64,000 nt of DNA from Gimesia fumaroli (GTDB lineage Bacteria; Planctomycetota; Planctomycetia; Planctomycetales; Planctomycetaceae). Positions within the stretch are counted from its first letter, which is position 1, and each line of letters begins with the position of its first letter. The position numbers and the translations under genes are program-made. The notes beneath the pieces were generated by a model, which had not been told where the DNA came from, did no database searches, and saw only the letters and a program-made list of their open reading frames with translations. Below, piece after piece: positions 1 to 64,000 of the stretch. The DNA is taken from assembly GCF_007754425.1 (NCBI RefSeq), contig NZ_CP037452.1:1872664-1936663 (forward strand). Direction: 5' to 3'.

Positions 1-1
1 C

Positions 2-76
2 GACGATGCAGACGCATCCGATATCGACGACTTCTTCAGCGCCATCACCGGCGGAGACAACCCGCTGCTCAACTAG
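2..76 (+). CDS. C-terminal end of an unknown protein (partial)
   Basis: The first bases continue an open frame that ends with TAG at 74-76. The 24 visible residues are acidic (DDADASDIDDF) and end in NPLLN. The gene starts outside the window and no family can be assigned. A strong rho-independent terminator follows about 40 bases later, which supports this being a real gene end on the plus strand. Confidence 0.6.
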   Translation, partial: DDADASDIDDFFSAITGGDNPLLN

Positions 77-114
77 CAGCCTGTGTCTCACAGCCGCGGA
101 CAAGTAAAAACCAC

Positions 115-150
115 AGCCCTCTGAAACTGACGTTCCAGAGGGCTTTTTTT
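115..150 (+). terminator. Rho-independent terminator of the leftmost gene
   Basis: A 9-bp perfect stem (AGCCCTCTG with CAGAGGGCT) around a 12-base loop is followed by a run of seven T. It closes the gene that ends at 76. Confidence 0.9.
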
Positions 151-1019
151 ATGCGCGTTGAATGGCTGAAGTCTCATACCCTCCTCAGTCCCCTCGCAAG
201 GGCATCACAGTAGAGATCTGACTAAATCTCTGCTTCTTAAAATGGTAGCGCTCGGATGCCTGCTCAATCAAATCATCCCGCTCCGGGGCTCCGTTCCCTT
301 TACAATCGTCATAATCGATACGACAGGGATTCTTATCAAAAGCGTTAAATTCCTTGTAAAGAGATTTGAACATTTCCTGGGTTTAGCGACTTATGAAAAT
401 CCGTGCTCGAAAAAAGTTAGTGTTGTAGTGATTTTATAAGTTATTACATGTCTGAGGCTTATGACGAATATCGTGGTGTTGATTGTTGTAGAGATTCTAC
501 GAGTGGCACATGTCTTGCGAGTTATACCAGTCAAACCAGTTATTCCGAAGTTACTGAAAAGTCGGGATCTAACGGTTGTAACGAAATCTGAATGAACCAC
601 TTCTGCCACTTGAATGAAGGCTAATAAGAAGTGAAACGCATAGAGAGAGTGTGTGGCGACCTGAGAGACCGTTACACAAGTCGGTGACCTGAGAGACCAC
701 CGATGACTGATTGACTGAAGCGGAGAGAACTTCTGGTTACTTAACCCTGATTTTTATGGTGAGTGAGGCAATGAGTTCCGCCTTGAAAACCAGAAAAGGA
801 AAGCCTGAGAAACTTTCCTCTCCCGCTTTAGCCAATCGGCAATTTCAAAATAGAAATCAAAATATTGGCAGGGCACTGTACCTGATTTTGTAAAAGTAGC
901 GGCGTCAAAACAGAAATCGAGTTGCAGTGTGATGCCACTGTCTGAGAAATGAGACGCCGTAAAAACGATCCCCTAAATTTCAAAAGTGCTGTTAATCAAA
1001 ATACACAAAGGAGCTTCAA
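151..1019. other. Intergenic stretch without a convincing gene
   Basis: About 870 bases with only short overlapping open frames on both strands, none with a good ribosome site or recognisable product. A 13-base direct repeat, GACCTGAGAGACC, occurs at 658-670 and 686-698. An imperfect inverted repeat (GCGGCGTC at 899-906, GACGCCGT at 953-960) lies before the next gene. The promoter of the pilin-like gene at 1020 must lie here, but I see no clear -35/-10 pair. A small RNA is possible but not supported. Confidence 0.5.
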
Positions 1020-1511
1020 ATGAGTCATTTCGCAAATCAGTTTTGGAACGACGAAGATGGTTTCGTTATTTCCGCGGAGCTGGTGATTATTCTGACGGTA
1101 GCAGTCCTGGCGATGATTGTCGGGTTAAGCTATGTGCAGTCGGCTGTCGTGAGTGAGTTTTCTGATGTGGCGGGAGCGATTTCGTCTCTGAACCAAAGCT
1201 ATGCTTATACAGGTTATTATTCGCGCAGCTATTTTGGGAAATTCAAATCGTTTTATGCTGGTTCTGCGTACTACACATATCCCCGTGGTGGTGCGGTTCT
1301 GGGGTACAATGGATGCGACTACGTGCAGCGAGGCGGCAGTTACTCAGAAGATATACTGTTGGAAACTGAAACAGTCGAAGAACCATGTCAGATTTGCCGG
1401 CCAGGAGAAGTGCAGGAAGAAATTATTGAAGAATCGGAAGTCGACTGCCCTAAATGTGAACTGGGCAAGGAGATCATCATTCCTCAGGCGGCTGATCCAA
1501 GGCAAGAGTAG
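1020..1511 (+). CDS. Pilin-like single-span membrane protein with Tyr-rich and Cys-pair tail
   Basis: 163 residues. After a short polar start (NDEDGF), residues about 18-45 form one hydrophobic helix (ELVIILTVAVLAMIVGLSYV). The layout, with a Glu just inside the helix, resembles Flp/TadE-type small pilins, which are abundant in Planctomycetes. The middle is rich in Tyr, Gly and Ser. The acidic tail carries two CxxC pairs (CQIC and CPKC), which could bind metal or form disulfides. The start is fixed by AAAGGAG seven bases upstream, and a strong terminator follows. The pilin comparison rests on layout only; the exact function is unknown. Confidence 0.7.
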   Translation: MSHFANQFWNDEDGFVISAELVIILTVAVLAMIVGLSYVQSAVVSEFSDVAGAISSLNQSYAYTGYYSRSYFGKFKSFYAGSAYYTYPRGGAVLGYNGCDYVQRGGSYSEDILLETETVEEPCQICRPGEVQEEIIEESEVDCPKCELGKEIIIPQAADPRQE

Positions 1512-1562
1512 TGAATGAGAAACTGTGTGAGGCTCATTGCTCCTGAACTGAAGAATCTTTTC

Positions 1563-1600
1563 CAGCCAGCATTGGTAATCAATGCTGGCTGTTTTTGTTT
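1563..1600 (+). terminator. Terminator after the pilin-like gene
   Basis: A 12-bp perfect stem (CAGCCAGCATTG with CAATGCTGGCTG) around a GTAAT loop is followed by TTTTTGTTTT. Confidence 0.92.
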
Positions 1601-1647
1601 TAAATGAGGAGTTCTCAGGCGGCTTCAGGAGGGGAAGCTGTCGAGCT

Positions 1648-1684
1648 ACAAAAAAAGCTTACTGTTGAATGCAACAGTAAGCTT
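1648..1684 (-). terminator. Terminator of tRNA-Ala
   Basis: A 13-bp perfect inverted repeat (AAGCTTACTGTTG and its complement, loop of four) sits just downstream of the minus-strand tRNA. On that strand it is followed by a run of T. Confidence 0.88.
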
Positions 1685-1688
1685 AAAG

Positions 1689-1761
1689 TGGAGGATACCG
1701 GGCTCGAACCGGTGACCTTTTGGCTGCCAGCCAAACGCTCTCCCAACTGAGCTAATCCCCC
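1689..1761 (-). tRNA. tRNA-Ala(GGC)
   Basis: The minus strand folds into a full cloverleaf: acceptor GGGGGAT/ATCCTCC, D arm GCTC/GAGC, anticodon stem TTTGG/CCAAA with loop CTGGCAG (anticodon GGC), and T arm CCGG TTCGAGC CCGG. The discriminator base is A. No CCA tail follows at the 3' end. It is a single-gene transcript with its own terminator. Confidence 0.96.
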
Positions 1762-2054
1762 AGAGTGCGGTAAAATTACCTGAATGTAAGGGTAAGGATA
1801 GAAAATAGTTTCGGCAATTCAAGTGCTGAGAAACAATCTAAATGAAAAAAACGGTTAAAAAACGCCCGGTATGTTGAATCGTGCTTAACTAGAGGTTTGA
1901 AACAGAGTTGCATGTGGAAGAATGAGAATTCTGACTGGCGAACCCTGGTACCTGAAATTGGCTCTCAATAGCAGAGAAGAGGGATAATTCGGGGTTCTCT
2001 TCAACTAAAAAAGAGGAAATCTTCTCCACTTAGATCATATCAGGAGGCATTGCT

Positions 2055-2618
2055 TTGTCAGTCAGGTTAATTTCACGATTACATGAACATCGTCGCTGGG
2101 TGAATCAGGCGTTACTGGAGTCTGTTCAAATGCTTTCTGAAGAACAGTGTGTTCAAGAGTTTGCAATCGGACAAGGATCAATCTGGCACTCTTTGCTGCA
2201 TTTATATGGGGCAGAATATGTCTGGCTGGAAGCACTGCGGGGGGATGAGAATCCCCGAGTGCCCGGTGATTTGGAGGGAGAGATTCCGGGAAATCAAAAA
2301 GCTGAGGGAGCCATTCAAACAGTGTCCGACTTGAAACTGAAATGGGTGGCATTGGAGCAACGCTGGATGAATTATCTGGAGCGGTTGACGGAAGAGAAGC
2401 TGGATGAAGTCATCAGAAAGCGCAGCAGTAGCTCGGGCAAGGGACGCGTACATCAAACCAGCCGCCGTGATGTTTTATTACACGTTTGTACTCACGCGCA
2501 TTATACTGCATCGCAAGTGGTAAACATGTTGCGTCAGGCTGGTGTAACGTCCCTGCCGGATCTAATGCTGATTACTCTGGCACGCACACAAATGGCGGCG
2601 CTGGCAGATCAGGGTTAA
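2055..2618 (+). CDS. DinB-family protein
   Basis: 187 residues of the DinB/YfiT-type four-helix bundle fold. Residues about 8-60 show the typical N-terminal helix with an early HEH/RRW segment, followed by an IWHSLLHLYGAEYVWLEAL block. The later block, RRDVLLHVCTHAHYTASQVV, holds the His residues that bind a divalent metal in the family. Members include thiol-dependent S-transferases and many damage-inducible proteins of unknown role. TTG is the start because AGGAGG lies eight bases before it. It converges on lexA. The substrate cannot be told from the sequence. Confidence 0.85.
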   Translation: MSVRLISRLHEHRRWVNQALLESVQMLSEEQCVQEFAIGQGSIWHSLLHLYGAEYVWLEALRGDENPRVPGDLEGEIPGNQKAEGAIQTVSDLKLKWVALEQRWMNYLERLTEEKLDEVIRKRSSSSGKGRVHQTSRRDVLLHVCTHAHYTASQVVNMLRQAGVTSLPDLMLITLARTQMAALADQG

Positions 2619-2631
2619 GTCGAACAAAGAG

Positions 2632-3240
2632 TCAAATGAATTTTCGGATGACCCCTTTTACGACGCCGAGAATCTGGACATCGTTCGAATAGATGGGAGC
2701 CATTGCTGAGTTGGCGGGTTCTAATCGAACGCGATCTCCTTCCTGAAAGAAGCGTTTTAACGTGGCTTCCTGCTGTTCAACCAGCGCGACGACGATTTCA
2801 CCCTGCTGGCAGGTGTCCTGTTTTTGGACCACGACATAATCACCGTCCTGGATCTGGGCATCAATCATCGATGTGCCTTTGACCTTCAGACAGAAATTGT
2901 CAGACGTGTCGAACAGAGGACTGAAATCAACTTGTGTTTGACCTTGTGGCGGGTGATCCAGAGGAGCGCCTGCTTTTAAGGTGCCGGCTATTGTAATATT
3001 GGCCGGTTTTTGTGAATTATCACACAGTTGAATGGATCGGGAGATATGAGACTGTCGTTTGATGAGTCCCTTCCGTTCCAGTGCTTTTAGATGTCCCATA
3101 ACGCCGTTGGGGGATCGAATATCGAATGCGTCGCCAATTTCTCTGACCGTCGGGCCATAGCCGCGATTGATAATCTTATCTTTCAGAAATTGATAGATTG
3201 CTGTTTGTCGTTCCGTCAGTTTGACAGTTTGGTTTATCAT
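2632..3240 (-). CDS. lexA: LexA repressor
   Basis: The SOS regulator: it binds operators as a dimer and cleaves itself when RecA is activated. 202 residues. An N-terminal winged helix spans about residues 1-70 (TERQTAIYQFL, GPTVREIGDAF). The Ala90-Gly91 cleavage site lies in LKAGAPL. The S24 peptidase domain has Ser124 in GTSM and Lys162 in ATLKRFF as the catalytic pair. I chose the internal Met (MINQTVKLTERQ) as start because it matches the normal LexA N-terminus and has GAGGAAG upstream; an in-frame extension of 20 residues exists but looks unreal. A palindrome 39 bases upstream may be its own operator. Confidence 0.95.
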   Translation of the reverse strand: MINQTVKLTERQTAIYQFLKDKIINRGYGPTVREIGDAFDIRSPNGVMGHLKALERKGLIKRQSHISRSIQLCDNSQKPANITIAGTLKAGAPLDHPPQGQTQVDFSPLFDTSDNFCLKVKGTSMIDAQIQDGDYVVVQKQDTCQQGEIVVALVEQQEATLKRFFQEGDRVRLEPANSAMAPIYSNDVQILGVVKGVIRKFI

Positions 3241-3278
3241 GCCTGCTTCCTCATCACTTTCACGTAAACGGTTGAAGT

Positions 3279-3302
3279 CATTGTGGCTTACACCACACAA
3301 TG
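3279..3302. promoter_or_regulatory. Candidate LexA operator upstream of lexA
   Basis: CATTGTG and CACAATG form a perfect 7-base inverted repeat with a 10-base spacer, 39 bases before the lexA start. LexA is usually autoregulated, and operators are dyads in this position. The consensus in Planctomycetes is not known to me, so the assignment is inference. Confidence 0.45.
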
Positions 3303-3432
3303 GCCCGTTCTATACACTAATGGACCAATGGAACCTGAAAATCTAACCGTTTTTTTACAGGATTTCGTGTAAATCCTTATAAGTGATGTGGATTTTATAT
3401 TTCGATAACTTCAGACATGATTATCGTTTAGG

Positions 3433-6400
3433 TTAACTACTGAGTTCTGTAGAATACGCATCAGCGGCGAGTTGTTTGATTTTCGCCAAGTCCAGTTTCC
3501 CTGTTCCCAGAAGCGGGATCGTTTCCACTTCCAGAAAACTGTCGCTGCTGGGAATCCAGAGATTGGGAATCTCCTGGTTGGCGATTTCTTTCAGAATTGT
3601 TTCGATGGAGATATTCAGTGGCTTATGGAGAACGATTAATCGTTCTCCTTTTTTAGGATCGGGAACGGCGGTCACGGCAACTTGAACTTCAGGCTCGTCT
3701 TCATCTGGGTCACTGACAATATTGGCGATCAGCTCTTCGATTCGAACATGAGGCACCATTTCCCCGCCAATTTTTGAGAAGCGGGTTTGTCTGCCAGTAA
3801 TGGTGATAAATCCCTCTTCATCGATTGTGGCAAAGTCTCCGGTGTTGTACCAGCCATCAAAAATGACTTCTGCTGTTTTCTCTGCGTTATTTAAGTAGCC
3901 TTTCATGACGTTCGGGCCTTTGATAAAAAGAAGCCCTTCCTGCCCGTCAGGCAGGTCCTGCATGGTATCGGGATCAACGGTTTTCGCCATGACGCAGGGA
4001 ATTGCCCGGCCAACGGTACCTGGTTTTGAACTGACTTCGTTCGGGTCAAGTTGTCGACTGGGGGGAATATTGACCGCAGCAACCGGTGAGAGTTCGGTTG
4101 TGCCATAACCTTCGGTAGGAAAGATGCCGAATTTATCATGGAACTCTTTCGCCAGGCTCTGCGGAAGTTTTTCTGCGCCGGTGATGACGATCTCCAGCGT
4201 CTTGAATTGCTCAGGGGTGCAGCGTTTCAGGTAATGTCTTAAGAAGGTTGGGGTCGATGCGAAAAGCGTGACTTTGTACTTCTCGACCATTTTTCCAACC
4301 GTGCGCGCGTCGGTAGGATTAAAGTGATAGCAGACTCCCATATTTCGGATGAACGGCATCCAGAGGGAAATCGTATAGCCGAAGGAATGGAAAAACGGCA
4401 GGATTCCGAGAATGCAGTCTTGGGGAGAGAGGTGTAGTAAATCGTCGGCGGAATTGATATTGGAAACAATATTATGGTGTGTGAGCATGACGCCTTTAGG
4501 ACGGCCTGTCGAACCGGATGTAAAGATGATGGTGCTTAGCTCGTCGGAGCCAACATGCCTTAAGCCGATGAGTCGTTCGAGGATCCACGCAGGGACAATA
4601 TACGCCATAAAAGCGCAGATCAGTTTATCGAAGGCTGAAGCTTTCGGTTTTAAATCGTCAAGAAGTACGACATTGGCGTCCATTTCAATCGGTTTTTTTT
4701 CCAGGAATTTCTGGCTGGTCAAAACGGTTTTGATGCCTGCTTCCTTGATGCAATAGTTTATATCGCCGTCAGAAAGAGTGTAGTTCAGGTTGATCGGAAC
4801 TCGCCCGGAGATCGCGAGGCTGGCATTGATGACAGACCCTCCCACCGAAGGTGGCAGGAGTACGCCGATCATTTTTTCGTCTTGTTTTAAAACGTGTTTG
4901 TTGAGTAACCGTCTCATTAACAGCGCGCCGGTCAACAGCTTGCCGCCTGTAATTTCAACGCCCGTTGAGTCGGCAACTTTTTGCTGGAATCGTCGGTTTT
5001 TACATTTTCTGAGAAACAATCTTGGTGGAATCATTTGATACGTCTTTCGAAAATTGGCCGCTTCGATCCCCAGGTTTTGAACAACCTTCTGGACATGTTT
5101 TTCATTTTCCGGGTGCAAGATGGGTTTTCCAAAACGAATGGAAACCGGGTAAGGCCAGCGCCGGGGTTTTTTCCAGAAAAACTTTCCGCCATGAAAACTA
5201 AAAATGCTCCCCCATAATTCATCGATGTAGACGGGAATGACGGGAGCGCCAGTTCCTTTGATGATTTTCATTAAACCCGACTGAAACGGTTGTAGATAAC
5301 CGGAACGAGTCAATTTGCCTTCAGCAAAGATACAGACTAATTCGCCATTTTCAATTGCAGAGCGGGCATCTTTAATGGAACGCATTAAAGCTTTCGGCCC
5401 ATCTTCTACATTAATGGGGATTGTCTTATACAGTTTTGTCAGCCATGAAATCCAGGGGCCTTGCACATAAGTCGAATAGGCGATCATGCGGACCGGCCGC
5501 GTTGAAGTGAGAATCAGAAAGATTCCATCCAGCCAGGAAACATGATTCGCTACGAGAAGTGCGCCTCCTTTTTTGGGCAGATTCCTCAGTCCTTTGACTC
5601 TGAGTTTATAGATGGTACAACTCACAAGCCAGACCATAAATCGGATGGTGGCGTTCGGAAGCAGTTTGAAGATATAAATGCCGACCGGAACTGTAAGTAG
5701 TCCAATGACCATGAAAATCTGGCTGGCAGACATCTTCAAAGTATCCTGCATCACCCAAAAGGCAAATGAAGCAAACAGGATGAACGCGAATGCGAGAAAG
5801 TTCGCTGCTGCGAGAATACTGCCACGTGTTTCTACATCGCTACGGTGCTGGAGGAATGTTTCCAGCGGGATATCGAATAATCCGGAACTCACACCCAGCA
5901 GAAACAGCCAGAGTAGTGATAGCAGGTAATAGGTCTGCGAGCTGGATTCCTGCCCCGGGATTACGCTGCTGCCTGTGAAAAACAGGAGTATGGATGTGAT
6001 GACGATTCCGGCTGCTCCTAAGGGGACGATTCCCAGTTCAATGCGTCCTGCAGACCAGATACCGGCGAGCATGCTTCCCAAGGCGACACCAAAAACCAGA
6101 ATTCCCAGTAAGGGGCCGATATCTTTTTGTGAGAGACCCAGTTCATGAATTCCGTATGTATCGACGTTAATTTGTGCGAGCGAAGCCAGCATCCAGAAAA
6201 AGGCAACCCCCAGTGCAGTTCTAAGTAGAGGCGTACTGCTGCGGAGTAGTTGCAGCTGGTGCCAGGTCTCTTTGGCAGGATTGAATGGAAAGCCTCGGTC
6301 GGGAGCAGCAGGGGGGAGCTTGCGAATTTTCAGGCTGACGAGAGTACCCACAATGGCTACACCGACGAGCGTGAGTGCAGCAATCCCGATATCAGTGAGT

Positions 6401-6960
6401 GATCCGGGGGCTTCTAGATTCGGTTGTGTGACGTGGTATAAATAGTTACCGGCAATAAAGCCCAGAGCCGAAGAGACCACGGTGATCAGGCCCATGACGC
6501 CATTCCCCTTTGAGAGCCGGTTATCACGCAGCATCTCTGGAATACTACCGAACTTGGCAGGGCCGAAGAGTGCACTCTGACAACCCATTAAGGCTACGAT
6601 AAAAAAGAGCAGATAGATATTCCCGATCTGTATGGCGAGGATCCCTAAAGTCATGATGATAATCTCAGACACCTTGCAGGAGATAATCACGGTGCGCTTA
6701 CTGAAGCGATCTGCCAGATAACCAGCGACACTTGCCAACAGGAGATAAGGCAACGTAAAGCAGGCTAAACCTAATGAAAGCGCTTCGGCATCGCCGATGA
6801 TCGGTTTACCGATGGGAATAATGAACCAGCGAAACATATTATCATTCATGGCGCCCAGAAACTGGGTTGCCAGCAGTGCCAGAAAGGAAGGTGAATTTAA
6901 AGTTCCTTTGGGCTCACCGAGTTTCCGAGGCGCTGTTTCGGCGGAGTTCGTTGAAGTCAT
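3433..6960 (-). CDS. aas: Fused MFS transporter / 1-acyl-glycerophosphate acyltransferase / acyl-ACP synthetase (Aas type)
   Basis: 1175 residues with three domains. Residues about 20-435 are a 12-span MFS transporter of the LplT lysophospholipid flippase type. Residues about 445-640 are a PlsC-type acyltransferase with the catalytic HX4D motif (H473, D478, in NHVSWLD). Residues about 660-1170 are an AMP-forming acyl-CoA/ACP synthetase with the P-loop FTSGSTGRPKG and the YGTTE motif. In E. coli, LplT and Aas are separate neighbours that bring lysophosphatidylethanolamine in and re-acylate it. Here all three steps sit on one chain, so the protein likely repairs membrane phospholipids. It ends upstream of lexA in the same direction with its own spacing. 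Specificity is inferred from the family. Confidence 0.9.
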   Translation of the reverse strand: MTSTNSAETAPRKLGEPKGTLNSPSFLALLATQFLGAMNDNMFRWFIIPIGKPIIGDAEALSLGLACFTLPYLLLASVAGYLADRFSKRTVIISCKVSEIIIMTLGILAIQIGNIYLLFFIVALMGCQSALFGPAKFGSIPEMLRDNRLSKGNGVMGLITVVSSALGFIAGNYLYHVTQPNLEAPGSLTDIGIAALTLVGVAIVGTLVSLKIRKLPPAAPDRGFPFNPAKETWHQLQLLRSSTPLLRTALGVAFFWMLASLAQINVDTYGIHELGLSQKDIGPLLGILVFGVALGSMLAGIWSAGRIELGIVPLGAAGIVITSILLFFTGSSVIPGQESSSQTYYLLSLLWLFLLGVSSGLFDIPLETFLQHRSDVETRGSILAAANFLAFAFILFASFAFWVMQDTLKMSASQIFMVIGLLTVPVGIYIFKLLPNATIRFMVWLVSCTIYKLRVKGLRNLPKKGGALLVANHVSWLDGIFLILTSTRPVRMIAYSTYVQGPWISWLTKLYKTIPINVEDGPKALMRSIKDARSAIENGELVCIFAEGKLTRSGYLQPFQSGLMKIIKGTGAPVIPVYIDELWGSIFSFHGGKFFWKKPRRWPYPVSIRFGKPILHPENEKHVQKVVQNLGIEAANFRKTYQMIPPRLFLRKCKNRRFQQKVADSTGVEITGGKLLTGALLMRRLLNKHVLKQDEKMIGVLLPPSVGGSVINASLAISGRVPINLNYTLSDGDINYCIKEAGIKTVLTSQKFLEKKPIEMDANVVLLDDLKPKASAFDKLICAFMAYIVPAWILERLIGLRHVGSDELSTIIFTSGSTGRPKGVMLTHHNIVSNINSADDLLHLSPQDCILGILPFFHSFGYTISLWMPFIRNMGVCYHFNPTDARTVGKMVEKYKVTLFASTPTFLRHYLKRCTPEQFKTLEIVITGAEKLPQSLAKEFHDKFGIFPTEGYGTTELSPVAAVNIPPSRQLDPNEVSSKPGTVGRAIPCVMAKTVDPDTMQDLPDGQEGLLFIKGPNVMKGYLNNAEKTAEVIFDGWYNTGDFATIDEEGFITITGRQTRFSKIGGEMVPHVRIEELIANIVSDPDEDEPEVQVAVTAVPDPKKGERLIVLHKPLNISIETILKEIANQEIPNLWIPSSDSFLEVETIPLLGTGKLDLAKIKQLAADAYSTELSS

Positions 6961-7257
6961 TATTTGTTGAGATCCAGATATCGATATTACGCCCCGGTTA
7001 GATGATCTCAGATTGCATCAGAGATTGTATTCTGGGCGACATTCGGAAAAGTAATTGAAAGCGAAGCAATCAAACTGCTGCCTTCAAAGAAGGCGAAGAA
7101 TGCTCGAAAATATCACGAGAAAAATGTGAAGATCGAATTAAGGGCATAATATGTCAAAAAGTATTTATCTGTAAAGACTTAGATTCTGACAGAGCGTAAG
7201 ATACTGCGAGAGAATATTTTGAGGTGTATGTTTGTGATGTTCTCGTGCGAGGTGGGA

Positions 7258-8235
7258 TCAGGGAATAAAGGTGTAGCTGCCTGAATTCTGCTCCGCCAGC
7301 TCTCGAATGAGTGATTCGCCTTCCCGATTTCCTAAGCAGATACCGTTGACGATCACGTTTCGATTGCCTTTGGTCTGTGTAGCTACTTTGTTGAACGCTT
7401 TGACGATGGAAGCGTTGAATTGTCCGTCCGTCAGAAAATAAATCGTGTCGGGCTGAAGACGAAGTGCGATCAGCAGGGCTTCCAGAGGTTCCGTCGTTCC
7501 AACACCTGGGACCTTAGCGACCCAGGAGAGGAACTTTTTCTTTGCTTCGGGTGTTGCTGGCTGGAGGTTTCTGGCCGGCATCGGAATGGCGAAATCGCTG
7601 AAGAAGATGACGAAGAACTCCTGATGCTCATCCATAGAGTAAATGGATTTGGCAAGTTCCAGCTTGACACGTCCGAGTCTGGTTTTTCCCACGCTTTCAT
7701 GGGGGAAATTCATACTTTTGGAAGAGTCAACGACGAAGACAATGCGTTTGCTTTTGGGATTCAGGCCAAAAAATTCACCATTTCCCGATCCGTTTCCCGA
7801 GCCGGAATTGGCAGTTCCAATAGCGGATGAGGTCAATAAGGCTCCCACAATGTCAGCCGCATATTTGGTCGTGAGCGATTCTTCATGCTGCGTTGTCTGG
7901 GGAAGAGGGCCGTCCAGAAACGAAGAAAGCGATTTGGTATCAGGGGCAGAATTCAAGTCGAGTACCGGCGGCAATTTCGAAAGTACGGGTGCGCTGGACG
8001 CGCTTTCCTTTTTCTGCGTCACTGCGGTTACTTCCAGCACAACGGGCTCAATGTCTTTTGAGGGTGCAGACCAGCGCGTTTGAATAACATTCGTGGCAGA
8101 TGTGGAATCACGATCCACCTGATGATCCACAACGATAGCTAAACTGCCGATGAGGATCAGGTGAAATAGTGTCGACATACCAACTCCCTGATTCCAGCGC
8201 GATTGCGAATCAGAATGCGGGGGGCATGTAGACAT
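7258..8235 (-). CDS. Membrane-anchored von Willebrand factor A domain protein
   Basis: 325 residues. A hydrophobic segment at about residues 21-37 (STLFHLILIGSLAIVV) anchors the protein. A low-complexity linker follows, with Gly/Ser/Asn around 143-153. A VWA domain from about 163 has an intact metal-ion-dependent adhesion site, DSSKS (D170, S172, S174). Later blocks FFSDFAIPMP and YFLTDGQFN are typical of VWA. Such proteins bind protein partners through a divalent metal. The gene stands alone between longer intergenic stretches, so the partner is unknown. Confidence 0.85.
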   Translation of the reverse strand: MSTCPPHSDSQSRWNQGVGMSTLFHLILIGSLAIVVDHQVDRDSTSATNVIQTRWSAPSKDIEPVVLEVTAVTQKKESASSAPVLSKLPPVLDLNSAPDTKSLSSFLDGPLPQTTQHEESLTTKYAADIVGALLTSSAIGTANSGSGNGSGNGEFFGLNPKSKRIVFVVDSSKSMNFPHESVGKTRLGRVKLELAKSIYSMDEHQEFFVIFFSDFAIPMPARNLQPATPEAKKKFLSWVAKVPGVGTTEPLEALLIALRLQPDTIYFLTDGQFNASIVKAFNKVATQTKGNRNVIVNGICLGNREGESLIRELAEQNSGSYTFIP

Positions 8236-8457
8236 GGGTGACTCTTGTGGAAGAATATGAAAAACAGCACCTTTCTGAGGTGGTTTGGGTTAGTACGTCA
8301 TTTCTATTCTAGCGTTTTTATCAGCAAACGACAGAAAGAATTCTGATCAGTTGATCCAGTGCGATCACGATCCGAACTTTGCAGCAGGTTTTCGCAGGAT
8401 TCCGTTCAAAGCATGAAAAAACGACTGGAGATAAATGCTTGTTACGTATAATATTAG

Positions 8458-9042
8458 GTGACATGGGCGTTTTACGAATTTGTCCAGGTCCTTTTTACGT
8501 TTTTCGAGGCTGCGGTACGAAACCAGATGATGAAATCAACGGCCGTTGACCAGACAGTTCAGGAAAGCCGAAACGAAGTGGCTCCCAATTCTGTTACTCA
8601 AATAGAAGCACAGGAAGTAAATCGCGAATCGGGGGCGGTAGTGGACCAACCTGTTCTGTTTTTTGATGGTGTGTGTGGTTTATGTAATAGTAGTGTGGAT
8701 TTTGCGATTGCGCGGGATCAAAAAGGGCGGCTTTTGTATTCACCCTTGCAGGGCGAGACAGCGGCCAGGTTATTGAGTGAACAGGACATTCAGAATATTG
8801 ACACGGTGATATTTCGCACAGCTGAAGAGGGGCGGATTTATCGACGCTCGGCAGCGATTGTACGAGTTCTGTGGCTCCTGGGATTTCCCTGGAATATTTG
8901 TGGATGGCTGTTGTGGCTGATTCCATTGCCGATCAGGAATTTTGGTTACCGCATGGTGGCGGGCTCACGTTATCGGCTGTTTGGCAAACACGAAACCTGT
9001 CGGATGCCGACACTAGAGGAACGGACGCGTTTTTTACCCTGA
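8458..9042 (+). CDS. DCC-family thiol-disulfide oxidoreductase (DUF393)
   Basis: 194 residues from GTG. The DUF393/DCC core starts near residue 65 with FFDGVCGLCN, whose Cys73 and Cys76 form the CxxC redox pair. A Trp-rich segment (LLWLIPLPIRNFGY) is also typical of the family. The first 55 residues are not part of the domain. The Met-Met pair at 8527-8532 is an alternative start that would remove 23 residues; neither site has a strong ribosome site. The sulfatase follows 34 bases later on the same strand, but a functional link is not evident. Confidence 0.8.
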   Translation: MTWAFYEFVQVLFTFFEAAVRNQMMKSTAVDQTVQESRNEVAPNSVTQIEAQEVNRESGAVVDQPVLFFDGVCGLCNSSVDFAIARDQKGRLLYSPLQGETAARLLSEQDIQNIDTVIFRTAEEGRIYRRSAAIVRVLWLLGFPWNICGWLLWLIPLPIRNFGYRMVAGSRYRLFGKHETCRMPTLEERTRFLP

Positions 9043-9076
9043 ACCTGAAAAGTCAGAAGTGAGTGAAGAGAGAACT

Positions 9077-10462
9077 ATGCGATTGATTCCGTTTTTATCC
9101 GTGGTTGCGGCACTATTGGTTTTGAATTTTTGCGGTGAAGCAGTATTTGGGCAAAAGCCGACTGAGGGGAAACCGAATTTTATCGTTTTCATCGCCGATG
9201 ATATGGCGTGGGATGATTGTGGTGCTTATGGTCATCCTAAAATTCAGACTCCCCATCTGAATCAACTGGCAGTGGACGGCATGAAATTCAATCATGCGTA
9301 TTTGACATGCAGTTCCTGCAGTCCGAGCCGTGCGAGTATCATCACCGGTCGCTACCCTCATAGTACTGGCGCTCATCAGCTGCATCTTCCATTGCCTGAG
9401 AGTCAGGTCACGTTTGTGGAACAGTTAAAGGACGCAGGGTACTACACTGCATCTGCTGGCAAGTGGCATCTGGGTACGCCGACGAAAAGCAAGTTTGATC
9501 ACGTGACCACAAAACTCAATGAATGGGTCTCGACTCTCAAACAAAGACCGAAAGACAAACCTTTCTTCATGTGGTTTGCATTTACGGATCCGCATCGTCC
9601 GTATCAACGAAATATTATCGAACGTCCGCATACAAATGAAGATGTCATCGTGCCTCCGTATCTGCCGGATACTCCAGAGGTCAGAGATGATCTGGCGCTG
9701 TATTACGATGAAATTACCAGACTGGATGGCGTGGTCGGGCGCGTCCGTGAGGAGTTAAAAAAACAGGATGTCGCGTCGAACACCGTGATTGTGTTTTTAA
9801 GTGATAACGGGCGCCCTTTCCCCCGCTGTAAAACCACCGTGTATGACAGTGGCGTCAGAACCCCCTGGATTGTGACCTGGCCTGCGCAGGTAAAAGGGGG
9901 AACGGTTTCTGATTCTTTGATCAGTTCGGTTGATTTGGCACCAACGATCCTGGAGTTGGCGGGGCTGCCTATAGCCGAGACATTTCAGGGGAAGAGTTTT
10001 AAGCCGATCCTGCAAACTCCGGCTGCGACAACGCGACTTCATATATTCGCCGAACATAACTGGCATGATTTTGAAGATTTTGGACGTGCGGTTCGTTCGT
10101 CTCGATTCAAATACATTCGCAATTTTTATCCTGATCTTCCCGGCACACCACCGGCTGATGCGGTCCGCAGTGAAACGTATGTCAAAATGCGTCAGTTACG
10201 CGATGCCAGGAAACTCAATGGAGATCAGCAGGGTTGTTTCCTCGCGCCGCGGCCTGCAGAAGAACTGTATGATCTAGAGGCTGATCCACATGAGTTACAT
10301 AATCTCGCAGGTCAGAAAGAGTTTCAAAAAGTGCAGCAGGAATTGCGGGTCGTCCTCGATCAGTGGCAAGAGGAGACGCATGATCGTCTGCCTCGCATGC
10401 GTCGGCCTGATGAATTTGATCGTGAAACGGGCCAGCAATTGCCAGCCTTTCGCAAAAAATGA
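9077..10462 (+). CDS. Secreted formylglycine-dependent sulfatase
   Basis: 461 residues. A signal peptide (MRLIPFLSVVAALLVLNF) ends near residue 26. The alkaline-phosphatase-fold core begins with NFIVFIADDMAWDD, whose Asp41 and Asp42 bind calcium. The sulfatase signature CSPSR starts at Cys81, the residue oxidised to formylglycine, and is followed by ASIITGRYPH. Other conserved blocks are GKWHLG and FLSDNG. Planctomycetes carry many such enzymes for desulfating marine polysaccharides; the substrate here is unknown. A GTG 18 bases upstream is possible, but ATG after GAAGAGAG gives a proper signal peptide. Confidence 0.93.
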   Translation: MRLIPFLSVVAALLVLNFCGEAVFGQKPTEGKPNFIVFIADDMAWDDCGAYGHPKIQTPHLNQLAVDGMKFNHAYLTCSSCSPSRASIITGRYPHSTGAHQLHLPLPESQVTFVEQLKDAGYYTASAGKWHLGTPTKSKFDHVTTKLNEWVSTLKQRPKDKPFFMWFAFTDPHRPYQRNIIERPHTNEDVIVPPYLPDTPEVRDDLALYYDEITRLDGVVGRVREELKKQDVASNTVIVFLSDNGRPFPRCKTTVYDSGVRTPWIVTWPAQVKGGTVSDSLISSVDLAPTILELAGLPIAETFQGKSFKPILQTPAATTRLHIFAEHNWHDFEDFGRAVRSSRFKYIRNFYPDLPGTPPADAVRSETYVKMRQLRDARKLNGDQQGCFLAPRPAEELYDLEADPHELHNLAGQKEFQKVQQELRVVLDQWQEETHDRLPRMRRPDEFDRETGQQLPAFRKK

Positions 10463-10565
10463 TCGCTCAGTGTCGTATTTTTCAATTCAGGAAGAAATTT
10501 GAAACGGAGCACTGACTTCGAAGGTAAAGCTAACAGCCTGTTGTTTGAGCGAAAGGTACGGAAAA

Positions 10566-10844
10566 ATGACAGCTTCCATTGATTCCAATTCGATGTTAAA
10601 GACAGATACGGAACAACCGACCTTTGTGCAAAAGGCAGGTGTCGGTTTGATGTGTTTCACTGCGTTTTTGCTGCTGTACTTTGTGATGGCAGGACCTCTG
10701 GTCTGGATCGAAGGAAAGATGAAGTTCGGGCCGTTTTCAAATTCGGTAAAGACTGTCTATGCTCCGCTGGCTCAAGTCGTGGAATCGGATCTGAAACCGG
10801 CTTCCACCCTGGTGAAGTCCTATGTGGGATTGTTTAAGAACTAA
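10566..10844 (+). CDS. Small membrane protein of unknown function
   Basis: 92 residues with one strong membrane segment at about residues 22-44 (VGLMCFTAFLLLYFVMAGPL). The soluble tail ends LVKSYVGLFKN. The ATG at 10566 is preceded by AAAGG; an in-frame TTG 21 bases upstream is less likely. It sits 14 bases before the PQQ-like gene and is probably co-transcribed with it, so it may assist that membrane protein. No family is recognised. Confidence 0.65.
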   Translation: MTASIDSNSMLKTDTEQPTFVQKAGVGLMCFTAFLLLYFVMAGPLVWIEGKMKFGPFSNSVKTVYAPLAQVVESDLKPASTLVKSYVGLFKN

Positions 10845-10858
10845 GTCGGAACAGAGTT

Positions 10859-12508
10859 ATGAATGTCAGCGAACCGGAGCACCAGGAACTTCCCGAGCTT
10901 GATGGCTCCGTATCTCCCCCAGTGCGGAAGCTGAGGTGGAAGTGGGGGCTGGGGATTCTACTGTTGGGCATCGCTGCCATAATTTATCGGTGGTTTCAAT
11001 TAGCCCCGGACCGAACGTATCAGGTGTTCTCAGTCTATTCTGGAACCCTTTATCTTCTCATTGGGATGTTGATCTGGTGGATGCTGATTTCCGGCGTCGC
11101 CTGGAAAATGCGGTTCAAAGGCTTGTTGGGAACGGTACTGCTTTTCGGGCTGTTCTTCGCATTGTTCCGTGTCGAAAGTTTTGAAGGCGATATGGTGCCC
11201 CGTTTTCGCTTTCGTTTTTTACCAACGTCTGAGCAGCGCGCCGAACAATATTTTGAACAGATCGAAAACAGCGCGCCCGCAGCGAACGTTGAGCTTACCG
11301 AACAGACTTTAGAAGTTTCTCCTGATGACTGGCCTGCTTTTCGAGGTGCAGAACGGGACGGCGTGGTTCGGGATCAAACGATTCGCACTGACTGGAAACA
11401 GAATCCACCTGAATTACTCTGGAAACATCCCGTTGGTGCTGGCTGGGGTTCTTTTTGCGTGATCGGCGACCGTGCGTTTACCCAGGAACAACGTGGCGAA
11501 CAGGAGACTGTTGTTTGTTATGATGTGTTGTCCGGTGAGCAGATCTGGACTCATGCGGACCCGGTGCGTTTCTCGGAAACGCTGGGAGGTGTAGGACCAC
11601 GGGCGACACCCACGTTCCAAGATGGTTTACTTTTTACGATGGGGGGGACCGGGATTCTCAACTGCCTGAATGCAGGAACGGGAGAACGGGTCTGGTCGCA
11701 TGACTTGTTGAAGGAAGGGGGGCTAAAAAATCTCGAATGGGGGATGGCGGGGTCGCCGCTGATCTGGGAGGATCTGGTAATTGTCAATCAGGGAATTCAG
11801 AAAAGTGAATCCAAGGCGGAGAATCAATCACTGATTGCGTTTGACCGATTGTCTGGTGAGAAGGTCTGGTCAGGAGGGACCAGGAAGTCAAGTTACAGTT
11901 CACCTCAGTTCGTTGTGTTAAATGAAACGTCGCAGGTGCTGGTTTTTCATTCCAAGGGACTGGAAAGTTTCGCTCCCCAGGACGGAACCTCGCTCTGGTT
12001 TTTCCCTTGGACAAATCAAGCAGGCATCAATGCGGCGCAAGCAATTGTGGTCGATGATCGCAGTCTCTTTCTGGGAACCGGATATGGAAAAGGTTCCACC
12101 CGGCTCAGGATCAATCCTTCTGAAAATTCAGACGCAAAAGTGACGCAGGGCTGGAAGAGCCAAAGCATGAAGCTCAAATTTAACTCTGCCGTGCAGCGGG
12201 ATGGATTTGTGTTTGGTCTGGATGAAGGTGTGCTGACCTGCCTGAATCTGGAAACTGGAAAGCGGAACTGGAAACGGGGCCGTTATGGATATGGTCAAAT
12301 TCTATTGGTCGGTTCTCATCTGCTGATTCTGGCAGAAGATGGGCATATCGAACTGGTGAAAGCTGATCCTGAACAATATGAGCAGGTTGCTGAATTCCAG
12401 GCGATTGAGGGGCAAACCTGGAATCATCCGGCGTTGGTGCGTGGGAAATTATTCGTTCGAAATAGTGAAGAGGCCGCCTGTTACGAGCTTAAGCCTGTCT
12501 CAAAGTAA
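10859..12508 (+). CDS. PQQ-like beta-propeller protein, membrane anchored
   Basis: 549 residues. Three hydrophobic segments occur between about residues 30 and 115 (WGLGILLLGIAAIIYRWF, LYLLIGMLIWWMLIS, LLGTVLLFGLFFALF). From about residue 155 the chain is a PQQ_2-type beta-propeller: a DWPAFRGAERDGV entry motif common to planctomycete homologues, then repeated blades with GERVWS, GEKVWS and GKRNWK turns. These proteins resemble BamB and quinoprotein dehydrogenases, but I see no clear cofactor or catalytic site. It may be a scaffold on the outer face of the inner membrane. Confidence 0.85.
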   Translation: MNVSEPEHQELPELDGSVSPPVRKLRWKWGLGILLLGIAAIIYRWFQLAPDRTYQVFSVYSGTLYLLIGMLIWWMLISGVAWKMRFKGLLGTVLLFGLFFALFRVESFEGDMVPRFRFRFLPTSEQRAEQYFEQIENSAPAANVELTEQTLEVSPDDWPAFRGAERDGVVRDQTIRTDWKQNPPELLWKHPVGAGWGSFCVIGDRAFTQEQRGEQETVVCYDVLSGEQIWTHADPVRFSETLGGVGPRATPTFQDGLLFTMGGTGILNCLNAGTGERVWSHDLLKEGGLKNLEWGMAGSPLIWEDLVIVNQGIQKSESKAENQSLIAFDRLSGEKVWSGGTRKSSYSSPQFVVLNETSQVLVFHSKGLESFAPQDGTSLWFFPWTNQAGINAAQAIVVDDRSLFLGTGYGKGSTRLRINPSENSDAKVTQGWKSQSMKLKFNSAVQRDGFVFGLDEGVLTCLNLETGKRNWKRGRYGYGQILLVGSHLLILAEDGHIELVKADPEQYEQVAEFQAIEGQTWNHPALVRGKLFVRNSEEAACYELKPVSK

Positions 12509-12779
12509 TCGTCATCTGATTGCGACTTCAGTCAAAATTACTATTCTGCGAAAAAAATCGTCGATTCTGCAGCTTGTGTGGTTTTCGTAAACCTAAGCAA
12601 GAACTACGGTTTGAACTTGACTGACTGAAGTAACGCCTGCAAAATAGACGATAGATAAAGATCCACCTATGTGTATTGTCTTCAAACTGAGTACCGTATG
12701 GTCTTGAAGTTCGATACATCCCGCCTCAGATAGCCTTACTGTCTGAATTAAATTGAAGAGAACGGAAGAGAGGAGACCC

Positions 12780-14516
12780 ATGTTTTGGACAAACATGCGT
12801 GTTTACGTTTTGCTTCTGGTCGTTTTCCTGTCTCACGCTTTATTTGCGCAGTCTCAGCCTGCCGTAGCGGCCACAATCCCTGAACCCCCCCTGGTCGCGA
12901 AAAAGCCAGTGTTGCCTGCCGCGAAACCATTGCATCGGATCATTGATCAGCAGATTCAGCAGGGACACAAAGACTACCAAAAGCTGTCGTCTGTTCGTTG
13001 CAGTGACAGTGAATTTTTGCGGCGAGTTACCCTTGATCTGACAGGCCGGATTCCATCCATTGAACAGACGCGTGCTTTCTTAACAGAGAAACGTCCTGAG
13101 AAGCGAACAATCCTGGTGGACCAGTTGTTGGGATCGCCGGAATATGCCCGGCATATTTCGCAGCAGTTGGATGTGACATTGATGGAGCGTCTGAGAAAGA
13201 AGTACATCGATGTCGGCGCATGGGAAGAGTTTTTGCGTCAGTCTGTGGCTGAAAATAAGCCATTGGATCAGATGGTGCGAGAGATTCTTTCCGCCGATGG
13301 TTCGAAAAAAGAGGATCTGGCAGCCGCCCGTTTTTACCTGGCACGTGATGGTGATGTGAATGAGTTAACGCGTGACATCAGTCGGATCTTTCTGGGAGCC
13401 GACTTAACGTGTGCTCAATGTCATGATCATCCCGATGTGAACGACTGGAAGCAGGATCATTACTACGGCATTTCTGCATTTCTGGTACGGAGCTTTGTAT
13501 TTAAGGACAAAAAGAAAAAGCAGACGGTTTTTGCCGAGAAGGCGGAAGGCGAAGTCAAGTTTGAGTCGGTGTTTGAAGTGCGTGACAAAACTTCAAAAGG
13601 TCCCGAGACAACCTTGCCGGTGGTGTTTAATGGAAGTAAAGTTCCGGAGCCCGCCTTCAAGAAGGGGGAAGAATACAAAGTCAAGCCGGCGAAAGATGTC
13701 AGACCAGTTCCGAAATACAGTCGGCGGGAACAATTGGGAGCCGCGATTACTTCGCCTGAGAATCGCCGATTTGCCCGCACGATGTCGAATCGTCTCTGGG
13801 CGATGGTGATGGGGCGGGGCATCGTGCATCCGCTTGACGCCGATCACTCTGAGAATCCCCCTTCGCATCCGGAACTGCTGGACACTTTGACGGATCAGAT
13901 GATGGCTCATCAATTTGATCTGAAATGGTACCTGCGGGAACTCGTTTTGAGTGAGACATACCAGCGTTCCAGTGCTAACGACTTATTCAACAGCAAAGAC
14001 GCCGAGGAACTGGATGATTCGAAGTTTACTCATGCGATTTTGAAGCCGCTCACCCCGGAGCAATTTGCCTGGGCGGTTCTAGAAGCCACGGGGCAGGCAG
14101 CCGTCTATCGTAATAGTTTAAAGAAAAAGTTGACCGAAGAGAGCTTACGGAAAAAACTTGTGGGCTATGAGCGTCAGTTTGTTTCTTTGTTCGGTGGTTT
14201 ACCCGGCAAGCCTGTGGAAGGGTTTGAGGCTACCGCGGACCAGATTTTGTATCTCTCCAATAATCAAGCCATCCAGGGAATTCTTTCTGCGCGGGCCGGC
14301 AATACGGCTGGTCGGGTGTTGAAGGTTCCCGTTGAACAGCCAGAAAAAGCGGCGGAAGAATTATATCTGAGTGTTTTAAACCGGCATCCGGATCAGGCAG
14401 AGACGAAAGAAATCGTCAGCCTATTGGCTGGGAAAACCGGCAAAGAACGCTCTGATTTGGTGAGTGATTTGATCTGGGCGTTAGTGATGTCTTCGGAGTT
14501 TCGTTTTAATCACTAA
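12780..14516 (+). CDS. DUF1549/DUF1553 secreted protein with CxxCH motif
   Basis: 578 residues. A signal peptide (MRVYVLLLVVFLSHALFAQ) is followed by the DUF1549 domain (DSEFLRRVTLDLTGRIPS) and the DUF1553 domain (NRRFARTMSNRLWAMVMGRG onward). CAQCHDHP at about residues 211-218 contains a CxxCH heme-c-like motif that is conserved in this family. The family is expanded almost only in Planctomycetes and is nearly always paired with a DUF1501 protein, as here. Roles in electron transfer or extracellular polymer processing have been suggested, none firmly. ATG at 12780 has AGAGGAGA just upstream; a TTG 27 bases earlier would spoil the signal peptide. Confidence 0.92.
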   Translation: MFWTNMRVYVLLLVVFLSHALFAQSQPAVAATIPEPPLVAKKPVLPAAKPLHRIIDQQIQQGHKDYQKLSSVRCSDSEFLRRVTLDLTGRIPSIEQTRAFLTEKRPEKRTILVDQLLGSPEYARHISQQLDVTLMERLRKKYIDVGAWEEFLRQSVAENKPLDQMVREILSADGSKKEDLAAARFYLARDGDVNELTRDISRIFLGADLTCAQCHDHPDVNDWKQDHYYGISAFLVRSFVFKDKKKKQTVFAEKAEGEVKFESVFEVRDKTSKGPETTLPVVFNGSKVPEPAFKKGEEYKVKPAKDVRPVPKYSRREQLGAAITSPENRRFARTMSNRLWAMVMGRGIVHPLDADHSENPPSHPELLDTLTDQMMAHQFDLKWYLRELVLSETYQRSSANDLFNSKDAEELDDSKFTHAILKPLTPEQFAWAVLEATGQAAVYRNSLKKKLTEESLRKKLVGYERQFVSLFGGLPGKPVEGFEATADQILYLSNNQAIQGILSARAGNTAGRVLKVPVEQPEKAAEELYLSVLNRHPDQAETKEIVSLLAGKTGKERSDLVSDLIWALVMSSEFRFNH

Positions 14517-14586
14517 GCATCATTGTATGCGAATTCAGTTTTTATCGTCGTCAGACACTTTATTGAAATGCAGGGAAGGTGAGACA

Positions 14587-15861
14587 ATGCGTTGTAAATA
14601 TGCTTGTGGATCCCATGAATCGTTGACACGTCGTGCTTTTTTAGGAGGCACGGCGGCAGGCGCATTGAGTATGCTCGGCTTTGGCGGTATGACTCAGGTC
14701 GACGCTGCGAAAAAACTGGCGTCACAGCAAAAGCAGGTTGTGGTGTTCTGGCTTTCCGGCGGAGTCAGCCAGTTAGAAACCTGGGATCCCAAACCGGGAG
14801 TCGAAACGGGCGGGCCGTTTCAGGCGATTTCAACTTCAGCGCCAGGAGTTCAGATCAGTGAGTTGCTGCCTTATACCGCGCAGCAGATGCATCACCTGGC
14901 ACTGGTGCGGGGCATCAATACCAAAGAGAACGATCATGGCAAAGGTGCCTACATCATGCAGACCGGACGGAAGAAACAGCCCGGTTTTGCGTATCCTTAT
15001 CTGGGGTCAACGTTCTCACACCACCTGTCACCGCCGAACAGCCCTTTGCCGGGTTACATTTCAGTGGGGGTCGGAGGTTCTTCTGCCGAGTCGACATTTT
15101 TAGGACCTCGGCATGCACCGCTGGTACTGTCGAATGGAAAAGCGCCCAGCAATCTGGGGCTGCATTCTTCGATGACAGCTGATCGGGACAAGCTTCGCAG
15201 AAGCCTGCGCCATAAATTCAGTCAGCGTTTTGAGCAGAAGCGAAGAACTGCACATACGGAAGTTTATAATGAATCGTTCGATCAGGCGGCAGCATTGATG
15301 GCGCGGCGTGATATTTTTGACTTCAGTCACTTTTCTGACAAAGATGTCGAACGTTATGGCAAGCATGATTTTGGTCGTCACTGTTTAATGGCCCGGCAGC
15401 TGATTGAAAAGGGAGTGACATTCGTCAAAGTCGGACATACTAACTACGATACGCATTCAGAAAACTTCAACTTTCATATCGAGCAGTTGGGAGAGTTCGA
15501 CAAGCCGTTTGCGACATTCATTTCTGATTTATACGACCGTGGTTTATTAGAGCATACATTAATTATCTGCATGTGCGAATTTGGGCGGACGCCTCGGATC
15601 AATCAACGCGTGGGCCGCGATCACTGGGGAACGGCCTGGTCGGTAGCCCTGGGGGGCACAGGTATCAAAGGGGGCGCTGTTTCCGGAAAGACCAATGAAA
15701 CAGGCACAAAGGTAATTGATCGTGAAGTCAACGGCGGTCATCTGTTCCATACGTACTATCAGGCTGTGGGGCTCGATTCGACAGAAGAGTTTTATCCCAA
15801 CGGCCAGCCAATTGCGAAGGCGGACCCCCAAACAGAGCCGATCAAGGAGATTCTGGCGTGA
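14587..15861 (+). CDS. DUF1501 protein, Tat-exported
   Basis: 424 residues. A twin-arginine signal (RRAFLGGTAAGALSMLGFGG) directs folded export. The DUF1501 domain is a member of the alkaline phosphatase/sulfatase fold: it shows WLSGGVSQLETWDPKPG near the start, LVRGINTKENDHGKG in the middle and EFGRTPRIN with GRDHWG at the end, which supply likely metal ligands. It is the usual partner of the DUF1549/DUF1553 protein encoded 70 bases upstream. I prefer ATG at 14587, after GAAGGTGAG, over the in-frame ATG at 14527. The substrate is unknown. Confidence 0.92.
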   Translation: MRCKYACGSHESLTRRAFLGGTAAGALSMLGFGGMTQVDAAKKLASQQKQVVVFWLSGGVSQLETWDPKPGVETGGPFQAISTSAPGVQISELLPYTAQQMHHLALVRGINTKENDHGKGAYIMQTGRKKQPGFAYPYLGSTFSHHLSPPNSPLPGYISVGVGGSSAESTFLGPRHAPLVLSNGKAPSNLGLHSSMTADRDKLRRSLRHKFSQRFEQKRRTAHTEVYNESFDQAAALMARRDIFDFSHFSDKDVERYGKHDFGRHCLMARQLIEKGVTFVKVGHTNYDTHSENFNFHIEQLGEFDKPFATFISDLYDRGLLEHTLIICMCEFGRTPRINQRVGRDHWGTAWSVALGGTGIKGGAVSGKTNETGTKVIDREVNGGHLFHTYYQAVGLDSTEEFYPNGQPIAKADPQTEPIKEILA

Positions 15862-17528
15862 GTGGTTTTGAACCAATGAAATCCTGGAAAGTCTGTTTGG
15901 TTGTATTGATAACGATTGCTACAACACTGCAGCCCGTCGCAGCCACAAAACCGGGCGCGAAAACGGAGCCCGTCGAAGAACCAGTCCTTGCCGTGAAGCC
16001 GATTTTGATTCATGGGCCAACCCCTTTGCCAGCGGCACTCAAATTTGCACAACTGGATGCACACAAGGCAGCAAAGCAGACTGCAATAAAAAACAAAGCC
16101 TTAGATGAAGCAATACAAAAATTGCAACGCGCTGATGAAGAGATCAAAGGGATACAGAAAAGGATTCAAGAGACAAAGCAAAAGATTAAGGTTGATTCTG
16201 ATACCCTGAAGCAATCTCAACAGGCACTTAAGAAGTTCAATGAGAACAAAGCGAGGGAAAAGAAATCGAAAGGACCTCTGATTGCCGCTAAACCGGTCCC
16301 CGATATCGATCAACTGAGAAAACAAATCGCACAGAGCGAGAAGCAAGTCAAATCATTCGAACAGGCAATGAAGGAAAAGCAAAAACAACAGGGAGAGTTG
16401 AAGAAACAGGCTGCCGAACAGGAAAAACAGTTGGCAGGTTTGAAAGCGAAAGAGTCGCAATTTTCTGAGATTGCTAAGTTGTATCAGGCGAAACCGCCGA
16501 TTGCTGATCCAAAGTTAATTCGCGAAATTGCCACGTTTCAGAATTCACGCCCCCTATATTCCTGTAAAATTGATGCAAGCGGAAACTATTTGCTGGCTGG
16601 TGCTCAAGGTTCTGACTTCCAGCGGTGGGATCTGGTCAGTGCCGAGAACACACCGCTGTCAGGTCATAAGAGTTGGGTTCGCCGCTTTGATATAGATGAT
16701 TCCAAACCGTTACTGATCACAGGGGCCTATGAAGGTAAACTTGCCTGGTGGGATCTGGCTTCCGATCAACCAACGCCAAAGCATTTGATTGATGCACACA
16801 AAGGTTTTGTACGCGGAGTTTCACTTAGTCCAGATGGCACGTTGGTGGCGACTGCCGGCAATGATCGGCTGGTCAAAATCTGGTCGGTAAAAACGGCCAG
16901 GCTGATTCGGACTCTCGCAGGGCATGAGCATCAGGTTTATAACGTGATGTTCCATCCCGGTGGTCGATATCTGATTTCCGGTGACCTGCGAGGAAACCTC
17001 AAGCAGTGGGATGTCAATACTGGGGAACTGGTGCGGGACTTTGACGGGAGTGCGATCTACAAATACGACAAAACGTTTCACGCGCATATTGGTGGCATAC
17101 GGGGGATGGATATCAGTCGGGACGGGAAATACTTTGCGATTTCCAGCATTGGAGAAGTTTCAAATGCGTTTGCAGGCATTGGTGTTCCGACAGTGATTCT
17201 GTTTGACTGGGAAACCGGCAAGCGTCTGGCAGTAATGACGCCGAGCGATAATATCAAAGGCACCTGCTGGGGAGTTCGGTTTCATCCCGAGAATGATTTC
17301 ATCGCCGCTGCGGGGGGAAATTCTTCTGGTATGATCTGGTTCTGGAAACTGGGGGAAGAGAAACCTTATACAGCACAGAAAGTGAAGAGTGTGCCTTACG
17401 ACTTGACTTTCCATCCAGATGGTCTGCGGATGTGCGTGGCCTGCTACGACAAAACGGCGCGTCTCTATAGTCTTGGGCCCAAGACGCCGGCTGAACTGGC
17501 GAAGGAAAAAGGGAAAAAGAAGAAGTAG
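15858..17528 (+). CDS. Secreted WD40-repeat protein with N-terminal coiled coil
   Basis: 556 residues. A signal peptide (SWKVCLVVLITIATTLQPVAA) is followed by a long Lys/Gln/Glu-rich coiled coil at about residues 70-205. The rest is a WD40 beta-propeller with repeats ending in RWDL, WWDL, KIWSV and KQWDV. The GTG start overlaps the DUF1501 stop in GTGA, so the two genes are translationally coupled; ATG at 15876 is an alternative. Planctomycete DUF1549/DUF1501 pairs often have a WD40 partner, so this protein probably acts with them outside the cytoplasm. Confidence 0.88.
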   Translation: MSGFEPMKSWKVCLVVLITIATTLQPVAATKPGAKTEPVEEPVLAVKPILIHGPTPLPAALKFAQLDAHKAAKQTAIKNKALDEAIQKLQRADEEIKGIQKRIQETKQKIKVDSDTLKQSQQALKKFNENKAREKKSKGPLIAAKPVPDIDQLRKQIAQSEKQVKSFEQAMKEKQKQQGELKKQAAEQEKQLAGLKAKESQFSEIAKLYQAKPPIADPKLIREIATFQNSRPLYSCKIDASGNYLLAGAQGSDFQRWDLVSAENTPLSGHKSWVRRFDIDDSKPLLITGAYEGKLAWWDLASDQPTPKHLIDAHKGFVRGVSLSPDGTLVATAGNDRLVKIWSVKTARLIRTLAGHEHQVYNVMFHPGGRYLISGDLRGNLKQWDVNTGELVRDFDGSAIYKYDKTFHAHIGGIRGMDISRDGKYFAISSIGEVSNAFAGIGVPTVILFDWETGKRLAVMTPSDNIKGTCWGVRFHPENDFIAAAGGNSSGMIWFWKLGEEKPYTAQKVKSVPYDLTFHPDGLRMCVACYDKTARLYSLGPKTPAELAKEKGKKKK

Positions 17529-17564
17529 TTCAAACCACTGCTCTTCTTCGCGCGTGGCTGCTGT

Positions 17565-18110
17565 TCATTCTGCCGGGGGAGGCCGCCGAACTGATTCCTG
17601 CTCTGCGAGCAGGCTCAGTTTTTTCATTTGCGTATTTAAGATTCGCTTTGTCAGTCCACAGAATAAAAAACCGACAATCCGATGAAACAGCGAAGCGAAG
17701 ACCAGCTCACAATGGTAATCGAGCTGCGTTTTACGGCCCAGGTCGGTTAATTCATAGGTTACATTGATCTGAAATGCATTACTTTGCAGTTTGACTGCGA
17801 GCAAAGTGGGAGGTTCGTATTCCGTAACCATCCCAGTATACTGCTGTGTGAGACCACCCTCTCGAATTATTTGGATAAACTCTGTGCCCACCGGGTTCTC
17901 CGCATTCTCGCCGTTAGGATATTCGGTTGATTCCAGACCTTCCATCCAGAGCTTCATTTTTTCGTCATCGTTGAGAAAGCTGAAAACCACATCAATCGGA
18001 GCGATGATTTCCTGCTGATAGGTAATTTCCAAGGGGGCCCACTCCTTAAAATTGCCACGACCAACTCCTGTCTTATCTGAAGCAGATCTTCTAAGATCAG
18101 CGCGAGGCAT
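17565..18110 (-). CDS. SRPBCC-family lipid/ligand-binding protein
   Basis: 181 residues. From about residue 28 the chain follows the START/Bet v 1-like fold: ITYQQEIIAPIDVVFSFLND opens the first strand and helix, and a long C-terminal helix runs to about residue 170. The family binds hydrophobic ligands in a deep cavity. The first 27 residues are not part of the domain, and the real start may lie further in. It points away from the neighbouring cluster. The ligand cannot be predicted. Confidence 0.75.
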   Translation of the reverse strand: MPRADLRRSASDKTGVGRGNFKEWAPLEITYQQEIIAPIDVVFSFLNDDEKMKLWMEGLESTEYPNGENAENPVGTEFIQIIREGGLTQQYTGMVTEYEPPTLLAVKLQSNAFQINVTYELTDLGRKTQLDYHCELVFASLFHRIVGFLFCGLTKRILNTQMKKLSLLAEQESVRRPPPAE

Positions 18111-18330
18111 TTGAGGTGGCTCTTTGTGAATTCAACTTCGCCGAGGCTTGGTAGCCTGGATTCGCGTTTTTTATTGTAACAGTTTCTGAAGCGTTTAGGA
18201 TCAAGAATCCGGTAGAATGGAGGGGACCAACTCGGGATAACCGATTTGTGCAGAGAAAGCATGTCTGATTACGTGGGGAATTGTTACTCTGGTTGACGGA
18301 TGTTTGGTTCAAAGGCCCAGCCGGCGCATA

Positions 18331-18357
18331 AAAAAAGCAGGGCTGAAACAGCCCTGC
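18331..18357 (-). terminator. Terminator of the LRR gene
   Basis: A 9-bp perfect stem (GCAGGGCTG with CAGCCCTGC) around AAA. On the minus strand it is followed by seven T. It lies 30 bases after the LRR gene stop. Confidence 0.9.
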
Positions 18358-18386
18358 GGGATATTGATTTCCGTTGTTGCAGGAAC

Positions 18387-19139
18387 TTATTTTTCTTTCT
18401 TTTTAGCGTCTTCTTTCTTTGCCGCTGGTTTTGGGGCAGGCTTCTTTTCTTCTGGTTTCTTTTCCGCTTTCTTTTCAGTCTTCTTTTTTGCGGGTTTGGG
18501 AGCAGGTTTTTTCTCTTTCTTAGGGGCCGGCTTTTTCTCAGCTGGTTTGGCGGGTTCGGGTTTTGCTGCTGCTACCGGTTTGGGTTCTTCGGGAAGACCA
18601 ACGATCTCCAGGCCGGTAATTTGTTTTTGTAAGGCCAGTCCCGCGGGGCGAGTGACCTTGGTTTGCCAGACATAGAGTCGTTTCAGTTTTTTTAATGAGC
18701 CGAGCTGGGGTAATCCGGCATCTGTGATTTCTGTTCCATAGAGGTTCAAATATTCCAGGTTGGGGAGGGACTGCAGGTGTTTGAGACCGGCATCGTTGAC
18801 TTTCGTTTTTTCAAGGTGCAGATGTGTCAGATCTTTGAGGTGTTTCAGATGGGCTAGGCCAGCAGAAGTGACTTCGGTTCCTCGCAAATTGAGGTTGGCT
18901 ACTTTGGGCAGGCCGGCCAACGTTTTGAGAGTGTCATCGTTAACTTTCTGGTCCGAGAGATGGAAGGCAATTTCCAGACGGTCATCATTTTGTGCCAATT
19001 CCAGAACCGATCCACCTGCGGCTCGAATCTTTGATTTGGCCTGTTCCGTCGCCGGGTCTGCTTTCTTATCTTCTGCCGAAACTACGGGAATGATTGAGAG
19101 TGAAATTACGGTAAATAGCGCTACTGAAAAAATTCTCAT
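18387..19139 (-). CDS. Secreted leucine-rich-repeat protein with Lys/Pro/Ala tail
   Basis: 250 residues. A signal peptide (MRIFSVALFTVISLSII) is cut near residue 22. About five leucine-rich repeats follow at residues 60-175 (such as NLNLRGTEVTSAGLAHLKHL), each about 24 residues and of the ribonuclease-inhibitor-like type common in Planctomycetes. The last 70 residues are an extremely basic tail of KKPAPKP and KKAEKKP segments, probably unstructured and able to bind acidic polymers or nucleic acid. The tail's antisense strand reads as Phe-rich open frames, which are not genes. Confidence 0.85.
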   Translation of the reverse strand: MRIFSVALFTVISLSIIPVVSAEDKKADPATEQAKSKIRAAGGSVLELAQNDDRLEIAFHLSDQKVNDDTLKTLAGLPKVANLNLRGTEVTSAGLAHLKHLKDLTHLHLEKTKVNDAGLKHLQSLPNLEYLNLYGTEITDAGLPQLGSLKKLKRLYVWQTKVTRPAGLALQKQITGLEIVGLPEEPKPVAAAKPEPAKPAEKKPAPKKEKKPAPKPAKKKTEKKAEKKPEEKKPAPKPAAKKEDAKKKEK

Positions 19140-19498
19140 TTTACCTATCCTTACTTTCGCTGGTGTTCTTCGGTATCGATGTCAAAGCTGAAGGAACATC
19201 ATCTTTTATCATGTTTTCTCTCGACTACCCTGAAGAGTGACGTGCATTAAATCAATATGGACAATAGAGATAAATCCTAAATTATCAATTCAACTTATCT
19301 TGATGTATTTTATCAGGAGGGGACCGGTTTCGAAAAGAGTCAGCTCAAAAAATGTCAGTTTTGGACTGGAATATCAATGGAGGCTGTTTTTTGCCTGTCT
19401 CTGGGGAAATGGTCTCGATTCAAATCAGAAAATCTATTAACCTTCCGCCTCGGAAGTTTCTACCATTTGAATAGTAAAGTCTGAACTGGAAACAATTA
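19140..19498. other. Intergenic stretch between the LRR gene and mlaE
   Basis: About 360 bases between divergent genes. It must hold the promoters of both the LRR gene and the mla operon. I see no gene, repeat or clear sigma factor element. Confidence 0.4.
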
Positions 19499-20341
19499 AT
19501 GTCATCAGTTTCACCTTCGTACCCTCGAGATACCATCATTCACGGGTTGGGTCGCGGAGTGATCAATACAATTTGTCTCATGGGTGACCTGTTTCTCTTT
19601 GGCTGGGAAATGCTGGGTTGGATGGTGACGCGCCTGCCTCCCCGCAGCAATCTCTGGTGGTGTATGTACCACATCGGGATTCAAAGTATCCCTGTCATCC
19701 TGATTACGGGCGGTTTTATCGGCATGGTACTGTCTGTGCAGTCCTATGATCAGTTCAAGCTGATGCACCTGGAAAATCAAATCGGTGCGGTGATCTCCAT
19801 CTCGCTGGTGGAAGAACTGGGACCGGTTCTGGCGGCGATTATGCTGGCGGGACGTGTCGGAACTTCGATGTCGGCCGAGCTGGGAACGATGCGCGTGACC
19901 GAGCAGATCGATGCCTTGCGTGCGCTTGGGGCAGATCCGGTCCATTACCTGGTCGTGCCGCGATTTCTGGCCTGTTGTTTATTGATCCCACTACTCACAA
20001 TCATTGCGGACGCGGTGGGAATATTGGGAGGCTGGTTTTTCAGCACCCAGATCTTAGGCGTCGATTCATTTTACTACTGGCATTATTCAATACAATTTGT
20101 GTACGCATATGATGTGATGGGCGGGATTTTCAAGAGCTTCTTCTTTGGTGCTGCCATTTCGTTGATCTCCTGTCACCGGGGGTTCCATTGTGGTGCCGGC
20201 GCTGAAGGGGTCGGTAAAGCGGCGACAGAAGCATTTGTGTATTCTTTCATCATGATCATGATTCTGGATTTCCTGCTGGGAGTTGGAATTGTTAATTTCT
20301 ACCACTTCATGCAGACGATCTATCCGGGCGTACTCAGATAA
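19499..20341 (+). CDS. mlaE: MlaE-type ABC transporter permease
   Basis: 280 residues of the MlaE family, the inner-membrane permease of a phospholipid transport system. About five membrane segments are visible. The conserved block [18 protein letters not shown] is followed by the [20 protein letters not shown] coupling region that contacts the ATPase. It is the first gene of an mlaE-mlaF-mlaD set. The system moves glycerophospholipids between inner and outer membranes in Gram-negative cells. The direction of transport in this host is not known. Confidence 0.93.
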
Positions 20342-20380
20342 CACAGCGTTAATTAAACTGAACCAAAAGAAAATATTGTT

Positions 20381-21196
20381 ATGGATGATAAAACATCAAA
20401 AGACGGCTATGTGATTGAACTGCGCAATGTATCGCGTCAGTTTGGCACGCAGCAGGTTTTGCGCGATGTTTCATTTGGGGTGCGTCGCGGAGAAACACTG
20501 GTTGTGATCGGGGAAAGTGGTTGCGGAAAAAGTGTAACCATGAAATTGATCATGAATTTATTGCAACCAACTCAAGGCGATGTATTGTGGAATGATCGTT
20601 CGATTTCGGATCGCAGCCCGCGTGAATTGCACCGGGATCGGTTGCGGATCGGATATCTGTTTCAAGGGGCGGCACTATTTGACAGCCTTTCTGTCTACGA
20701 AAATGTTGCCTTTGGTTTAACTCAGAATACCAAACTGAAAAAAGCAGAGATTGATCAGATTGTGGTCGAACGATTAAGAGAAGTCGGCCTGTCTGAAACA
20801 ATCAGTCAGAAGAAGCCGGCACAACTTTCCGGTGGTATGAAAAAACGTGTAGGCTTGGCGCGCGCTCTGGCAATGACGCCTGAAGTCATGCTGTATGATG
20901 AACCGACAACGGGTCTTGACCCTGTGATGACGGATGTGATTAACGAGCTGATTCTGCAGACACGTGCCAGTCGCCCGGTAACCAGCATCGTCGTGACTCA
21001 TGATATGAGTACTGTGAAAAAAGTCGCCGATCGGATTATTATGCTGTATCCACTGGCGCGTCTGAATTCGGGAGAGGAGCAAATCGTCTTCGAAGGGACA
21101 GCAGACGAAGCGTTTGCGTGTTCTTCGCCGCGCGTGCATCAGTTTGTCTATGGCGAAGCCGGAGACCGGATTCGGGAAATGGCAGAGGCTGCCTGA
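20381..21196 (+). CDS. mlaF: MlaF-type ABC transporter ATPase
   Basis: 271 residues. Walker A is GESGCGKS at residues 44-51. The signature LSGGM is at 149-153. Walker B ends in YDEP at 172-175, and the switch His is in VTHDMS. The Lys-rich KKR after the signature is typical of MlaF. It powers the MlaE permease and lies 39 bases after it. The C-terminal end (from about 225) matches the MlaF extension used in dimer contact. Confidence 0.94.
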
Positions 21197-21286
21197 GCGG
21201 TCACTGTTCAGGAATCGTATTCATCAATCAATTTAAAACGAATCAGAAGGTTTGATCTCAAGGATGGGATCGAGATTGAGGCAATT

Positions 21287-22432
21287 ATGACGGATCGCCA
21301 GATACAATTTCGAGTAGGGCTGTTTGTGATTTCCGCGATGATTACGGGAGCCGCAATGATTTTCCAGTTTGGTCAGTTAGAGACCTTATGGAAAAAGAAA
21401 TACACGATTGCGATGCGATTTGAATCCATCTCCGGAGTACATCGTGGGACGCCAGTTGTGCGGCACGGGATTCGGATTGGCGAGGTGAGTAAGATTATCA
21501 CCAGTGATTCCAAGCCGGGGGTGATGTTGCTGGTGGCCATCAGTGAAACTCAGCATTTGCGAAAAGACGCCAGCCCACAGATTGTCAGTTCGATTATGGG
21601 CGATTCAAAAATTGTGATCACTCCTGGCAAGAGTACTGACTTTATCAAGCCGGGAGAACGTCTGATCGGACAGGCCTCGAGTGATCCAATGGAAGTTGTT
21701 TTCCGGATGGAGAAGCAGGTCTCTACAACACTGGAAGCGTTCACTTCGACCAGTAAAGAATGGGAAAAACTGGCTGGGAACATGAATCGGCTGATGGAGA
21801 CTAAAGAGGGGAACCTGGATGTCGTGATCGAGCGTGCGGCGACTTCCTTAGAGGAATTTTCTCTGGCGATGCGAAAAATGAATCTGATGATGGGGAGTGT
21901 GAATCAACTCGTTGCCGATCCGAAGCAACAGGAAAATTTAAAGCGTACGATGGCCGCGATGCCGGCCATGATCGAAAGTACGCACCGTACGATCGCTTCG
22001 GTGGAAGTGGCGGTCAAGAAGGCGGGGGAAAACCTGGATAATCTGTCACAGGTCACCGATCCATTGGCCAAACACAGCCAGTCGATGATCGTCAAACTGG
22101 ATCGGAGCCTATCCCGACTCGATGCGATTATGGCTGAGATGAATTCGTTTACCCGCGCGTTGAATTCAGGTGATGGTTCTCTCAAAAAATTCATGTCTGA
22201 TCCCGAGTTGTATCGCAATATGAATCGATCGGCTAGTTCGCTGACCGTGCTGTTGAATAACCTGGAACCAATCGCACGTGATATTCGCATCTTCAGTGAT
22301 AAAATCGCCCGTCACCCTGAAATACTGGGAGTAGGCGGCGCCATGAAAGGGAGTTCGGGGCTCAAAGAACCAACCGAAAAATCTTCGCAGATCAAACAGT
22401 CCGGCTTTTCTTTTCCCGGCAGAGCACGCTGA
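21287..22432 (+). CDS. mlaD: MlaD-type MCE-domain substrate-binding protein
   Basis: 381 residues. One N-terminal membrane anchor (VGLFVISAMITGAAMIFQF) is followed by an MCE domain at about residues 38-115 (FESISGVHRGTPVVRHGIRIG), which forms the hexameric lipid-conducting ring in the periplasm. The C-terminal 240 residues are mostly helical, with Met- and Thr-rich segments, and are longer than in E. coli MlaD; they may bridge to the outer membrane. It is the third gene of the operon. MlaB and MlaC are not seen here, as in many distant Mla systems. Confidence 0.9.
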   Translation: MTDRQIQFRVGLFVISAMITGAAMIFQFGQLETLWKKKYTIAMRFESISGVHRGTPVVRHGIRIGEVSKIITSDSKPGVMLLVAISETQHLRKDASPQIVSSIMGDSKIVITPGKSTDFIKPGERLIGQASSDPMEVVFRMEKQVSTTLEAFTSTSKEWEKLAGNMNRLMETKEGNLDVVIERAATSLEEFSLAMRKMNLMMGSVNQLVADPKQQENLKRTMAAMPAMIESTHRTIASVEVAVKKAGENLDNLSQVTDPLAKHSQSMIVKLDRSLSRLDAIMAEMNSFTRALNSGDGSLKKFMSDPELYRNMNRSASSLTVLLNNLEPIARDIRIFSDKIARHPEILGVGGAMKGSSGLKEPTEKSSQIKQSGFSFPGRAR

Positions 22433-22837
22433 AGCAGAGTTGCTGCTGTATGCTTAAAGCTCGACTTCTCGCTACGTCTCCTTGATTGTTGAGACTGAGG
22501 TTCGAGGAACGTCTGCTCTCTTATTCACGACTTGATCAGCGATTTTGATTTCGTCTTGGTTTTAGATAGAAGACTGCAGTGCTGCGCTGTTATCTACGGT
22601 TTGGGATTCATGGCTATTGGTTCACGTGTCGTGTTCTCGGATCTATGATTAAGTGCTGTTTTCTAGCATCCGAACCAGTGAACAGTGAAATAAGAATTTG
22701 CTATTTAGAGTTCTTAACTGAACGTTCATCAAAAATTAACAAATGGCTGTATTATCCCAAAATAGATCCAGCCGTTGATTTGTTTCAATGAGTGAAAACT
22801 GGATGTTGAACTCACTGTTTATAAGGTAGAGCAAATC
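22433..22837. other. Intergenic stretch after mlaD
   Basis: About 405 bases with only one short open frame without a ribosome site. No terminator with a clear T run and no repeat is visible. The promoter of the PhoX-like gene should be near its right end. Confidence 0.4.
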
Positions 22838-24208
22838 GTGCGCACCTCTTCTTCGCGACGTCATTTCTTAAAGACTGCCATTACGGCCCCGGCAGTGGGA
22901 ACGGTTTTTTCCCGCTTTCTAACGATGGCGTCTGCCAACGGGATCACGAAAGATCATTCCGAACTTCGGCCTGTTCAGGATGAGACGACAGGGTTGCCGT
23001 TATTGCGGCTGCCTGAAGGTTTCCGTTATCAGTCATTTGGCTGGGTGGGAGACAGAATGTCGGATGGAGTGATTACGCCTGAAGGCCACGATGGCATGGC
23101 AGTGATTTCCCAGACAGGGGATGTAATCACAATCTGCAGAAATCACGAAATTCGTGGTTCCCAAAGTTTCGGTCCGGAAGCGATCACCTTTGACCAGAAA
23201 GCGGGCGGGGGCTGTGCGAATCTTCAATTCAATGTCAAAACAGGAAAATGGTTGAAAAGCTGGACCAGTTTAGCGGGAACCGTACAAAACTGTGCTGGCG
23301 GACCGACTCCCTGGGGAACCTGGTTATCTTGTGAAGAAACAGTGATTGGCCCGAATGAAAGTTTTCGCGACGTTCAATATCAGCATGAAAAACATCATGG
23401 CTGGGTTTTTGAAGTGCCCGCCGAAGGGACCGCTTCCTTAGAGCCGCTGAAGGCATTAGGGCGATTTGTGCACGAAGCACTCGCCATTGATCCACGTGAT
23501 GGCATCATTTATGAAACAGAAGACCGGGACACAGCAGGCTTCTACCGCTTCCTGCCGAATGAGCTTGAAGTGCTCACCAAAGGGGGCGGCTTGCAGATGT
23601 TAAAAGTCAAAGGCCAGTCAGATTTGAGAACCGGAGCAAAACGGGGCGTACGTTATGAAGCGGAATGGGTCGATATCGAAGATCCGGAGCGTCGAAACAC
23701 ACCCGGCAAAGAGGACGGTCTCGGCGTTTATTCTCAAGGTAAAGAGAAGGGGGCGACCACCTTTGGTCGCCTGGAAGGCTGCTGGTATGGTGACGGGCTG
23801 GTTTATTTTAACTGCACCAATGGAGGAGAGGCGGGCCTGGGACAGGTATGGTCATTCTCACCCAAAGATCAGACGCTGCAGCTTGTGTTTCAGTCTCCCA
23901 GCCATGAGATTCTGGACAGCCCGGATAATTTGACCGTCAGTCCACGAGGTGGTTTGATTTTGTGTGAAGACGCCGACTTGAAACCGTTGCGTCTGCATGC
24001 ATTGAGTCGCAAAGGAACTTTGAAAACGGTCGCCATCAATAACATTCAACTGAAAAAAGGACAGCATCACAATCTGGAAGGTGATTTCAGTGGTGGCGAA
24101 TGGGCGGGCGCCTGTTTCAGTCCGGATGGCAAATGGCTGTTCGTGAACATTCAAGACCCCGGCATGACCTTTGCGATTACCGGCCCCTGGGAGGAGTTAG
24201 GAGTATAA
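22838..24208 (+). CDS. PhoX-like protein (DUF839), Tat-exported
   Basis: 456 residues from GTG. A twin-arginine signal (RRHFLKTAITAPAVGTVF) starts at residue 6. The body follows the PhoX/DUF839 propeller: GHDGMAVI, CRNHEI, CAGGPTPWGTWLSCEE and GRFVHEALAIDP are conserved blocks that hold calcium and iron ligands in true PhoX alkaline phosphatases. The C-terminal block GACFSPDGKWLFVNIQ is also typical. It is likely a periplasmic phosphatase or related esterase. No Pho box was recognised upstream, and GTG has only a weak GGTAGAG before it. Confidence 0.87.
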   Translation: MRTSSSRRHFLKTAITAPAVGTVFSRFLTMASANGITKDHSELRPVQDETTGLPLLRLPEGFRYQSFGWVGDRMSDGVITPEGHDGMAVISQTGDVITICRNHEIRGSQSFGPEAITFDQKAGGGCANLQFNVKTGKWLKSWTSLAGTVQNCAGGPTPWGTWLSCEETVIGPNESFRDVQYQHEKHHGWVFEVPAEGTASLEPLKALGRFVHEALAIDPRDGIIYETEDRDTAGFYRFLPNELEVLTKGGGLQMLKVKGQSDLRTGAKRGVRYEAEWVDIEDPERRNTPGKEDGLGVYSQGKEKGATTFGRLEGCWYGDGLVYFNCTNGGEAGLGQVWSFSPKDQTLQLVFQSPSHEILDSPDNLTVSPRGGLILCEDADLKPLRLHALSRKGTLKTVAINNIQLKKGQHHNLEGDFSGGEWAGACFSPDGKWLFVNIQDPGMTFAITGPWEELGV

Positions 24209-24239
24209 CTGACAGAAGTCCAAAATCGAGAAGACTCTC

Positions 24240-24278
24240 AAGCCCCTTGTTCCCTGGGTGAATAAGGGGCTTGTTTTT
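24240..24278 (+). terminator. Terminator of the PhoX-like gene
   Basis: A 9-bp perfect stem (AAGCCCCTT with AAGGGGCTT) around a 15-base loop is followed by GTTTTTG. Confidence 0.85.
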
Positions 24279-24449
24279 GACTAAGGAAACAGGGGTTTTC
24301 CGCTTTTCCGAAGATCGTGACTTTTAAGCACTTGGATTGAACTGTAAACTGAAAGAGAGGCTGGCGGGATCTGCATTCATTCCACGGCCCTGGTTTCTGA
24401 TTTTACAAACGATTGATGCCTGTCTGCTTTTAAGTCTAAACTTCAAACG

Positions 24450-25304
24450 ATGTCGCTCAAAAATTATATCAAGAATGATTTGGAAGTCCGCTTGCGGAAT
24501 GGGGAGGATTTACCTGCGCAGCTGACATTGGAATCACTGTCAGAGCATTATGAGGTCAGTTTTTCACCCGTCAGGACGGCACTGGCAGAACTGGTCGAAG
24601 AAGGACTACTGCAAAAAGGAGCCAATCGCAGGCTGGTTTTAAATACGGAGCAGATCAAACCGTTAAAACGCGGGAAGAAGTCTGTTCTGCCAGAACCTCC
24701 TGTCGACATGTTCGAAGTAATTACCAATGATTTTGTGAAATTGAGTTTACAGGGAGAGCCGATTGATATTCGTGAAGAAGTAACGGCTCGGAAATACAAC
24801 ATCAGCCGCTCTTCGCTGCGAATTATTTTAAACCGTCTGGCGGGGACCGGAATTCTGGATCATATTCCCCGCCGGGGTTGGAGACTCAGGCCGTTTCGCC
24901 AGGAAGATATGCAGGCGTTTCTGGAAGTGCGCGAACTGCTGGAATTGAAAGCACTCGAACTGGCGAAGTCACATCTTGTTCAAGAAGATCTACAGAGAAT
25001 TCTCGCTGGTAATGTGATTCCCAAAAAGAAGACCGAGAGTGTCTTAATCGATAATTCGTTGCATGAATATATCATCGAGAAAGCAGGGAATTACTACATT
25101 CAAGACTTTTTTCAGCACCAGGGCCGGTATTACGATATTCTGTTTGACTGGGAAGACCAGGACCGGGAGACTGCCATCGAAACGGTACGTCAGCATCAAT
25201 CAATCCTCAATGCATTGATCAAAAAAGATTGGCGTTCTGCTCGCAAAGCCCTGTCTTATCATATCCGCAATAACCATCCCATATTGAGCAAGATCACGGA
25301 ATGA
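24450..25304 (+). CDS. GntR-family regulator with two winged-helix domains
   Basis: 284 residues. Residues about 5-65 are a GntR-type winged helix (LTLESLSEHYEVSFSPVRTA). Residues about 90-148 repeat the same fold (IDIREEVTARKYNISRSSLR) and end in the wing HIPRRGWRLRPF. The C-terminal part (from about 150) resembles the FCD helical ligand-binding domain (FLEVRELLELKALELA) but is shorter than usual. A duplicated DNA-binding region is rare among FadR-type regulators. The effector and targets are unknown; it does not obviously control the ECF cluster that follows 127 bases on. Confidence 0.82.
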   Translation: MSLKNYIKNDLEVRLRNGEDLPAQLTLESLSEHYEVSFSPVRTALAELVEEGLLQKGANRRLVLNTEQIKPLKRGKKSVLPEPPVDMFEVITNDFVKLSLQGEPIDIREEVTARKYNISRSSLRIILNRLAGTGILDHIPRRGWRLRPFRQEDMQAFLEVRELLELKALELAKSHLVQEDLQRILAGNVIPKKKTESVLIDNSLHEYIIEKAGNYYIQDFFQHQGRYYDILFDWEDQDRETAIETVRQHQSILNALIKKDWRSARKALSYHIRNNHPILSKITE

Positions 25305-25431
25305 ACGCCGATGTTGGCGATCACTGCAGCATGCTTCCTTAAACCGGTTGGCACTTGATCGCTCTGGACGTCGATGATCGTTTTTCTAAGATAGGTTCTT
25401 CATTCATCAAGGGATCAAAACGGAACAGCAG

Positions 25432-26706
25432 ATGAGCGAACGGATTTCGGAATCAGTATCTCAGCAGGTGGACGAGATCTATCGTCTGGAATCGAGGCGT
25501 GTGTTTGCTTCGCTGGTACGATTACTGGGGGATTTCGATCTGGCCGAAGAGGCACTGCATGAAGCCTTTACAGCTGCAGTGGAACAATGGCAGCGGGATG
25601 GAATTCCCGATAATCCCGTTTCCTGGTTGGTCTCGGCCGGTCGCTTTAAGGCGATTGATACGATTCGCCGTCGTACTCGATATGATCGTTCTCAAGAGGA
25701 ACTGACCACCCGGCTGGAGGGAATCGCGGAAGCAAATGCTGAGAAGTCGGATACGGAAGTCGAAGACGACCGTTTGCGATTGATTTTTACCTGCTGTCAC
25801 CCGGCGATTGCGGCGCAGATCCAGGTTCCCTTGACTTTGCGCGAAGTTTGCGGATTAACGACGGAGGAAATTGCCAGCGCCTTTTTGACCTCTCCCTCCA
25901 CGATGGCACAACGGATCGTACGCGGCAAAGCGAAAATACGGGAAGCAGGCATCCCGTATGTCATACCGACACGCGCCGATTTGCCGGAACGACTGGATGC
26001 AGTGCTGACCGTGATTTATCTGGTGTTCAACGAAGGGTACTCAGCCTCTTCAGGTGACTCGCTCACACGGCAGGATCTCTCAGAAGAGGCGATTCGGCTC
26101 GGGCGCTTGCTGGTCGAACTGTTACCCGATGCGGAAGCTCTGGGCCTGTTGGCCCTGATGTTACTGCAGGAATCACGACGGGAAGCCCGGGCGACCTCGA
26201 TGGGAGAGCTGATTTTACTCGAAGATCAGGATCGAAGGCTCTGGGATCAGGCAAAGATCAGAGAAGGGATTTCTCTGGTTGAACGGGCAATCGCAACCGG
26301 GGAAGTGGGCGGTTATACGGTGCAAGCTGCGATCGCTTCGGAGCACGCGCGAGTGAACTCTTCTGAGCAGACCGACTGGTCAAAGATTGTCTCCTGGTAC
26401 GATCTCCTGTTTCAAATTAACTCCTCTCCGATTATTGAGTTGAACCGCGCGGTCGCAGTCGCGATGCGTGATGGCGCCGCCATCGGCTTAGACCTGGTAG
26501 ATGCCATTTTGACCCGCGGCGAGCTGACGGAATACCATCTGGCACATGCCGCCCGGGCGGATTTCTTTCGGCGACTGGGACGCAGGGCAGAAGCGCGTGA
26601 TGCTTATGAAAGGGCGATCGGATTGACAAACCAGACAGCCGAACGTCGATTTCTCGAACTTCGTTTACAAGAACACGTTAACGCCGGCTTATCTGATAGC
26701 GAGTGA
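25432..26706 (+). CDS. ECF42-type RNA polymerase sigma factor with C-terminal helical extension
   Basis: 424 residues. The sigma-2 region at about 15-80 contains RLLGDFDLAEEALHEAFTAA and GRFKAIDTIRRR. The sigma-4 region at about 110-165 contains LREVCGLTTEEIASAFL. The C-terminal 250 residues are a TPR-like helical extension with the hallmark YLVFNEGYSASSG. Large ECF factors of this type (ECF42) are known to be encoded next to YCII/DGPF proteins and to lack an anti-sigma factor. The same neighbours follow here. The extension is thought to control activity. The signal is unknown. Confidence 0.92.
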   Translation: MSERISESVSQQVDEIYRLESRRVFASLVRLLGDFDLAEEALHEAFTAAVEQWQRDGIPDNPVSWLVSAGRFKAIDTIRRRTRYDRSQEELTTRLEGIAEANAEKSDTEVEDDRLRLIFTCCHPAIAAQIQVPLTLREVCGLTTEEIASAFLTSPSTMAQRIVRGKAKIREAGIPYVIPTRADLPERLDAVLTVIYLVFNEGYSASSGDSLTRQDLSEEAIRLGRLLVELLPDAEALGLLALMLLQESRREARATSMGELILLEDQDRRLWDQAKIREGISLVERAIATGEVGGYTVQAAIASEHARVNSSEQTDWSKIVSWYDLLFQINSSPIIELNRAVAVAMRDGAAIGLDLVDAILTRGELTEYHLAHAARADFFRRLGRRAEARDAYERAIGLTNQTAERRFLELRLQEHVNAGLSDSE

Positions 26707-26731
26707 TTTTTTTGAAAATAATTGTCATCGG

Positions 26732-26758
26732 TGTCGATCTACGGTCGTTCGATTCGAC
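26732..26758 (+). promoter_or_regulatory. Candidate ECF42-dependent promoter
   Basis: TGTCGA at 26732-26737 is followed after 17 bases by CGAC at 26755-26758, 82 bases before the first VOC gene. From memory, ECF42 factors in Streptomyces recognise TGTCGA at -35 and a CGA-type -10. This is the only such pair I found in the intergenic gaps of the cluster. Confidence 0.5.
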
Positions 26759-26839
26759 TAACTGGTAAACCGCCGTTTTTTAACTCTCCAATGTAAGGAG
26801 AACCGGCGATTGATATCCTGTTGAATCTGGGAGACACCA

Positions 26840-27325
26840 ATGAATACGTCTTTAGGAAAGCCTGCTGAAAAACCGATCCCCGACGGAATGCATACACTGA
26901 CGCCTCATTTGATCTGTGTCGGGGCAAATGAGGCTATTGAATTTTACAAAAATGCATTCGGTGCCATTGAACAGATGCGACTGCCCGGCCCGGATGGAAA
27001 GTTGATGTATGCCTGCCTGCAGATCGGTGATTCGCAAATTATGTTGACTGAAGAAAATGAAAACTGTGGTTCCCGGGGCCCCAAAACGTTACAGGGCTCA
27101 CCGGTAACGCTACATCTACAGGTCGAGGATGCTGATGCGATGATCGAGCAGGCGGTAGCAGCGGGGGTCACACTGCTGATGCCAGCCACGGATATGTTCT
27201 GGGGCGATCGCTACGGTCAGGTGGAAGATCCCTTTGGTCATCGCTGGGCCGTTGCCACGCACGTACGCGATCTCAACATGGATGAAATCCAATCAGGGAT
27301 GCAGGCGATGTTCGAAAACACGTAA
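26840..27325 (+). CDS. VOC-superfamily (glyoxalase-like, PhnB type) protein
   Basis: 161 residues. Two beta-alpha-beta-beta-beta units form the vicinal oxygen chelate fold: LTPHLICVGANEAIEFYKNAFG opens the first, and DRYGQVEDPFGHRWAVATHV closes the second with its conserved Gly-His. The family includes metal-dependent isomerases, dioxygenases and resistance proteins. It is the first gene behind the proposed ECF42 promoter, so it is probably a target of that sigma factor. The reaction is unknown. Confidence 0.85.
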   Translation: MNTSLGKPAEKPIPDGMHTLTPHLICVGANEAIEFYKNAFGAIEQMRLPGPDGKLMYACLQIGDSQIMLTEENENCGSRGPKTLQGSPVTLHLQVEDADAMIEQAVAAGVTLLMPATDMFWGDRYGQVEDPFGHRWAVATHVRDLNMDEIQSGMQAMFENT

Positions 27326-27385
27326 AGCAGAATCTGAAAATGATTCCTTTTGTATATACGGCAAAACAACAAATAAGGAGTATGT

Positions 27386-27862
27386 ATGTCTGATCCACCA
27401 AAAATTGCTCCCTTCCTCTGGTTTAATGACAATGCGGAAGAAGCCATCAATCACTACACATCGATCTTCAAAAACTCAAAGAAACTGAACGTCACGCGTT
27501 ATGGTGAAGGGGCCCCCGCCCCTGCGGGGTCTGTAATGGTCGCCTCGTTTGAACTGGAAGGGCAGACGTTTATTGCACTGAATGGCGGTCCGATGTTCCA
27601 GTTTAACGAAGCCATTTCGTTTGCTGTGAATTGTGACACACAGGACGAAATTGATGAATTGTGGAAACGGCTGACAGAGGGAGGAGCACCAGGCCAGTGT
27701 GGCTGGCTCAAAGACAAATTCGGTCTCTCATGGCAGATCGTACCTACAATTTTACCGGAGTTAATGCAGGATCAAGAAAAATCGGGCCGAGTCATGCAGG
27801 CGTTGATGCAGATGACCAAACTGGATATCCAAGGTCTGCAGCAGGCTTATCACGGCAAATAG
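27386..27862 (+). CDS. VOC-superfamily protein, PhnB/3-demethylubiquinone methyltransferase-like
   Basis: 158 residues. KIAPFLWFNDNAEEAINHYT is the typical opening of this subgroup. CDTQDEIDELWKRL and CGWLKDKFGLSWQIVP mark the second half. Despite the database name '3-demethylubiquinone methyltransferase-like', these proteins have no methyltransferase fold; they are dimeric VOC proteins of unknown reaction. AGGAG six bases before ATG gives a strong ribosome site. It is the second gene of the ECF cluster. Confidence 0.87.
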   Translation: MSDPPKIAPFLWFNDNAEEAINHYTSIFKNSKKLNVTRYGEGAPAPAGSVMVASFELEGQTFIALNGGPMFQFNEAISFAVNCDTQDEIDELWKRLTEGGAPGQCGWLKDKFGLSWQIVPTILPELMQDQEKSGRVMQALMQMTKLDIQGLQQAYHGK

Positions 27863-27919
27863 ACAGGTCGAGATTTGTAAATATAAAGAAATCAAACATT
27901 TTTAAACGAGGATTAGACG

Positions 27920-28312
27920 ATGAAATTCATTTGTCTGGGATACTATAACGATACCCTCTTTGCCGAAAAATCGGAAACAGAGATGGCACAGATGATGGAA
28001 GAGTGCATGGCCTATGACGACGAGTTGCGACGCGGCGGTCATTTTGTGGGCGGCGAAGCGCTGCAGCATGCGAGCCAGGCGGTCACGTTGAGAATGCAGA
28101 GTGGCCAGGTGGATGTGACTGAGGGACCATTTACTGAAACGAAAGAGCAGATCGGCGGTATCCTGATTCTGGAAGCACGTGATTTGAATCACGCCATCGC
28201 ACTGATGTCAAAGCACCCCGGCGTGAAGGTCGGACCTTTCGAAATCAGACCCGCTGATGAAGAAATCAACGCGCTGATAAAAGCCCGCGACGAAAAGATG
28301 CAGTCAGAATAA
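27920..28312 (+). CDS. YCII-related (DGPF) protein 1
   Basis: 130 residues of the YCII ferredoxin-like fold. The usual DGPF motif reads EGPF here ([15 protein letters not shown]). The start [10 protein letters not shown] and the end [13 protein letters not shown] are also family-typical. Family members are standard partners of ECF42 sigma factors, but no activity has been settled. Of the three paralogues in this cluster, this is the only one with Glu in place of Asp in the motif. Confidence 0.87.
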
Positions 28313-28377
28313 CTAGTGGCTCAGAGTGATCATGAGGGGATGCATTTAGAATTAGAACTGAGAACAAGGAGAACTTT

Positions 28378-28740
28378 ATGAAATATATGCTGCTGATTTA
28401 CAGTACCGAAAGTGACTGGACCGAAGAGGAACGTGCAGCCTGTATGGCGAAATCGACTGAAGTCTGCCATGAATTGAACGAGAAAGGTCAGTTTTTGACT
28501 GCCTCGCCGTTACATCCCGTTTCCATGGCGACCAGTGTGCGTGTCCGAGAAGGGAAGCGGATGATTACCGATGGTCCGTTTGCAGAGACAACTGAGCAAC
28601 TGGGGGGATACTATATCATCGATGTCGAGAATCTTGACGAAGCGATTGCCATCGCCGGTCAATTGCCTCCGGCGAAGAAGGGCACTGTAGAAATTCGGCC
28701 CATTGAAGAAATCACGGATACTCCGGTACCACAAAATTAA
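28378..28740 (+). CDS. YCII-related (DGPF) protein 2
   Basis: 120 residues. KYMLLIYSTESDWTEEE starts the fold, and ITDGPFAETTEQLGGYYIID carries the intact DGPF motif. The end is GTVEIRPIEE. AAGGAG seven bases before ATG supports the start. It differs clearly from its two neighbours, which suggests old duplications with separate roles. Confidence 0.88.
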   Translation: MKYMLLIYSTESDWTEEERAACMAKSTEVCHELNEKGQFLTASPLHPVSMATSVRVREGKRMITDGPFAETTEQLGGYYIIDVENLDEAIAIAGQLPPAKKGTVEIRPIEEITDTPVPQN

Positions 28741-28840
28741 TGCGTTCTCTCAATTGTAATGCGCTGATGGCTACAATCTGATCGGATCGAAGTTCCGAGT
28801 CGGGGCAGACATTTCTAATAAAACAAGAGAGGTCAATATA

Positions 28841-29272
28841 ATGAAAGTGATGGTAATCGTAAAAGCAACAAAAAGTTCCGAGGCAGGAGAAATGCCCAGT
28901 GAGCAGTTGCTGACAGAGATGGGCAATTTCAATGAAGAACTCTTCAAAGCGGGAATCATGCTGGCGGGCGATGGTTTACAGCCGAGTTCCGCCGGGTATC
29001 GTATTCGTTTTTCCGGAACAGCAAGAACGGTTATTGATGGACCCTTCACCGAAACGAAAGAACTCATCGCTGGTTACTGGTTATGGCAGGTCGATTCAAT
29101 GGAAGAAGCCATTGAATGGGTGAAACGTTGTCCGAATCCGATGCCTGAAGAGTCGGAAATCGAAATACGTCGCGTTTTCGAAGCGGAAGATTTCGGCGAG
29201 GCGATGACACCAGAACTGCAGGAACAGGAACAACGGATTCAAGCAGAAACCGAACGTTTAAGAAATACTTAA
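28841..29272 (+). CDS. YCII-related (DGPF) protein 3
   Basis: 143 residues. KVMVIVKATKSSEAGEMP opens the fold; [19 protein letters not shown] carries the DGPF motif. A C-terminal acidic helix (MTPELQEQEQRIQAETERLR) extends it beyond the other two paralogues and could make protein contacts. It is followed 12 bases later by the DoxX gene. Confidence 0.88.
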   Translation: MKVMVIVKATKSSEAGEMPSEQLLTEMGNFNEELFKAGIMLAGDGLQPSSAGYRIRFSGTARTVIDGPFTETKELIAGYWLWQVDSMEEAIEWVKRCPNPMPEESEIEIRRVFEAEDFGEAMTPELQEQEQRIQAETERLRNT

Positions 29273-29284
29273 AAGGATCGTCGA

Positions 29285-29716
29285 ATGAATCAGACAGACA
29301 CAAAACCAGTTCAAAAATCAGGTCGCCTTGCGGTCTGGAGTGGCCGGATCATTTCAGCTCTGGTTGCATTTGTCTTTGGGATGAGTGCAATCATGAAATT
29401 CAAAGGGGGGCCGGAATTAGCTGAAGGAATGGCACATATGGGATTGCCTGATTCGATGGTACTCCCCCTGGCCATTCTGGAGTTGACCTGTCTGGTCATT
29501 TACCTGCTTCCCTGGACTTCAGTGCTGGGCGCAATCTTGTTGACCGGATATCTAGGCGGCGCGATCTGCACTCACTGGCGTGTCGGCGATCCATTTTTCG
29601 TGCAAATCATCATCGGTGTATTGGTCTGGCTGGCGCTTTTTCTCCGCGAACATCGTTTGTGGCAGCTGTTGCCATTTCGGAAATTCAATCAGCAGCCAGA
29701 GTCGAGAGATCTTTGA
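29285..29716 (+). CDS. DoxX-family membrane protein
   Basis: 143 residues with four membrane segments at about 17-35, 55-75, 78-98 and 103-118. FVFGMSAIMKFKGGPELAE is the family opening. DoxX-like proteins are often tied to redox or detoxification genes. It starts 12 bases after the third YCII gene, has AAAGGA as ribosome site, and closes the ECF cluster. Its last 32 bases overlap the tail of the convergent transglutaminase gene. Confidence 0.85.
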   Translation: MNQTDTKPVQKSGRLAVWSGRIISALVAFVFGMSAIMKFKGGPELAEGMAHMGLPDSMVLPLAILELTCLVIYLLPWTSVLGAILLTGYLGGAICTHWRVGDPFFVQIIIGVLVWLALFLREHRLWQLLPFRKFNQQPESRDL

Positions 29717-30836
29717 ACGGTTTTTTGAAGGGCTTGTCTGCGGTGTAGCGATGTGAGGTCATCCAGGAGAACTCTCGTTTGTTCAAGTTCGCCGGATCAG
29801 GATCGGGCAGAATTTCTCCATCCGCTTCGATATAGGCGGTCCGCACGACGCGCACCGGCTTCGAAGCTTTCGGCACCAGATCGTAATCAGTTCCTCGGGT
29901 CAGCAGGAGCCAACTGTTTTCGCGAAAGCCTGCTTGCATCCGTTTACGGGCGGCGACTCTCAGAGCCGCTTTTTCTGCATCAGAGAGTGTTTTCGAAATT
30001 TGAATCTTTTTGACAAGTTTCTGTGTCTCCGAGAGATCGAAACTGACCCAACCATACGGCGGTAAAAAGGCTTCCATCTTGCAGTGAGAGGGGGAATTTT
30101 TCGGATACAGCGCCAGGCCATATGTCACACGCGTCGGATAGCCAAGCGCGCGACCCATCGTCGCGCACAGTCCATGGTAATCACTGCAATGCCCTTGTCG
30201 CTGTGTGAATGCATGATTGGCGTCTGCTTTCAGTGAAGCATTGATGTGATCGTAGGCCAGATTCTGGTCGATCCAGTTGATTGCATTCATGAGAGGTATG
30301 CTGGCATTCTTCGAACCAGTGGCGATTTGTTGGATCACTTGTTGAAACTTTTGTTCCTGATTCAGCGATTGCGGTTGAAGGTAAGACGCAAATGAATCGG
30401 GCCATGTTTCCACTGTTTCAACGGATTTCGGATTTAACTGCCAGTCCAGATTCCAGACTTTGGCTGTAAAACGGTGGGTAATGATCTGAGCCCCCTGTGG
30501 ATCGTGAAATTCAAAGTAAGCAAATCGATTTCCGTAAACGGGTTCACGATTGATTTGCGGTTTCACATCAGTGGGAAACGTGCTGAACTGGCTCTCTTGA
30601 ATCTCTTGGGCAAAATCGGTTTGTGGGACCGGGACCCAGACTTTCAAGACTTTGCAATGGTAAAGTGGAGTGACGACGATGGCAAATTCCACACTGTGAT
30701 TAATTGGTTCCTGCTTTTCCGCATGATAGGGGGCATCAGGAGTCAAAGCCTGGCCGGACTGATTCTGAGCGGAGCAGATTGAACTCGTCTGGAATAGAAT
30801 CGCCAGGGTAACAGTGAGAACAAATCGATTCAGCAT
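29685..30836 (-). CDS. Secreted transglutaminase-like protease-fold protein
   Basis: 383 residues. A signal peptide (MLNRFVLTVTLAILFQTSSI) is followed by a beta-rich domain to about 165. The transglutaminase-like core has the catalytic Cys in QGHCSDYHGLCATMGRALG and the His in SHCKMEAFLPPYGW, and an Asp follows in VSFDLSE. Such bacterial proteins act as peptidases or cross-linkers outside the cytoplasm. The gene is convergent with the DoxX gene and overlaps its end by 32 bases. Confidence 0.85.
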   Translation of the reverse strand: MLNRFVLTVTLAILFQTSSICSAQNQSGQALTPDAPYHAEKQEPINHSVEFAIVVTPLYHCKVLKVWVPVPQTDFAQEIQESQFSTFPTDVKPQINREPVYGNRFAYFEFHDPQGAQIITHRFTAKVWNLDWQLNPKSVETVETWPDSFASYLQPQSLNQEQKFQQVIQQIATGSKNASIPLMNAINWIDQNLAYDHINASLKADANHAFTQRQGHCSDYHGLCATMGRALGYPTRVTYGLALYPKNSPSHCKMEAFLPPYGWVSFDLSETQKLVKKIQISKTLSDAEKAALRVAARKRMQAGFRENSWLLLTRGTDYDLVPKASKPVRVVRTAYIEADGEILPDPDPANLNKREFSWMTSHRYTADKPFKKPFKDLSTLAAD

Positions 30837-30994
30837 GAGGGGCTTCCTGATTCAACCATAATATTTGTTACTTCGAATTCGTGATCACACGTCGGATGGA
30901 TGATATTATTAAGTTCGTACGAATGATAGATTGATTGTAGTCGCCCTGTTTGGCGTTGGCAACTTGAAATGGAAAAACTGGATCGGCGTTAATG

Positions 30995-31030
30995 AAAAAC
31001 AGCGTTCCACAAAACCTCGTGAAACGCTGT
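30995..31030 (-). terminator. Terminator of the aldo/keto reductase gene
   Basis: A 12-bp stem with one mismatch (ACAGCGTTCCAC with GTGAAACGCTGT) around eight bases is followed by TTTT on the minus strand, 66 bases after the reductase stop. Confidence 0.8.
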
Positions 31031-31095
31031 CTGGAATGGAGTTGGGATGACATGACGCTGTTCAGATTTTTTCTGGGCGTTACCCTTGTTCTCGA

Positions 31096-32121
<1,026 letters not shown>

Positions 32122-32244
32122 TTATGTAGCTCACGTAGCAGTTCAGCCGAGAATATTAGCGGCTTCTTTAGTGACAAGAATGAAAGTGTCGTTGAGTGAC
32201 TTTGTGAGTTTTTCGAAATCACTACGGTTGAGCAGGGGATAAAG

Positions 32245-32304
32245 AAAAAGCTTAAATCCCGTCAACAGTTGTCTTCACAACGTTTAACGAAATTTAAGCT
32301 TTTT
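32245..32304 (-). terminator. Terminator of the original tRNA-Pro gene
   Basis: AAAAAGCTTAAAT and ATTTAAGCTTTTT form a 13-bp inverted repeat around a 34-base loop, just downstream (minus strand) of the tRNA-Pro 3' half. It ends in T on either strand. It now terminates whatever reads out of the prophage end. Confidence 0.6.
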
Positions 32305-32311
32305 GAAAGAG

Positions 32312-32363
32312 TCGGGACGACAGGATTTGAACCTGCGACCTCTACACCCCCAGTGTAGCGCCC
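32312..32363 (-). other. attL: 3' half of tRNA-Pro(GGG)
   Basis: On the minus strand this reads as the anticodon arm to the 3' end of a tRNA: stem CTACA/TGTAG with loop CTGGGGG (anticodon GGG), T arm GCAGG TTCAAAT CCTGT and acceptor strand CGTCCCG plus A. The acceptor 5' strand and D arm are missing; phage-type sequence lies there instead, and an integrase gene follows 230 bases on. This is the classic footprint of tRNA-gene integration. The intact tRNA should be rebuilt at the other prophage end, outside this window. Confidence 0.88.
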
Positions 32364-32596
32364 GATTAGGTAACTAATGTAAACCCTAACAATTAAAGTG
32401 TTTACATCCTCAATCCGCAGATTTGTTACAGCCCTCAATGTCAATTTTTCAGATTCTATAAATTTGTCATAAAGAATTATTACCGTTCCGCTTATCACTG
32501 TTCGGTGTTCTACTTGAATGACTGGAAATCTGTAAAGCAGGCATCTACGGATTACAGGCAGCGGATGGAGTCGCACAGAATTGCGATTGCTGCCAG

Positions 32597-33562
32597 ATGA
32601 TTGAGAGAGTTGTTTCACTAAGGGTTGCTCTTGATGAGAACTTTTGCCCACCCCGTATTGTCAGGGAAAGCACCTACAACAGGTATGTCTACGACTGCAA
32701 CCGCTGGGAGAAATTTACAGATGACCCTGATGTTCGCAGAATTAACACCGACATGATTCTGAGTTTCCGGAAGAAACTGATTGATGATAATCTATCGATT
32801 AACACGATCGTTCCGAATCTGAAAACGATCTACTATGTGCTTGTTTCCTGCCAGAAAGCCGGATTGATTAAAGATGTTCCTGACTTCGGTGTGCCGCTCG
32901 AAGAGGAGCCTCCTACTCCCGATCCAGTACCGTTCGATGATCTAGCGAGATTCCTGGAACACACTCACGTTGCAAAGTGGCCACTGGATCCAGAATACTG
33001 GAATCGATATGTCGGATTCGCATACCTCACTGGTCTCAGGCGCGATGACCTGAAAGCGATCGAGAGAAAGCACTGCAACGAGCACAGAATCAAGTACAAG
33101 GCCAGTAAGACCAAAAAGACGCACGTTTACCCAATGCCAGTCTGGTTGTGGCGTATGGTCAAACCTCAGGCTGCAGGAAGGCTTTTCACGGTCTCTCCGA
33201 AAAGAATCTATCGGGAAATGCGCCGGATCTGCAATGCTGCAGGAATCGAGTATTTCACGCCGAAAAACATCCGCGTGCTTTCCTGCAACGAATGGGAATC
33301 GGCCCGGGAGAATTGCGGGGCCGTCATCCAGGGCGGTGCTATCAAAGGCTGGTCAAAAGCAACAGGCAATTATATGACTACGCACGGACTGCTGTTTAAA
33401 GGGGTTCACAAACTCAGGATTCCCAGTCCTTTTCTGACAGAAGAGGAACGCAATAAAGAAGTTAATGACAGGCAGCGTTGGCACCAAATGTTTGAGAAGC
33501 TTCCCACACAGATGCGCGAGCATATCCTGGGACTGGGGGAGAATATGATTCAAGGAAGCTGA
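32597..33562 (+). CDS. int: Phage integrase (tyrosine recombinase)
   Basis: 321 residues. An N-terminal SAM-like core-binding domain covers about residues 20-90, and the catalytic domain covers about 110-270. Visible catalytic residues are Arg148 (LTGLRRDD), a Lys at 171 or 174, Arg226 (TPKNIRVLS), Trp252 (GWSKATGNY) and the nucleophile Tyr259. The usual His before the second Arg is Lys here, and Trp takes the His-III place, which is seen in a minority of the family. It sits next to the att site as expected. Its stop directly abuts the stop of the convergent next gene. Confidence 0.9.
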   Translation: MIERVVSLRVALDENFCPPRIVRESTYNRYVYDCNRWEKFTDDPDVRRINTDMILSFRKKLIDDNLSINTIVPNLKTIYYVLVSCQKAGLIKDVPDFGVPLEEEPPTPDPVPFDDLARFLEHTHVAKWPLDPEYWNRYVGFAYLTGLRRDDLKAIERKHCNEHRIKYKASKTKKTHVYPMPVWLWRMVKPQAAGRLFTVSPKRIYREMRRICNAAGIEYFTPKNIRVLSCNEWESARENCGAVIQGGAIKGWSKATGNYMTTHGLLFKGVHKLRIPSPFLTEEERNKEVNDRQRWHQMFEKLPTQMREHILGLGENMIQGS

Positions 33563-34339
33563 TTAATTAAAGACGCCCGACACGAATTCTACAGGTACAA
33601 TACAGTATTTTCCTGAATGCGGTCCGTCGATGATTCTGACGCCACAAGTCAGGAACCCAGGATCGATCATTCTTACCTTTGTACCAATCGGGGTAGCAAT
33701 TATCTTCCCCTGTAAAACCATTTGTGATAGGCCTATATCATCCTTCGCAATTGCCAGCTTCATCATCCTGCTGTGTGATTTAGAATCTACTGCAAGATAA
33801 CCAGACCCACCGCTAATCATTGTGATATCGCCGGTTCTTGGAGATTTTCTCTTTCTAGTGACTGCCTGCTTCTTTTCATCCTGAACGGGCGCACCACTCG
33901 CAACCTTAGGCGTCAGGGCCACCTTCTGTTCCAGTTCTTTATTTCTACCCCTCAGTTCCTCAATCTCCTTTTCCAGCCTCTCCGACCTGGACTTCAGTGC
34001 CGCATCGGGATTAGCCAGATTCATCAACACTGCCACCAGAATGAGAAACGCGAACCCGCCACCCCCGATGATCAGGGTCAGCTTTGCGATCCTGCCCACC
34101 TTTTCCACCCCCGTCTTGGCAGCGTCTTTGATCCGTGAATCAATAATCCTCTTGTTTACAGGTTCTTCTTCAAGAAAGTCCTCAGGCTCCAGCAGTAGAT
34201 CATGCCGTAGCGGTTCAACCTGGTCTGGCATTGGCACCGTCAAATTCGCTTTACATCGCGGGCACTTGCTCCGAATCCCGGCAGCGTTTATCTGGGCTTT
34301 GATACGGTGCTCACAATGAGGACATTGAAATTCGATCAT
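33563..34339 (-). CDS. Zinc-ribbon membrane protein with coiled coil (unknown function)
   Basis: 258 residues. An N-terminal zinc ribbon with two CxxC pairs (CPHC, CPRC) at about 6-28 is of the MJ0042-like type common in planctomycete proteins. One membrane segment at about 90-110 (LIIGGGGFAFLILVAVLMNL) is followed by a coiled coil (SERLEKEIEELRGRNKELEQK) and a small beta-rich C-terminal domain of about 90 residues. It is transcribed away from the repeat-rich regulatory region and is convergent with int. It could be a host-derived cargo gene expressed in the lysogen. No function can be assigned. Confidence 0.65.
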   Translation of the reverse strand: MIEFQCPHCEHRIKAQINAAGIRSKCPRCKANLTVPMPDQVEPLRHDLLLEPEDFLEEEPVNKRIIDSRIKDAAKTGVEKVGRIAKLTLIIGGGGFAFLILVAVLMNLANPDAALKSRSERLEKEIEELRGRNKELEQKVALTPKVASGAPVQDEKKQAVTRKRKSPRTGDITMISGGSGYLAVDSKSHSRMMKLAIAKDDIGLSQMVLQGKIIATPIGTKVRMIDPGFLTCGVRIIDGPHSGKYCIVPVEFVSGVFN

Positions 34340-34482
34340 GGTCCGTTTCTCCAGTGGTGAATGATGTACACGTCAGACACCAGCGTAAATCGGACAGCCT
34401 GCGATTGCAAGCAAAAGACATTTCTCTAAACATCATCCCATCATGATGTCTGTATTAATGCCTGATTAATGAATGATTAGTA

Positions 34483-34545
34483 GGTCATTGTGTCCTTAGT
34501 TCGGGTCAATATGTCCTTACTTCAGGTCATTGTGTCCTAACTGAA
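34483..34545. repeat. Three tandem 21-bp direct repeats
   Basis: Units start at 34483, 34504 and 34525, each 21 bases, with the consensus GGTCAtTgTGTCCTtAgtTc. The core GGTCA..(T/A)TGTCCT is nearly invariant. The period equals two helical turns, so a protein would bind each copy on the same DNA face. They lie between the divergent genes at 33563 and 34728, as an operator or iteron would. Confidence 0.85.
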
Positions 34546-34623
34546 CGGGGGAATACACTTTGGTGTTGAGACGCGTTTGCACTTATTTGTATACGTAGGA
34601 CACGGCTTGCGAAAACTTTTTTC

Positions 34624-34686
34624 TGATATTTTTAAGTGATATCATTTATTGATATTTACAATCTGATATCATGCCGATATTATAAT
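34624..34686 (+). promoter_or_regulatory. GATAT operator array with overlapping promoter
   Basis: Five copies of (T/C)GATAT begin at 34624, 34637, 34650, 34664 and 34675, spaced 11-14 bases. A TATAAT at 34681-34686 is a plausible -10 box 42 bases before the next start codon, with TTTACA at 34655-34660 as a weak, widely spaced -35. The array overlaps the promoter, as repressor sites do. Confidence 0.55.
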
Positions 34687-34727
34687 ACACATACAAGTTA
34701 CTAACACTCTTCACTGAAAGGAACGAC

Positions 34728-35045
34728 ATGAAAGAAATCAGCACTTACCTGCCTCTCGATTACAACGACAAGACTCCTGTTGAGTCTCACATTATCAAGG
34801 GAATCATCCGAGACCTGACCATCAAATTCGGTGGTTGCTCAGTTGGTTCACAAGGAATGGGGTACTGGCAAGACCCAAAAGACGGCGTGATTTACGATGA
34901 CAGAAACGTCATGGTCACCATCGCTGTTTCTGAAGATCAGATCGACGAAGCAAAGTCTCTGATTACTCAGATCGGCAAGCAGCTCGGACAAGAGGCCATG
35001 TACTTCAAGGTGACAGAATGTCAGATCGACATTCTCGATTGTTAA
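34728..35045 (+). CDS. Small phage protein of unknown function
   Basis: 105 residues, predicted alpha/beta. A Gly-rich middle (FGGCSVGSQGMGYW) is followed by a strand (NVMVTIAVSE) and an amphipathic helix (EAKSLITQIGKQLG), suggesting a ferredoxin-like or ACT-like fold. GAAAGGA nine bases before ATG gives a good start. It is the first gene after the GATAT array and thus probably under its control. I do not recognise the family. Confidence 0.6.
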   Translation: MKEISTYLPLDYNDKTPVESHIIKGIIRDLTIKFGGCSVGSQGMGYWQDPKDGVIYDDRNVMVTIAVSEDQIDEAKSLITQIGKQLGQEAMYFKVTECQIDILDC

Positions 35046-35109
35046 TCCCAACGGGAGGGCGAAAGCCCTCCCCTCTATCTCGGTATTTATTACATAGGCG
35101 GCATTTATT

Positions 35110-35463
35110 ATGAGCACCAAAGCAAAAGAACTGCTGAAATTCGCGCAGGAACTCGCACCGTCAATCAGCGACTGGTACAGCTTTCACAACGCGCTGTTTG
35201 GAATCCATGGGAAACTCGGCAAGCTGTTCAAGACTCAGGAGGAACGGGAAGCCTTTTTCAATACGATTGAGTATCGGAAGATCGATAAGCTGGCGAAGGA
35301 CATTGAACAGCGACAGAACGATTCCAAAGAGGCCAAGATACTTGTTCGCCTTCCGGAGTCGCTGAAAGAGCAGCTGACGAGTGAAGCTGAACTGGGCGGC
35401 TACAAGAGCGTTAATGATCTGTGCATTAAAAAGCTGGCACAGCCTGTTGAAACGCTGGTATAA
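35110..35463 (+). CDS. Ribbon-helix-helix-like DNA-binding protein
   Basis: 117 residues. The C-terminal part, ILVRLPESLKEQLTSEAE followed by a helix ending NDLCIKKLAQ, matches the ribbon-helix-helix pattern of HicB/Arc-type repressors: one strand, two helices and a turn Gly-Gly-Tyr. The N-terminal 75 residues are helical and may serve oligomerisation. It lies just downstream of two repeat arrays and is the best candidate regulator to bind one of them. RHH dimers often bind tandem sites in phase. This link is inference. Confidence 0.65.
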   Translation: MSTKAKELLKFAQELAPSISDWYSFHNALFGIHGKLGKLFKTQEEREAFFNTIEYRKIDKLAKDIEQRQNDSKEAKILVRLPESLKEQLTSEAELGGYKSVNDLCIKKLAQPVETLV

Positions 35464-35474
35464 TTGAATTGGGG

Positions 35475-35535
35475 CCGGGTGCCTCTGAATTCCTTTCGTG
35501 TTGAAAGAAATTAGTAACTTGTATGGGGCACCTGG
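35475..35535 (+). promoter_or_regulatory. Nested hairpin around the next start codon
   Basis: An outer stem (CCGGGTGCC at 35475-35483, GGCACCTGG at 35527-35535, one mismatch) encloses an inner stem (AATTCCTTTC with GAAAGAAATT, loop GTGTT). The ATG of the next gene at 35523 lies inside, so folding may limit its translation. Confidence 0.5.
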
Positions 35536-35804
35536 TTCCTTTTGTGGGGATCGCCGTGATTACTGCAGCGCCAAACTGGGAAGTCTATCAATACATTCTC
35601 GGGCTGATTGCCGTGTGTGAATGGGGCAACGATTGCAAATACTATAAGCGGCTTTGTCAGGTCGCTGCAGAATGCTTACCGGTTCCAGAGTCAACCGGGG
35701 TTTACGATGTTCTCACAGCTGATGAGCCGCCGACTGAAGAGCAGGGACGGCGCGTTGCTTTGATACTCGCGAAGCGCGCGGTTGAATTGCATTGGGAACT
35801 GTAG
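35523..35804 (+). CDS. Small phage protein of unknown function
   Basis: 93 residues with a hydrophobic start (LVPFVGIAVITAA), an aromatic and Cys-containing middle (CEWGNDCKYYKRLCQVAAEC) and a helical end. It converges on the methyltransferase gene with three bases between stops. The ribosome site is weak, and the start codon lies within a predicted hairpin. No family is recognised; the frame is open and plausible but not certain. Confidence 0.45.
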   Translation: MGHLVPFVGIAVITAAPNWEVYQYILGLIAVCEWGNDCKYYKRLCQVAAECLPVPESTGVYDVLTADEPPTEEQGRRVALILAKRAVELHWEL

Positions 35805-35807
35805 CTG

Positions 35808-36335
35808 CTAAACAATGATCAGATCAAACTTCCGATCATGCGACGTCTCACCTTCGATCACGCGTTCTGCATTGAACAGCTGCTGAATCGCTTCTGACAG
35901 ATCCTTGTCCTTCGCGCGGTTCGTGTCATCAACGACAATCACCGTTCCTTTTATGACAAGCCTGATAATTATATCCAGAACGCCATTTCGGTTTCCCTCG
36001 CCCGCGGGGCCATCAATTAGGATGCAGTGGAATGGCCCCTGCGGTATGGTGTCATAGAAACCTAAACTATTCAGGTCGGAAAAAATAATCGTAGTGTCTT
36101 CGGATGGTGAATGAGACTTTACCAGATCGATGTACTGCCGGCTGTTATCGATTGCCGTGTGCCGGTGGCCAGCATAATCAAAGAGCAGGGTGCTCAGGCC
36201 ACAACCGAACTCCAGCGTTTTTGAATTCGGCTGGATGTGCAGAGCAATCGCGTTCCACACTTCCTTACCGATTGCCCCCTTCGATAAATCCTTTTTCTCA
36301 TTCCAAACTTGAGAAACTGCATCATAAAAAGCCAT
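35808..36335 (-). CDS. SAM-dependent methyltransferase-like protein
   Basis: 175 residues with a class I Rossmann fold. Motif I is LEFGCGLSTLLF at about residues 38-49. The acidic residue after strand 2 is in TAIDNSRQY; strand 4 ends CILIDGPAGEG; strand 5 is GTVIVVDDTNR. The fold resembles methyltransferases that act with glycosyltransferases on sugars. It is the last gene of the leftward late operon, 15 bases after a glycosyltransferase, so methyl capping of a phage-made glycan is a reasonable inference. The substrate is not shown. Confidence 0.78.
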   Translation of the reverse strand: MAFYDAVSQVWNEKKDLSKGAIGKEVWNAIALHIQPNSKTLEFGCGLSTLLFDYAGHRHTAIDNSRQYIDLVKSHSPSEDTTIIFSDLNSLGFYDTIPQGPFHCILIDGPAGEGNRNGVLDIIIRLVIKGTVIVVDDTNRAKDKDLSEAIQQLFNAERVIEGETSHDRKFDLIIV

Positions 36336-36350
36336 AGTCCGCTTTTCCTT

Positions 36351-37058
36351 TTACTTGTGAACAAAGACAACGTTTGCTGAGTAGTCGAACTTTCGGAACT
36401 CAGAATTGAACGGGTAACCTTCAGCCCAGAAACGGAAGTCCCTGTAGGCAACCTGGTTGTAGACAGCCATGTTCAGATTCTTTCTGCCCGCCCTGATCAG
36501 GTTAAATTCTCCGCAGAGCTTGATAGCAAATTCCTTTGCGGCCTCGTATTTACCGCCCCAGTGACCGCTTGCCAGGATCGTCTGATTCAGACTCTCAGGC
36601 GGTACGTCTCCATAGGCCTGTTTGAATTTGTTGACCATCCACCGACCGTCTGGAGTCGCGAGGTTGTTCTTCCACTCGATGCGTTCGATGCCTAAAAACA
36701 GATCGTGTTCGGGGAACAGTTCCAGCATCACCTCCGGCCTGCGATTCATTCGCACGTCGAACAGGTCGCAGTACCAGACCGTTTCGTACTGGTGATGATT
36801 CAGCCAGTCGAGAATGCAGAAGTGGCGATAGTCGCAAATGGAATAGGTCGGGGAGACGGGAACCCGCACGAACTGAACCAGATCGCTCGACCATTTTTCG
36901 CAAAACGGATTGGAAAGCAGGTCATGAAAGATGATCAACTCCACTCCAAGCCGTTCGCAATCTGAAATCAGAGGTTCGACTTTAGAATCGTCATCGGCCA
37001 GCATCTGGCCTTTCCCCTGTGGATCGGGAAAGCCAGTGAAGTAGCAGCTAAAAAGCAT
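36351..37058 (-). CDS. Glycosyltransferase-like protein (GT-A fold)
   Basis: 235 residues. VWYCDLFDVRMNRRPE contains a DxxD that fits the metal/sugar-nucleotide site of GT-A enzymes, and the preceding RHFCILDWLNHHQYE is typical of galactosyl- or polysaccharide-pyruvyl-neighbour transferases. LFLGIERIEWKNN and NQTILASGHWGG are further structured blocks. The gene begins on the stop codon of its neighbour (TAATG), so translation is coupled. Among the four transferases of this operon it is the most distant from family 2. Confidence 0.7.
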   Translation of the reverse strand: MLFSCYFTGFPDPQGKGQMLADDDSKVEPLISDCERLGVELIIFHDLLSNPFCEKWSSDLVQFVRVPVSPTYSICDYRHFCILDWLNHHQYETVWYCDLFDVRMNRRPEVMLELFPEHDLFLGIERIEWKNNLATPDGRWMVNKFKQAYGDVPPESLNQTILASGHWGGKYEAAKEFAIKLCGEFNLIRAGRKNLNMAVYNQVAYRDFRFWAEGYPFNSEFRKFDYSANVVFVHK

Positions 37059-37846
37059 TAAGGTTCAGTCCTCTTGAGTAAGTCCGCTTTATTTTGGATC
37101 CAGTGTTCGGAGACGTTGCCTTCAATTCTGAAATACTCAGAAACGGCTGAGGTCCAGTTCCGTTCTTCCGGATCCGGAAGAACTTCGACAACCGGGCATT
37201 TCTTCCAGTCGTCTTTTAATAGTTCTCTCCCGTTTTGTGACAAGCCCGAAATGTGGTAGCTGCCTGTGTGGTGCCATCTGTAGATGTAATACGGGGGCCA
37301 GTTCTCGCACGAATCAGCAATATCGAGACCAGCACGCACGAACCCCCTGTGCAAGTCGCGGTCTTCTCCGGTGTCTTTGTGAGAGTAGCCGCCCGCTTTC
37401 TTGAATGCTTCAGGAGTGAAAGCCCAGGCACCGTGAAAGACTCCTTTCCCCCGCTCGAGCAGAATCTGCCGGCTCTGCCTGTGCTCAGAAAGAATTCGTG
37501 ACGGCATGGAAACGCCGGCGTTCTGCAGCGCATCCGCGTGAGCCCTGAGAGTCCACGCACAATAACCGTCATCGTCATCCATGACTACGTAGCCGTCTGC
37601 ATCGGCAGGAGCGATCGAGGCCAGGGCGTTTCGTTTTTCGCCCAGGGACGCGTGCTTGTTTTTGACCGAGATGATTGACCAGCCCGGGCCAGATGGCTCG
37701 CTGGGGTACTGCCCGACGTCGTCATAGATGAGCAGTTCCTTTTTGTCCTCTGGGTAATCGAACTGTTCAAAGTCGCGGATCATGCTGGCGAGTAGCTGCG
37801 GTCTGAGGTAAGTACAGCAGAGGCAAACGAGTTTAGGTAGTGTCAT
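37058..37846 (-). CDS. Family 2 glycosyltransferase
   Basis: 262 residues. The opening, LVCLCCTYLRPQLLASMIRD, is the first strand of a GT2 domain. The metal site is the run DDDD in GYVVMDDDDGYCAW at about residue 90. RNALASIAPADAD before it matches the family pattern. The later segment GVFHGAWAFTPEAFKKAGGY is the typical acceptor-side loop. No membrane span is present, so it acts in the cytoplasm. Its start overlaps the stop of the upstream gene by four bases (ATGA). Confidence 0.85.
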   Translation of the reverse strand: MTLPKLVCLCCTYLRPQLLASMIRDFEQFDYPEDKKELLIYDDVGQYPSEPSGPGWSIISVKNKHASLGEKRNALASIAPADADGYVVMDDDDGYCAWTLRAHADALQNAGVSMPSRILSEHRQSRQILLERGKGVFHGAWAFTPEAFKKAGGYSHKDTGEDRDLHRGFVRAGLDIADSCENWPPYYIYRWHHTGSYHISGLSQNGRELLKDDWKKCPVVEVLPDPEERNWTSAVSEYFRIEGNVSEHWIQNKADLLKRTEP

Positions 37847-38808
37847 TTCACCCTTTCGATCTGATCAGAGTTACGATGTTGATTTAACGCTCCAAAGCCT
37901 TCAGGCTTCGCTCCTGCGGCGATCTGCCGGTAATGCGTCTCGAACGTCACGTGAATCGCTTTCAACTCGCTGGAACCGAAGCCTATGCGTTTTCCGTGCG
38001 ACAGACTCTTTGAGTGCAATCGCCTGAGTGCAACGACATCGGGAGATATAAAAAACGAGCAGCCCATTTCATGGGCCCGCCGAATCAAATGCGTGTCTGC
38101 CGCAGTCAAAGCCTCTGTATAGCCGTTCAGCTTTTCAAAAGTTGACTTCCTGATACCCATAGTCGGATGAACCACGTTCCCACCTGGGTTTGCTTCGTTG
38201 ATGTTGCCAGATGTCAGTGTTGGAGATTTGTGGTAGATTCGTTCGACCAGAGGGCAAGACCACTTGTGGTCAATGAACTGCTGGACTGACGCGCCGAAGA
38301 TCTCACGACCGGTCTGTTCCAGGCACGCCACCGTATACCAGCAACGGTCGGGCATGGCGATATCATCCGAGTCCTGAACCAACATGATGTCGGTTTCCAG
38401 ATGGTCGAAAATTCGCATGGTGGAAATGAATGGACCAACGGCCGTTTTGTTTCGCCACTTTCGCACGTTTGGCGCGTCGTTGAACTTAAACCGCAGGGCA
38501 TCCTCTGAGGTTGGGAAGCCATCTGCGATCAGATGGATAATCGGCCTGGCACAGTTCTGGTTCAGGATCGAATTGACGGATTCTTCTACCCATTCGAATG
38601 TTGCGGGGTGATATGGAATGATGACGTCACAGGTAACAGGATCTCGCTTTCCTGTAGTGATGTGCCCTGGCTGCAGGTTGTCGGTCTTCCGCTCGCAATA
38701 GTGATAATGGTGCCAGTCAGACTGGCATTGCCTAACTTCTGCCGGCGTCTTCTCTTTCAGGTGACGCGGACAAAGCCCCGCTGCTTTACATTGACAAAGG
38801 GTTTTCAT
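37843..38808 (-). CDS. Family 2 glycosyltransferase with N-terminal Cys-rich segment
   Basis: 321 residues. A Cys/His-rich start (CQCKAAGLCPRHL) may bind zinc. The GT2 domain starts near residue 58 with TCDVIIPYHPATFEWVEESV, and its DxD site is in IMLVQDSDDIAMPDR at about residue 148. GGNVVHPTMGIRKSTFEKLN is the later GT2 block. The start overlaps the previous gene by four bases (ATGA). Polypeptide or sugar-chain acceptors are both possible. Confidence 0.83.
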   Translation of the reverse strand: MKTLCQCKAAGLCPRHLKEKTPAEVRQCQSDWHHYHYCERKTDNLQPGHITTGKRDPVTCDVIIPYHPATFEWVEESVNSILNQNCARPIIHLIADGFPTSEDALRFKFNDAPNVRKWRNKTAVGPFISTMRIFDHLETDIMLVQDSDDIAMPDRCWYTVACLEQTGREIFGASVQQFIDHKWSCPLVERIYHKSPTLTSGNINEANPGGNVVHPTMGIRKSTFEKLNGYTEALTAADTHLIRRAHEMGCSFFISPDVVALRRLHSKSLSHGKRIGFGSSELKAIHVTFETHYRQIAAGAKPEGFGALNQHRNSDQIERVK

Positions 38809-39668
38809 GCTGCCTGTTCTTTAGGTGGTAGTTCGTGTTTGATACCAGTGCTTTCGATGATGCGTTTGATTTCCGCGTCGTGCATCCCGATTGAACGAAA
38901 ATGATTGATCGGGTCATTCAAATTCATGCCTAGTTCTTTCCAGCCGATCAGATAGTTCCTGAGCTTGTAGCTGTTGCAGATCGGGTACTTGGGACCTTCT
39001 GGCCTGAGAAAGCAGTGGTTCCAGCGCAGGAAGGGCAGGCACATTGTTTTGCGTCCATGCGTGCGGTATTTCTCGTGGATGTATCCTTCCTCACCGCCGA
39101 ACCGCTCGAACTTCGGATTGAATCCGAGCCAGGCATCTTTTCGGCACGAGAACAGACCGAGTCCGTGCATGCGGATATCGAACGGAAGAAAATCGGGATT
39201 GCTGCCGCGCGGGTCAAAGCCCCACGTGCCGAACATCCCGTCACGCCATTCTTCATTCATGTGCGTTGCCATGTTGCCGTCGAGCCCGTCGTAGATCATC
39301 GGACCATGGAAGAGGTCAAGGGCGTCTGGGAACTGCTCGTACCAGCTGAGAAGGCGGGGCAGGGCATTATCACCGAGCAATACATGTGAGTCGAGGCAAA
39401 GCACAGAGGGAGCCGTGGCGACTTCGAAAATATGGTTCCGAGGGGCAGCAGTCCCCCCCTTCTCAAACGGTATATAGCGTCCGTTGCTAACCCACCTCTC
39501 AACCCAGTCCTTAGTTGCTTTGCCGTGTTTTGATTCAGGATTATTATCGACCACGATGAACTCAATTTGGTCCATCAGCTCCGGGTAGTCATCCCTGATG
39601 TCTTGGATCGTAAACCACACACCAGGTGCATCATCATAGACTGCCATGCCTATCGTCAGTTTTTTCAT
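38805..39668 (-). CDS. Family 2 glycosyltransferase
   Basis: 287 residues. LTIGMAVYDDAPGVWFTIQD opens the GT2 fold. VVDNNPES is the second strand, and SVLCLDSHVLLGDNALPRLL contains the DxH variant of the metal motif that is typical of polypeptide N-acetylgalactosaminyltransferases and some relatives. GFNPKFERFGGEEGYIHEKY resembles the acceptor-loop FGGEE motif seen in such enzymes. It is the first of the transferases and starts 13 bases after the tail hub gene. The DxH plus GGEE features make a peptide acceptor a serious option. Confidence 0.84.
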   Translation of the reverse strand: MKKLTIGMAVYDDAPGVWFTIQDIRDDYPELMDQIEFIVVDNNPESKHGKATKDWVERWVSNGRYIPFEKGGTAAPRNHIFEVATAPSVLCLDSHVLLGDNALPRLLSWYEQFPDALDLFHGPMIYDGLDGNMATHMNEEWRDGMFGTWGFDPRGSNPDFLPFDIRMHGLGLFSCRKDAWLGFNPKFERFGGEEGYIHEKYRTHGRKTMCLPFLRWNHCFLRPEGPKYPICNSYKLRNYLIGWKELGMNLNDPINHFRSIGMHDAEIKRIIESTGIKHELPPKEQAA

Positions 39669-39681
39669 CTCAGTCCTTTTT

Positions 39682-42405
39682 TTATTCGCTGTTTGGCGTA
39701 ACCGTTACATGGTCAGGGAAGGTGAAACACGCGCTGCCATTGTTGTATGGAATGTCATAGCTATCTGCCGTTGGAACAATGCCTTGCAACAGAAACGTAA
39801 CGTTTTGCGATACCCCGTTTGGATGCCCCTCTTCTTCTCCGCGGTATCTGATATAGACATTCATGTTCGTGCTGTCGTTTTGCCCAGGATTACAATAAAG
39901 CGTCACGAATATCTCACCACGCCAACCATAGTCACCGGACCACGGCGATCCCCCTTCAAAGTATTGAACGTGATACTGATTTGTGCCGGTTCTGGGGATC
40001 GTGTGAACCTTTGCCATGACGGACTGTGTGATCGCTGAGACACAATCGCCTGTGGCGTAATTCGTGAGATCTAAATCAACTGATGGTCCAATAAGATTAT
40101 CAGGGCAGGGCCAAGGAGCACCTGTTGTGGTTGTTCCTCCTTCTGGTGTTGTTCCTGATGCTGTCGTTGTTGTTGGCGCGCCAGTCGTGGTTGGTTCGCC
40201 AGTCGTGGTCGGTGATACTCCTGCTTCAGGCCAGGACACAATGCCTCTTCCACCATCGACCGCAACTCCGATTGATCTCGCGCAAGTCTGGTCATCTGGT
40301 GAAGACGTATTGATTGTGAAGTCCCACAGGTTCGATTCAATCAGAAGCTGAATCTCTTCCATCGCTCCCTGCTGCAGGCTTCCTGAGATGTGACGGACCG
40401 TTCTGATTCGCCCGTAGACCCCGTCGAAGACAAGCCCGCCGTTGCCGTCAGCATAATTCAGGAGCACCACATCCCCCGGCTGCAGGTGCAGCCCATTCAG
40501 GAACGTACTGACGTTGATCATGCGATTGATCAGCAGTTTGTAAGCCAGCCAGTTTTCAGTTGCATAAGCAACGGAAGTCGGGAGCTGAAAAGCCCAGAGA
40601 TCCAGCTCCTCACGCTTCTCTTTAAAGTTGGCAACAGCTTCGTCACTGGTTCGCGACAGCCTTTGTTCCGGACTGGGAATTGCCTGTCTGAACTTGGCAA
40701 TCATTTCTGTCGGCATGTCTTTGTCAGGAACCATCTCGACCTTGATAGAATCCATTTTGACATTCGACGGCGTGAGTGCGAGCTGATGGCCTGTGAAATT
40801 TGTTTCAATATATTTCAGAGTGGCCTTGCCCTGATCCCAGAAGAGGAGACAGTTCGCCTGCTGCGCCAAGTTACTGACCAGTTCATTCAGTTTCTTTTCT
40901 TCCTGAATGGCGAATGCCATTTTCGTGACGATGCTAGCGGCAGCTGCCGTGAAGGAATCTGAGTCGATGAACCCCGAACTGATATTGCCCAGGTACGGGT
41001 TTGTCAGCATGTGTTGAAGCACATCTGCCGGATCTTCAATCACGTCGTCTGAATCATTCATGATCCCTTTGATGGTGGCGTAGATGGTTTCGTTCGGAAA
41101 TCCGTAAACTGCAGGTGTGCTGTTTAGGGTCAGAGTAGTGACACCATCTGCATCAGAAGCCCGCCCCAGTGCTTCATTGTGTGTTTTGTCGTTCAGGCTC
41201 ACTGAATAGGAACTATCACTGTAGCTGAGGAACACGTCTTTAGTCTGCCCACCACCAGCCGAACCCGACGAGCCTTTTGCTTCAACCAACACAACCTCTT
41301 TTGAAGGCAAGTAATTCAACAGATATTTGTAGGTCCCAAGTTCATAGACTGGAGTACCAGGCATCCAGTTGTATTTGAACTGGGCAACAGAACCGATCTT
41401 AAACTGCGTCGAGGTATCAGCAGTGAAATCAGGAGGCTCTTGAACAATGGCTACCTGGCTACCTTGGAAGCTCCAGAGTGTGATCGTCGTTTCGTACCAG
41501 CCAGCCCCATTGTTTAGCCAAAGTGGATACCCTCTCAGATTAAAATTAGGATCACTCAGAGCAGACTGATTGATCATGATGTAACGCTGCCCGCCCTCTG
41601 CGTAGATTCCAGAGACATTACCACTGGCAAGAATGCTACCTCTGCTCGTGACATTAAATATCATGGAAGTGGGGCCCGAGAAACTTCCAGTCACAAGTTC
41701 GAAATTGTTGGGGTAGCCAACGACAAGTTGTATGGATGAGCCTGTTGTGAAAAAAAGTTTGTTGGCTTCATCATGAATCGTCATGATCGTGTCATGTTGG
41801 CCAAATGGACTGGATAGATAACCTTCACCAGGTCTGTCAATCACACATGCCGGCACTCGTTTACAGGGATTTCCGTAAACAATGGGGATGGTCTTGCCAT
41901 CGCATTCTGAGCAGTTGACGTCGTTGAAGTCTTCCTGTTTGATCAGCCGACCAATCGATTTGTCGAAGTATTCCTGCAGGCCCTTCATGCTGATCGACCA
42001 GTTGACGTCGCGGTCATTCCAGTTGAGCGGAGTGGACAGCACGCCGGCGAACAGAACGATTTTGTCAGTATCCCAATCAGTCCCTTCAAACCAGAGGTAG
42101 ACGTAAGCCAGTTTGTTTTGCACGCCCGGGAATGATTCAAACAGCGATCGCATGGTCCGGTCTGAATCTTCCAGAGTAATCGTGAGCTGATCGAAGCCGC
42201 CGACCTTACCGGGTTCGGCAGACAGAGAGAGCTGCCCCCAGTTGACGATTCTCCCTTCACAGGGAACCGGACCGTGCAGCAGTTCTTCGGCGTAGTATTT
42301 GTTACCGGTTGCACCGCCGAATTGGATCTCCAATATTTTGCGCGGAAACGCACCGGTGACTTTGTTTTTTTCTGTGGTCGTTGCGCTCGTTAAAGTTCTA
42401 GCCAC
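39682..42405 (-). CDS. Tail hub/tip protein with Thr-rich linker and C-terminal domain
   Basis: 907 residues. The first 700 are beta-rich with the layout of tail hub or tip attachment proteins, and the position after the tape measure gene fits. At about residues 727-762 a mucin-like linker of PTTTGE and PTTTT units appears. The last 145 residues form a separate domain with Cys and many aromatic residues (YFEGGSPWSGDYGWRG), a likely receptor or glycan contact. I chose GTG at 42405 because GGAGG lies eight bases upstream; it overlaps the tape measure stop by eight bases. Glycosyltransferase genes follow directly. Confidence 0.75.
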   Translation of the reverse strand: MARTLTSATTTEKNKVTGAFPRKILEIQFGGATGNKYYAEELLHGPVPCEGRIVNWGQLSLSAEPGKVGGFDQLTITLEDSDRTMRSLFESFPGVQNKLAYVYLWFEGTDWDTDKIVLFAGVLSTPLNWNDRDVNWSISMKGLQEYFDKSIGRLIKQEDFNDVNCSECDGKTIPIVYGNPCKRVPACVIDRPGEGYLSSPFGQHDTIMTIHDEANKLFFTTGSSIQLVVGYPNNFELVTGSFSGPTSMIFNVTSRGSILASGNVSGIYAEGGQRYIMINQSALSDPNFNLRGYPLWLNNGAGWYETTITLWSFQGSQVAIVQEPPDFTADTSTQFKIGSVAQFKYNWMPGTPVYELGTYKYLLNYLPSKEVVLVEAKGSSGSAGGGQTKDVFLSYSDSSYSVSLNDKTHNEALGRASDADGVTTLTLNSTPAVYGFPNETIYATIKGIMNDSDDVIEDPADVLQHMLTNPYLGNISSGFIDSDSFTAAAASIVTKMAFAIQEEKKLNELVSNLAQQANCLLFWDQGKATLKYIETNFTGHQLALTPSNVKMDSIKVEMVPDKDMPTEMIAKFRQAIPSPEQRLSRTSDEAVANFKEKREELDLWAFQLPTSVAYATENWLAYKLLINRMINVSTFLNGLHLQPGDVVLLNYADGNGGLVFDGVYGRIRTVRHISGSLQQGAMEEIQLLIESNLWDFTINTSSPDDQTCARSIGVAVDGGRGIVSWPEAGVSPTTTGEPTTTGAPTTTTASGTTPEGGTTTTGAPWPCPDNLIGPSVDLDLTNYATGDCVSAITQSVMAKVHTIPRTGTNQYHVQYFEGGSPWSGDYGWRGEIFVTLYCNPGQNDSTNMNVYIRYRGEEEGHPNGVSQNVTFLLQGIVPTADSYDIPYNNGSACFTFPDHVTVTPNSE
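40114..40219 (-). repeat. Thr-rich linker-coding repeat in the hub gene
   Basis: About 106 bases read as ACN Thr triplets on the minus strand with Pro, Gly and Glu between them (PTTTGEP, PTTTGAP, TTTTAS). It is a short version of the large Thr-rich array at 46336-46962. Confidence 0.8.
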
Positions 42406-45400
42406 TGAATCGACCTCCACGGCGCTGAGCCACCTGATCAAGCCTGTCGTACAGCTCGTCCACTTCGATCTGAGAAATACGGGTCACATTCGGCAGATTG
42501 ATTTCGTTCCGGTTGTTTTGCGTATTAACTGACTGCAGGCCCGGGTCTTTAAAGAAGTTGTTGCCTGTAACTCCCGAGAACGTTGGAGGTGGTGCCTGGG
42601 TGACGGCGTCCAGTTGATTGAGCAGATTGTCAATCATGTCCTGAATTCGCTTGCGTGCCGAATAGGTATCAACGAGCGTCATGTTCTGCTCAAGTTGAGT
42701 GATCTGGTTCCGCAGGTTGGCAGCCTGACCTTGTGTTGAACTGAAGAACGAGCGAAGTGTCTGGATGGCCTGGTCAGAGACCTGTGAGACACCACCAAAG
42801 GCAGAACCCAGCTTATCACCGAATCCATCCAGACCGCTGCGAAGTTGGCCGAAGCCTTCTGTGGCCAGTCCCATCTGCTGATTGAAGCCAAACATGGCAT
42901 TGAAGGAACGCTCTACCGCGCTGGAGAACTGCTGTTGCCTGAAGGCAATGATCCGGTCTTCTAACGCCGTTTTGAAATCCTTTGCGGAGAACTTACCCTG
43001 AATCAACCGCTTGCGTTCTTCTGCAGCTGCGGCAGCTTTGGCAGCATCGGCTGCTTTCTGTGTCTCTTTCGTCAGGGCTGATACACCAGACTTGTATTCG
43101 TCGATGCCGATCTTACCATCGCGGAATTGTTCACGTAGCGAGTTGAACGAACCGGCCAGAGATTCGAGAACGCGATTGGGGATCTTACCTTTCAGTCCCT
43201 GCATCATCGTCCCGAGTTGCTGTAATGACTGCTTGTAGACTTCCTGTTTGCGTTCACGTTCGTCTTCAAACTGGCTTTGCCGTTGAAGTCGGCTGGCCGT
43301 TCTGGTTGCAAGATAGTCCATCTCACTCGCAGTAAACTCTCCGTCCTGGAGAATGTAATCGTATAGCTCTGAGATGTCCTGCCGGATCTGTGGCGTCATA
43401 CCCTCAATGGTGCCGAGGAACTGATTGAACTGTTCCTGTGTGGGGCCGAGGTCAATGAAGTCCCTGACTTTTGAGAAGCCCGGGAGTTCCCTGTCTTTGG
43501 CATCCCGCCTGGAATCGCGTAGGATGTTTGCAATTTCATTTGGATCAACTTCAGCCTGAATTGCTGACTGCCCTTCCGCCGCCTGATCGACTGGGGTAAA
43601 CGGCGCGTTGTCCTGCAAGGATCGTGATTGATCGAAAGTCGCCTTGGCTTCAAAAAACCTTTTGGCTACCTGGCTAAGTGTTCCTTCCAATTCTTTGACT
43701 CGATTAAGATCCTCTTCTTCTATCAACCCTTTCTTAAATGCGTCATGTGCTTCGGCAGCAATCTGCTCAATCCTCTGTCGCGCATTTAATAAAGCTATTA
43801 ACTGTTTCTTTGGGTCTTCTCCAGTCCCCATGTTTATTGCAGCATCAGCAATCTTCTTTGCATCCTCGACGGCGTCTTTCACTGCCTTGGTGCGATCTTT
43901 TTCGAGATCATTACGCTCCTTGAGCGTCTTGATTTCCTTTTCTAGTTTCTCCTGATTTTTATCCATTTCAATACCGAGCGCTTTTAGCACAGGTGTCAAT
44001 GTGGAATCAATCAGATTTGCCATACCAGCGAGAGCGTCAACTGCAAATCCTACAACCTCAGTAACTGCAACAATGGCACCGTGCAATGCCCAGAATCCGA
44101 ATTTTACCAACTCTCGCATTACCGGTGTTGCAACTTTGAATCCGGCAACGACCAGATCACCTATCGCTTTCAAGATGTTCTTGAAGCTTGGTATCATGGT
44201 GCGAACCATCGGGATGACTTCATCCCTGATGATCTGTGCAAACTTCTTGAATTCCGGGAATAAAGCTTTTGCGAGAGTGCGGGCCATATCAGCAAATGCA
44301 GGTAGCAACTCGTTTTTTGTTTCGACCCAGATCTCTTTTAGAACTGGCATCAATTCGTTACTGACTATGTTGCTGATATCTGAAAAAACCGGTCCGAGTT
44401 CGCGCCTAATGATGCCACTGACATCACAAACGACGGACATGAATTCACGGTAAATTGCAATTAACGGATTGAAAACACCAAAGTTCTTTTGAGCCCATGA
44501 AGCTACTTTTTTCAAGGCCATAGCCAGAGCAACGACAACTCCGATTCCAAGAACCGTTTGAAGTGTGACTATCGAGGCAGAAAATAACTTTGTCGATACA
44601 CTTGCTGCTCTTACCCATGATATGAACGCGGCGAGACCAGATACTGAACCTGCAAGAGCAGTTCCCAGACTTGTGATTGCCTGAGTAACTCCCAATGCAC
44701 TGACTGCTTTCAGCGCCAGCATGGTAGCCAGGATTCCGGGGTGTGCTGCAATAAAATCCCGTATCGGCCCCATGAAGCCAGCCATCATATCCCAGGCTTC
44801 TTTCAAGCCAGGCGATGCCTCATTGAGCCATTGAACAAGATTCTTCAAACCGTTAACCAAGGCGATGGTTGCGTTCGAAACCTTCTCTACAATTCCCGGC
44901 TTATGCTCTTCCAGGTATTTTTTAAATTCGTTTGTTGCACCTACAAGAGCGTCGCTCTGATGCTCACCTATCTCAATGACCAGGTCCGAAATGGATGACT
45001 TCAGCAATTCGATTTGGCCAACCTGCGTGCTTAGATTGGCCTCTTCCATTTTAGCTGTCAATCCAGCTGCTTCATTTATCCCTTTAGCGAATTCCCGTAC
45101 TGCATCCGTTCCACGGTCCAACACCGCAATCATTGCCGGCCCAGCACGAACGCCAAATATTTCCGAAACAATTGCCAGCCTTTCTTGCGGGTTAGCAACG
45201 CTTCGCAATGCCATTTCCAATTGACTCAGAGTATCAATCAGTGGGCCAGCTGTATTGATATTCATGTCTTTCAAAAGCTTATTGGCTTTTGCAGACGGGT
45301 TAGCGATATGAATGAATGCGTTTCGCAGTGCAGTACCTGCGAGCGAAGCCTGAAAGCCTGCATCACCCATGATGCCTAAAATGGAAACTGTATCTCTGAG

Positions 45401-46009
45401 ATTCACGTTCACAGAGTTAGCAACCGGCCCTACCATCTTCAACGCTTCCGCAAGCTGCGTTAAATCAGTATTGGAGCTGGTGAATGTTGCGGCCAAAACG
45501 TCGTTGATATGCGTCAGGTCTTTCGCTTCCGCGCCATAGGCACGCATTGTCTTCGCACTAATGTCTGCGGCCTGCGCGATCGAAAGCTGAGCAGCAGAAG
45601 CAAGTTGCAGTGTTGGCTTTAATGCCGTGGTGATTTCATTCACCTTCAGGCCAGCCAGTCCCAGCTTCTCCATTGCCTCTGCAGACTGCGTTGCCGTGAA
45701 TACCGTGGTTCGGCCAGCATCACGAGCCGCATCTTCAAGAGTTTTGAAATCGCGGGTTCCCAATGTGCGAGTCACTGCCCCAACGCGGGTCATCGTCTGT
45801 TCGAATTTACCGAATGTGGTCGCAGAGATCAGGCCAATGGCACCAATCACCATGACGATTCTGGCCCCTGCAGAAGCCGTGTCTTTGGCGGCAGACACCC
45901 ACTGCTGACGTAGCTGACGAGTCGCAGAGATTGCCGCCTTCATTCCGCGCACAAAGCCAGCCGTCTTCGTACTGACGATTGCTCTAAGTGCGTGGATTGT
46001 GGAACTCAT
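42398..46009 (-). CDS. Tail tape measure protein (TP901 family)
   Basis: 1203 residues. The N-terminal third has the TP901-type core: FGKFEQTMTRVGAVTRTLGT, TATQSAEAMEKLGLAG and FQASLAGTALRNAFIHIA. Hydrophobic helices lie at about 440-520, where the protein may later cross the host membrane. Long coiled coils follow, consistent with a tail-length ruler inside the tube. Length suggests a tail of roughly 180 nm at the usual 1.5 Å per residue. The C-terminus ends in RRGGRFSG. It is 11 bases after the Thr-rich protein gene. Confidence 0.93.
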   Translation of the reverse strand: MSSTIHALRAIVSTKTAGFVRGMKAAISATRQLRQQWVSAAKDTASAGARIVMVIGAIGLISATTFGKFEQTMTRVGAVTRTLGTRDFKTLEDAARDAGRTTVFTATQSAEAMEKLGLAGLKVNEITTALKPTLQLASAAQLSIAQAADISAKTMRAYGAEAKDLTHINDVLAATFTSSNTDLTQLAEALKMVGPVANSVNVNLRDTVSILGIMGDAGFQASLAGTALRNAFIHIANPSAKANKLLKDMNINTAGPLIDTLSQLEMALRSVANPQERLAIVSEIFGVRAGPAMIAVLDRGTDAVREFAKGINEAAGLTAKMEEANLSTQVGQIELLKSSISDLVIEIGEHQSDALVGATNEFKKYLEEHKPGIVEKVSNATIALVNGLKNLVQWLNEASPGLKEAWDMMAGFMGPIRDFIAAHPGILATMLALKAVSALGVTQAITSLGTALAGSVSGLAAFISWVRAASVSTKLFSASIVTLQTVLGIGVVVALAMALKKVASWAQKNFGVFNPLIAIYREFMSVVCDVSGIIRRELGPVFSDISNIVSNELMPVLKEIWVETKNELLPAFADMARTLAKALFPEFKKFAQIIRDEVIPMVRTMIPSFKNILKAIGDLVVAGFKVATPVMRELVKFGFWALHGAIVAVTEVVGFAVDALAGMANLIDSTLTPVLKALGIEMDKNQEKLEKEIKTLKERNDLEKDRTKAVKDAVEDAKKIADAAINMGTGEDPKKQLIALLNARQRIEQIAAEAHDAFKKGLIEEEDLNRVKELEGTLSQVAKRFFEAKATFDQSRSLQDNAPFTPVDQAAEGQSAIQAEVDPNEIANILRDSRRDAKDRELPGFSKVRDFIDLGPTQEQFNQFLGTIEGMTPQIRQDISELYDYILQDGEFTASEMDYLATRTASRLQRQSQFEDERERKQEVYKQSLQQLGTMMQGLKGKIPNRVLESLAGSFNSLREQFRDGKIGIDEYKSGVSALTKETQKAADAAKAAAAAEERKRLIQGKFSAKDFKTALEDRIIAFRQQQFSSAVERSFNAMFGFNQQMGLATEGFGQLRSGLDGFGDKLGSAFGGVSQVSDQAIQTLRSFFSSTQGQAANLRNQITQLEQNMTLVDTYSARKRIQDMIDNLLNQLDAVTQAPPPTFSGVTGNNFFKDPGLQSVNTQNNRNEINLPNVTRISQIEVDELYDRLDQVAQRRGGRFSG

Positions 46010-46020
46010 ACTGGAATTCT

Positions 46021-47358
46021 TTAAGCAGTAGGATCGTAATCGGTTACGTAAATCAACTCAGCAGGGAATGGATATGAGAACTGACCGAGCAGTCCAGTAC
46101 ATGATGTAGAGGCTGCTGGATTGCTCGACGTGTTTTCAATATTGGTCCATGTCAGCCACCATTCGCCATCAATACACTGAAAGCTGAATGCATCACCATC
46201 ACCATCCACAGCACCGGTCGTCCAAGGGACTGAGGATGATGCTCTTGTCATCACCATTAGCTTCTTGCCCTCAGACTGAAACTCAACGTACAAGGTGTCA
46301 GGCGGTGCAGGATTACAAGCACAGTTCGGATCTGGAGCTGCTGTTGTGGTTGGGGCCCCAGTTGTGGTGGTCGTGGTCGGGACACCAGTTGTCGTGGTTG
46401 TCGGGACGGCCGTCGTCGTGGTACCTCCTGCAGTTGTGGTCGGACCTGCGGTGGTCGTCGTACCGGCAGCCGTTGTCGTGGTTGGCGCAGCTGTCGTAGT
46501 CGTCGGCTCCGCAGTTGTTGTCGTGGGCTCACTGGTCGTTGTTGTTGGCTCAGGCGGTTGGGTTGTGGTGGTGGTCGTCGTAGTCGTAGTCGTCGTGGGA
46601 CTTGATGTTGTGGTCGTCGGACTCGACGTGGTCGTGGTCGGTACTCCTGTCGTAGTCGTTGGCGCACTGGTCGTGGTTGTTGGTTCTGCAGTTGTCGTAG
46701 TCGGCTCAGCAGTCGTAGTAGTTGGTTCCGCTGTCGTGGTGGTCGGTTCGGAAGTCGTGGTCGTGGGAGCAGACGTTGTGGTGGTTGGCGCTGCCGTTGT
46801 TGTCGTAGGGGCTGCTGTGGTCGTCGTAGGTGCAGCAGTCGTGGTCGTCGTTGTGGTGGTGGTCGTGGTTGTTGTCGGTGCCGCTGTCGTCGTAGGAGGT
46901 GCGGTCGTCGTGGGAGGTGCCGTGGTCGTCGTGGTCGTGGTAGTAGTAGTGGTCGTCGTCGTTCCGTTCGCTTCCGGCTGCTGAGTCGATTCAATGGTGA
47001 GAGTGATCCCAAATGTGTTGGAGTCATCCCGAGACCAGCGCAGCTCAGTATCAATAAAGCGAACATTCGCATATTCAGTCCCATCCGTGTAAGTCAATGT
47101 GAAAGTGTTAGTCGGACCTTTGACCGAATCGGTGAAGAAGTCTTCCAGTTCTTTACGGTTTTCCAGCGTGAGGCTACGGAAGGCCAATCGCCATTGCCAG
47201 GTCTTGCGTGAAGTCTTCTGGTAGACGTATCGCGTGTGATCAGCAGATTGGCCTGTCACCCACATGGGGAGCAACCGAGGTTCTGTCGTCGCATCAGGTC
47301 CGGCGATGTCCACCGATGCCGTGCCGTCGTTCAGATTGATCGATGTTTGACCTGGCAT
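46021..47358 (-). CDS. Thr-rich mucin-like tail protein
   Basis: 445 residues in three parts. Residues 1-132 are a beta-rich domain with tail-protein features (TWQWRLAFRSLTLENRKELE, NTFTLTYTDG). Residues 133-341 are almost only Thr, Pro, Ala, Ser and Glu in heptads such as AEPTTTT, a mucin-like, extended segment. Residues 342-445 form a Cys- and Trp-containing domain (CIDGEWWLTWTN). The gene lies between the tail chaperones and the tape measure gene, an unusual place, as the tape measure normally follows the chaperones directly. The start overlaps the chaperone end by 65 bases. The Thr segment is a likely target for O-glycosylation by the encoded transferases; that is inference. Confidence 0.8.
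   Translation of the reverse strand: MPGQTSINLNDGTASVDIAGPDATTEPRLLPMWVTGQSADHTRYVYQKTSRKTWQWRLAFRSLTLENRKELEDFFTDSVKGPTNTFTLTYTDGTEYANVRFIDTELRWSRDDSNTFGITLTIESTQQPEANGTTTTTTTTTTTTTTAPPTTTAPPTTTAAPTTTTTTTTTTTTTAAPTTTTAAPTTTTAAPTTTTSAPTTTTSEPTTTTAEPTTTTAEPTTTTAEPTTTTSAPTTTTGVPTTTTSSPTTTTSSPTTTTTTTTTTTTQPPEPTTTTSEPTTTTAEPTTTTAAPTTTTAAGTTTTAGPTTTAGGTTTTAVPTTTTTGVPTTTTTTGAPTTTAAPDPNCACNPAPPDTLYVEFQSEGKKLMVMTRASSSVPWTTGAVDGDGDAFSFQCIDGEWWLTWTNIENTSSNPAASTSCTGLLGQFSYPFPAELIYVTDYDPTA
46336..46962 (-). repeat. 21-bp degenerate minisatellite coding PTTTT heptads
   Basis: About 627 bases encode over a dozen heptads of the type xxPTTTT plus longer Thr runs. All four Thr codons are mixed, so the copies agree in protein but not in DNA. 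The opposite strand reads as a long Val/Gly frame, which is an artefact. Confidence 0.9.
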
Positions 47359-47716
47359 TAGTGATCCAATCCGTAAACTGCTGTTCTGCTTCCTGTGGCG
47401 TCAAGCCGTTTTCTTTTAACCACGCGATTTCACCCGAGTGTGAGTCAATCCATTCCTGGCCCTGATCGTGAATTGCGGAACCAATCATGTTGATACGATC
47501 CTGATAATCGACCGTTTCATAAACCGATTGCATTTCAAAGCCGACATTGGCCTGCTTCTGGATGTCTAAGTAAACCGACTTAATGTTGTCAGGCTCCCAC
47601 TTCGTATGAGCGGCTGCCTGAAACTGCCAGTTAATCCTGTTTGCTTCTTCCCGTTTGATAGTGACAAAGTGAGTGTAAAATTCCCGAACACGCAGCCCCC
47701 GGATTACGCTGGGGGT
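47294..47716 (-). CDS. Tail assembly chaperone T part (made by -1 frameshift)
   Basis: An open frame of about 140 codons with no start of its own near the left end of gene G. It reads REFYTHFVTIKREEANRINW near its beginning and continues through DYQDRINMIGSA to a stop at 47294. It lies -1 relative to gene G and would yield a 309-residue G-T fusion, as lambda gpGT. An internal Met at 47533 is an alternative start of a short product, but sequence conservation cannot be judged here. The fusion recruits the tape measure protein in related phages. Confidence 0.75.
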   Translation of the reverse strand, partial: TPSVIRGLRVREFYTHFVTIKREEANRINWQFQAAAHTKWEPDNIKSVYLDIQKQANVGFEMQSVYETVDYQDRINMIGSAIHDQGQEWIDSHSGEIAWLKENGLTPQEAEQQFTDWITNARSNIDQSERRHGIGGHRRT

Positions 47717-48222
47717 CCAGCCGTAGGCTCTGGCGAGGACGGATTCCCATTGAACGTGCCAGCAAGTTGAGAAAAGGTCTCTTCGATTGATTCGCGGTGC
47801 TCCTTTGGAATCGCCGCGATAAGTGAGTTTTTTTCCAATCTCAAAAACTCCATGAAGTCATTGGCTTCAATAACCGCCGCACGCAATTTCAATCCGTCGC
47901 TGGCTCGCAATCCCATTTTCTCAAGTGAGAATTCAGGCTTTTTGACGCAACACTCTTCAGCCAGATAGAGCGTGTTCGTGTCGATCGTTTGCAAGAACAA
48001 GCCGATCAAACGCGGGATTGCCGGTGCCAATGTGGTATAGTCCAGCTTGATGTCGTCACTGCCCTGGATCTCTCCCAGAATCACGCTGAGGATGCCCTGA
48101 GATGCTTCGTCTGATAACAGAGACATGATCTCTCGTTTAATCAGGAACCAGCCCTGCAGGCTCATCTCTCCGATTTCCAGTTCAGTTCCGTTGCTTAATG
48201 GAACTTTGATAACTTCGCTCAT
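47704..48222 (-). CDS. Tail assembly chaperone G
   Basis: 172 residues. A small beta N-terminus (VIKVPLSNGTELEIGEMSL) precedes a helical body, as in gpG-like chaperones. The end is Pro-rich (PSSPEPTAGPPA), and its last codons carry the run of five C where the frameshift is predicted. Position between tail tube and tape measure genes supports the role. The unshifted product should be the more abundant. Confidence 0.75.
   Translation of the reverse strand: MSEVIKVPLSNGTELEIGEMSLQGWFLIKREIMSLLSDEASQGILSVILGEIQGSDDIKLDYTTLAPAIPRLIGLFLQTIDTNTLYLAEECCVKKPEFSLEKMGLRASDGLKLRAAVIEANDFMEFLRLEKNSLIAAIPKEHRESIEETFSQLAGTFNGNPSSPEPTAGPPA
47710..47717 (-). other. Predicted -1 ribosomal frameshift site
   Basis: On the minus strand GGACCCCCAGC spans the end of gene G, four codons before its stop. 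Slipping one base back on the C run joins the open T frame. The lengths agree: a -1 shift turns 929 bases into 310 codons. The heptamer A-CCC-CCA is not the canonical X-XXY-YYZ form. Confidence 0.65.
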
Positions 48223-48275
48223 AATTGTTAGTCCGCTTTTTATTCTGAGGTTTTTAAATGAACAGTCCCGGCAGC

Positions 48276-48617
48276 CTACTTGCTGTCGGGTTTCTCTGAT
48301 TTCTTTGGCTGCGTTTTTGGCTGTGGATCTGCTGGCTTAGCAGCCTGCTTTGTCAGTTCGCCGTGCAATGATTCGAACTCGTGAGCCAGTGCCTGGATGA
48401 AGACCTTGGCTGACTGACTGACGTCTTTGCATTCATCAACGGCCTGCTTCAGATCACGAAAGGCAAGCCGTGAATCATCTCCCAGCTTCCCACCACAGCA
48501 CCGCAAGAGCGCTCTGTGCGATCGCTCAACAACAGCGAATTCTGACTCGCCATCGACAAATTTCTTAACTTCTTCAACAAGAGCGACTGCACGCTCTTGT
48601 GCAACTATGGGATACAT
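48276..48617 (-). CDS. Phage protein of unknown function (tail region)
   Basis: 113 residues, mainly helical, with a Cys-Cys pair (LLRCCGGKLG) and a Lys/Pro-rich tail (KPADPQPKTQPKKSEKP). ATG at 48617 has GGAAGGA upstream; an in-frame ATG 15 bases before is less well placed. It lies between the tail tube and chaperone genes, so a role in tail assembly is likely, but no family is recognised. Confidence 0.6.
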   Translation of the reverse strand: MYPIVAQERAVALVEEVKKFVDGESEFAVVERSHRALLRCCGGKLGDDSRLAFRDLKQAVDECKDVSQSAKVFIQALAHEFESLHGELTKQAAKPADPQPKTQPKKSEKPDSK

Positions 48618-48697
48618 GACAAATCCTTCCAATATGAGAGAACAGGAGCAGAGACCGCCGCGGTGTCGGCAACCACGACGGCCCCCGGCGCCCGGTA

Positions 48698-49210
48698 TTA
48701 CGCGGCGGCAAACTGGATGTTGCCAATTAACTCGCCATCGTCAGCAGACTCATCTCCAAGGCATTCGAATTCGACATTGAAAATCCGATCCGCTTCGTTG
48801 TTGAAGGGGATCTCGAATTCGCCGATGGCGACGGTCCGGTTGAATGTGATTTTCTTGGCAGCTTCCGCAGTTAAGAATGGAATGATTTCAGCAGCTTGAG
48901 CCGTGTAGATGTAGCCGGCACTGCGGCCAATGCCGATGTACGCCGCGCCGGATCCAGCAGTCTGGTCGTTGCCGGCTGCATAGACTTCGGCGAGTGCGGC
49001 AGCCGACCACTCCGCGAATGGGATCGTCATCCGGCATTCATCGCCAGTGTGTCGCAGGTTCATTGGAGTGGACCCATATTGATCCACCGTAACTGGTCTG
49101 GTTTTGGGGCTGAACTTCGCAGTAATGCCGCCCTGACTATGGCCGATGGCAGTGCCTCCGAGAGTTGCATAACCAGGACCACCTAATACATTGTCTACGT
49201 CACTTGCCAT
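48698..49210 (-). CDS. Major tail tube protein (putative)
   Basis: 170 residues, beta-rich, with Gly-rich start (VLGGPGYATLGGTAIGHSQGG) and a conserved-looking KFSPKTRPVTVDQYGSTPMN segment typical of tail tube subunits. It follows the tail terminator gene by two bases and precedes the chaperones, the standard position of the tube gene. Identification rests on gene order and size rather than on a catalytic motif. Confidence 0.68.
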   Translation of the reverse strand: MASDVDNVLGGPGYATLGGTAIGHSQGGITAKFSPKTRPVTVDQYGSTPMNLRHTGDECRMTIPFAEWSAAALAEVYAAGNDQTAGSGAAYIGIGRSAGYIYTAQAAEIIPFLTAEAAKKITFNRTVAIGEFEIPFNNEADRIFNVEFECLGDESADDGELIGNIQFAAA

Positions 49211-49212
49211 GA

Positions 49213-49656
49213 TTAAACCCCTTCAGATTTAGGCTTTACTGTCAGTCTCCATGAACTGGCCAGATGTTGAATAAAGTTGTCTTCCGTATCGATCTTGAAT
49301 TCCAACGCGTGTGAATCATCAACCTGATGCATCTCTGTAATGCGATAGTTTGTTGACTCAATACCTGCTGGCTTCTTCAATGGGATCGAATAGTTATTGA
49401 TCAGATAGCCTTCGACTTGCTCATTCAAATGCGGGTCGATCGAGTAAATATTGATCTGCAGGTTTATCCTGCGACGGCCTACATAGGTCGCTCCCGGTAT
49501 TGACGTGTTGCTGTTCCACTGGAGCGAAATAAACGGAAACACTGGTGTTGAATTCGGCCAACCTCTTCTGACTCGGCTTTCACCGATTAAGGCAGTAAGG
49601 CCACTGTCTTCCTTCAGTGCCGTCCATAATGCTTTTTGTGGTTCATCCAGGCTCAT
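49213..49656 (-). CDS. Tail terminator-like protein (DUF3168-like)
   Basis: 147 residues. LDEPQKALWTALKEDSGLTA opens an alpha/beta domain with PVFPFISLQWNSN and RRRINLQINIYS strands, as in DUF3168/gpU-like proteins that cap the tail at the neck. ATG at 49656 is chosen because AGAGG lies nine bases upstream; a longer reading frame exists but overlaps the previous gene more. It overlaps the 65-residue gene by 14 bases. Confidence 0.65.
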   Translation of the reverse strand: MSLDEPQKALWTALKEDSGLTALIGESRVRRGWPNSTPVFPFISLQWNSNTSIPGATYVGRRRINLQINIYSIDPHLNEQVEGYLINNYSIPLKKPAGIESTNYRITEMHQVDDSHALEFKIDTEDNFIQHLASSWRLTVKPKSEGV

Positions 49657-49840
49657 CTGATGTATCCTCTGGGCGAATTCGTACCACGCACCCAAACGCT
49701 GTAAAGGCTAATTCCGGCTTTTCTCCTTCCGGACCGACCTCACACTCGATTCGGCCATTATTTTCGCGGCATGTCAGACGGTGATTCCGGTAGCCGCGAC
49801 TGAGTGAATTCGCCAGATAGTCTTCGAATTGCCGTGTCAT
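49643..49840 (-). CDS. Small protein in the connector operon
   Basis: 65 residues, MTRQFEDYLANSLSRGYRNH at the start and an acidic end. Its start overlaps the gp10-like gene by four bases (ATGA) and its stop overlaps the next gene by 14. Tight packing makes it likely to be translated. No family is recognised. Confidence 0.6.
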   Translation of the reverse strand: MTRQFEDYLANSLSRGYRNHRLTCRENNGRIECEVGPEGEKPELAFTAFGCVVRIRPEDTSDEPG

Positions 49841-50409
49841 GCGATATTCCTTTGCCTTGAACGAGGGGGAGCTAAAGCCTGATCAAGCAATGCAATTGCC
49901 CAGGCACGATTCTTATTAAACGCCGGACGCAGCCACGGCATCTGTTCCTGTGGTCGGGCCTTGAGAAACTTGCCTTTGGAACTTCGCAATCGACCTTTAG
50001 CCCCACCGCTCGTATCAATCCGCACCGAGGTCAGTTCAGTTGCATTGCCAGACTTGGCAGGCCAGTTATGTACCGCCTGCTGATCGGTCAGCAACGGCGA
50101 GGTCCCCAGTTGTTTGACCCGACCGCTGGCAATGTATTCAGTGCCGAATTCCAGAAACTCAGGATAATCGATCACATTCGTGCCGATCTCAACAAACCAC
50201 TCACCCGCCTGCTGGTACAGGTTCCAGAGAATTTTCTGCTTGAGATTGGACGTCTCAACGGGCACGCGCATTACCGCCTCTGCCTGGGTTCGTGCACCGA
50301 TCTTGCGCAATGACTGCTTGAGTTCTGTTTCTGCTTCGGTACTCCAGCGATAGAGCAGGGTCTCCAGCTCTTTCAGATCAGTCTCAAATTCACGACCTAA
50401 GGTAATCAT
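49837..50409 (-). CDS. HK97 gp10-like tail completion protein
   Basis: 190 residues. The helical start (ELETLLYRWSTEAETELKQS) followed by the block AEAVMRVPVETSNLKQKI and VEIGTNVIDYPEFLEFGTEY matches the HK97-gp10 family. These proteins join head and tail. The start overlaps the adaptor gene by four bases. The Lys/Arg-rich tail is an extension. Confidence 0.85.
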   Translation of the reverse strand: MITLGREFETDLKELETLLYRWSTEAETELKQSLRKIGARTQAEAVMRVPVETSNLKQKILWNLYQQAGEWFVEIGTNVIDYPEFLEFGTEYIASGRVKQLGTSPLLTDQQAVHNWPAKSGNATELTSVRIDTSGGAKGRLRSSKGKFLKARPQEQMPWLRPAFNKNRAWAIALLDQALAPPRSRQRNIA

Positions 50410-50771
50410 GATGCTGAAGGAACCCGCTTCAAATAGGCTTTCAAATGATGCCCGCGCCCGGATTCATCACCAACGTGAATCACCTGGTAGGTAAAGCCAG
50501 ACATGGAAGAGGGGGCTGTAAGCACAATCAAATCAAACTTGTCATCACCGCCACGTGGTTTTAGATCGACGTCTGGCAGAAAGTAGCCCACTGCTGTGTA
50601 TTCGTGGTACTGTCCGACTTTGGATGACTGAATGGATCCGGCGCGTTCCTGAATCGCACAGGCAACACCTGTTGAGGAATCCGACCAGCCCTTGGTTTCC
50701 ACACCATGATCGTCTGTGACTGTGGATCGTCTAATCGTGCATTCATAATCCAGCAGGTCTTCAAAGCTCAT
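50406..50771 (-). CDS. Head-tail adaptor (head closure) protein
   Basis: 121 residues, nearly all beta: DYECTIRRSTVTDDHGVETK at the start, CAIQERAGSIQSSKVGQYHE in the middle and GFTYQVIHVGDESGRGHHLK at the end. This is the pattern of SPP1 gp16-like head closure proteins. It overlaps its neighbours by four bases on both sides. Confidence 0.82.
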   Translation of the reverse strand: MSFEDLLDYECTIRRSTVTDDHGVETKGWSDSSTGVACAIQERAGSIQSSKVGQYHEYTAVGYFLPDVDLKPRGGDDKFDLIVLTAPSSMSGFTYQVIHVGDESGRGHHLKAYLKRVPSAS

Positions 50772-51376
50772 TGGTGGTACCTCGCGAGAATTGAACGAAC
50801 GGTGCCAGCTTCGGGGTACAGATTGGAATTCTGGTGCGAAAGCAGCTGATACGAGTATTGATCAAGCCGCTCTGAGGCGAGCATCCCACCCTCTTTCCGT
50901 CCTTTGCGAAGCAACGCCACCAGCGTGTTGGCAGCCAGTTCCAAGTCTGCTGGGATGGTCTCATAACCTGCCGTGTAGGTGACCTTGATATTCCCGCGCC
51001 CTTCAGGCCAGATGCGATTCAGGGAAATCAGCATCGACGCGTTCTGTTCGTTGGCTTCTTCTGACTGAGGAACGAACTCGCCCCCTTCAGTCCATGCTGA
51101 ATCAGATGGGAAGGCGTCGGTCCCCTTGCCGAAATAGCCGTCTGGATCCACCCACACGCCTGTCACGCTCGTTAAGGGACGATGGGCAAGGAACAGCTCA
51201 TCTTTACCGTTACCGTCCAGGTACTCGGTCCTGGAAGCAGAATCAAAGCTCTTGCGACTGGTGAAGTGCTGGATCACCGATTCCACCTCAGTGATCAGCT
51301 GGTTCAACAGATCATCCTGAGCAGAATTGGAAATGCCCAGGTGAACCTTTACTTTCGGCAGTGTCGTCAAAGCCAT
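50768..51376 (-). CDS. Head-tail connector (gp6/gp15-like) protein
   Basis: 202 residues. LTTLPKVKVHLGISNSAQDD and LLNQLITEVESVIQHFTSRK are the hallmark start of gp6-like connectors, and the long helix near the end (LELAANTLVALLRKGRKEGG) fits the fold. It forms the ring under the portal. It is the first gene of a four-gene connector set. A hairpin terminator separates it from the capsid genes. Confidence 0.87.
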   Translation of the reverse strand: MALTTLPKVKVHLGISNSAQDDLLNQLITEVESVIQHFTSRKSFDSASRTEYLDGNGKDELFLAHRPLTSVTGVWVDPDGYFGKGTDAFPSDSAWTEGGEFVPQSEEANEQNASMLISLNRIWPEGRGNIKVTYTAGYETIPADLELAANTLVALLRKGRKEGGMLASERLDQYSYQLLSHQNSNLYPEAGTVRSILARYHQ

Positions 51377-51390
51377 TGCTACCTCGAGAA

Positions 51391-51422
51391 CAAAAAGAAG
51401 CCCGTAGCGTTAACTACGGGCT
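51391..51422 (-). terminator. Terminator after the capsid unit
   Basis: A 9-bp perfect stem (AGCCCGTAG with CTACGGGCT) around six bases. On the minus strand it is followed by TCTTTTTG. It lies between the minor capsid-like gene and the connector genes. Confidence 0.82.
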
Positions 51423-51451
51423 CGAATCTATTAATAAACCAGAAACCCGGA

Positions 51452-51862
51452 TTAGCTGACGGTTTGCTTCTGACCACAGATCTGAGCTGAGACAGGTGCA
51501 GTCGGGCTGGTACCATCCACAAACGCTGGAGTGGCGACAGCTCGCACATAGCGCTTGGCACGCACACCGCGAATGATGCCGACTTCGCCATCTGCATCCA
51601 GCACGAGTGCAGACTGTGTTGCCAGGTCTGTCCAGTCACCAGATCCAGAATCGGACTCCTGCAGCTTGCAAGTGACTGTAAAACTGGTGGGCGATCCTGT
51701 CGCAGCCCCGACTGCAAACAGACCGTGAACAGAACCAATCATGTTATCGCAGTCGAACGATGAACCGTTGGCTGGAGTCGTTCCTGATAGGGACACGCCA
51801 GGGAGAATCGACTTACCCAGCAGGGCGTTGGACAGCATGTCCATTAAAGGTGATTGAGCCAT
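51452..51862 (-). CDS. Putative head decoration or minor capsid protein
   Basis: 136 residues, beta-rich (SFTVTCKLQESDSGSGDWTD, RAKRYVRAVATPAF). The ATG at 51862 (MAQSPLMDMLSNALLGKS) follows AGGAA; an in-frame upstream extension overlapping the capsid gene has no ribosome site. It lies 94 bases after the major capsid gene and before a terminator, the position of decoration proteins. Function is by position only. Confidence 0.6.
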   Translation of the reverse strand: MAQSPLMDMLSNALLGKSILPGVSLSGTTPANGSSFDCDNMIGSVHGLFAVGAATGSPTSFTVTCKLQESDSGSGDWTDLATQSALVLDADGEVGIIRGVRAKRYVRAVATPAFVDGTSPTAPVSAQICGQKQTVS

Positions 51863-51956
51863 GTTTCTATTCCTAAAGAGAAAAAATGATTTCATGAAAG
51901 CCACCGGGCTGAGTGCAAGCTGAGGGGGCCCAGTCTCACACTCAGCACGCAGCGGA

Positions 51957-53564
51957 CTAATAGCCAGGCAGATCCATATTGATGCTGTCACACATCACGA
52001 ATGACTCTTCGTAAGTGACCGATGTATCCACGTGCTGAATGAAGCGAATGGAACGCTGGTCTGTTTCGAAGTTGTTTCCGTTCTGGTCGGCAGTTGCTAC
52101 CTCGAGAACCCCATGCCGACCGATGATCAGGTTTTGCCAGATCCCCAACAGGATGTACGTCAGGTCGGTTCCAGAGCCCTTGGTGCGTTCGTTTGAAACT
52201 TGAGACGAACGTACGACCTGATGGCCATTCAGCATGGATGGAGCACCCTTGGAAATGTCATCACGATTTGCCTGGAACAACCATGCTCCCTTACCGTCAT
52301 CAGCAGCATAGCCAGAGCCAGCTCGACGATTGAGCATGTTACGCCACATCGTTCCACGCATCAGCCACTTCGGACCCAGGCGGTCGATGTCGAAGTTGGA
52401 GTCTTCCAGTTTGCCCAGCATCATATTCGGGTCTTCTGGCTCGAACGTATTACCGTCTGTTGCCACAGTCCCCGCAGTATGAGTCTGAATACCACTGTAG
52501 TTGATGATCCCCTTTGGTTTGAGATCCGATCCCACACCTTGCAGTGCAGCATCATCAATCAGCAGTGCGAGTGTCAGGGCCACATCGGCACGGATGAATG
52601 CTTCAACAGACGCCGAAGCGAACCGCACGAACTCATTCGGATAGGTGACCAGGGCCGCACATTTTTTGGCCCGCATCGATTTGAGGCCAGTACCAAAGGT
52701 GCTGCCGGTGATCGTGCCTTTTTCACCCACCCAGTAACCAACAGTGGAACTGGTCTGAGATCCCATGTTAAACGCACCATTGGGTGGCAGCGTCAACGTG
52801 CGAGCTCCCAATCGGCTCATGACTTCCATGTTCCGAATCAAGGGCAGGAACTCAGTAGAGATATCGGAACGGGTCCAGATACCACCAGCAGTGTCATCGT
52901 AAACGCTCAATGATTGATTGACGCGGTCACGCTCGTATCCCATCTGCTGAGCCATGTGAGCAGCCATTCCAATATCAGCACCCTGCACACCAGCGGCCAT
53001 GCACTGTCGGACTTCAGTCGCCAGTCCAGTGTCATTCATGGCAATTTCAGAAGATGCCATTGGGATAAACACCGAATTTTGGGCTGCTCGTGCAAAACCC
53101 TGCTTGCAGTAGAAGTCAACAAGCTTCTGGCTGAGGTCTGTTTCGACCTTACAATTCTCCGGTTCCAGTTCCCCCTTTACCATCATCATGGCGCGGGCTG
53201 TCTGGAATCCGCGAGACGACATTGGGTCTTCACCTTGGCGAATTCCGGGAGCTCCGAACATTTGAGAGCCATTCGTGCGCGGCTTGGAAAGCTGCTCGAC
53301 CTCAGCTTGCAATCTGGCCTGATTATCGGCCAGTGTTTGCACCTGTTCCTGAACGGCCTGAGTAATCGCTGTGGTCACTGACTGCAATTGATCAGCGGTA
53401 AACCCGGTATTAGCAGGCTGATTCTGAGACTGTGTCTGAGTGCCCCCGCCTCCACCCTGGGGAGGATCAGCGGTTGCAGTCCCACCGCCTGTGCCTTGTG
53501 TGCCGTCTGTGGCTTCGTCCATCAGAACGCAAAAACCTAACATCATTCGTTGGAACCAGGTCAT
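51957..53564 (-). CDS. HK97-family major capsid protein
   Basis: 535 residues. The N-terminal part is a Gly/Gln-rich linker followed by a coiled coil at about 55-95 (VTTAITQAVQEQVQTLADNQ), the delta domain that replaces a separate scaffold and is cut off by the protease. The capsid fold follows: DDTAGGIWTRSDISTEFLPL, VGYWVGEKGTITGSTFGTGL and VTYPNEFVRFASASVEAFIR are typical. I chose ATG at 53564 with GGGAG upstream over TTG six bases before. It is flanked by two hairpins. Confidence 0.93.
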   Translation of the reverse strand: MTWFQRMMLGFCVLMDEATDGTQGTGGGTATADPPQGGGGGTQTQSQNQPANTGFTADQLQSVTTAITQAVQEQVQTLADNQARLQAEVEQLSKPRTNGSQMFGAPGIRQGEDPMSSRGFQTARAMMMVKGELEPENCKVETDLSQKLVDFYCKQGFARAAQNSVFIPMASSEIAMNDTGLATEVRQCMAAGVQGADIGMAAHMAQQMGYERDRVNQSLSVYDDTAGGIWTRSDISTEFLPLIRNMEVMSRLGARTLTLPPNGAFNMGSQTSSTVGYWVGEKGTITGSTFGTGLKSMRAKKCAALVTYPNEFVRFASASVEAFIRADVALTLALLIDDAALQGVGSDLKPKGIINYSGIQTHTAGTVATDGNTFEPEDPNMMLGKLEDSNFDIDRLGPKWLMRGTMWRNMLNRRAGSGYAADDGKGAWLFQANRDDISKGAPSMLNGHQVVRSSQVSNERTKGSGTDLTYILLGIWQNLIIGRHGVLEVATADQNGNNFETDQRSIRFIQHVDTSVTYEESFVMCDSINMDLPGY

Positions 53565-53587
53565 GATCAAACTCCCGTAAGTGCAAT

Positions 53588-53627
53588 AAAAAAACCTCGC
53601 ACCACAAATGAATGTGATACGAGGTTT
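53588..53627 (-). terminator. Hairpin upstream of the major capsid gene
   Basis: AAACCTCG and CGAGGTTT close an inverted repeat around about 20 bases, followed by a T run on the minus strand. It lies 30 bases after the tRNA and 28 before the capsid start, and may terminate the protease/tRNA transcript or set capsid expression. Confidence 0.75.
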
Positions 53628-53657
53628 GGTTCTTCCAATACCCGAAAACGAGTTAAA

Positions 53658-53732
53658 TGGCCGGTGCTGGATTTGAACCAGCGATCTCTTGATTATGAGT
53701 CAAGCGGGATGGCCGAACTTCCCTAACCGGCG
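53658..53732 (-). tRNA. Phage-encoded tRNA(CAU)
   Basis: A complete cloverleaf: acceptor CGCCGGT/ACCGGCC with an unpaired C1-C72, D arm GGGA/TCCC, anticodon stem CTTGA/TCAAG with loop CTCATAA, variable loop AGATC, T arm GCTGG TTCAAAT CCAGC, discriminator A. The anticodon CAU means Met, or Ile if the C is modified to lysidine. It lacks the three G-C pairs of initiator tRNA in the anticodon stem. No CCA is encoded. Confidence 0.9.
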
Positions 53733-53902
53733 TTATGTAACTTTGTGCGATTGCTTTATTGACGTGTCGAAGTGAACTATATTTCCATCTTTCACTTTGA
53801 ATTCCAGATTGGCAGAACAGAAAGGAATGTCTTCTGTTTTTTCAATGAGCACAGCAAGTGCCGTTATCAGCTGCTTGCGTCTCTCTGCTCGTTGATCACC
53901 GT

Positions 53903-55066
53903 TCAACCCACTTTACCCGTCATGTCTTTAAGTTGTTGCTGCAACTGCTGCTGACCTTTTTGAATCGGCTCCAACATCTCATTGACTGATTTCATAACCG
54001 ATTGTGTGAGGCTGTCTGCAACCTGTTGCTGCTGTTGCTTTGTCTGATTCAACTGTTGAACCACATGATTTCCTAAATATTCGACGGGAATCAACTGTGG
54101 TTCTTCAGTCTTCCCAGACTGTGTTTCTGCAGGTTTGATAACTTCTTCCCGATCCGAGTCAACACTTTCTTCAGGTTTTTGTCGCTGGCCCGAGAATTCT
54201 TTGCCAATATTTTGCAGGATCTCAGCCGAATCCGACTTGAGGAACTGGCTGATCTGTTCATGAGAACCTTTCATTTCAACCACGCCACCGATATTCAGCT
54301 GCATGAAATCCATGCCAGGAGACCAGACATCTCTTTCGTCACCGATCGCCTGCTTGAACGATTGCATCATGAACGGGGGCAGCTTGACATCGTGGACCTT
54401 ACCGCGTTCCAAAGCCTGCTTGAGTGCACCACGGTCTGCCCCAATCGGTGTGATCGACCACTCCAGCATCTCAGTTTCTACGAAGTCGTAACCGCGCCAG
54501 CCGTTCCAGAGTTCGACGCCTTCTGCCAACTGCTCTTTATTCGGCTGCTTGCCCAGCATGGCTTTCAGGACGTTGAAGCCGATGGAGGCCATCCGCAGCG
54601 TGCCTTCATCAACACAGGCAAAGATCGGTTCTGCATGAGGCAGCTTGGAGAAGTAGACTGTGGCAACGGCCTTGGTTTTCTGGATCTTGAGAGCCAGTTT
54701 CCCGTTGGGATTGCGACTCAACCCGACCGGGAGCGTGATGCCACTGAAGCCGTGATCGTAGAGCACGACGGGATTCTGCTCGTAGTAGTCAGTCACAATG
54801 CCGTTGCCGTACTTGTTTTTTGTCAGTTGCAACATATTGCCCTGACGGTTCTGCTCGTTGGGACGAGTGACAATAACAAAATCGGCGGTCATTGCCCCGC
54901 CATCAGATGCCTGGCAGACTGCTGCCTGGTCTCTCTGAAAATAGTGACCCGATGGAGACACCAGCTCTGGTGCATGAGACATCATGTCAGATTGGATCGA
55001 TTCGAGATCCGAAACGAATTCGGCTTCCTGATCCAAATCATCTTCAATAACAGTTGCAGCAGGCAT
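53903..55066 (-). CDS. HK97-family prohead protease
   Basis: 387 residues. The protease core at about 45-220 has the His in NPVVLYDHGFSGITLPVG and the Ser in GTLRMASIGFNVLKAM, with the later WSITPIGADRGALKQAL block, as in U35 peptidases. The C-terminal 120 residues are Gln-rich and helical (QQQQQVADSLTQSVMKSV), perhaps a scaffold part. It processes the capsid N-terminus. A GGAG eight bases before ATG supports the start. Confidence 0.88.
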   Translation of the reverse strand: MPAATVIEDDLDQEAEFVSDLESIQSDMMSHAPELVSPSGHYFQRDQAAVCQASDGGAMTADFVIVTRPNEQNRQGNMLQLTKNKYGNGIVTDYYEQNPVVLYDHGFSGITLPVGLSRNPNGKLALKIQKTKAVATVYFSKLPHAEPIFACVDEGTLRMASIGFNVLKAMLGKQPNKEQLAEGVELWNGWRGYDFVETEMLEWSITPIGADRGALKQALERGKVHDVKLPPFMMQSFKQAIGDERDVWSPGMDFMQLNIGGVVEMKGSHEQISQFLKSDSAEILQNIGKEFSGQRQKPEESVDSDREEVIKPAETQSGKTEEPQLIPVEYLGNHVVQQLNQTKQQQQQVADSLTQSVMKSVNEMLEPIQKGQQQLQQQLKDMTGKVG

Positions 55067-55122
55067 GATTTAACTCCATCGGGTGTTTCAGTGAACTATC
55101 TGGCAATTTCAGAAGATTCGGT

Positions 55123-55548
55123 TTACTTCTCGGCTTCAAGACCTTTCTGGCGATCTTCGAACATCATGGCGACGATATCACGCAAGTCTTCTTCAGAGAG
55201 CGTGGCAGGGTCTTCACCCAGGTCGAATTCGTTAACCGCAGCAAATTCGATCAGTTCCGGCCTTTTCAATGCACGGACTTTATCGACCGTCATTGGCCCC
55301 TTTTTGTTTTCGCCCTCGGCAGTGTCCGTCCCTTCGAATTCAATAGGCTTTGCGGGGGTAGGCTGTGGCAGGATCTTCACAGCTGGCACCGGTACTTTGT
55401 ACTCACCAGCCAACACTTTTTTAATCGCTTCATCCTGTTCGGCCTGATCCGATTTCGGTTCAGGAATGATGACGTTCCGGGTTTCAGGTTTTCGTCCGAG
55501 GATCTGGTATTTCACCTTGAACGGGCCTTTGGTTGACTTTTTAGCCAT
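55123..55548 (-). CDS. Phage head-region protein with SAP-like C-terminus
   Basis: 141 residues. The first half is Lys/Pro-rich; the second (KVRALKRPELIEFAAVNEFD) resembles a small SAP/HeH helical DNA-binding unit of the kind found in head-tail proteins. ATG at 55548 lies nine bases after GAGGA; another ATG is three codons earlier but touches the ribosome site. It lies between the protease and the minor head gene. The role is unknown. Confidence 0.65.
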   Translation of the reverse strand: MAKKSTKGPFKVKYQILGRKPETRNVIIPEPKSDQAEQDEAIKKVLAGEYKVPVPAVKILPQPTPAKPIEFEGTDTAEGENKKGPMTVDKVRALKRPELIEFAAVNEFDLGEDPATLSEEDLRDIVAMMFEDRQKGLEAEK

Positions 55549-55560
55549 TGATTTCATTCC

Positions 55561-56469
55561 TCAGTCAAAGTAGGCCACTGACGTGCAGCGGCAATGAATA
55601 ATGTTTCCTGCAGATGCTCCGAGTGAGCTGTCTCCCGGGTGAATCAGCTTCTCACCACTGACCGTGTAGGCTTCATTGTTCTTCACAATCTGGCCATCCG
55701 CTGCGATGTGGTTGAACCGATCACCGGGTTTGACTCCGCGTGTTAGCTGGTCGATAGTGCTAATCCACCATTTCTTGTCAATTCCAATTTCCGTGCGGGT
55801 GATCTGCTGACCATAATTCATGGACCCAGTGACTTCCGTGCGGGCAATACGGCGGGATGTGTACTTTGTCTGATTGTTTAAAACGCCTCGGATGCGCTTA
55901 GCCATTTCGTCAATGCTATCGCCCGCTTTGTTACCTTTCTCGATCGCTCGCCTGAGGCTCTTTTTCGAGGTCTCGCCAACGTTTGACCAGACGCCAACTT
56001 CCCGGTCCGTCAGAAACTTTTTGACCTTGCGCTGCAGCTCCGGAGACATGTCAACGCGAATCGATGGCGGGGGGGCAGCGTCTTCCAGAGAGACGTCTTG
56101 AACTATCTGAGCAAGAAAACGCTGGTCAATCTCCTGGGCATCAAACCACTGCTGTTCGAACTCAACGCCGCGGTAGATCATCCGATTCCACTCAGGGATC
56201 ATCAGGCGGTTGAATGGTGCTTTGTAGTCGGACGGTTTGAAGATGTCATCGACAGCAAAGCCCGTTTTGTCGATTTTCTTCACGCGCGCCATGACGCCTT
56301 TGGATACGCCGTTCCAAAACGATTTCTGTTTTTTCAGCACCCGGGATTCAGTCGGATCGTAGGTCCGTCGCCAGCTTTTGCCAATCCGACGCCGGCGTTT
56401 GTACGCTGCGTCTTTCTTCGACTTCTGAGCGAAGAATGGCTCAAGTCTATTCTTCGTCGCTGTCGTCAT
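55561..56469 (-). CDS. Minor head protein (Mu gpF / SPP1 gp7-like)
   Basis: 302 residues. The core at about 190-302 is the phage Mu F-like domain: SRRIARTEVTGSMNYGQQ, DRFNHIAADGQIVKNNEAY, LIHPGDSSLGASAGNIIHCR with the Cys-Arg-Cys end. It sits in the head near the portal and may assist DNA ejection. ATG at 56469 after GAGGAA is chosen; it overlaps the portal gene by 23 bases. Confidence 0.87.
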   Translation of the reverse strand: MTTATKNRLEPFFAQKSKKDAAYKRRRRIGKSWRRTYDPTESRVLKKQKSFWNGVSKGVMARVKKIDKTGFAVDDIFKPSDYKAPFNRLMIPEWNRMIYRGVEFEQQWFDAQEIDQRFLAQIVQDVSLEDAAPPPSIRVDMSPELQRKVKKFLTDREVGVWSNVGETSKKSLRRAIEKGNKAGDSIDEMAKRIRGVLNNQTKYTSRRIARTEVTGSMNYGQQITRTEIGIDKKWWISTIDQLTRGVKPGDRFNHIAADGQIVKNNEAYTVSGEKLIHPGDSSLGASAGNIIHCRCTSVAYFD

Positions 56470-57835
56470 CGTCCGGTTCCTCAGGCGGCTCTGGTGGATC
56501 GTCCTCGTCATCCAGGTCATCCATGGCCAGTGCGTCATCTAGCGGGGTGAAGCTGGACGCGATGTAGGTGGATTTCGATGCGGGGGTGTTGAGCGGTTGT
56601 CGATTGCGTTTTACCAACTGCATGTCGGGAGACAGGGCCCCGATCTTGAAGTCGAGTTCGTCCTCTTTGAGTTGTCGCTCCCAATCTTCTGGGGAACAGT
56701 CTTCAAAATAACAAACGATCCGAGGGTCGAACTTCACAGCGATGTTGTGCGTGATAAAACCGGCCAGCAATCGGTTCAGCGGATTGATGGTCGTTTCGTA
56801 AAAGATCAGATAAGCGGTCTCAACCACAGAGCGATTCACGTCTGTAGTGATCCCAGCCAGAGCCTTGGGAACCCCGCGTAGAGCAAAGACAGCATCACGC
56901 ACCGAGTCGGAAGAATTTGAAAAATCCAGCTCTTTGGGGGCATAGTGTAGTTTGTCCAGCTTCATATCAGGTGGGACAAGGAAGGGCTCTGATGTATTTT
57001 CCACGCCGGATATGCGGTACATCACACGCTCTTTGATGCGCCGGATCTCTTCTTTAGTGATCTGAGCGTTGTAGGTATCACCGAGATTGAGAACGACAGA
57101 CGGGTTGATTGAATTCTTGAACGAGTGCCAGCGACTTCTCTCAATCGACTTCGTGTTGTCAATCCAGATTGCTCCCGCTTCCGTAGGGGAGAAACCTTTA
57201 TACTTCGAATGAGGATTCTTGAATCCACAGATTTTGATTTCATCAGCAGGAATCCTGAACTGCCGCGCCTGACCTTCTGGTGTCACCAGCCAGTGATCAA
57301 GAAAACCGGCATGGTTAAACATCGGTTGCATCCAATCGTTGGGCATCACGATGATGGAAGCCGGCAAGCCAATTCCGTTGGGGATTACCCACCAGTAAAA
57401 GTACCCCGTCAGCTGCCAGAACATGTGCGTTTCGTAGGCCAGTGTTTCCCACCAGTCCATTTCATTGCAGGTCTCAAACAACTTGACCAACGGGTTTGTG
57501 TCTGGAATCGGCTTTAAATCATATGCTTCTGACTGCAGCACCCCACTATAATTCTGCCTGATATGCTTTTTCTGCCTCAGGTCCAGGTGCAGTTTCATGC
57601 CCGGTTCGGTCTTGACTGGTACGCCGAACATGGGGAACGACTTGGAAGTCGTTGTGGCAATGCGATTGATCGCGATGTAATTCCACAACTCGTATGAGGC
57701 AAGCTGCTCCTGTTCCTTTTGCATTGAACTGAAATTCGAACGCATCGACGGCATGGACATGATCGTCGGCAGATCGGGGCCTCCCGCATTCTGGCTGACC
57801 TGGGGACTGAATGAATCCAGAAATCTATTGCTCAT
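56447..57835 (-). CDS. Phage portal protein (HK97 type)
   Basis: 462 residues. LASYELWNYIAINRIATTTS and FWQLTGYFYWWVIPNGIG are in the clip and wing region, and the stem shows SPTEAGAIWIDNTKSIERSR with the later PKALAGITTDVNRSVVETAY. The end is a run of Asp/Glu. Twelve copies form the channel for DNA. The gene starts 11 bases into the end of the small coiled-coil gene. Confidence 0.92.
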   Translation of the reverse strand: MSNRFLDSFSPQVSQNAGGPDLPTIMSMPSMRSNFSSMQKEQEQLASYELWNYIAINRIATTTSKSFPMFGVPVKTEPGMKLHLDLRQKKHIRQNYSGVLQSEAYDLKPIPDTNPLVKLFETCNEMDWWETLAYETHMFWQLTGYFYWWVIPNGIGLPASIIVMPNDWMQPMFNHAGFLDHWLVTPEGQARQFRIPADEIKICGFKNPHSKYKGFSPTEAGAIWIDNTKSIERSRWHSFKNSINPSVVLNLGDTYNAQITKEEIRRIKERVMYRISGVENTSEPFLVPPDMKLDKLHYAPKELDFSNSSDSVRDAVFALRGVPKALAGITTDVNRSVVETAYLIFYETTINPLNRLLAGFITHNIAVKFDPRIVCYFEDCSPEDWERQLKEDELDFKIGALSPDMQLVKRNRQPLNTPASKSTYIASSFTPLDDALAMDDLDDEDDPPEPPEEPDDDDSDEE

Positions 57836-58070
57836 TAGTGACTGCCTTAATTAACGCCTGCAGTTCGGTTTTATGAATCGCCCCCTCCAGATTTGTCCTC
57901 GCCTGGAATGTCTGAATGACATCCCGCAGTGCTGCGATTGATTCATCCTGGTGCTGAACCCGCTGCCGCAGAAGTTCATTCTGCTCTTCCAGCCTCCTGA
58001 ACTTCCGCAGCACAGCACGTTCTACTTTGACCTCACGCTGTTTCCGTTTCTCCGTCATTCCATAGTCCAA
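57825..58070 (-). CDS. Small coiled-coil protein
   Basis: 81 residues. KVERAVLRKFRRLEEQNELL and QHQDESIAALRDVIQTFQAR form one long coiled coil. It overlaps both neighbours and is of a size seen for head scaffolding or terminase partners. A second ATG four codons in is possible. No family is recognised. Confidence 0.65.
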   Translation of the reverse strand: MDYGMTEKRKQREVKVERAVLRKFRRLEEQNELLRQRVQHQDESIAALRDVIQTFQARTNLEGAIHKTELQALIKAVTNEQ

Positions 58071-58657
58071 TGATTCATGTCACAAATAGTCCCTGCTGCG
58101 CGGTACACACCGGCTAAAACGGAATCAGGGTAGCGACGGTCCAATTGAAGTAAACACTGATTAACGAATTCGACCTTGTTCTCGACCTGGTAGGTGGGGA
58201 GTTGAGAGAACTGTTGCAGCGTCATTTTTCCCCTGAGGACGTCAAACGGATTGCCGTTCACCAGTGTTTCGGTCTCACTGGCCACATCACAGACGAAGTC
58301 AGGGAAGATCAGCACACCAATCACCCCGCGCGGCTTTCCGGTATAAACCCGCTTTCCGGCATTCTTGCAGCGATCATTGCGACAGATACACCATGCCTCT
58401 GCGGGTCGGTCCATCTGCTGGCCGCAGTTCTTGCAGAGGCCACCTTTCTGCGATCGAGAACCCTGAAGGATCTCGGTTTGGAAACCCTCTTCACCCTTGG
58501 TGTGCATCTCAGGGGTCAGGTGGATCCGGAAGAACTCTTTCGTTTGCGATGACCGGATTGGCTTCGCGAATTTCAGCAGAACGTGCGAACTCCGCTTGTC
58601 TTCAGGCAGCTCCTTGTTGTGTTTGACCAGCTGGCTGTTTGATGATGTAACTTCCAT
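58055..58657 (-). CDS. Zinc-ribbon phage protein of unknown function
   Basis: 200 residues. LCKNCGQQMDRPAEAWCICR and NDRCKNAG give a four-Cys zinc site at about 92-118. The rest has beta and helical parts without known motifs. It lies between terminase and portal genes, 12 bases after the terminase gene, where packaging accessories are common. Confidence 0.65.
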   Translation of the reverse strand: MEVTSSNSQLVKHNKELPEDKRSSHVLLKFAKPIRSSQTKEFFRIHLTPEMHTKGEEGFQTEILQGSRSQKGGLCKNCGQQMDRPAEAWCICRNDRCKNAGKRVYTGKPRGVIGVLIFPDFVCDVASETETLVNGNPFDVLRGKMTLQQFSQLPTYQVENKVEFVNQCLLQLDRRYPDSVLAGVYRAAGTICDMNHWTME

Positions 58658-58669
58658 AACTCATAGTCC

Positions 58670-60472
58670 TTAAAAGAATTCTTCGTTTTCGAGAATCGAA
58701 TCGAGGGACACACCCACGAATCGCAATGCTCGGTAAAAGTAAACTGCTGAGTCAGCTCGGTCTGGTGATCTGCCGATCTTTTCATGAACTGACTCTGGTT
58801 GATTTTCCTTGTTAGTAACCTTTCGTTTTGGGCTAATAGCAAATTTGAAACCGTCTGAGCTCATAATCTTCTCCGGTGCTGTCAGCTCTAATTCCAGGGC
58901 ATCACTGGGCGGCATGAGAAACGGCAATCCTTTCCATTGTCCCTTTTCATTCAATCGCTTTGCCAACTCGCCATAGTTCTCCGCTCGCAGATTGGCATAC
59001 CGTTTAGGATCAACCTCAGGAGTGGCATTGCCTCGCACCTCAACAACTTTCACGCCCCGCTTCTTGAGGATAGAGACAACTCCCCAGCCGATGCCGTCCA
59101 TGTCGACGCCAACAGGATGGCTACCCTTCTTGAGGTCGATCCTGTAGTGTTTCCGTGCTGAATCAACAACCCAATCAGCCAGGCCCTCTGCATCATCAAT
59201 ATGATCTTCCAGTTGCTCCCTGATGCCGTTTTTACCACCTGCAGTAAGCACAGAGGCATCACCATTGGTTGAAGCTCCCACATCGAGACCGAACGCTTCT
59301 ACGGGCAGCATAGAATTCAGTACCTTAGGCACATGGCTGGAGAGCAGTCTGCCTTGAATGGCTTTCTCTTTGAATTTTCTGTGAACTTTATGCCACTTCT
59401 TCCAGAGTCGATTAGGCTCCTTGAGCCAGCGTCGGAAGATGAGCTGCTTGTCAGGATCTTCGTCTGGAAATTTACCATGGGCAAAAGTACGTACAAAGAA
59501 CGGATCAGGATTTTCAAGGTGCCCCAAGAATGTGTCGTATGTAGTTTGCCCGGGGATGATTGGCTCTACCTTCACCATGTCCGCATTATCTATCAGCTGG
59601 CCAGGTTCGTATCGACGACCACCAATTTCGATGCCACCTTTGGGAGAAACCGAGTCCTGCAGACATTTCATTTTAACATTCAAGCAGTCATTACCGCCGA
59701 TCGTAATCAGTCGTCGCCTGCCATATGGCCCAATTAGTGTTTGTGACTTATCCTTTTCGTCTTCATCTGCCAAGTCAAAACCTGCGCGGAACTTGCCTGA
59801 TGTGGTGCGAGGATTCGCCATTGCCAGGAACTTTTTAGATTGTGTGTTTGCCAGAGAGTAACGCCCATTTAGAACCGGGGCAGTAGCCTCATCAAACACA
59901 TAAAGCACATGCGGAGAGTGTGATCCAGAAAATCCTTCTCCGGTCTTAGGAGAACTGATAACAACTTCGTGCTTTTTACTATTCTTATCTGTGACTCCAG
60001 TAGCCTGTAGTTCATAGAAGGGTGGCGTATAGCGCATTTTACGCCACCATGAATCGACCTCGGCAAACATGACGTTCACGGCCTTCTTGTACGAATCACG
60101 GGTAATCACGATCCGAGCATCGGGATAAATGCAGTAGTAGGTGCAGATGATGATGCCGGCAGCCCCACCTTTACCACATCCGGTATTTCCTTTGACGTAA
60201 ACCTCACGGATGGATGGATCGAAGATGGAGCGAATCATGTCCACTTGGAAGTCATCCAGAATCAGGTACCGCTGCTTCCGCTCCCGCATCTGGTAGATTT
60301 CAGAGAGCAGGGACGGATTGGCAACGATGTCCTTGGCATAGAAGATCCGGCCCCACTGATACTCAATCCAATCGAACGGATCACCAGCGCGGGCCTTACG
60401 CGTCGCCAGCAGGATGCGGGCCGCGTCTGCTGCCTGATAATCGGCTTCGGAATAAACAACATCGGTGACCAT
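58670..60472 (-). CDS. Terminase large subunit
   Basis: 600 residues. The ATPase has Walker A KGNTGCGKGG (Lys101), Walker B VLYVFDEA (Asp194, Glu195) and a coupling motif near LAMANPRTTSGK. The nuclease domain from about 385 shows FGLDVGASTNGDASVL and VGVDMDGIGWGVVSIL with the acidic residues for metal. It drives DNA packaging into the prohead. Its start overlaps the small subunit stop (TGATG), so the two are coupled. Confidence 0.92.
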   Translation of the reverse strand: MVTDVVYSEADYQAADAARILLATRKARAGDPFDWIEYQWGRIFYAKDIVANPSLLSEIYQMRERKQRYLILDDFQVDMIRSIFDPSIREVYVKGNTGCGKGGAAGIIICTYYCIYPDARIVITRDSYKKAVNVMFAEVDSWWRKMRYTPPFYELQATGVTDKNSKKHEVVISSPKTGEGFSGSHSPHVLYVFDEATAPVLNGRYSLANTQSKKFLAMANPRTTSGKFRAGFDLADEDEKDKSQTLIGPYGRRRLITIGGNDCLNVKMKCLQDSVSPKGGIEIGGRRYEPGQLIDNADMVKVEPIIPGQTTYDTFLGHLENPDPFFVRTFAHGKFPDEDPDKQLIFRRWLKEPNRLWKKWHKVHRKFKEKAIQGRLLSSHVPKVLNSMLPVEAFGLDVGASTNGDASVLTAGGKNGIREQLEDHIDDAEGLADWVVDSARKHYRIDLKKGSHPVGVDMDGIGWGVVSILKKRGVKVVEVRGNATPEVDPKRYANLRAENYGELAKRLNEKGQWKGLPFLMPPSDALELELTAPEKIMSSDGFKFAISPKRKVTNKENQPESVHEKIGRSPDRADSAVYFYRALRFVGVSLDSILENEEFF

Positions 60473-60873
60473 CAGTTATCATCGTTCGACTGCATTGCTT
60501 TAAGGCGATCGAGAACCGGGGCAGCGGCTGCCAGCTTCTCTAATTGTTCATCAGACAGATTGGCTTGATCCATCTGCTCCAACGTGGTGTGCAGATCGCC
60601 GGATACGTGGACGTCATGCTCCTGAACGGGAGGGGCCGCATTGATGTTCTGCTGGTGCATGTGGGTGAGGATTCGGGCTGCAATAGAACGCTTGCGAGCA
60701 CTGTAGGCGTAGACCTTCTTGCCCGGGGTCTTAGGATCTTCTACCTGCTTAAATACGATCTCAGCCATTGAAGCGGGCAGGCCCTTATACAGCCCGGCTG
60801 GCATTTCCCACTGTGGATGCGTAATCACCTGCTCAATCATTCGCAAATCCCTTGTGCCTGTTGTTAAGCTCAT
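60472..60873 (-). CDS. Putative terminase small subunit
   Basis: 133 residues. The first half has MIEQVITHPQWEMPAGLYKG and RKRSIAARILTHMHQQNINA helices of the helix-turn-helix kind, and the second half is an acidic helical oligomerisation region. It directly precedes and overlaps the large subunit gene, the usual place. ATG at 60873 has GGAGG six bases upstream; an earlier in-frame ATG lacks one. The assignment is by position. Confidence 0.65.
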   Translation of the reverse strand: MSLTTGTRDLRMIEQVITHPQWEMPAGLYKGLPASMAEIVFKQVEDPKTPGKKVYAYSARKRSIAARILTHMHQQNINAAPPVQEHDVHVSGDLHTTLEQMDQANLSDEQLEKLAAAAPVLDRLKAMQSNDDN

Positions 60874-61013
60874 TTTCCACCTCCGGGGAGATGAAAGCAG
60901 GCGACCGAATGATGTCAAGGTTATGTTGATTGATATGCATTGTACAGGTGTGTATGCTGTGTGCAGTTGGATGTGTACGCCGTGGCTCCATTATTCATTG
61001 AGGACACTTAGTT

Positions 61014-62066
61014 ATGAATGAGACTCTTCAAGCTTGCAGTAATTTCTTTGCTAAAAAATGGGATAAAATCATACCGATTGTACTTACTATAATTGTGATG
61101 GCCGCTGGGTTTTCGACATACGTGTTGGATACTTTTACATCGATGCAAAAAGAAATCAGAAAATTGAATGATCTAGCCACAACTAACAAAAACAACTTGA
61201 TCATAACTGAAGGCAAACTCAACCAAGCAATCACAGATGCGCAAAAAAATGCAGATTTAGAAAATAAAGAACAAGATAAAGCTCTTATGAAACAAATGAA
61301 AATCACCTCAAAACTTGAAGGTAAAGATGAAGCTACAAAGGAGATGAGACAAAGAGTAGACCAAAACCTAGCTGACACATTAGAGAAAAACGCACTGAAT
61401 TCAAAAGCGGTGAATGATCTTAGAATGAAGATCGCAGAACTCAGAGTCATTTACGAGAAAAATAAAGGAATCAATAATGTAGATTCTGATCTCCTCGGAC
61501 AATTTCTAGCTCTTCAAGAAAGTGGCTTAAAAGACCTTCCTTCAAATCTATTAAAAAATGATCAGGCTATTACAGAATTAAAATATTTTAGCAAAATTTT
61601 GGGAAAGCAATTAAACGGAAAGCTCGTTCTAAGCACAGCTGAAGAAATACCTGGTAGTTATCCTCAATTGCAGAAATGGAGAACTGCGGAGACTGAGGGG
61701 ATAGTGCTTGTGTATTTTACCTTGAGTAAAAAAGTAGATGGTATGACATTCCACGATGGACAGTTTCAGTTAATAGGCTCTACTCGTAATTCCATTGAGG
61801 ATAAGAATCCATCCAAAAATACCAGCGCTTACATTAGTGGTGTTTCAAATCAACCAAAGCAAGCTACTCTGGTCATGCACGTACCTGCAGGAAAGCAATG
61901 GAGAATTACTGGAGGAGCGAACGGAGAAACTATTGAAATTGAAGATAAAAAAGCAATTGAAGCATTTAGCCTGCTTAAACATCGTATAAGTGTGAAATGG
62001 ATTAGAATTTCTAAAATTGAAATACCAAAACTTGATTCCCCAATAATATCTAATGAATCTAATTAG
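61014..62066 (+). CDS. AT-rich moron: membrane-anchored coiled-coil protein
   Basis: 350 residues, on the plus strand between leftward late genes. One membrane span at about 18-40 (IIPIVLTIIVMAAGFSTYVL) is followed by a long coiled coil to about 165 and a beta-rich C-terminal domain (FHDGQFQLIGSTRN, ATLVMHVPAGKQW). Base composition is clearly more AT-rich than its neighbours, with many AAA and ATT codons. This is the profile of a moron: a gene gained recently and expressed in the lysogen. Superinfection exclusion or defence is possible; no domain proves it. Confidence 0.7.
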   Translation: MNETLQACSNFFAKKWDKIIPIVLTIIVMAAGFSTYVLDTFTSMQKEIRKLNDLATTNKNNLIITEGKLNQAITDAQKNADLENKEQDKALMKQMKITSKLEGKDEATKEMRQRVDQNLADTLEKNALNSKAVNDLRMKIAELRVIYEKNKGINNVDSDLLGQFLALQESGLKDLPSNLLKNDQAITELKYFSKILGKQLNGKLVLSTAEEIPGSYPQLQKWRTAETEGIVLVYFTLSKKVDGMTFHDGQFQLIGSTRNSIEDKNPSKNTSAYISGVSNQPKQATLVMHVPAGKQWRITGGANGETIEIEDKKAIEAFSLLKHRISVKWIRISKIEIPKLDSPIISNESN

Positions 62067-62113
62067 GCAAACGTGAGTAATGCATGACGGCATCCTAGCT
62101 ATGTCGTCGTGTA

Positions 62114-62146
62114 GGGGCGGCTCGGGTTTAGCGGCGCGAGCTGCCC
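62114..62146. other. GC-rich inverted repeat after the moron gene
   Basis: GGGGCGGCTCG and CGAGCTGCCCC pair over 11 bases with one mismatch around an 11-base loop. No T run follows, but the place between convergent genes at 62066 and 62186 fits a transcription stop or pause. Confidence 0.5.
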
Positions 62147-62185
62147 CGCTCGTTGCGTGGTATCAGAGTGAACTGCCGAACGCTG

Positions 62186-63106
62186 TCAATACTGTTGTTG
62201 CGTTTCGTCTGAGATCCAGCGACCGCTATCTACGTCCCTCTTGGGGAGATTGAAACAATCTGCTGGTGGGATGCTAACGACTTTACGGGGCTTACCTGCA
62301 AGCTTTTCCATTGCACGTTTCATCGCATCGGCTGCTTTGCTTGGGTTCACCAGCTGGTTCTCGCAATCCTGCCTCACATCGACTGCAAGCAGCTGGTACC
62401 GAAGCGCTTCCAGCTCTTCATCCGTGATGCCAAGGTCTTTTGCAAGATCTTTGACTTCGTCGGGCCATTGAGGACCTGCATCAACAGCGGCCCTGAAGTC
62501 GCCAGGCTTCGGCCAGGGGCAGCCCGGCATCTGCAGGAACCTCTTTCCCTGCATCTCAGTCACTTCTTTCATAGCATTCTTTAATATCCGCCCAGCTGCT
62601 GCTCCGCGCCTTCCTGCCTCATTGAATTTCTCAACGATCTCATCAGGAACTGGAATGCCGCCATGGTCAAGTGCGTGCTTCTCACTCAACATGACAATGG
62701 CATTACGATCCGCAGGCGAATGCTGAAACGGTCGCACCTCTGGATTGGCATACCTGCAGTTGCATCTGTGTTTCAGTAGGGTGATGCATTTGCTGCTCTC
62801 TGTGTTCGCCAGGAAGCAATAGCAGGTGGCTGGTTCTTCAAGCCCGATAGTCTCCTCGTACTGAGACTGCTGGGCCAGGGAATCGAACATGTGATTTGAG
62901 GATAATTCGCTCCACCAATCACATGCTTCCTGAATCCAGTCGATGTCATTGTCGTCAGCCGAACCACCATCGTCTTTCGTGGTGTAGTGGCCTTTTCCAT
63001 GGCAGAGAACGCACCGACTGCGTGACGGCTTCCAGATCTCCCACCAGCTGCGCCAATGGTTCTTGACGTGCCCCTCACCTTCGCACAGCTCGCATTGTCG
63101 TTTCAT
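62186..63106 (-). CDS. Phage protein with two DnaJ-type zinc motifs
   Basis: 306 residues. The start holds CELCEGEGHV and CVLCHGKGHY, two CxxCxGxG repeats like the DnaJ zinc finger, which may fold together around one zinc. Further Cys-rich pieces (CYCFLANTESSKC, HRCNCRY) follow at about 93-119. A Lys/Ala-rich helical region and a final Trp-containing end follow. It starts an upstream set of small leftward genes. No function is recognised. Confidence 0.65.
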   Translation of the reverse strand: MKRQCELCEGEGHVKNHWRSWWEIWKPSRSRCVLCHGKGHYTTKDDGGSADDNDIDWIQEACDWWSELSSNHMFDSLAQQSQYEETIGLEEPATCYCFLANTESSKCITLLKHRCNCRYANPEVRPFQHSPADRNAIVMLSEKHALDHGGIPVPDEIVEKFNEAGRRGAAAGRILKNAMKEVTEMQGKRFLQMPGCPWPKPGDFRAAVDAGPQWPDEVKDLAKDLGITDEELEALRYQLLAVDVRQDCENQLVNPSKAADAMKRAMEKLAGKPRKVVSIPPADCFNLPKRDVDSGRWISDETQQQY

Positions 63107-63113
63107 AATTCAC

Positions 63114-63323
63114 CTATCGTGACTTCCTGATTTTAATAACACCCCGCTGTGCTTCAGCCCCGGGAACACCGTTCAACGTCATCTCTTCATCGTGCTGGCT
63201 GTGAACGGCATGGGCCCGCAGAATCAGAATCTCTTCCAGCGGACGGCCGCTCTCAAGCTGCTCGGTCAGGTTCTGCAGGCGATCGATTGTTTTCTGACCT
63301 ACTGTCATTTCGCGATTCATCAT
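63114..63323 (-). CDS. Small phage protein
   Basis: 69 residues, mainly helical (KTIDRLQNLTEQLESGRPLE). The ATG has GAGGA upstream. It overlaps the previous gene by 71 bases in another frame. No family is recognised. Confidence 0.5.
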   Translation of the reverse strand: MMNREMTVGQKTIDRLQNLTEQLESGRPLEEILILRAHAVHSQHDEEMTLNGVPGAEAQRGVIKIRKSR

Positions 63324-63606
63324 CAGGCATCCTCAAACAGACGAGCTTGGCAAACTCCTCAATTGCATAGTCACGCCAGAACCAGTCGTAAATCCACCAG
63401 ACGAGCCCCTTCAGGAAGAAGACAAGGGACGCGAACATCAACATCACAATGGGCAGGGCTATGTAGAACGGCACGTCCGATTTACTCCATCCGCCCAACC
63501 ACATAAGAATTCGAGCAAGATACAAGCTTCCGAAAGCACGGCATATGTTGATGCTCGCGTTGGCGTTGATGAACCAGTCAAGCTTTTCTTTTGTGCTTTG
63601 GGTCAT
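63253..63606 (-). CDS. Small membrane protein
   Basis: 117 residues with a weaker hydrophobic segment at about 25-40 (GSLYLARILMWLGG) and a strong one at about 47-72 (FYIALPIVMLMFASLVFFLK), then an Arg/Asp-rich tail. A holin has a similar size, but no lysin gene is near, so I do not call it one. It starts four bases into the end of the next gene (ATGA). Confidence 0.55.
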   Translation of the reverse strand: MTQSTKEKLDWFINANASINICRAFGSLYLARILMWLGGWSKSDVPFYIALPIVMLMFASLVFFLKGLVWWIYDWFWRDYAIEEFAKLVCLRMPDDESRNDSRSENNRSPAEPDRAA

Positions 63607-63971
63607 AGCGGTTTCCTTGAAATGATCCCCATTGATTCGTCGTACTCGAAATCATCATAACTGAGTTCAATCGTAGTGTCGTAAACAGACGCCACAAAGA
63701 CTTTCTCAGAGTCAGCATAAACGGTATCGAGGCACAGCTCTTTGCGGCACTCATTGCCGTGAATGATCATTTCGGGGTTCAGCTTATAGAAGCCCATTCC
63801 TGTGCTGTCACTATGTCCTTGGAAGTGCCCGTGGATCTCACCGCCTGCTGCCTCACATGGCCTCAGTTCTATTTTTCCATCTGAAAATTCATCTGACACG
63901 CCGATACAGATTCGCTCTTTGCCGCGCGAGAGTATTTCCAGTAGTCGAATAATAAACAGCCTGTGATTCAT
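63603..63971 (-). CDS. Phage protein of unknown function
   Basis: 122 residues, beta-rich (CIGVSDEFSDGKIELRPCEA, YDTTIELSYDDFEYD). It is the rightmost gene, with GAGGAT upstream of ATG, and is coupled by four bases to the membrane protein. No family is recognised. Confidence 0.55.
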   Translation of the reverse strand: MNHRLFIIRLLEILSRGKERICIGVSDEFSDGKIELRPCEAAGGEIHGHFQGHSDSTGMGFYKLNPEMIIHGNECRKELCLDTVYADSEKVFVASVYDTTIELSYDDFEYDESMGIISRKPL

Positions 63972-64000
63972 GACATCCTCAAATAAAAGGGCCTAGATAA

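Follow-up and report, generated by a model that had tools for sequence, protein, structure and literature searches.

Four glycosyltransferase genes (GT1 to GT4) and a methyltransferase gene (MT) follow the tail genes of a prophage of Gimesia fumaroli, which raises the question of what this cassette glycosylates. The reading favored here, with a probability of about 0.72, is that the prophage brings its own system for mucin-type O-glycosylation of proteins. What we infer about its sugars, order of steps, acceptors, capping and biological role is given in conditional terms. The host replicon is a complete genome of 7.70 Mb, and the window, i.e. the whole stretch of 64,000 nucleotides that was analyzed, covers part of the prophage (Table 1). 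The prophage is ~64 kb long, and its ends are perfect 52-bp repeats, the copy at window coordinate 96172 being the end of a tRNA-Pro(GGG). The integrase-like gene is located just inside the first repeat copy, and the structural genes include those of the portal, an HK97-type capsid, the tape measure and the hub. The cassette lies inside the attachment repeats, between the hub and other tail genes and the integrase end, and is therefore phage-owned; its glycosyltransferases are phage-encoded, as is expected of virion glycosylation by a phage's own enzymes.

Table 1. Features of the prophage locus, in window coordinates, with the profile matches or domain assignments of each.
Feature	Coordinates	Strand	Remarks
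Attachment-site repeat	32310..32361	.	Perfect 52-bp match to the tRNA-Pro(GGG) end at window coordinate 96172
Prophage integrase-like gene	32597..33562	+	PF13102, 1.2e-4
MT, SAM methyltransferase, proposed sugar O-methylation (capping)	35808..36335	-	PF13578, 5e-5, below cut-off
GT4, glycosyltransferase, proposed chain extender	36351..37058	-	Solely PHROG 1579 'glycosyltransferase', 8.6e-7
GT3, glycosyltransferase, proposed chain extender	37058..37846	-	Weak PF02709, 0.013
GT2, family-2 glycosyltransferase, proposed chain extender	37843..38808	-	PF00535, 3.6e-10, above cut-off
GT1, polypeptide GalNAc-transferase-like, proposed initiating enzyme, 287 aa	38805..39668	-	PF00535, above cut-off
Tail hub / tail-tip protein	39682..42405	-	PF13550 Phage-tail_3; PHROG 1101 tail
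Hub Thr-rich segment, ~35-aa linker, proposed second acceptor	40096..40239	-	About residues 732-766
Tail tape-measure protein	42398..46009	-	PF10145, 8e-41; PHROG tape measure, 1.5e-76
Thr-rich protein, 445 aa	46021..47358	-	N-terminal domain of ~130 aa, mucin-like Thr/Pro/Ala linker, variable C-terminal domain
Thr/Pro-rich mucin-like linker, ~209-211 aa, proposed O-glycan acceptor	46330..46962	-	

The Thr-rich protein encoded at 46021-47358 is matched by none of the family models, and its position beside the tape measure, together with its conservation in a sister phage, suggests that it is a tail protein. Its long Thr-rich segment corresponds roughly to residues 133-343, and 134 threonines are found within a 243-residue stretch. 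They are encoded by 49 ACG, 37 ACC, 28 ACA and 20 ACT codons in mixed order. Since all four threonine codons are in use, the linker appears to be maintained at the protein level, by selection on the protein, and a microsatellite or slipping DNA repeat was ruled out as the origin of the tract on the same ground. Copies of CCNACNACNAC number 26 in the window, where 1.2 would be expected, and the shuffles reach 5 at most. Only two Thr-rich ORFs are present in the window and the remaining prophage (to ~96,200), namely this gene and the hub gene, for which an alternative TTG start exists at 42441. The longer linker is encoded two genes upstream of GT1, the gene following the hub, and the hub with its 35-residue linker directly precedes GT1. 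The hub and GT1 genes are separated by 13 bases, the genes from GT1 to GT4 overlap by 4, 4 and 1 bases, and 15 bases separate GT4 from MT. This is, base for base, the operon order and spacing given in a preliminary description of this DNA, which had also placed Thr/Pro linkers, about 209 and about 35 residues long, in two tail proteins, where they are indeed found.

Enzymes of family GT27, the polypeptide GalNAc-transferases (ppGalNAc-Ts), transfer GalNAc from UDP-GalNAc onto Ser/Thr with retention, and the mucin-type O-glycosylation that they initiate is usually taught as eukaryotic. A PDB search with GT1 alone as the query missed GT27 and was little informative. With a profile of 30 diverse GT1 homologs, viral and cellular, the sequence search reports GalNAc-T10 as the best match (4.9e-9), with GalNAc-T12, T4, T7, T2, T9 and T1 among the matches that come after it. 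The GalNAc-T10 alignment spans profile positions 33-226, whereas other GT2-type matches reach the N-terminal half only, and it pairs DSH with DSH, GGE with GGE, and H218 with the GH of GalNAc-T10. The catalytic Mn2+ of a solved GalNAc-T is bound by the Asp and His of the DXH motif and by another His later in the sequence (PMC11074326); judging from the alignment, D93-S-H95 and H218 of GT1 would be the counterparts of these metal ligands. D93, H95 and H218 are invariant in the 30 diverse homologs, while D93-x-H95, an FGGEEGYIHEK block and a W-x-H motif are invariant or nearly so among 52 viral relatives. The AF2 model of GT1 has a mean pLDDT of 93.7, and its top 50 matches in the PDB are all ppGalNAc-Ts (GalNAc-T2, E 8.6e-14, TMq 0.70). 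The model of GT3 is confident in part and returns a mixed list of folds in which GalNAc-T2 first appears at rank 19; this model being weaker, GT3 is an imperfect specificity control for the GT1 fold match. Naming a function for GT3 from its model was dropped, the model being too uncertain. GT1 shares with GT27 the GT-A fold, the DXH metal motif, the later aligned His and the GGE motif, and the whole catalytic domain can be aligned to ppGalNAc-Ts, at 15-18% identity. Thr/Pro-rich segments, the acceptors of GT27, are likewise the proposed acceptors of GT1. Unlike GT27 enzymes, GT1 is phage-encoded, beside a structural gene, and is devoid of a C-terminal ricin-B lectin domain (PF00535 alone is found in its 287 residues). 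Because this domain, which accompanies GALNTs (PMC4202792), is absent, GT1 is not called a GT27 member; its mode of action is probably similar. The donor sugar and the linkage are not readable from the modeled fold.

Environmental viral contigs contain hundreds of GT1 relatives; 260 stretches were confirmed, and the best 80 of them were retained. Viral loci were fetched via GT1 peptide patterns only, so that the search was unbiased towards Thr-rich neighbours, and, after clustering at 90% identity, 51 clusters had upstream sequence of 1 kb or more. A same-strand Thr-rich ORF ends within 1 kb upstream of GT1 in 30 of the 51, and within 50 bases of it in 24 of these, versus 2 of 129 ORFs at random viral loci picked with a random 15-mer (Fisher 3e-18; the counts include related phages and are phylogenetically non-independent). 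Among other same-strand ORFs of the same GT1 loci, 20 of 287 are Thr-rich. At the ±1.5-kb scale, a Thr-rich neighbour accompanies 27/46 GT1 genes vs 0/30 planctomycete PF00535 enzymes. About 40% of the viral GT1 loci have no nearby Thr-rich ORF at the threshold used. The 31 upstream proteins form 24 groups with no detectable homology outside their Thr-rich parts, some small ones being alike by eye, and 62 of the 87 tips of a GT1 protein tree carry the Thr-rich label, scattered over viral and cellular branches. Recurrence of the pairing in independent phages, which the preliminary description had proposed as a check of its reading, is thus observed at these non-redundant viral loci. Conversely, the 101 loci fetched for generic Thr-rich viral proteins, many of them short, include 2 with a GT1 homolog, and therefore Thr-rich phage linkers can do without GT1; a Pfam census of ORFs downstream of generic Thr-rich viral genes (n=72) reports PF00535 in 4 and GT6 in 1. 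Prediction thus runs one way, from GT1 to a Thr-rich neighbour and not from a Thr-rich protein to GT1.

The same layout is observed closer to the prophage, in a sister phage (IMGVR 3300022825_000007 and near copies), in the order Thr-rich protein, tape measure, hub, GT1, enlarged GT2, radical SAM, GT3, GT4 and MT. Identities amount to 60% for the hub, 79% for GT1, 83% for GT4 and 69% for MT. The N-terminal domain of the Thr-rich protein is 77% identical and its C-terminal domain is different. Both Thr linkers are present, diverged in sequence and length and retained in composition, that of the hub being retained in the sister-phage locus L084. GT1 occurs in 6 of 392 genomes of the phylum (planctomycetes). 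At locus L285, the tape measure is succeeded by two Thr-rich ORFs and these by GT1. At L288, a diverged GT1 accompanies a tail-tube gene and the gene of a G/T-rich protein. The arrangement at L289 is similar, the protein there being S/T/G-rich and the assignment to a phage being deduced from gene order only. The tail/Thr-rich/GT1 layout, for which the preliminary description suggested a search in planctomycete phages, is therefore repeated in the sister phage and in one or more further planctomycete phages. Regarding isolate phages (INPHARED), three GT1 queries returned 0 matches in 50,697 records and hub or terminase queries none either, while RecT, the positive control, matched 490 records; scans of viral contigs with the hub and the Thr-rich protein reported nothing beyond the prophage itself or the sister phage. 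Single-sequence scans with GT3 and GT4 found relatives in the sister phage alone. GT3 homologs adjoin GT1 at three loci (L059, L250, L287), and this adjacency is the sole independent tie of GT2-GT4 to Thr-rich proteins.

Bacterial homologs of GT1 also lie beside Thr-rich proteins, which provides independent support for the family acting on such proteins. A Thr-rich ORF is found within 5 kb in 23 of 38 bacterial GT1 loci, a count made without matched control genomes. Many of these neighbours are short proteins that begin with a twin-arginine-like sequence, contain the motif W-[ST]-K-P...P-A-H-A and end in a Thr-rich tail, and one such Tat-like protein reached the TIGR01409 cut-off. Bacterial GT1 often carries a fused HprK-related kinase A domain (below the curated cut-off of the model), and the fusions are found near PqqD and a nucleotidyltransferase (NTP_transf_5) at loci L241, L262, L255, L267, L254 and others. 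This system resembles that of the prophage in having the same GT1 family beside Thr-rich proteins, but it is cellular, its acceptor is predicted to be exported, and it includes added kinase, PqqD and nucleotidyltransferase genes. No description of HprK/PqqD/GT as a glycosylation system was found in the open literature, and the set is apparently an undescribed cellular system. Whether the GT1 family as a whole comprises widespread, undescribed prokaryotic and viral mucin-type Thr O-glycosyltransferases, each encoded beside its own acceptor (phage tail proteins, or small Tat-exported proteins in bacteria), the large aquatic phage acceptors bearing a C-terminal tag that may dock the enzyme, is in our judgment an evenly balanced question.

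The tag in question is a C-x(2,10)-C-[NK]-x-L-x-[FYW]-stop end of proteins encoded upstream of GT1 in environmental phages. It was found in 34 ORFs, all on the GT1 strand, whose products range from 103 to 2062 aa (loci L008, L014, L018-L023, L026, L027, L035, L036, L038, L041, L047, L049, L050, L055, L059, L064, L066, L071, L075, L077, L078 and L081). It occurs in 0 of 1468 ORFs of the random loci, in 0 of 5274 ORFs of the generic Thr-rich loci and in none of the window. This end is possibly a docking tag.

In the prophage, soluble GT1 would attach the first sugar to many threonines of the linkers of the hub and of the 46021-47358 protein, the likely acceptors, with initiation taking place in the cytoplasm, before or during tail assembly. 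The maximal 19-residue hydropathy of GT1-GT4 is 0.67-1.43, and the lack of a strongly hydrophobic segment agrees with virion proteins being modified in the cytoplasm. GT2, GT3 and GT4 would then extend the glycan, and the methyltransferase would methylate a sugar and cap it. The densely glycosylated linkers would become extended, protease-resistant and hydrophilic brushes exposed on the tail, probably serving as stalks, shields or adhesion surfaces. Self-made O-glycosylation of a tail segment was already the earlier reading, and it gains support from the co-occurrence and from the profile and fold match of GT1 to ppGalNAc-Ts. Points that weigh against it are the low identity of GT1 to these enzymes and its missing lectin domain, the position of the longer linker two genes away from GT1, the viral GT1 loci that have no Thr-rich ORF nearby, and the rarity of GT1 at generic Thr-rich loci.

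The main rival is lysogenic conversion, in which the cassette would remodel a surface polysaccharide or glycoprotein of the host in lysogeny, or else superinfection exclusion by the same means, the Thr linkers being plain flexible spacers. Between tail genes and integrase, the cassette does occupy the usual lysogenic-conversion site, GT2-GT4 are generic, and GT1 is missing from the fetched loci of most Thr-rich phage proteins (it is present in the 2 of 101 mentioned above). Cassettes of the gtr type, which cause seroconversion, consist of a membrane flippase and membrane glycosyltransferases. Here, GT1-GT4 have no strongly hydrophobic segment, no gtr-like family is among the Pfam/PHROG matches, and these report no gtr-type membrane flippase nearby. 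Furthermore, GT1 resembles a polypeptide transferase and lies behind Thr-rich genes in many phages and bacteria, and we hold conversion of host glycans to be unlikely. A division of functions, GT1 modifying the Thr linkers while GT2-GT4 and MT act elsewhere, on host glycans or on another virion protein, is favored by the recurrent Thr-rich link being limited to GT1 and, less so, GT3, and by the confinement of the GT3 and GT4 relatives from single-sequence scans to the sister phage. The tight packing of the five genes and the retention of the full set in the sister phage speak against it, and it appears somewhat less probable still.

Hypermodification of the phage DNA with sugars is the least credible alternative, at a very low probability. 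Modified DNA bases can be substrates of phage glycosyltransferases, according to the citation of Pyle et al. 2024 in PMC12619734, and the prophage has a C5-cytosine methylase. However, a whole-genome profile search for PF00303 (thymidylate synthase/hydroxymethylase) found none, the same search being positive in 9 of 14 control genomes, and DNA glycosylation is therefore unlikely; the bacterial GT1 homologs, moreover, adjoin Thr-rich proteins. The absence of a DNA-hydroxymethylating enzyme, first claimed from part of the prophage, thus extends to the entire genome as far as PF00303 is concerned.

Phage-encoded virion glycosylation is known in mycobacteriophages, where capsid and tail-tube subunits carry it at their C-termini (Freeman et al. 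2023, cited in both PMC12619734 and PMC13313380), and a glycosyltransferase and methyltransferase pair of Rhodococcus phages has been read as virion glycosylation in the account of PMC13313380. Going by these citing papers, the prophage resembles such phages in its phage-encoded glycosyltransferases and, for some actinobacteriophages, in the methyltransferase, capsid or tail glycosylation being proposed or shown there. It differs in that Thr/Pro linkers of the hub and of another tail protein would be modified instead of subunit C-termini, and by a ppGalNAc-T-like enzyme, a distinction drawn from the descriptions of the citing papers. The preliminary description knew of no phage system with this layout. 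In the open literature searched, neither a ppGalNAc-T-like phage enzyme nor a mucin-like tail acceptor was found, but virion glycosylation in general is already known from mycobacteriophages according to the same citations. If self-made O-glycosylation is correct, a phage with its own enzyme and mucin-like tail proteins would produce glycan-coated tails, which bears on adsorption, protease resistance and recognition. Enzyme and substrate being encoded side by side, their pairing is directly testable by co-expression. From the GT1 family in bacteria, one would predict an as yet unstudied class of exported glycoproteins rich in Thr, and the family is a possible source of an enzyme for producing O-glycosylated proteins in bacteria.

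Other observations concern gene content and boundaries. In the sister phage, the radical SAM gene (L006:13488-14303) is inserted between GT2 and GT3, and GT2 is an 828-aa ORF containing a further GT2-like copy and a third match that is partial. The IMG/VR record of the prophage (2936437551_000001; 57,493 bp) starts exactly at the end of the methyltransferase gene (window 35808), and the attachment repeats set the prophage boundary ~3.5 kb beyond the start of this record. The prophage also encodes a TIR + NB-ARC protein (L290:10814-12994; window coordinates 74650-76830), on the strand opposite most phage genes and likely a defence cargo, as well as the C5-cytosine DNA methylase and a PAPS-reductase-like protein (L290:14035-15984 and L290:17490-18419). 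Lastly, a tRNA-Met (CAT) gene is located at window 53658-53732, just upstream of the capsid gene.
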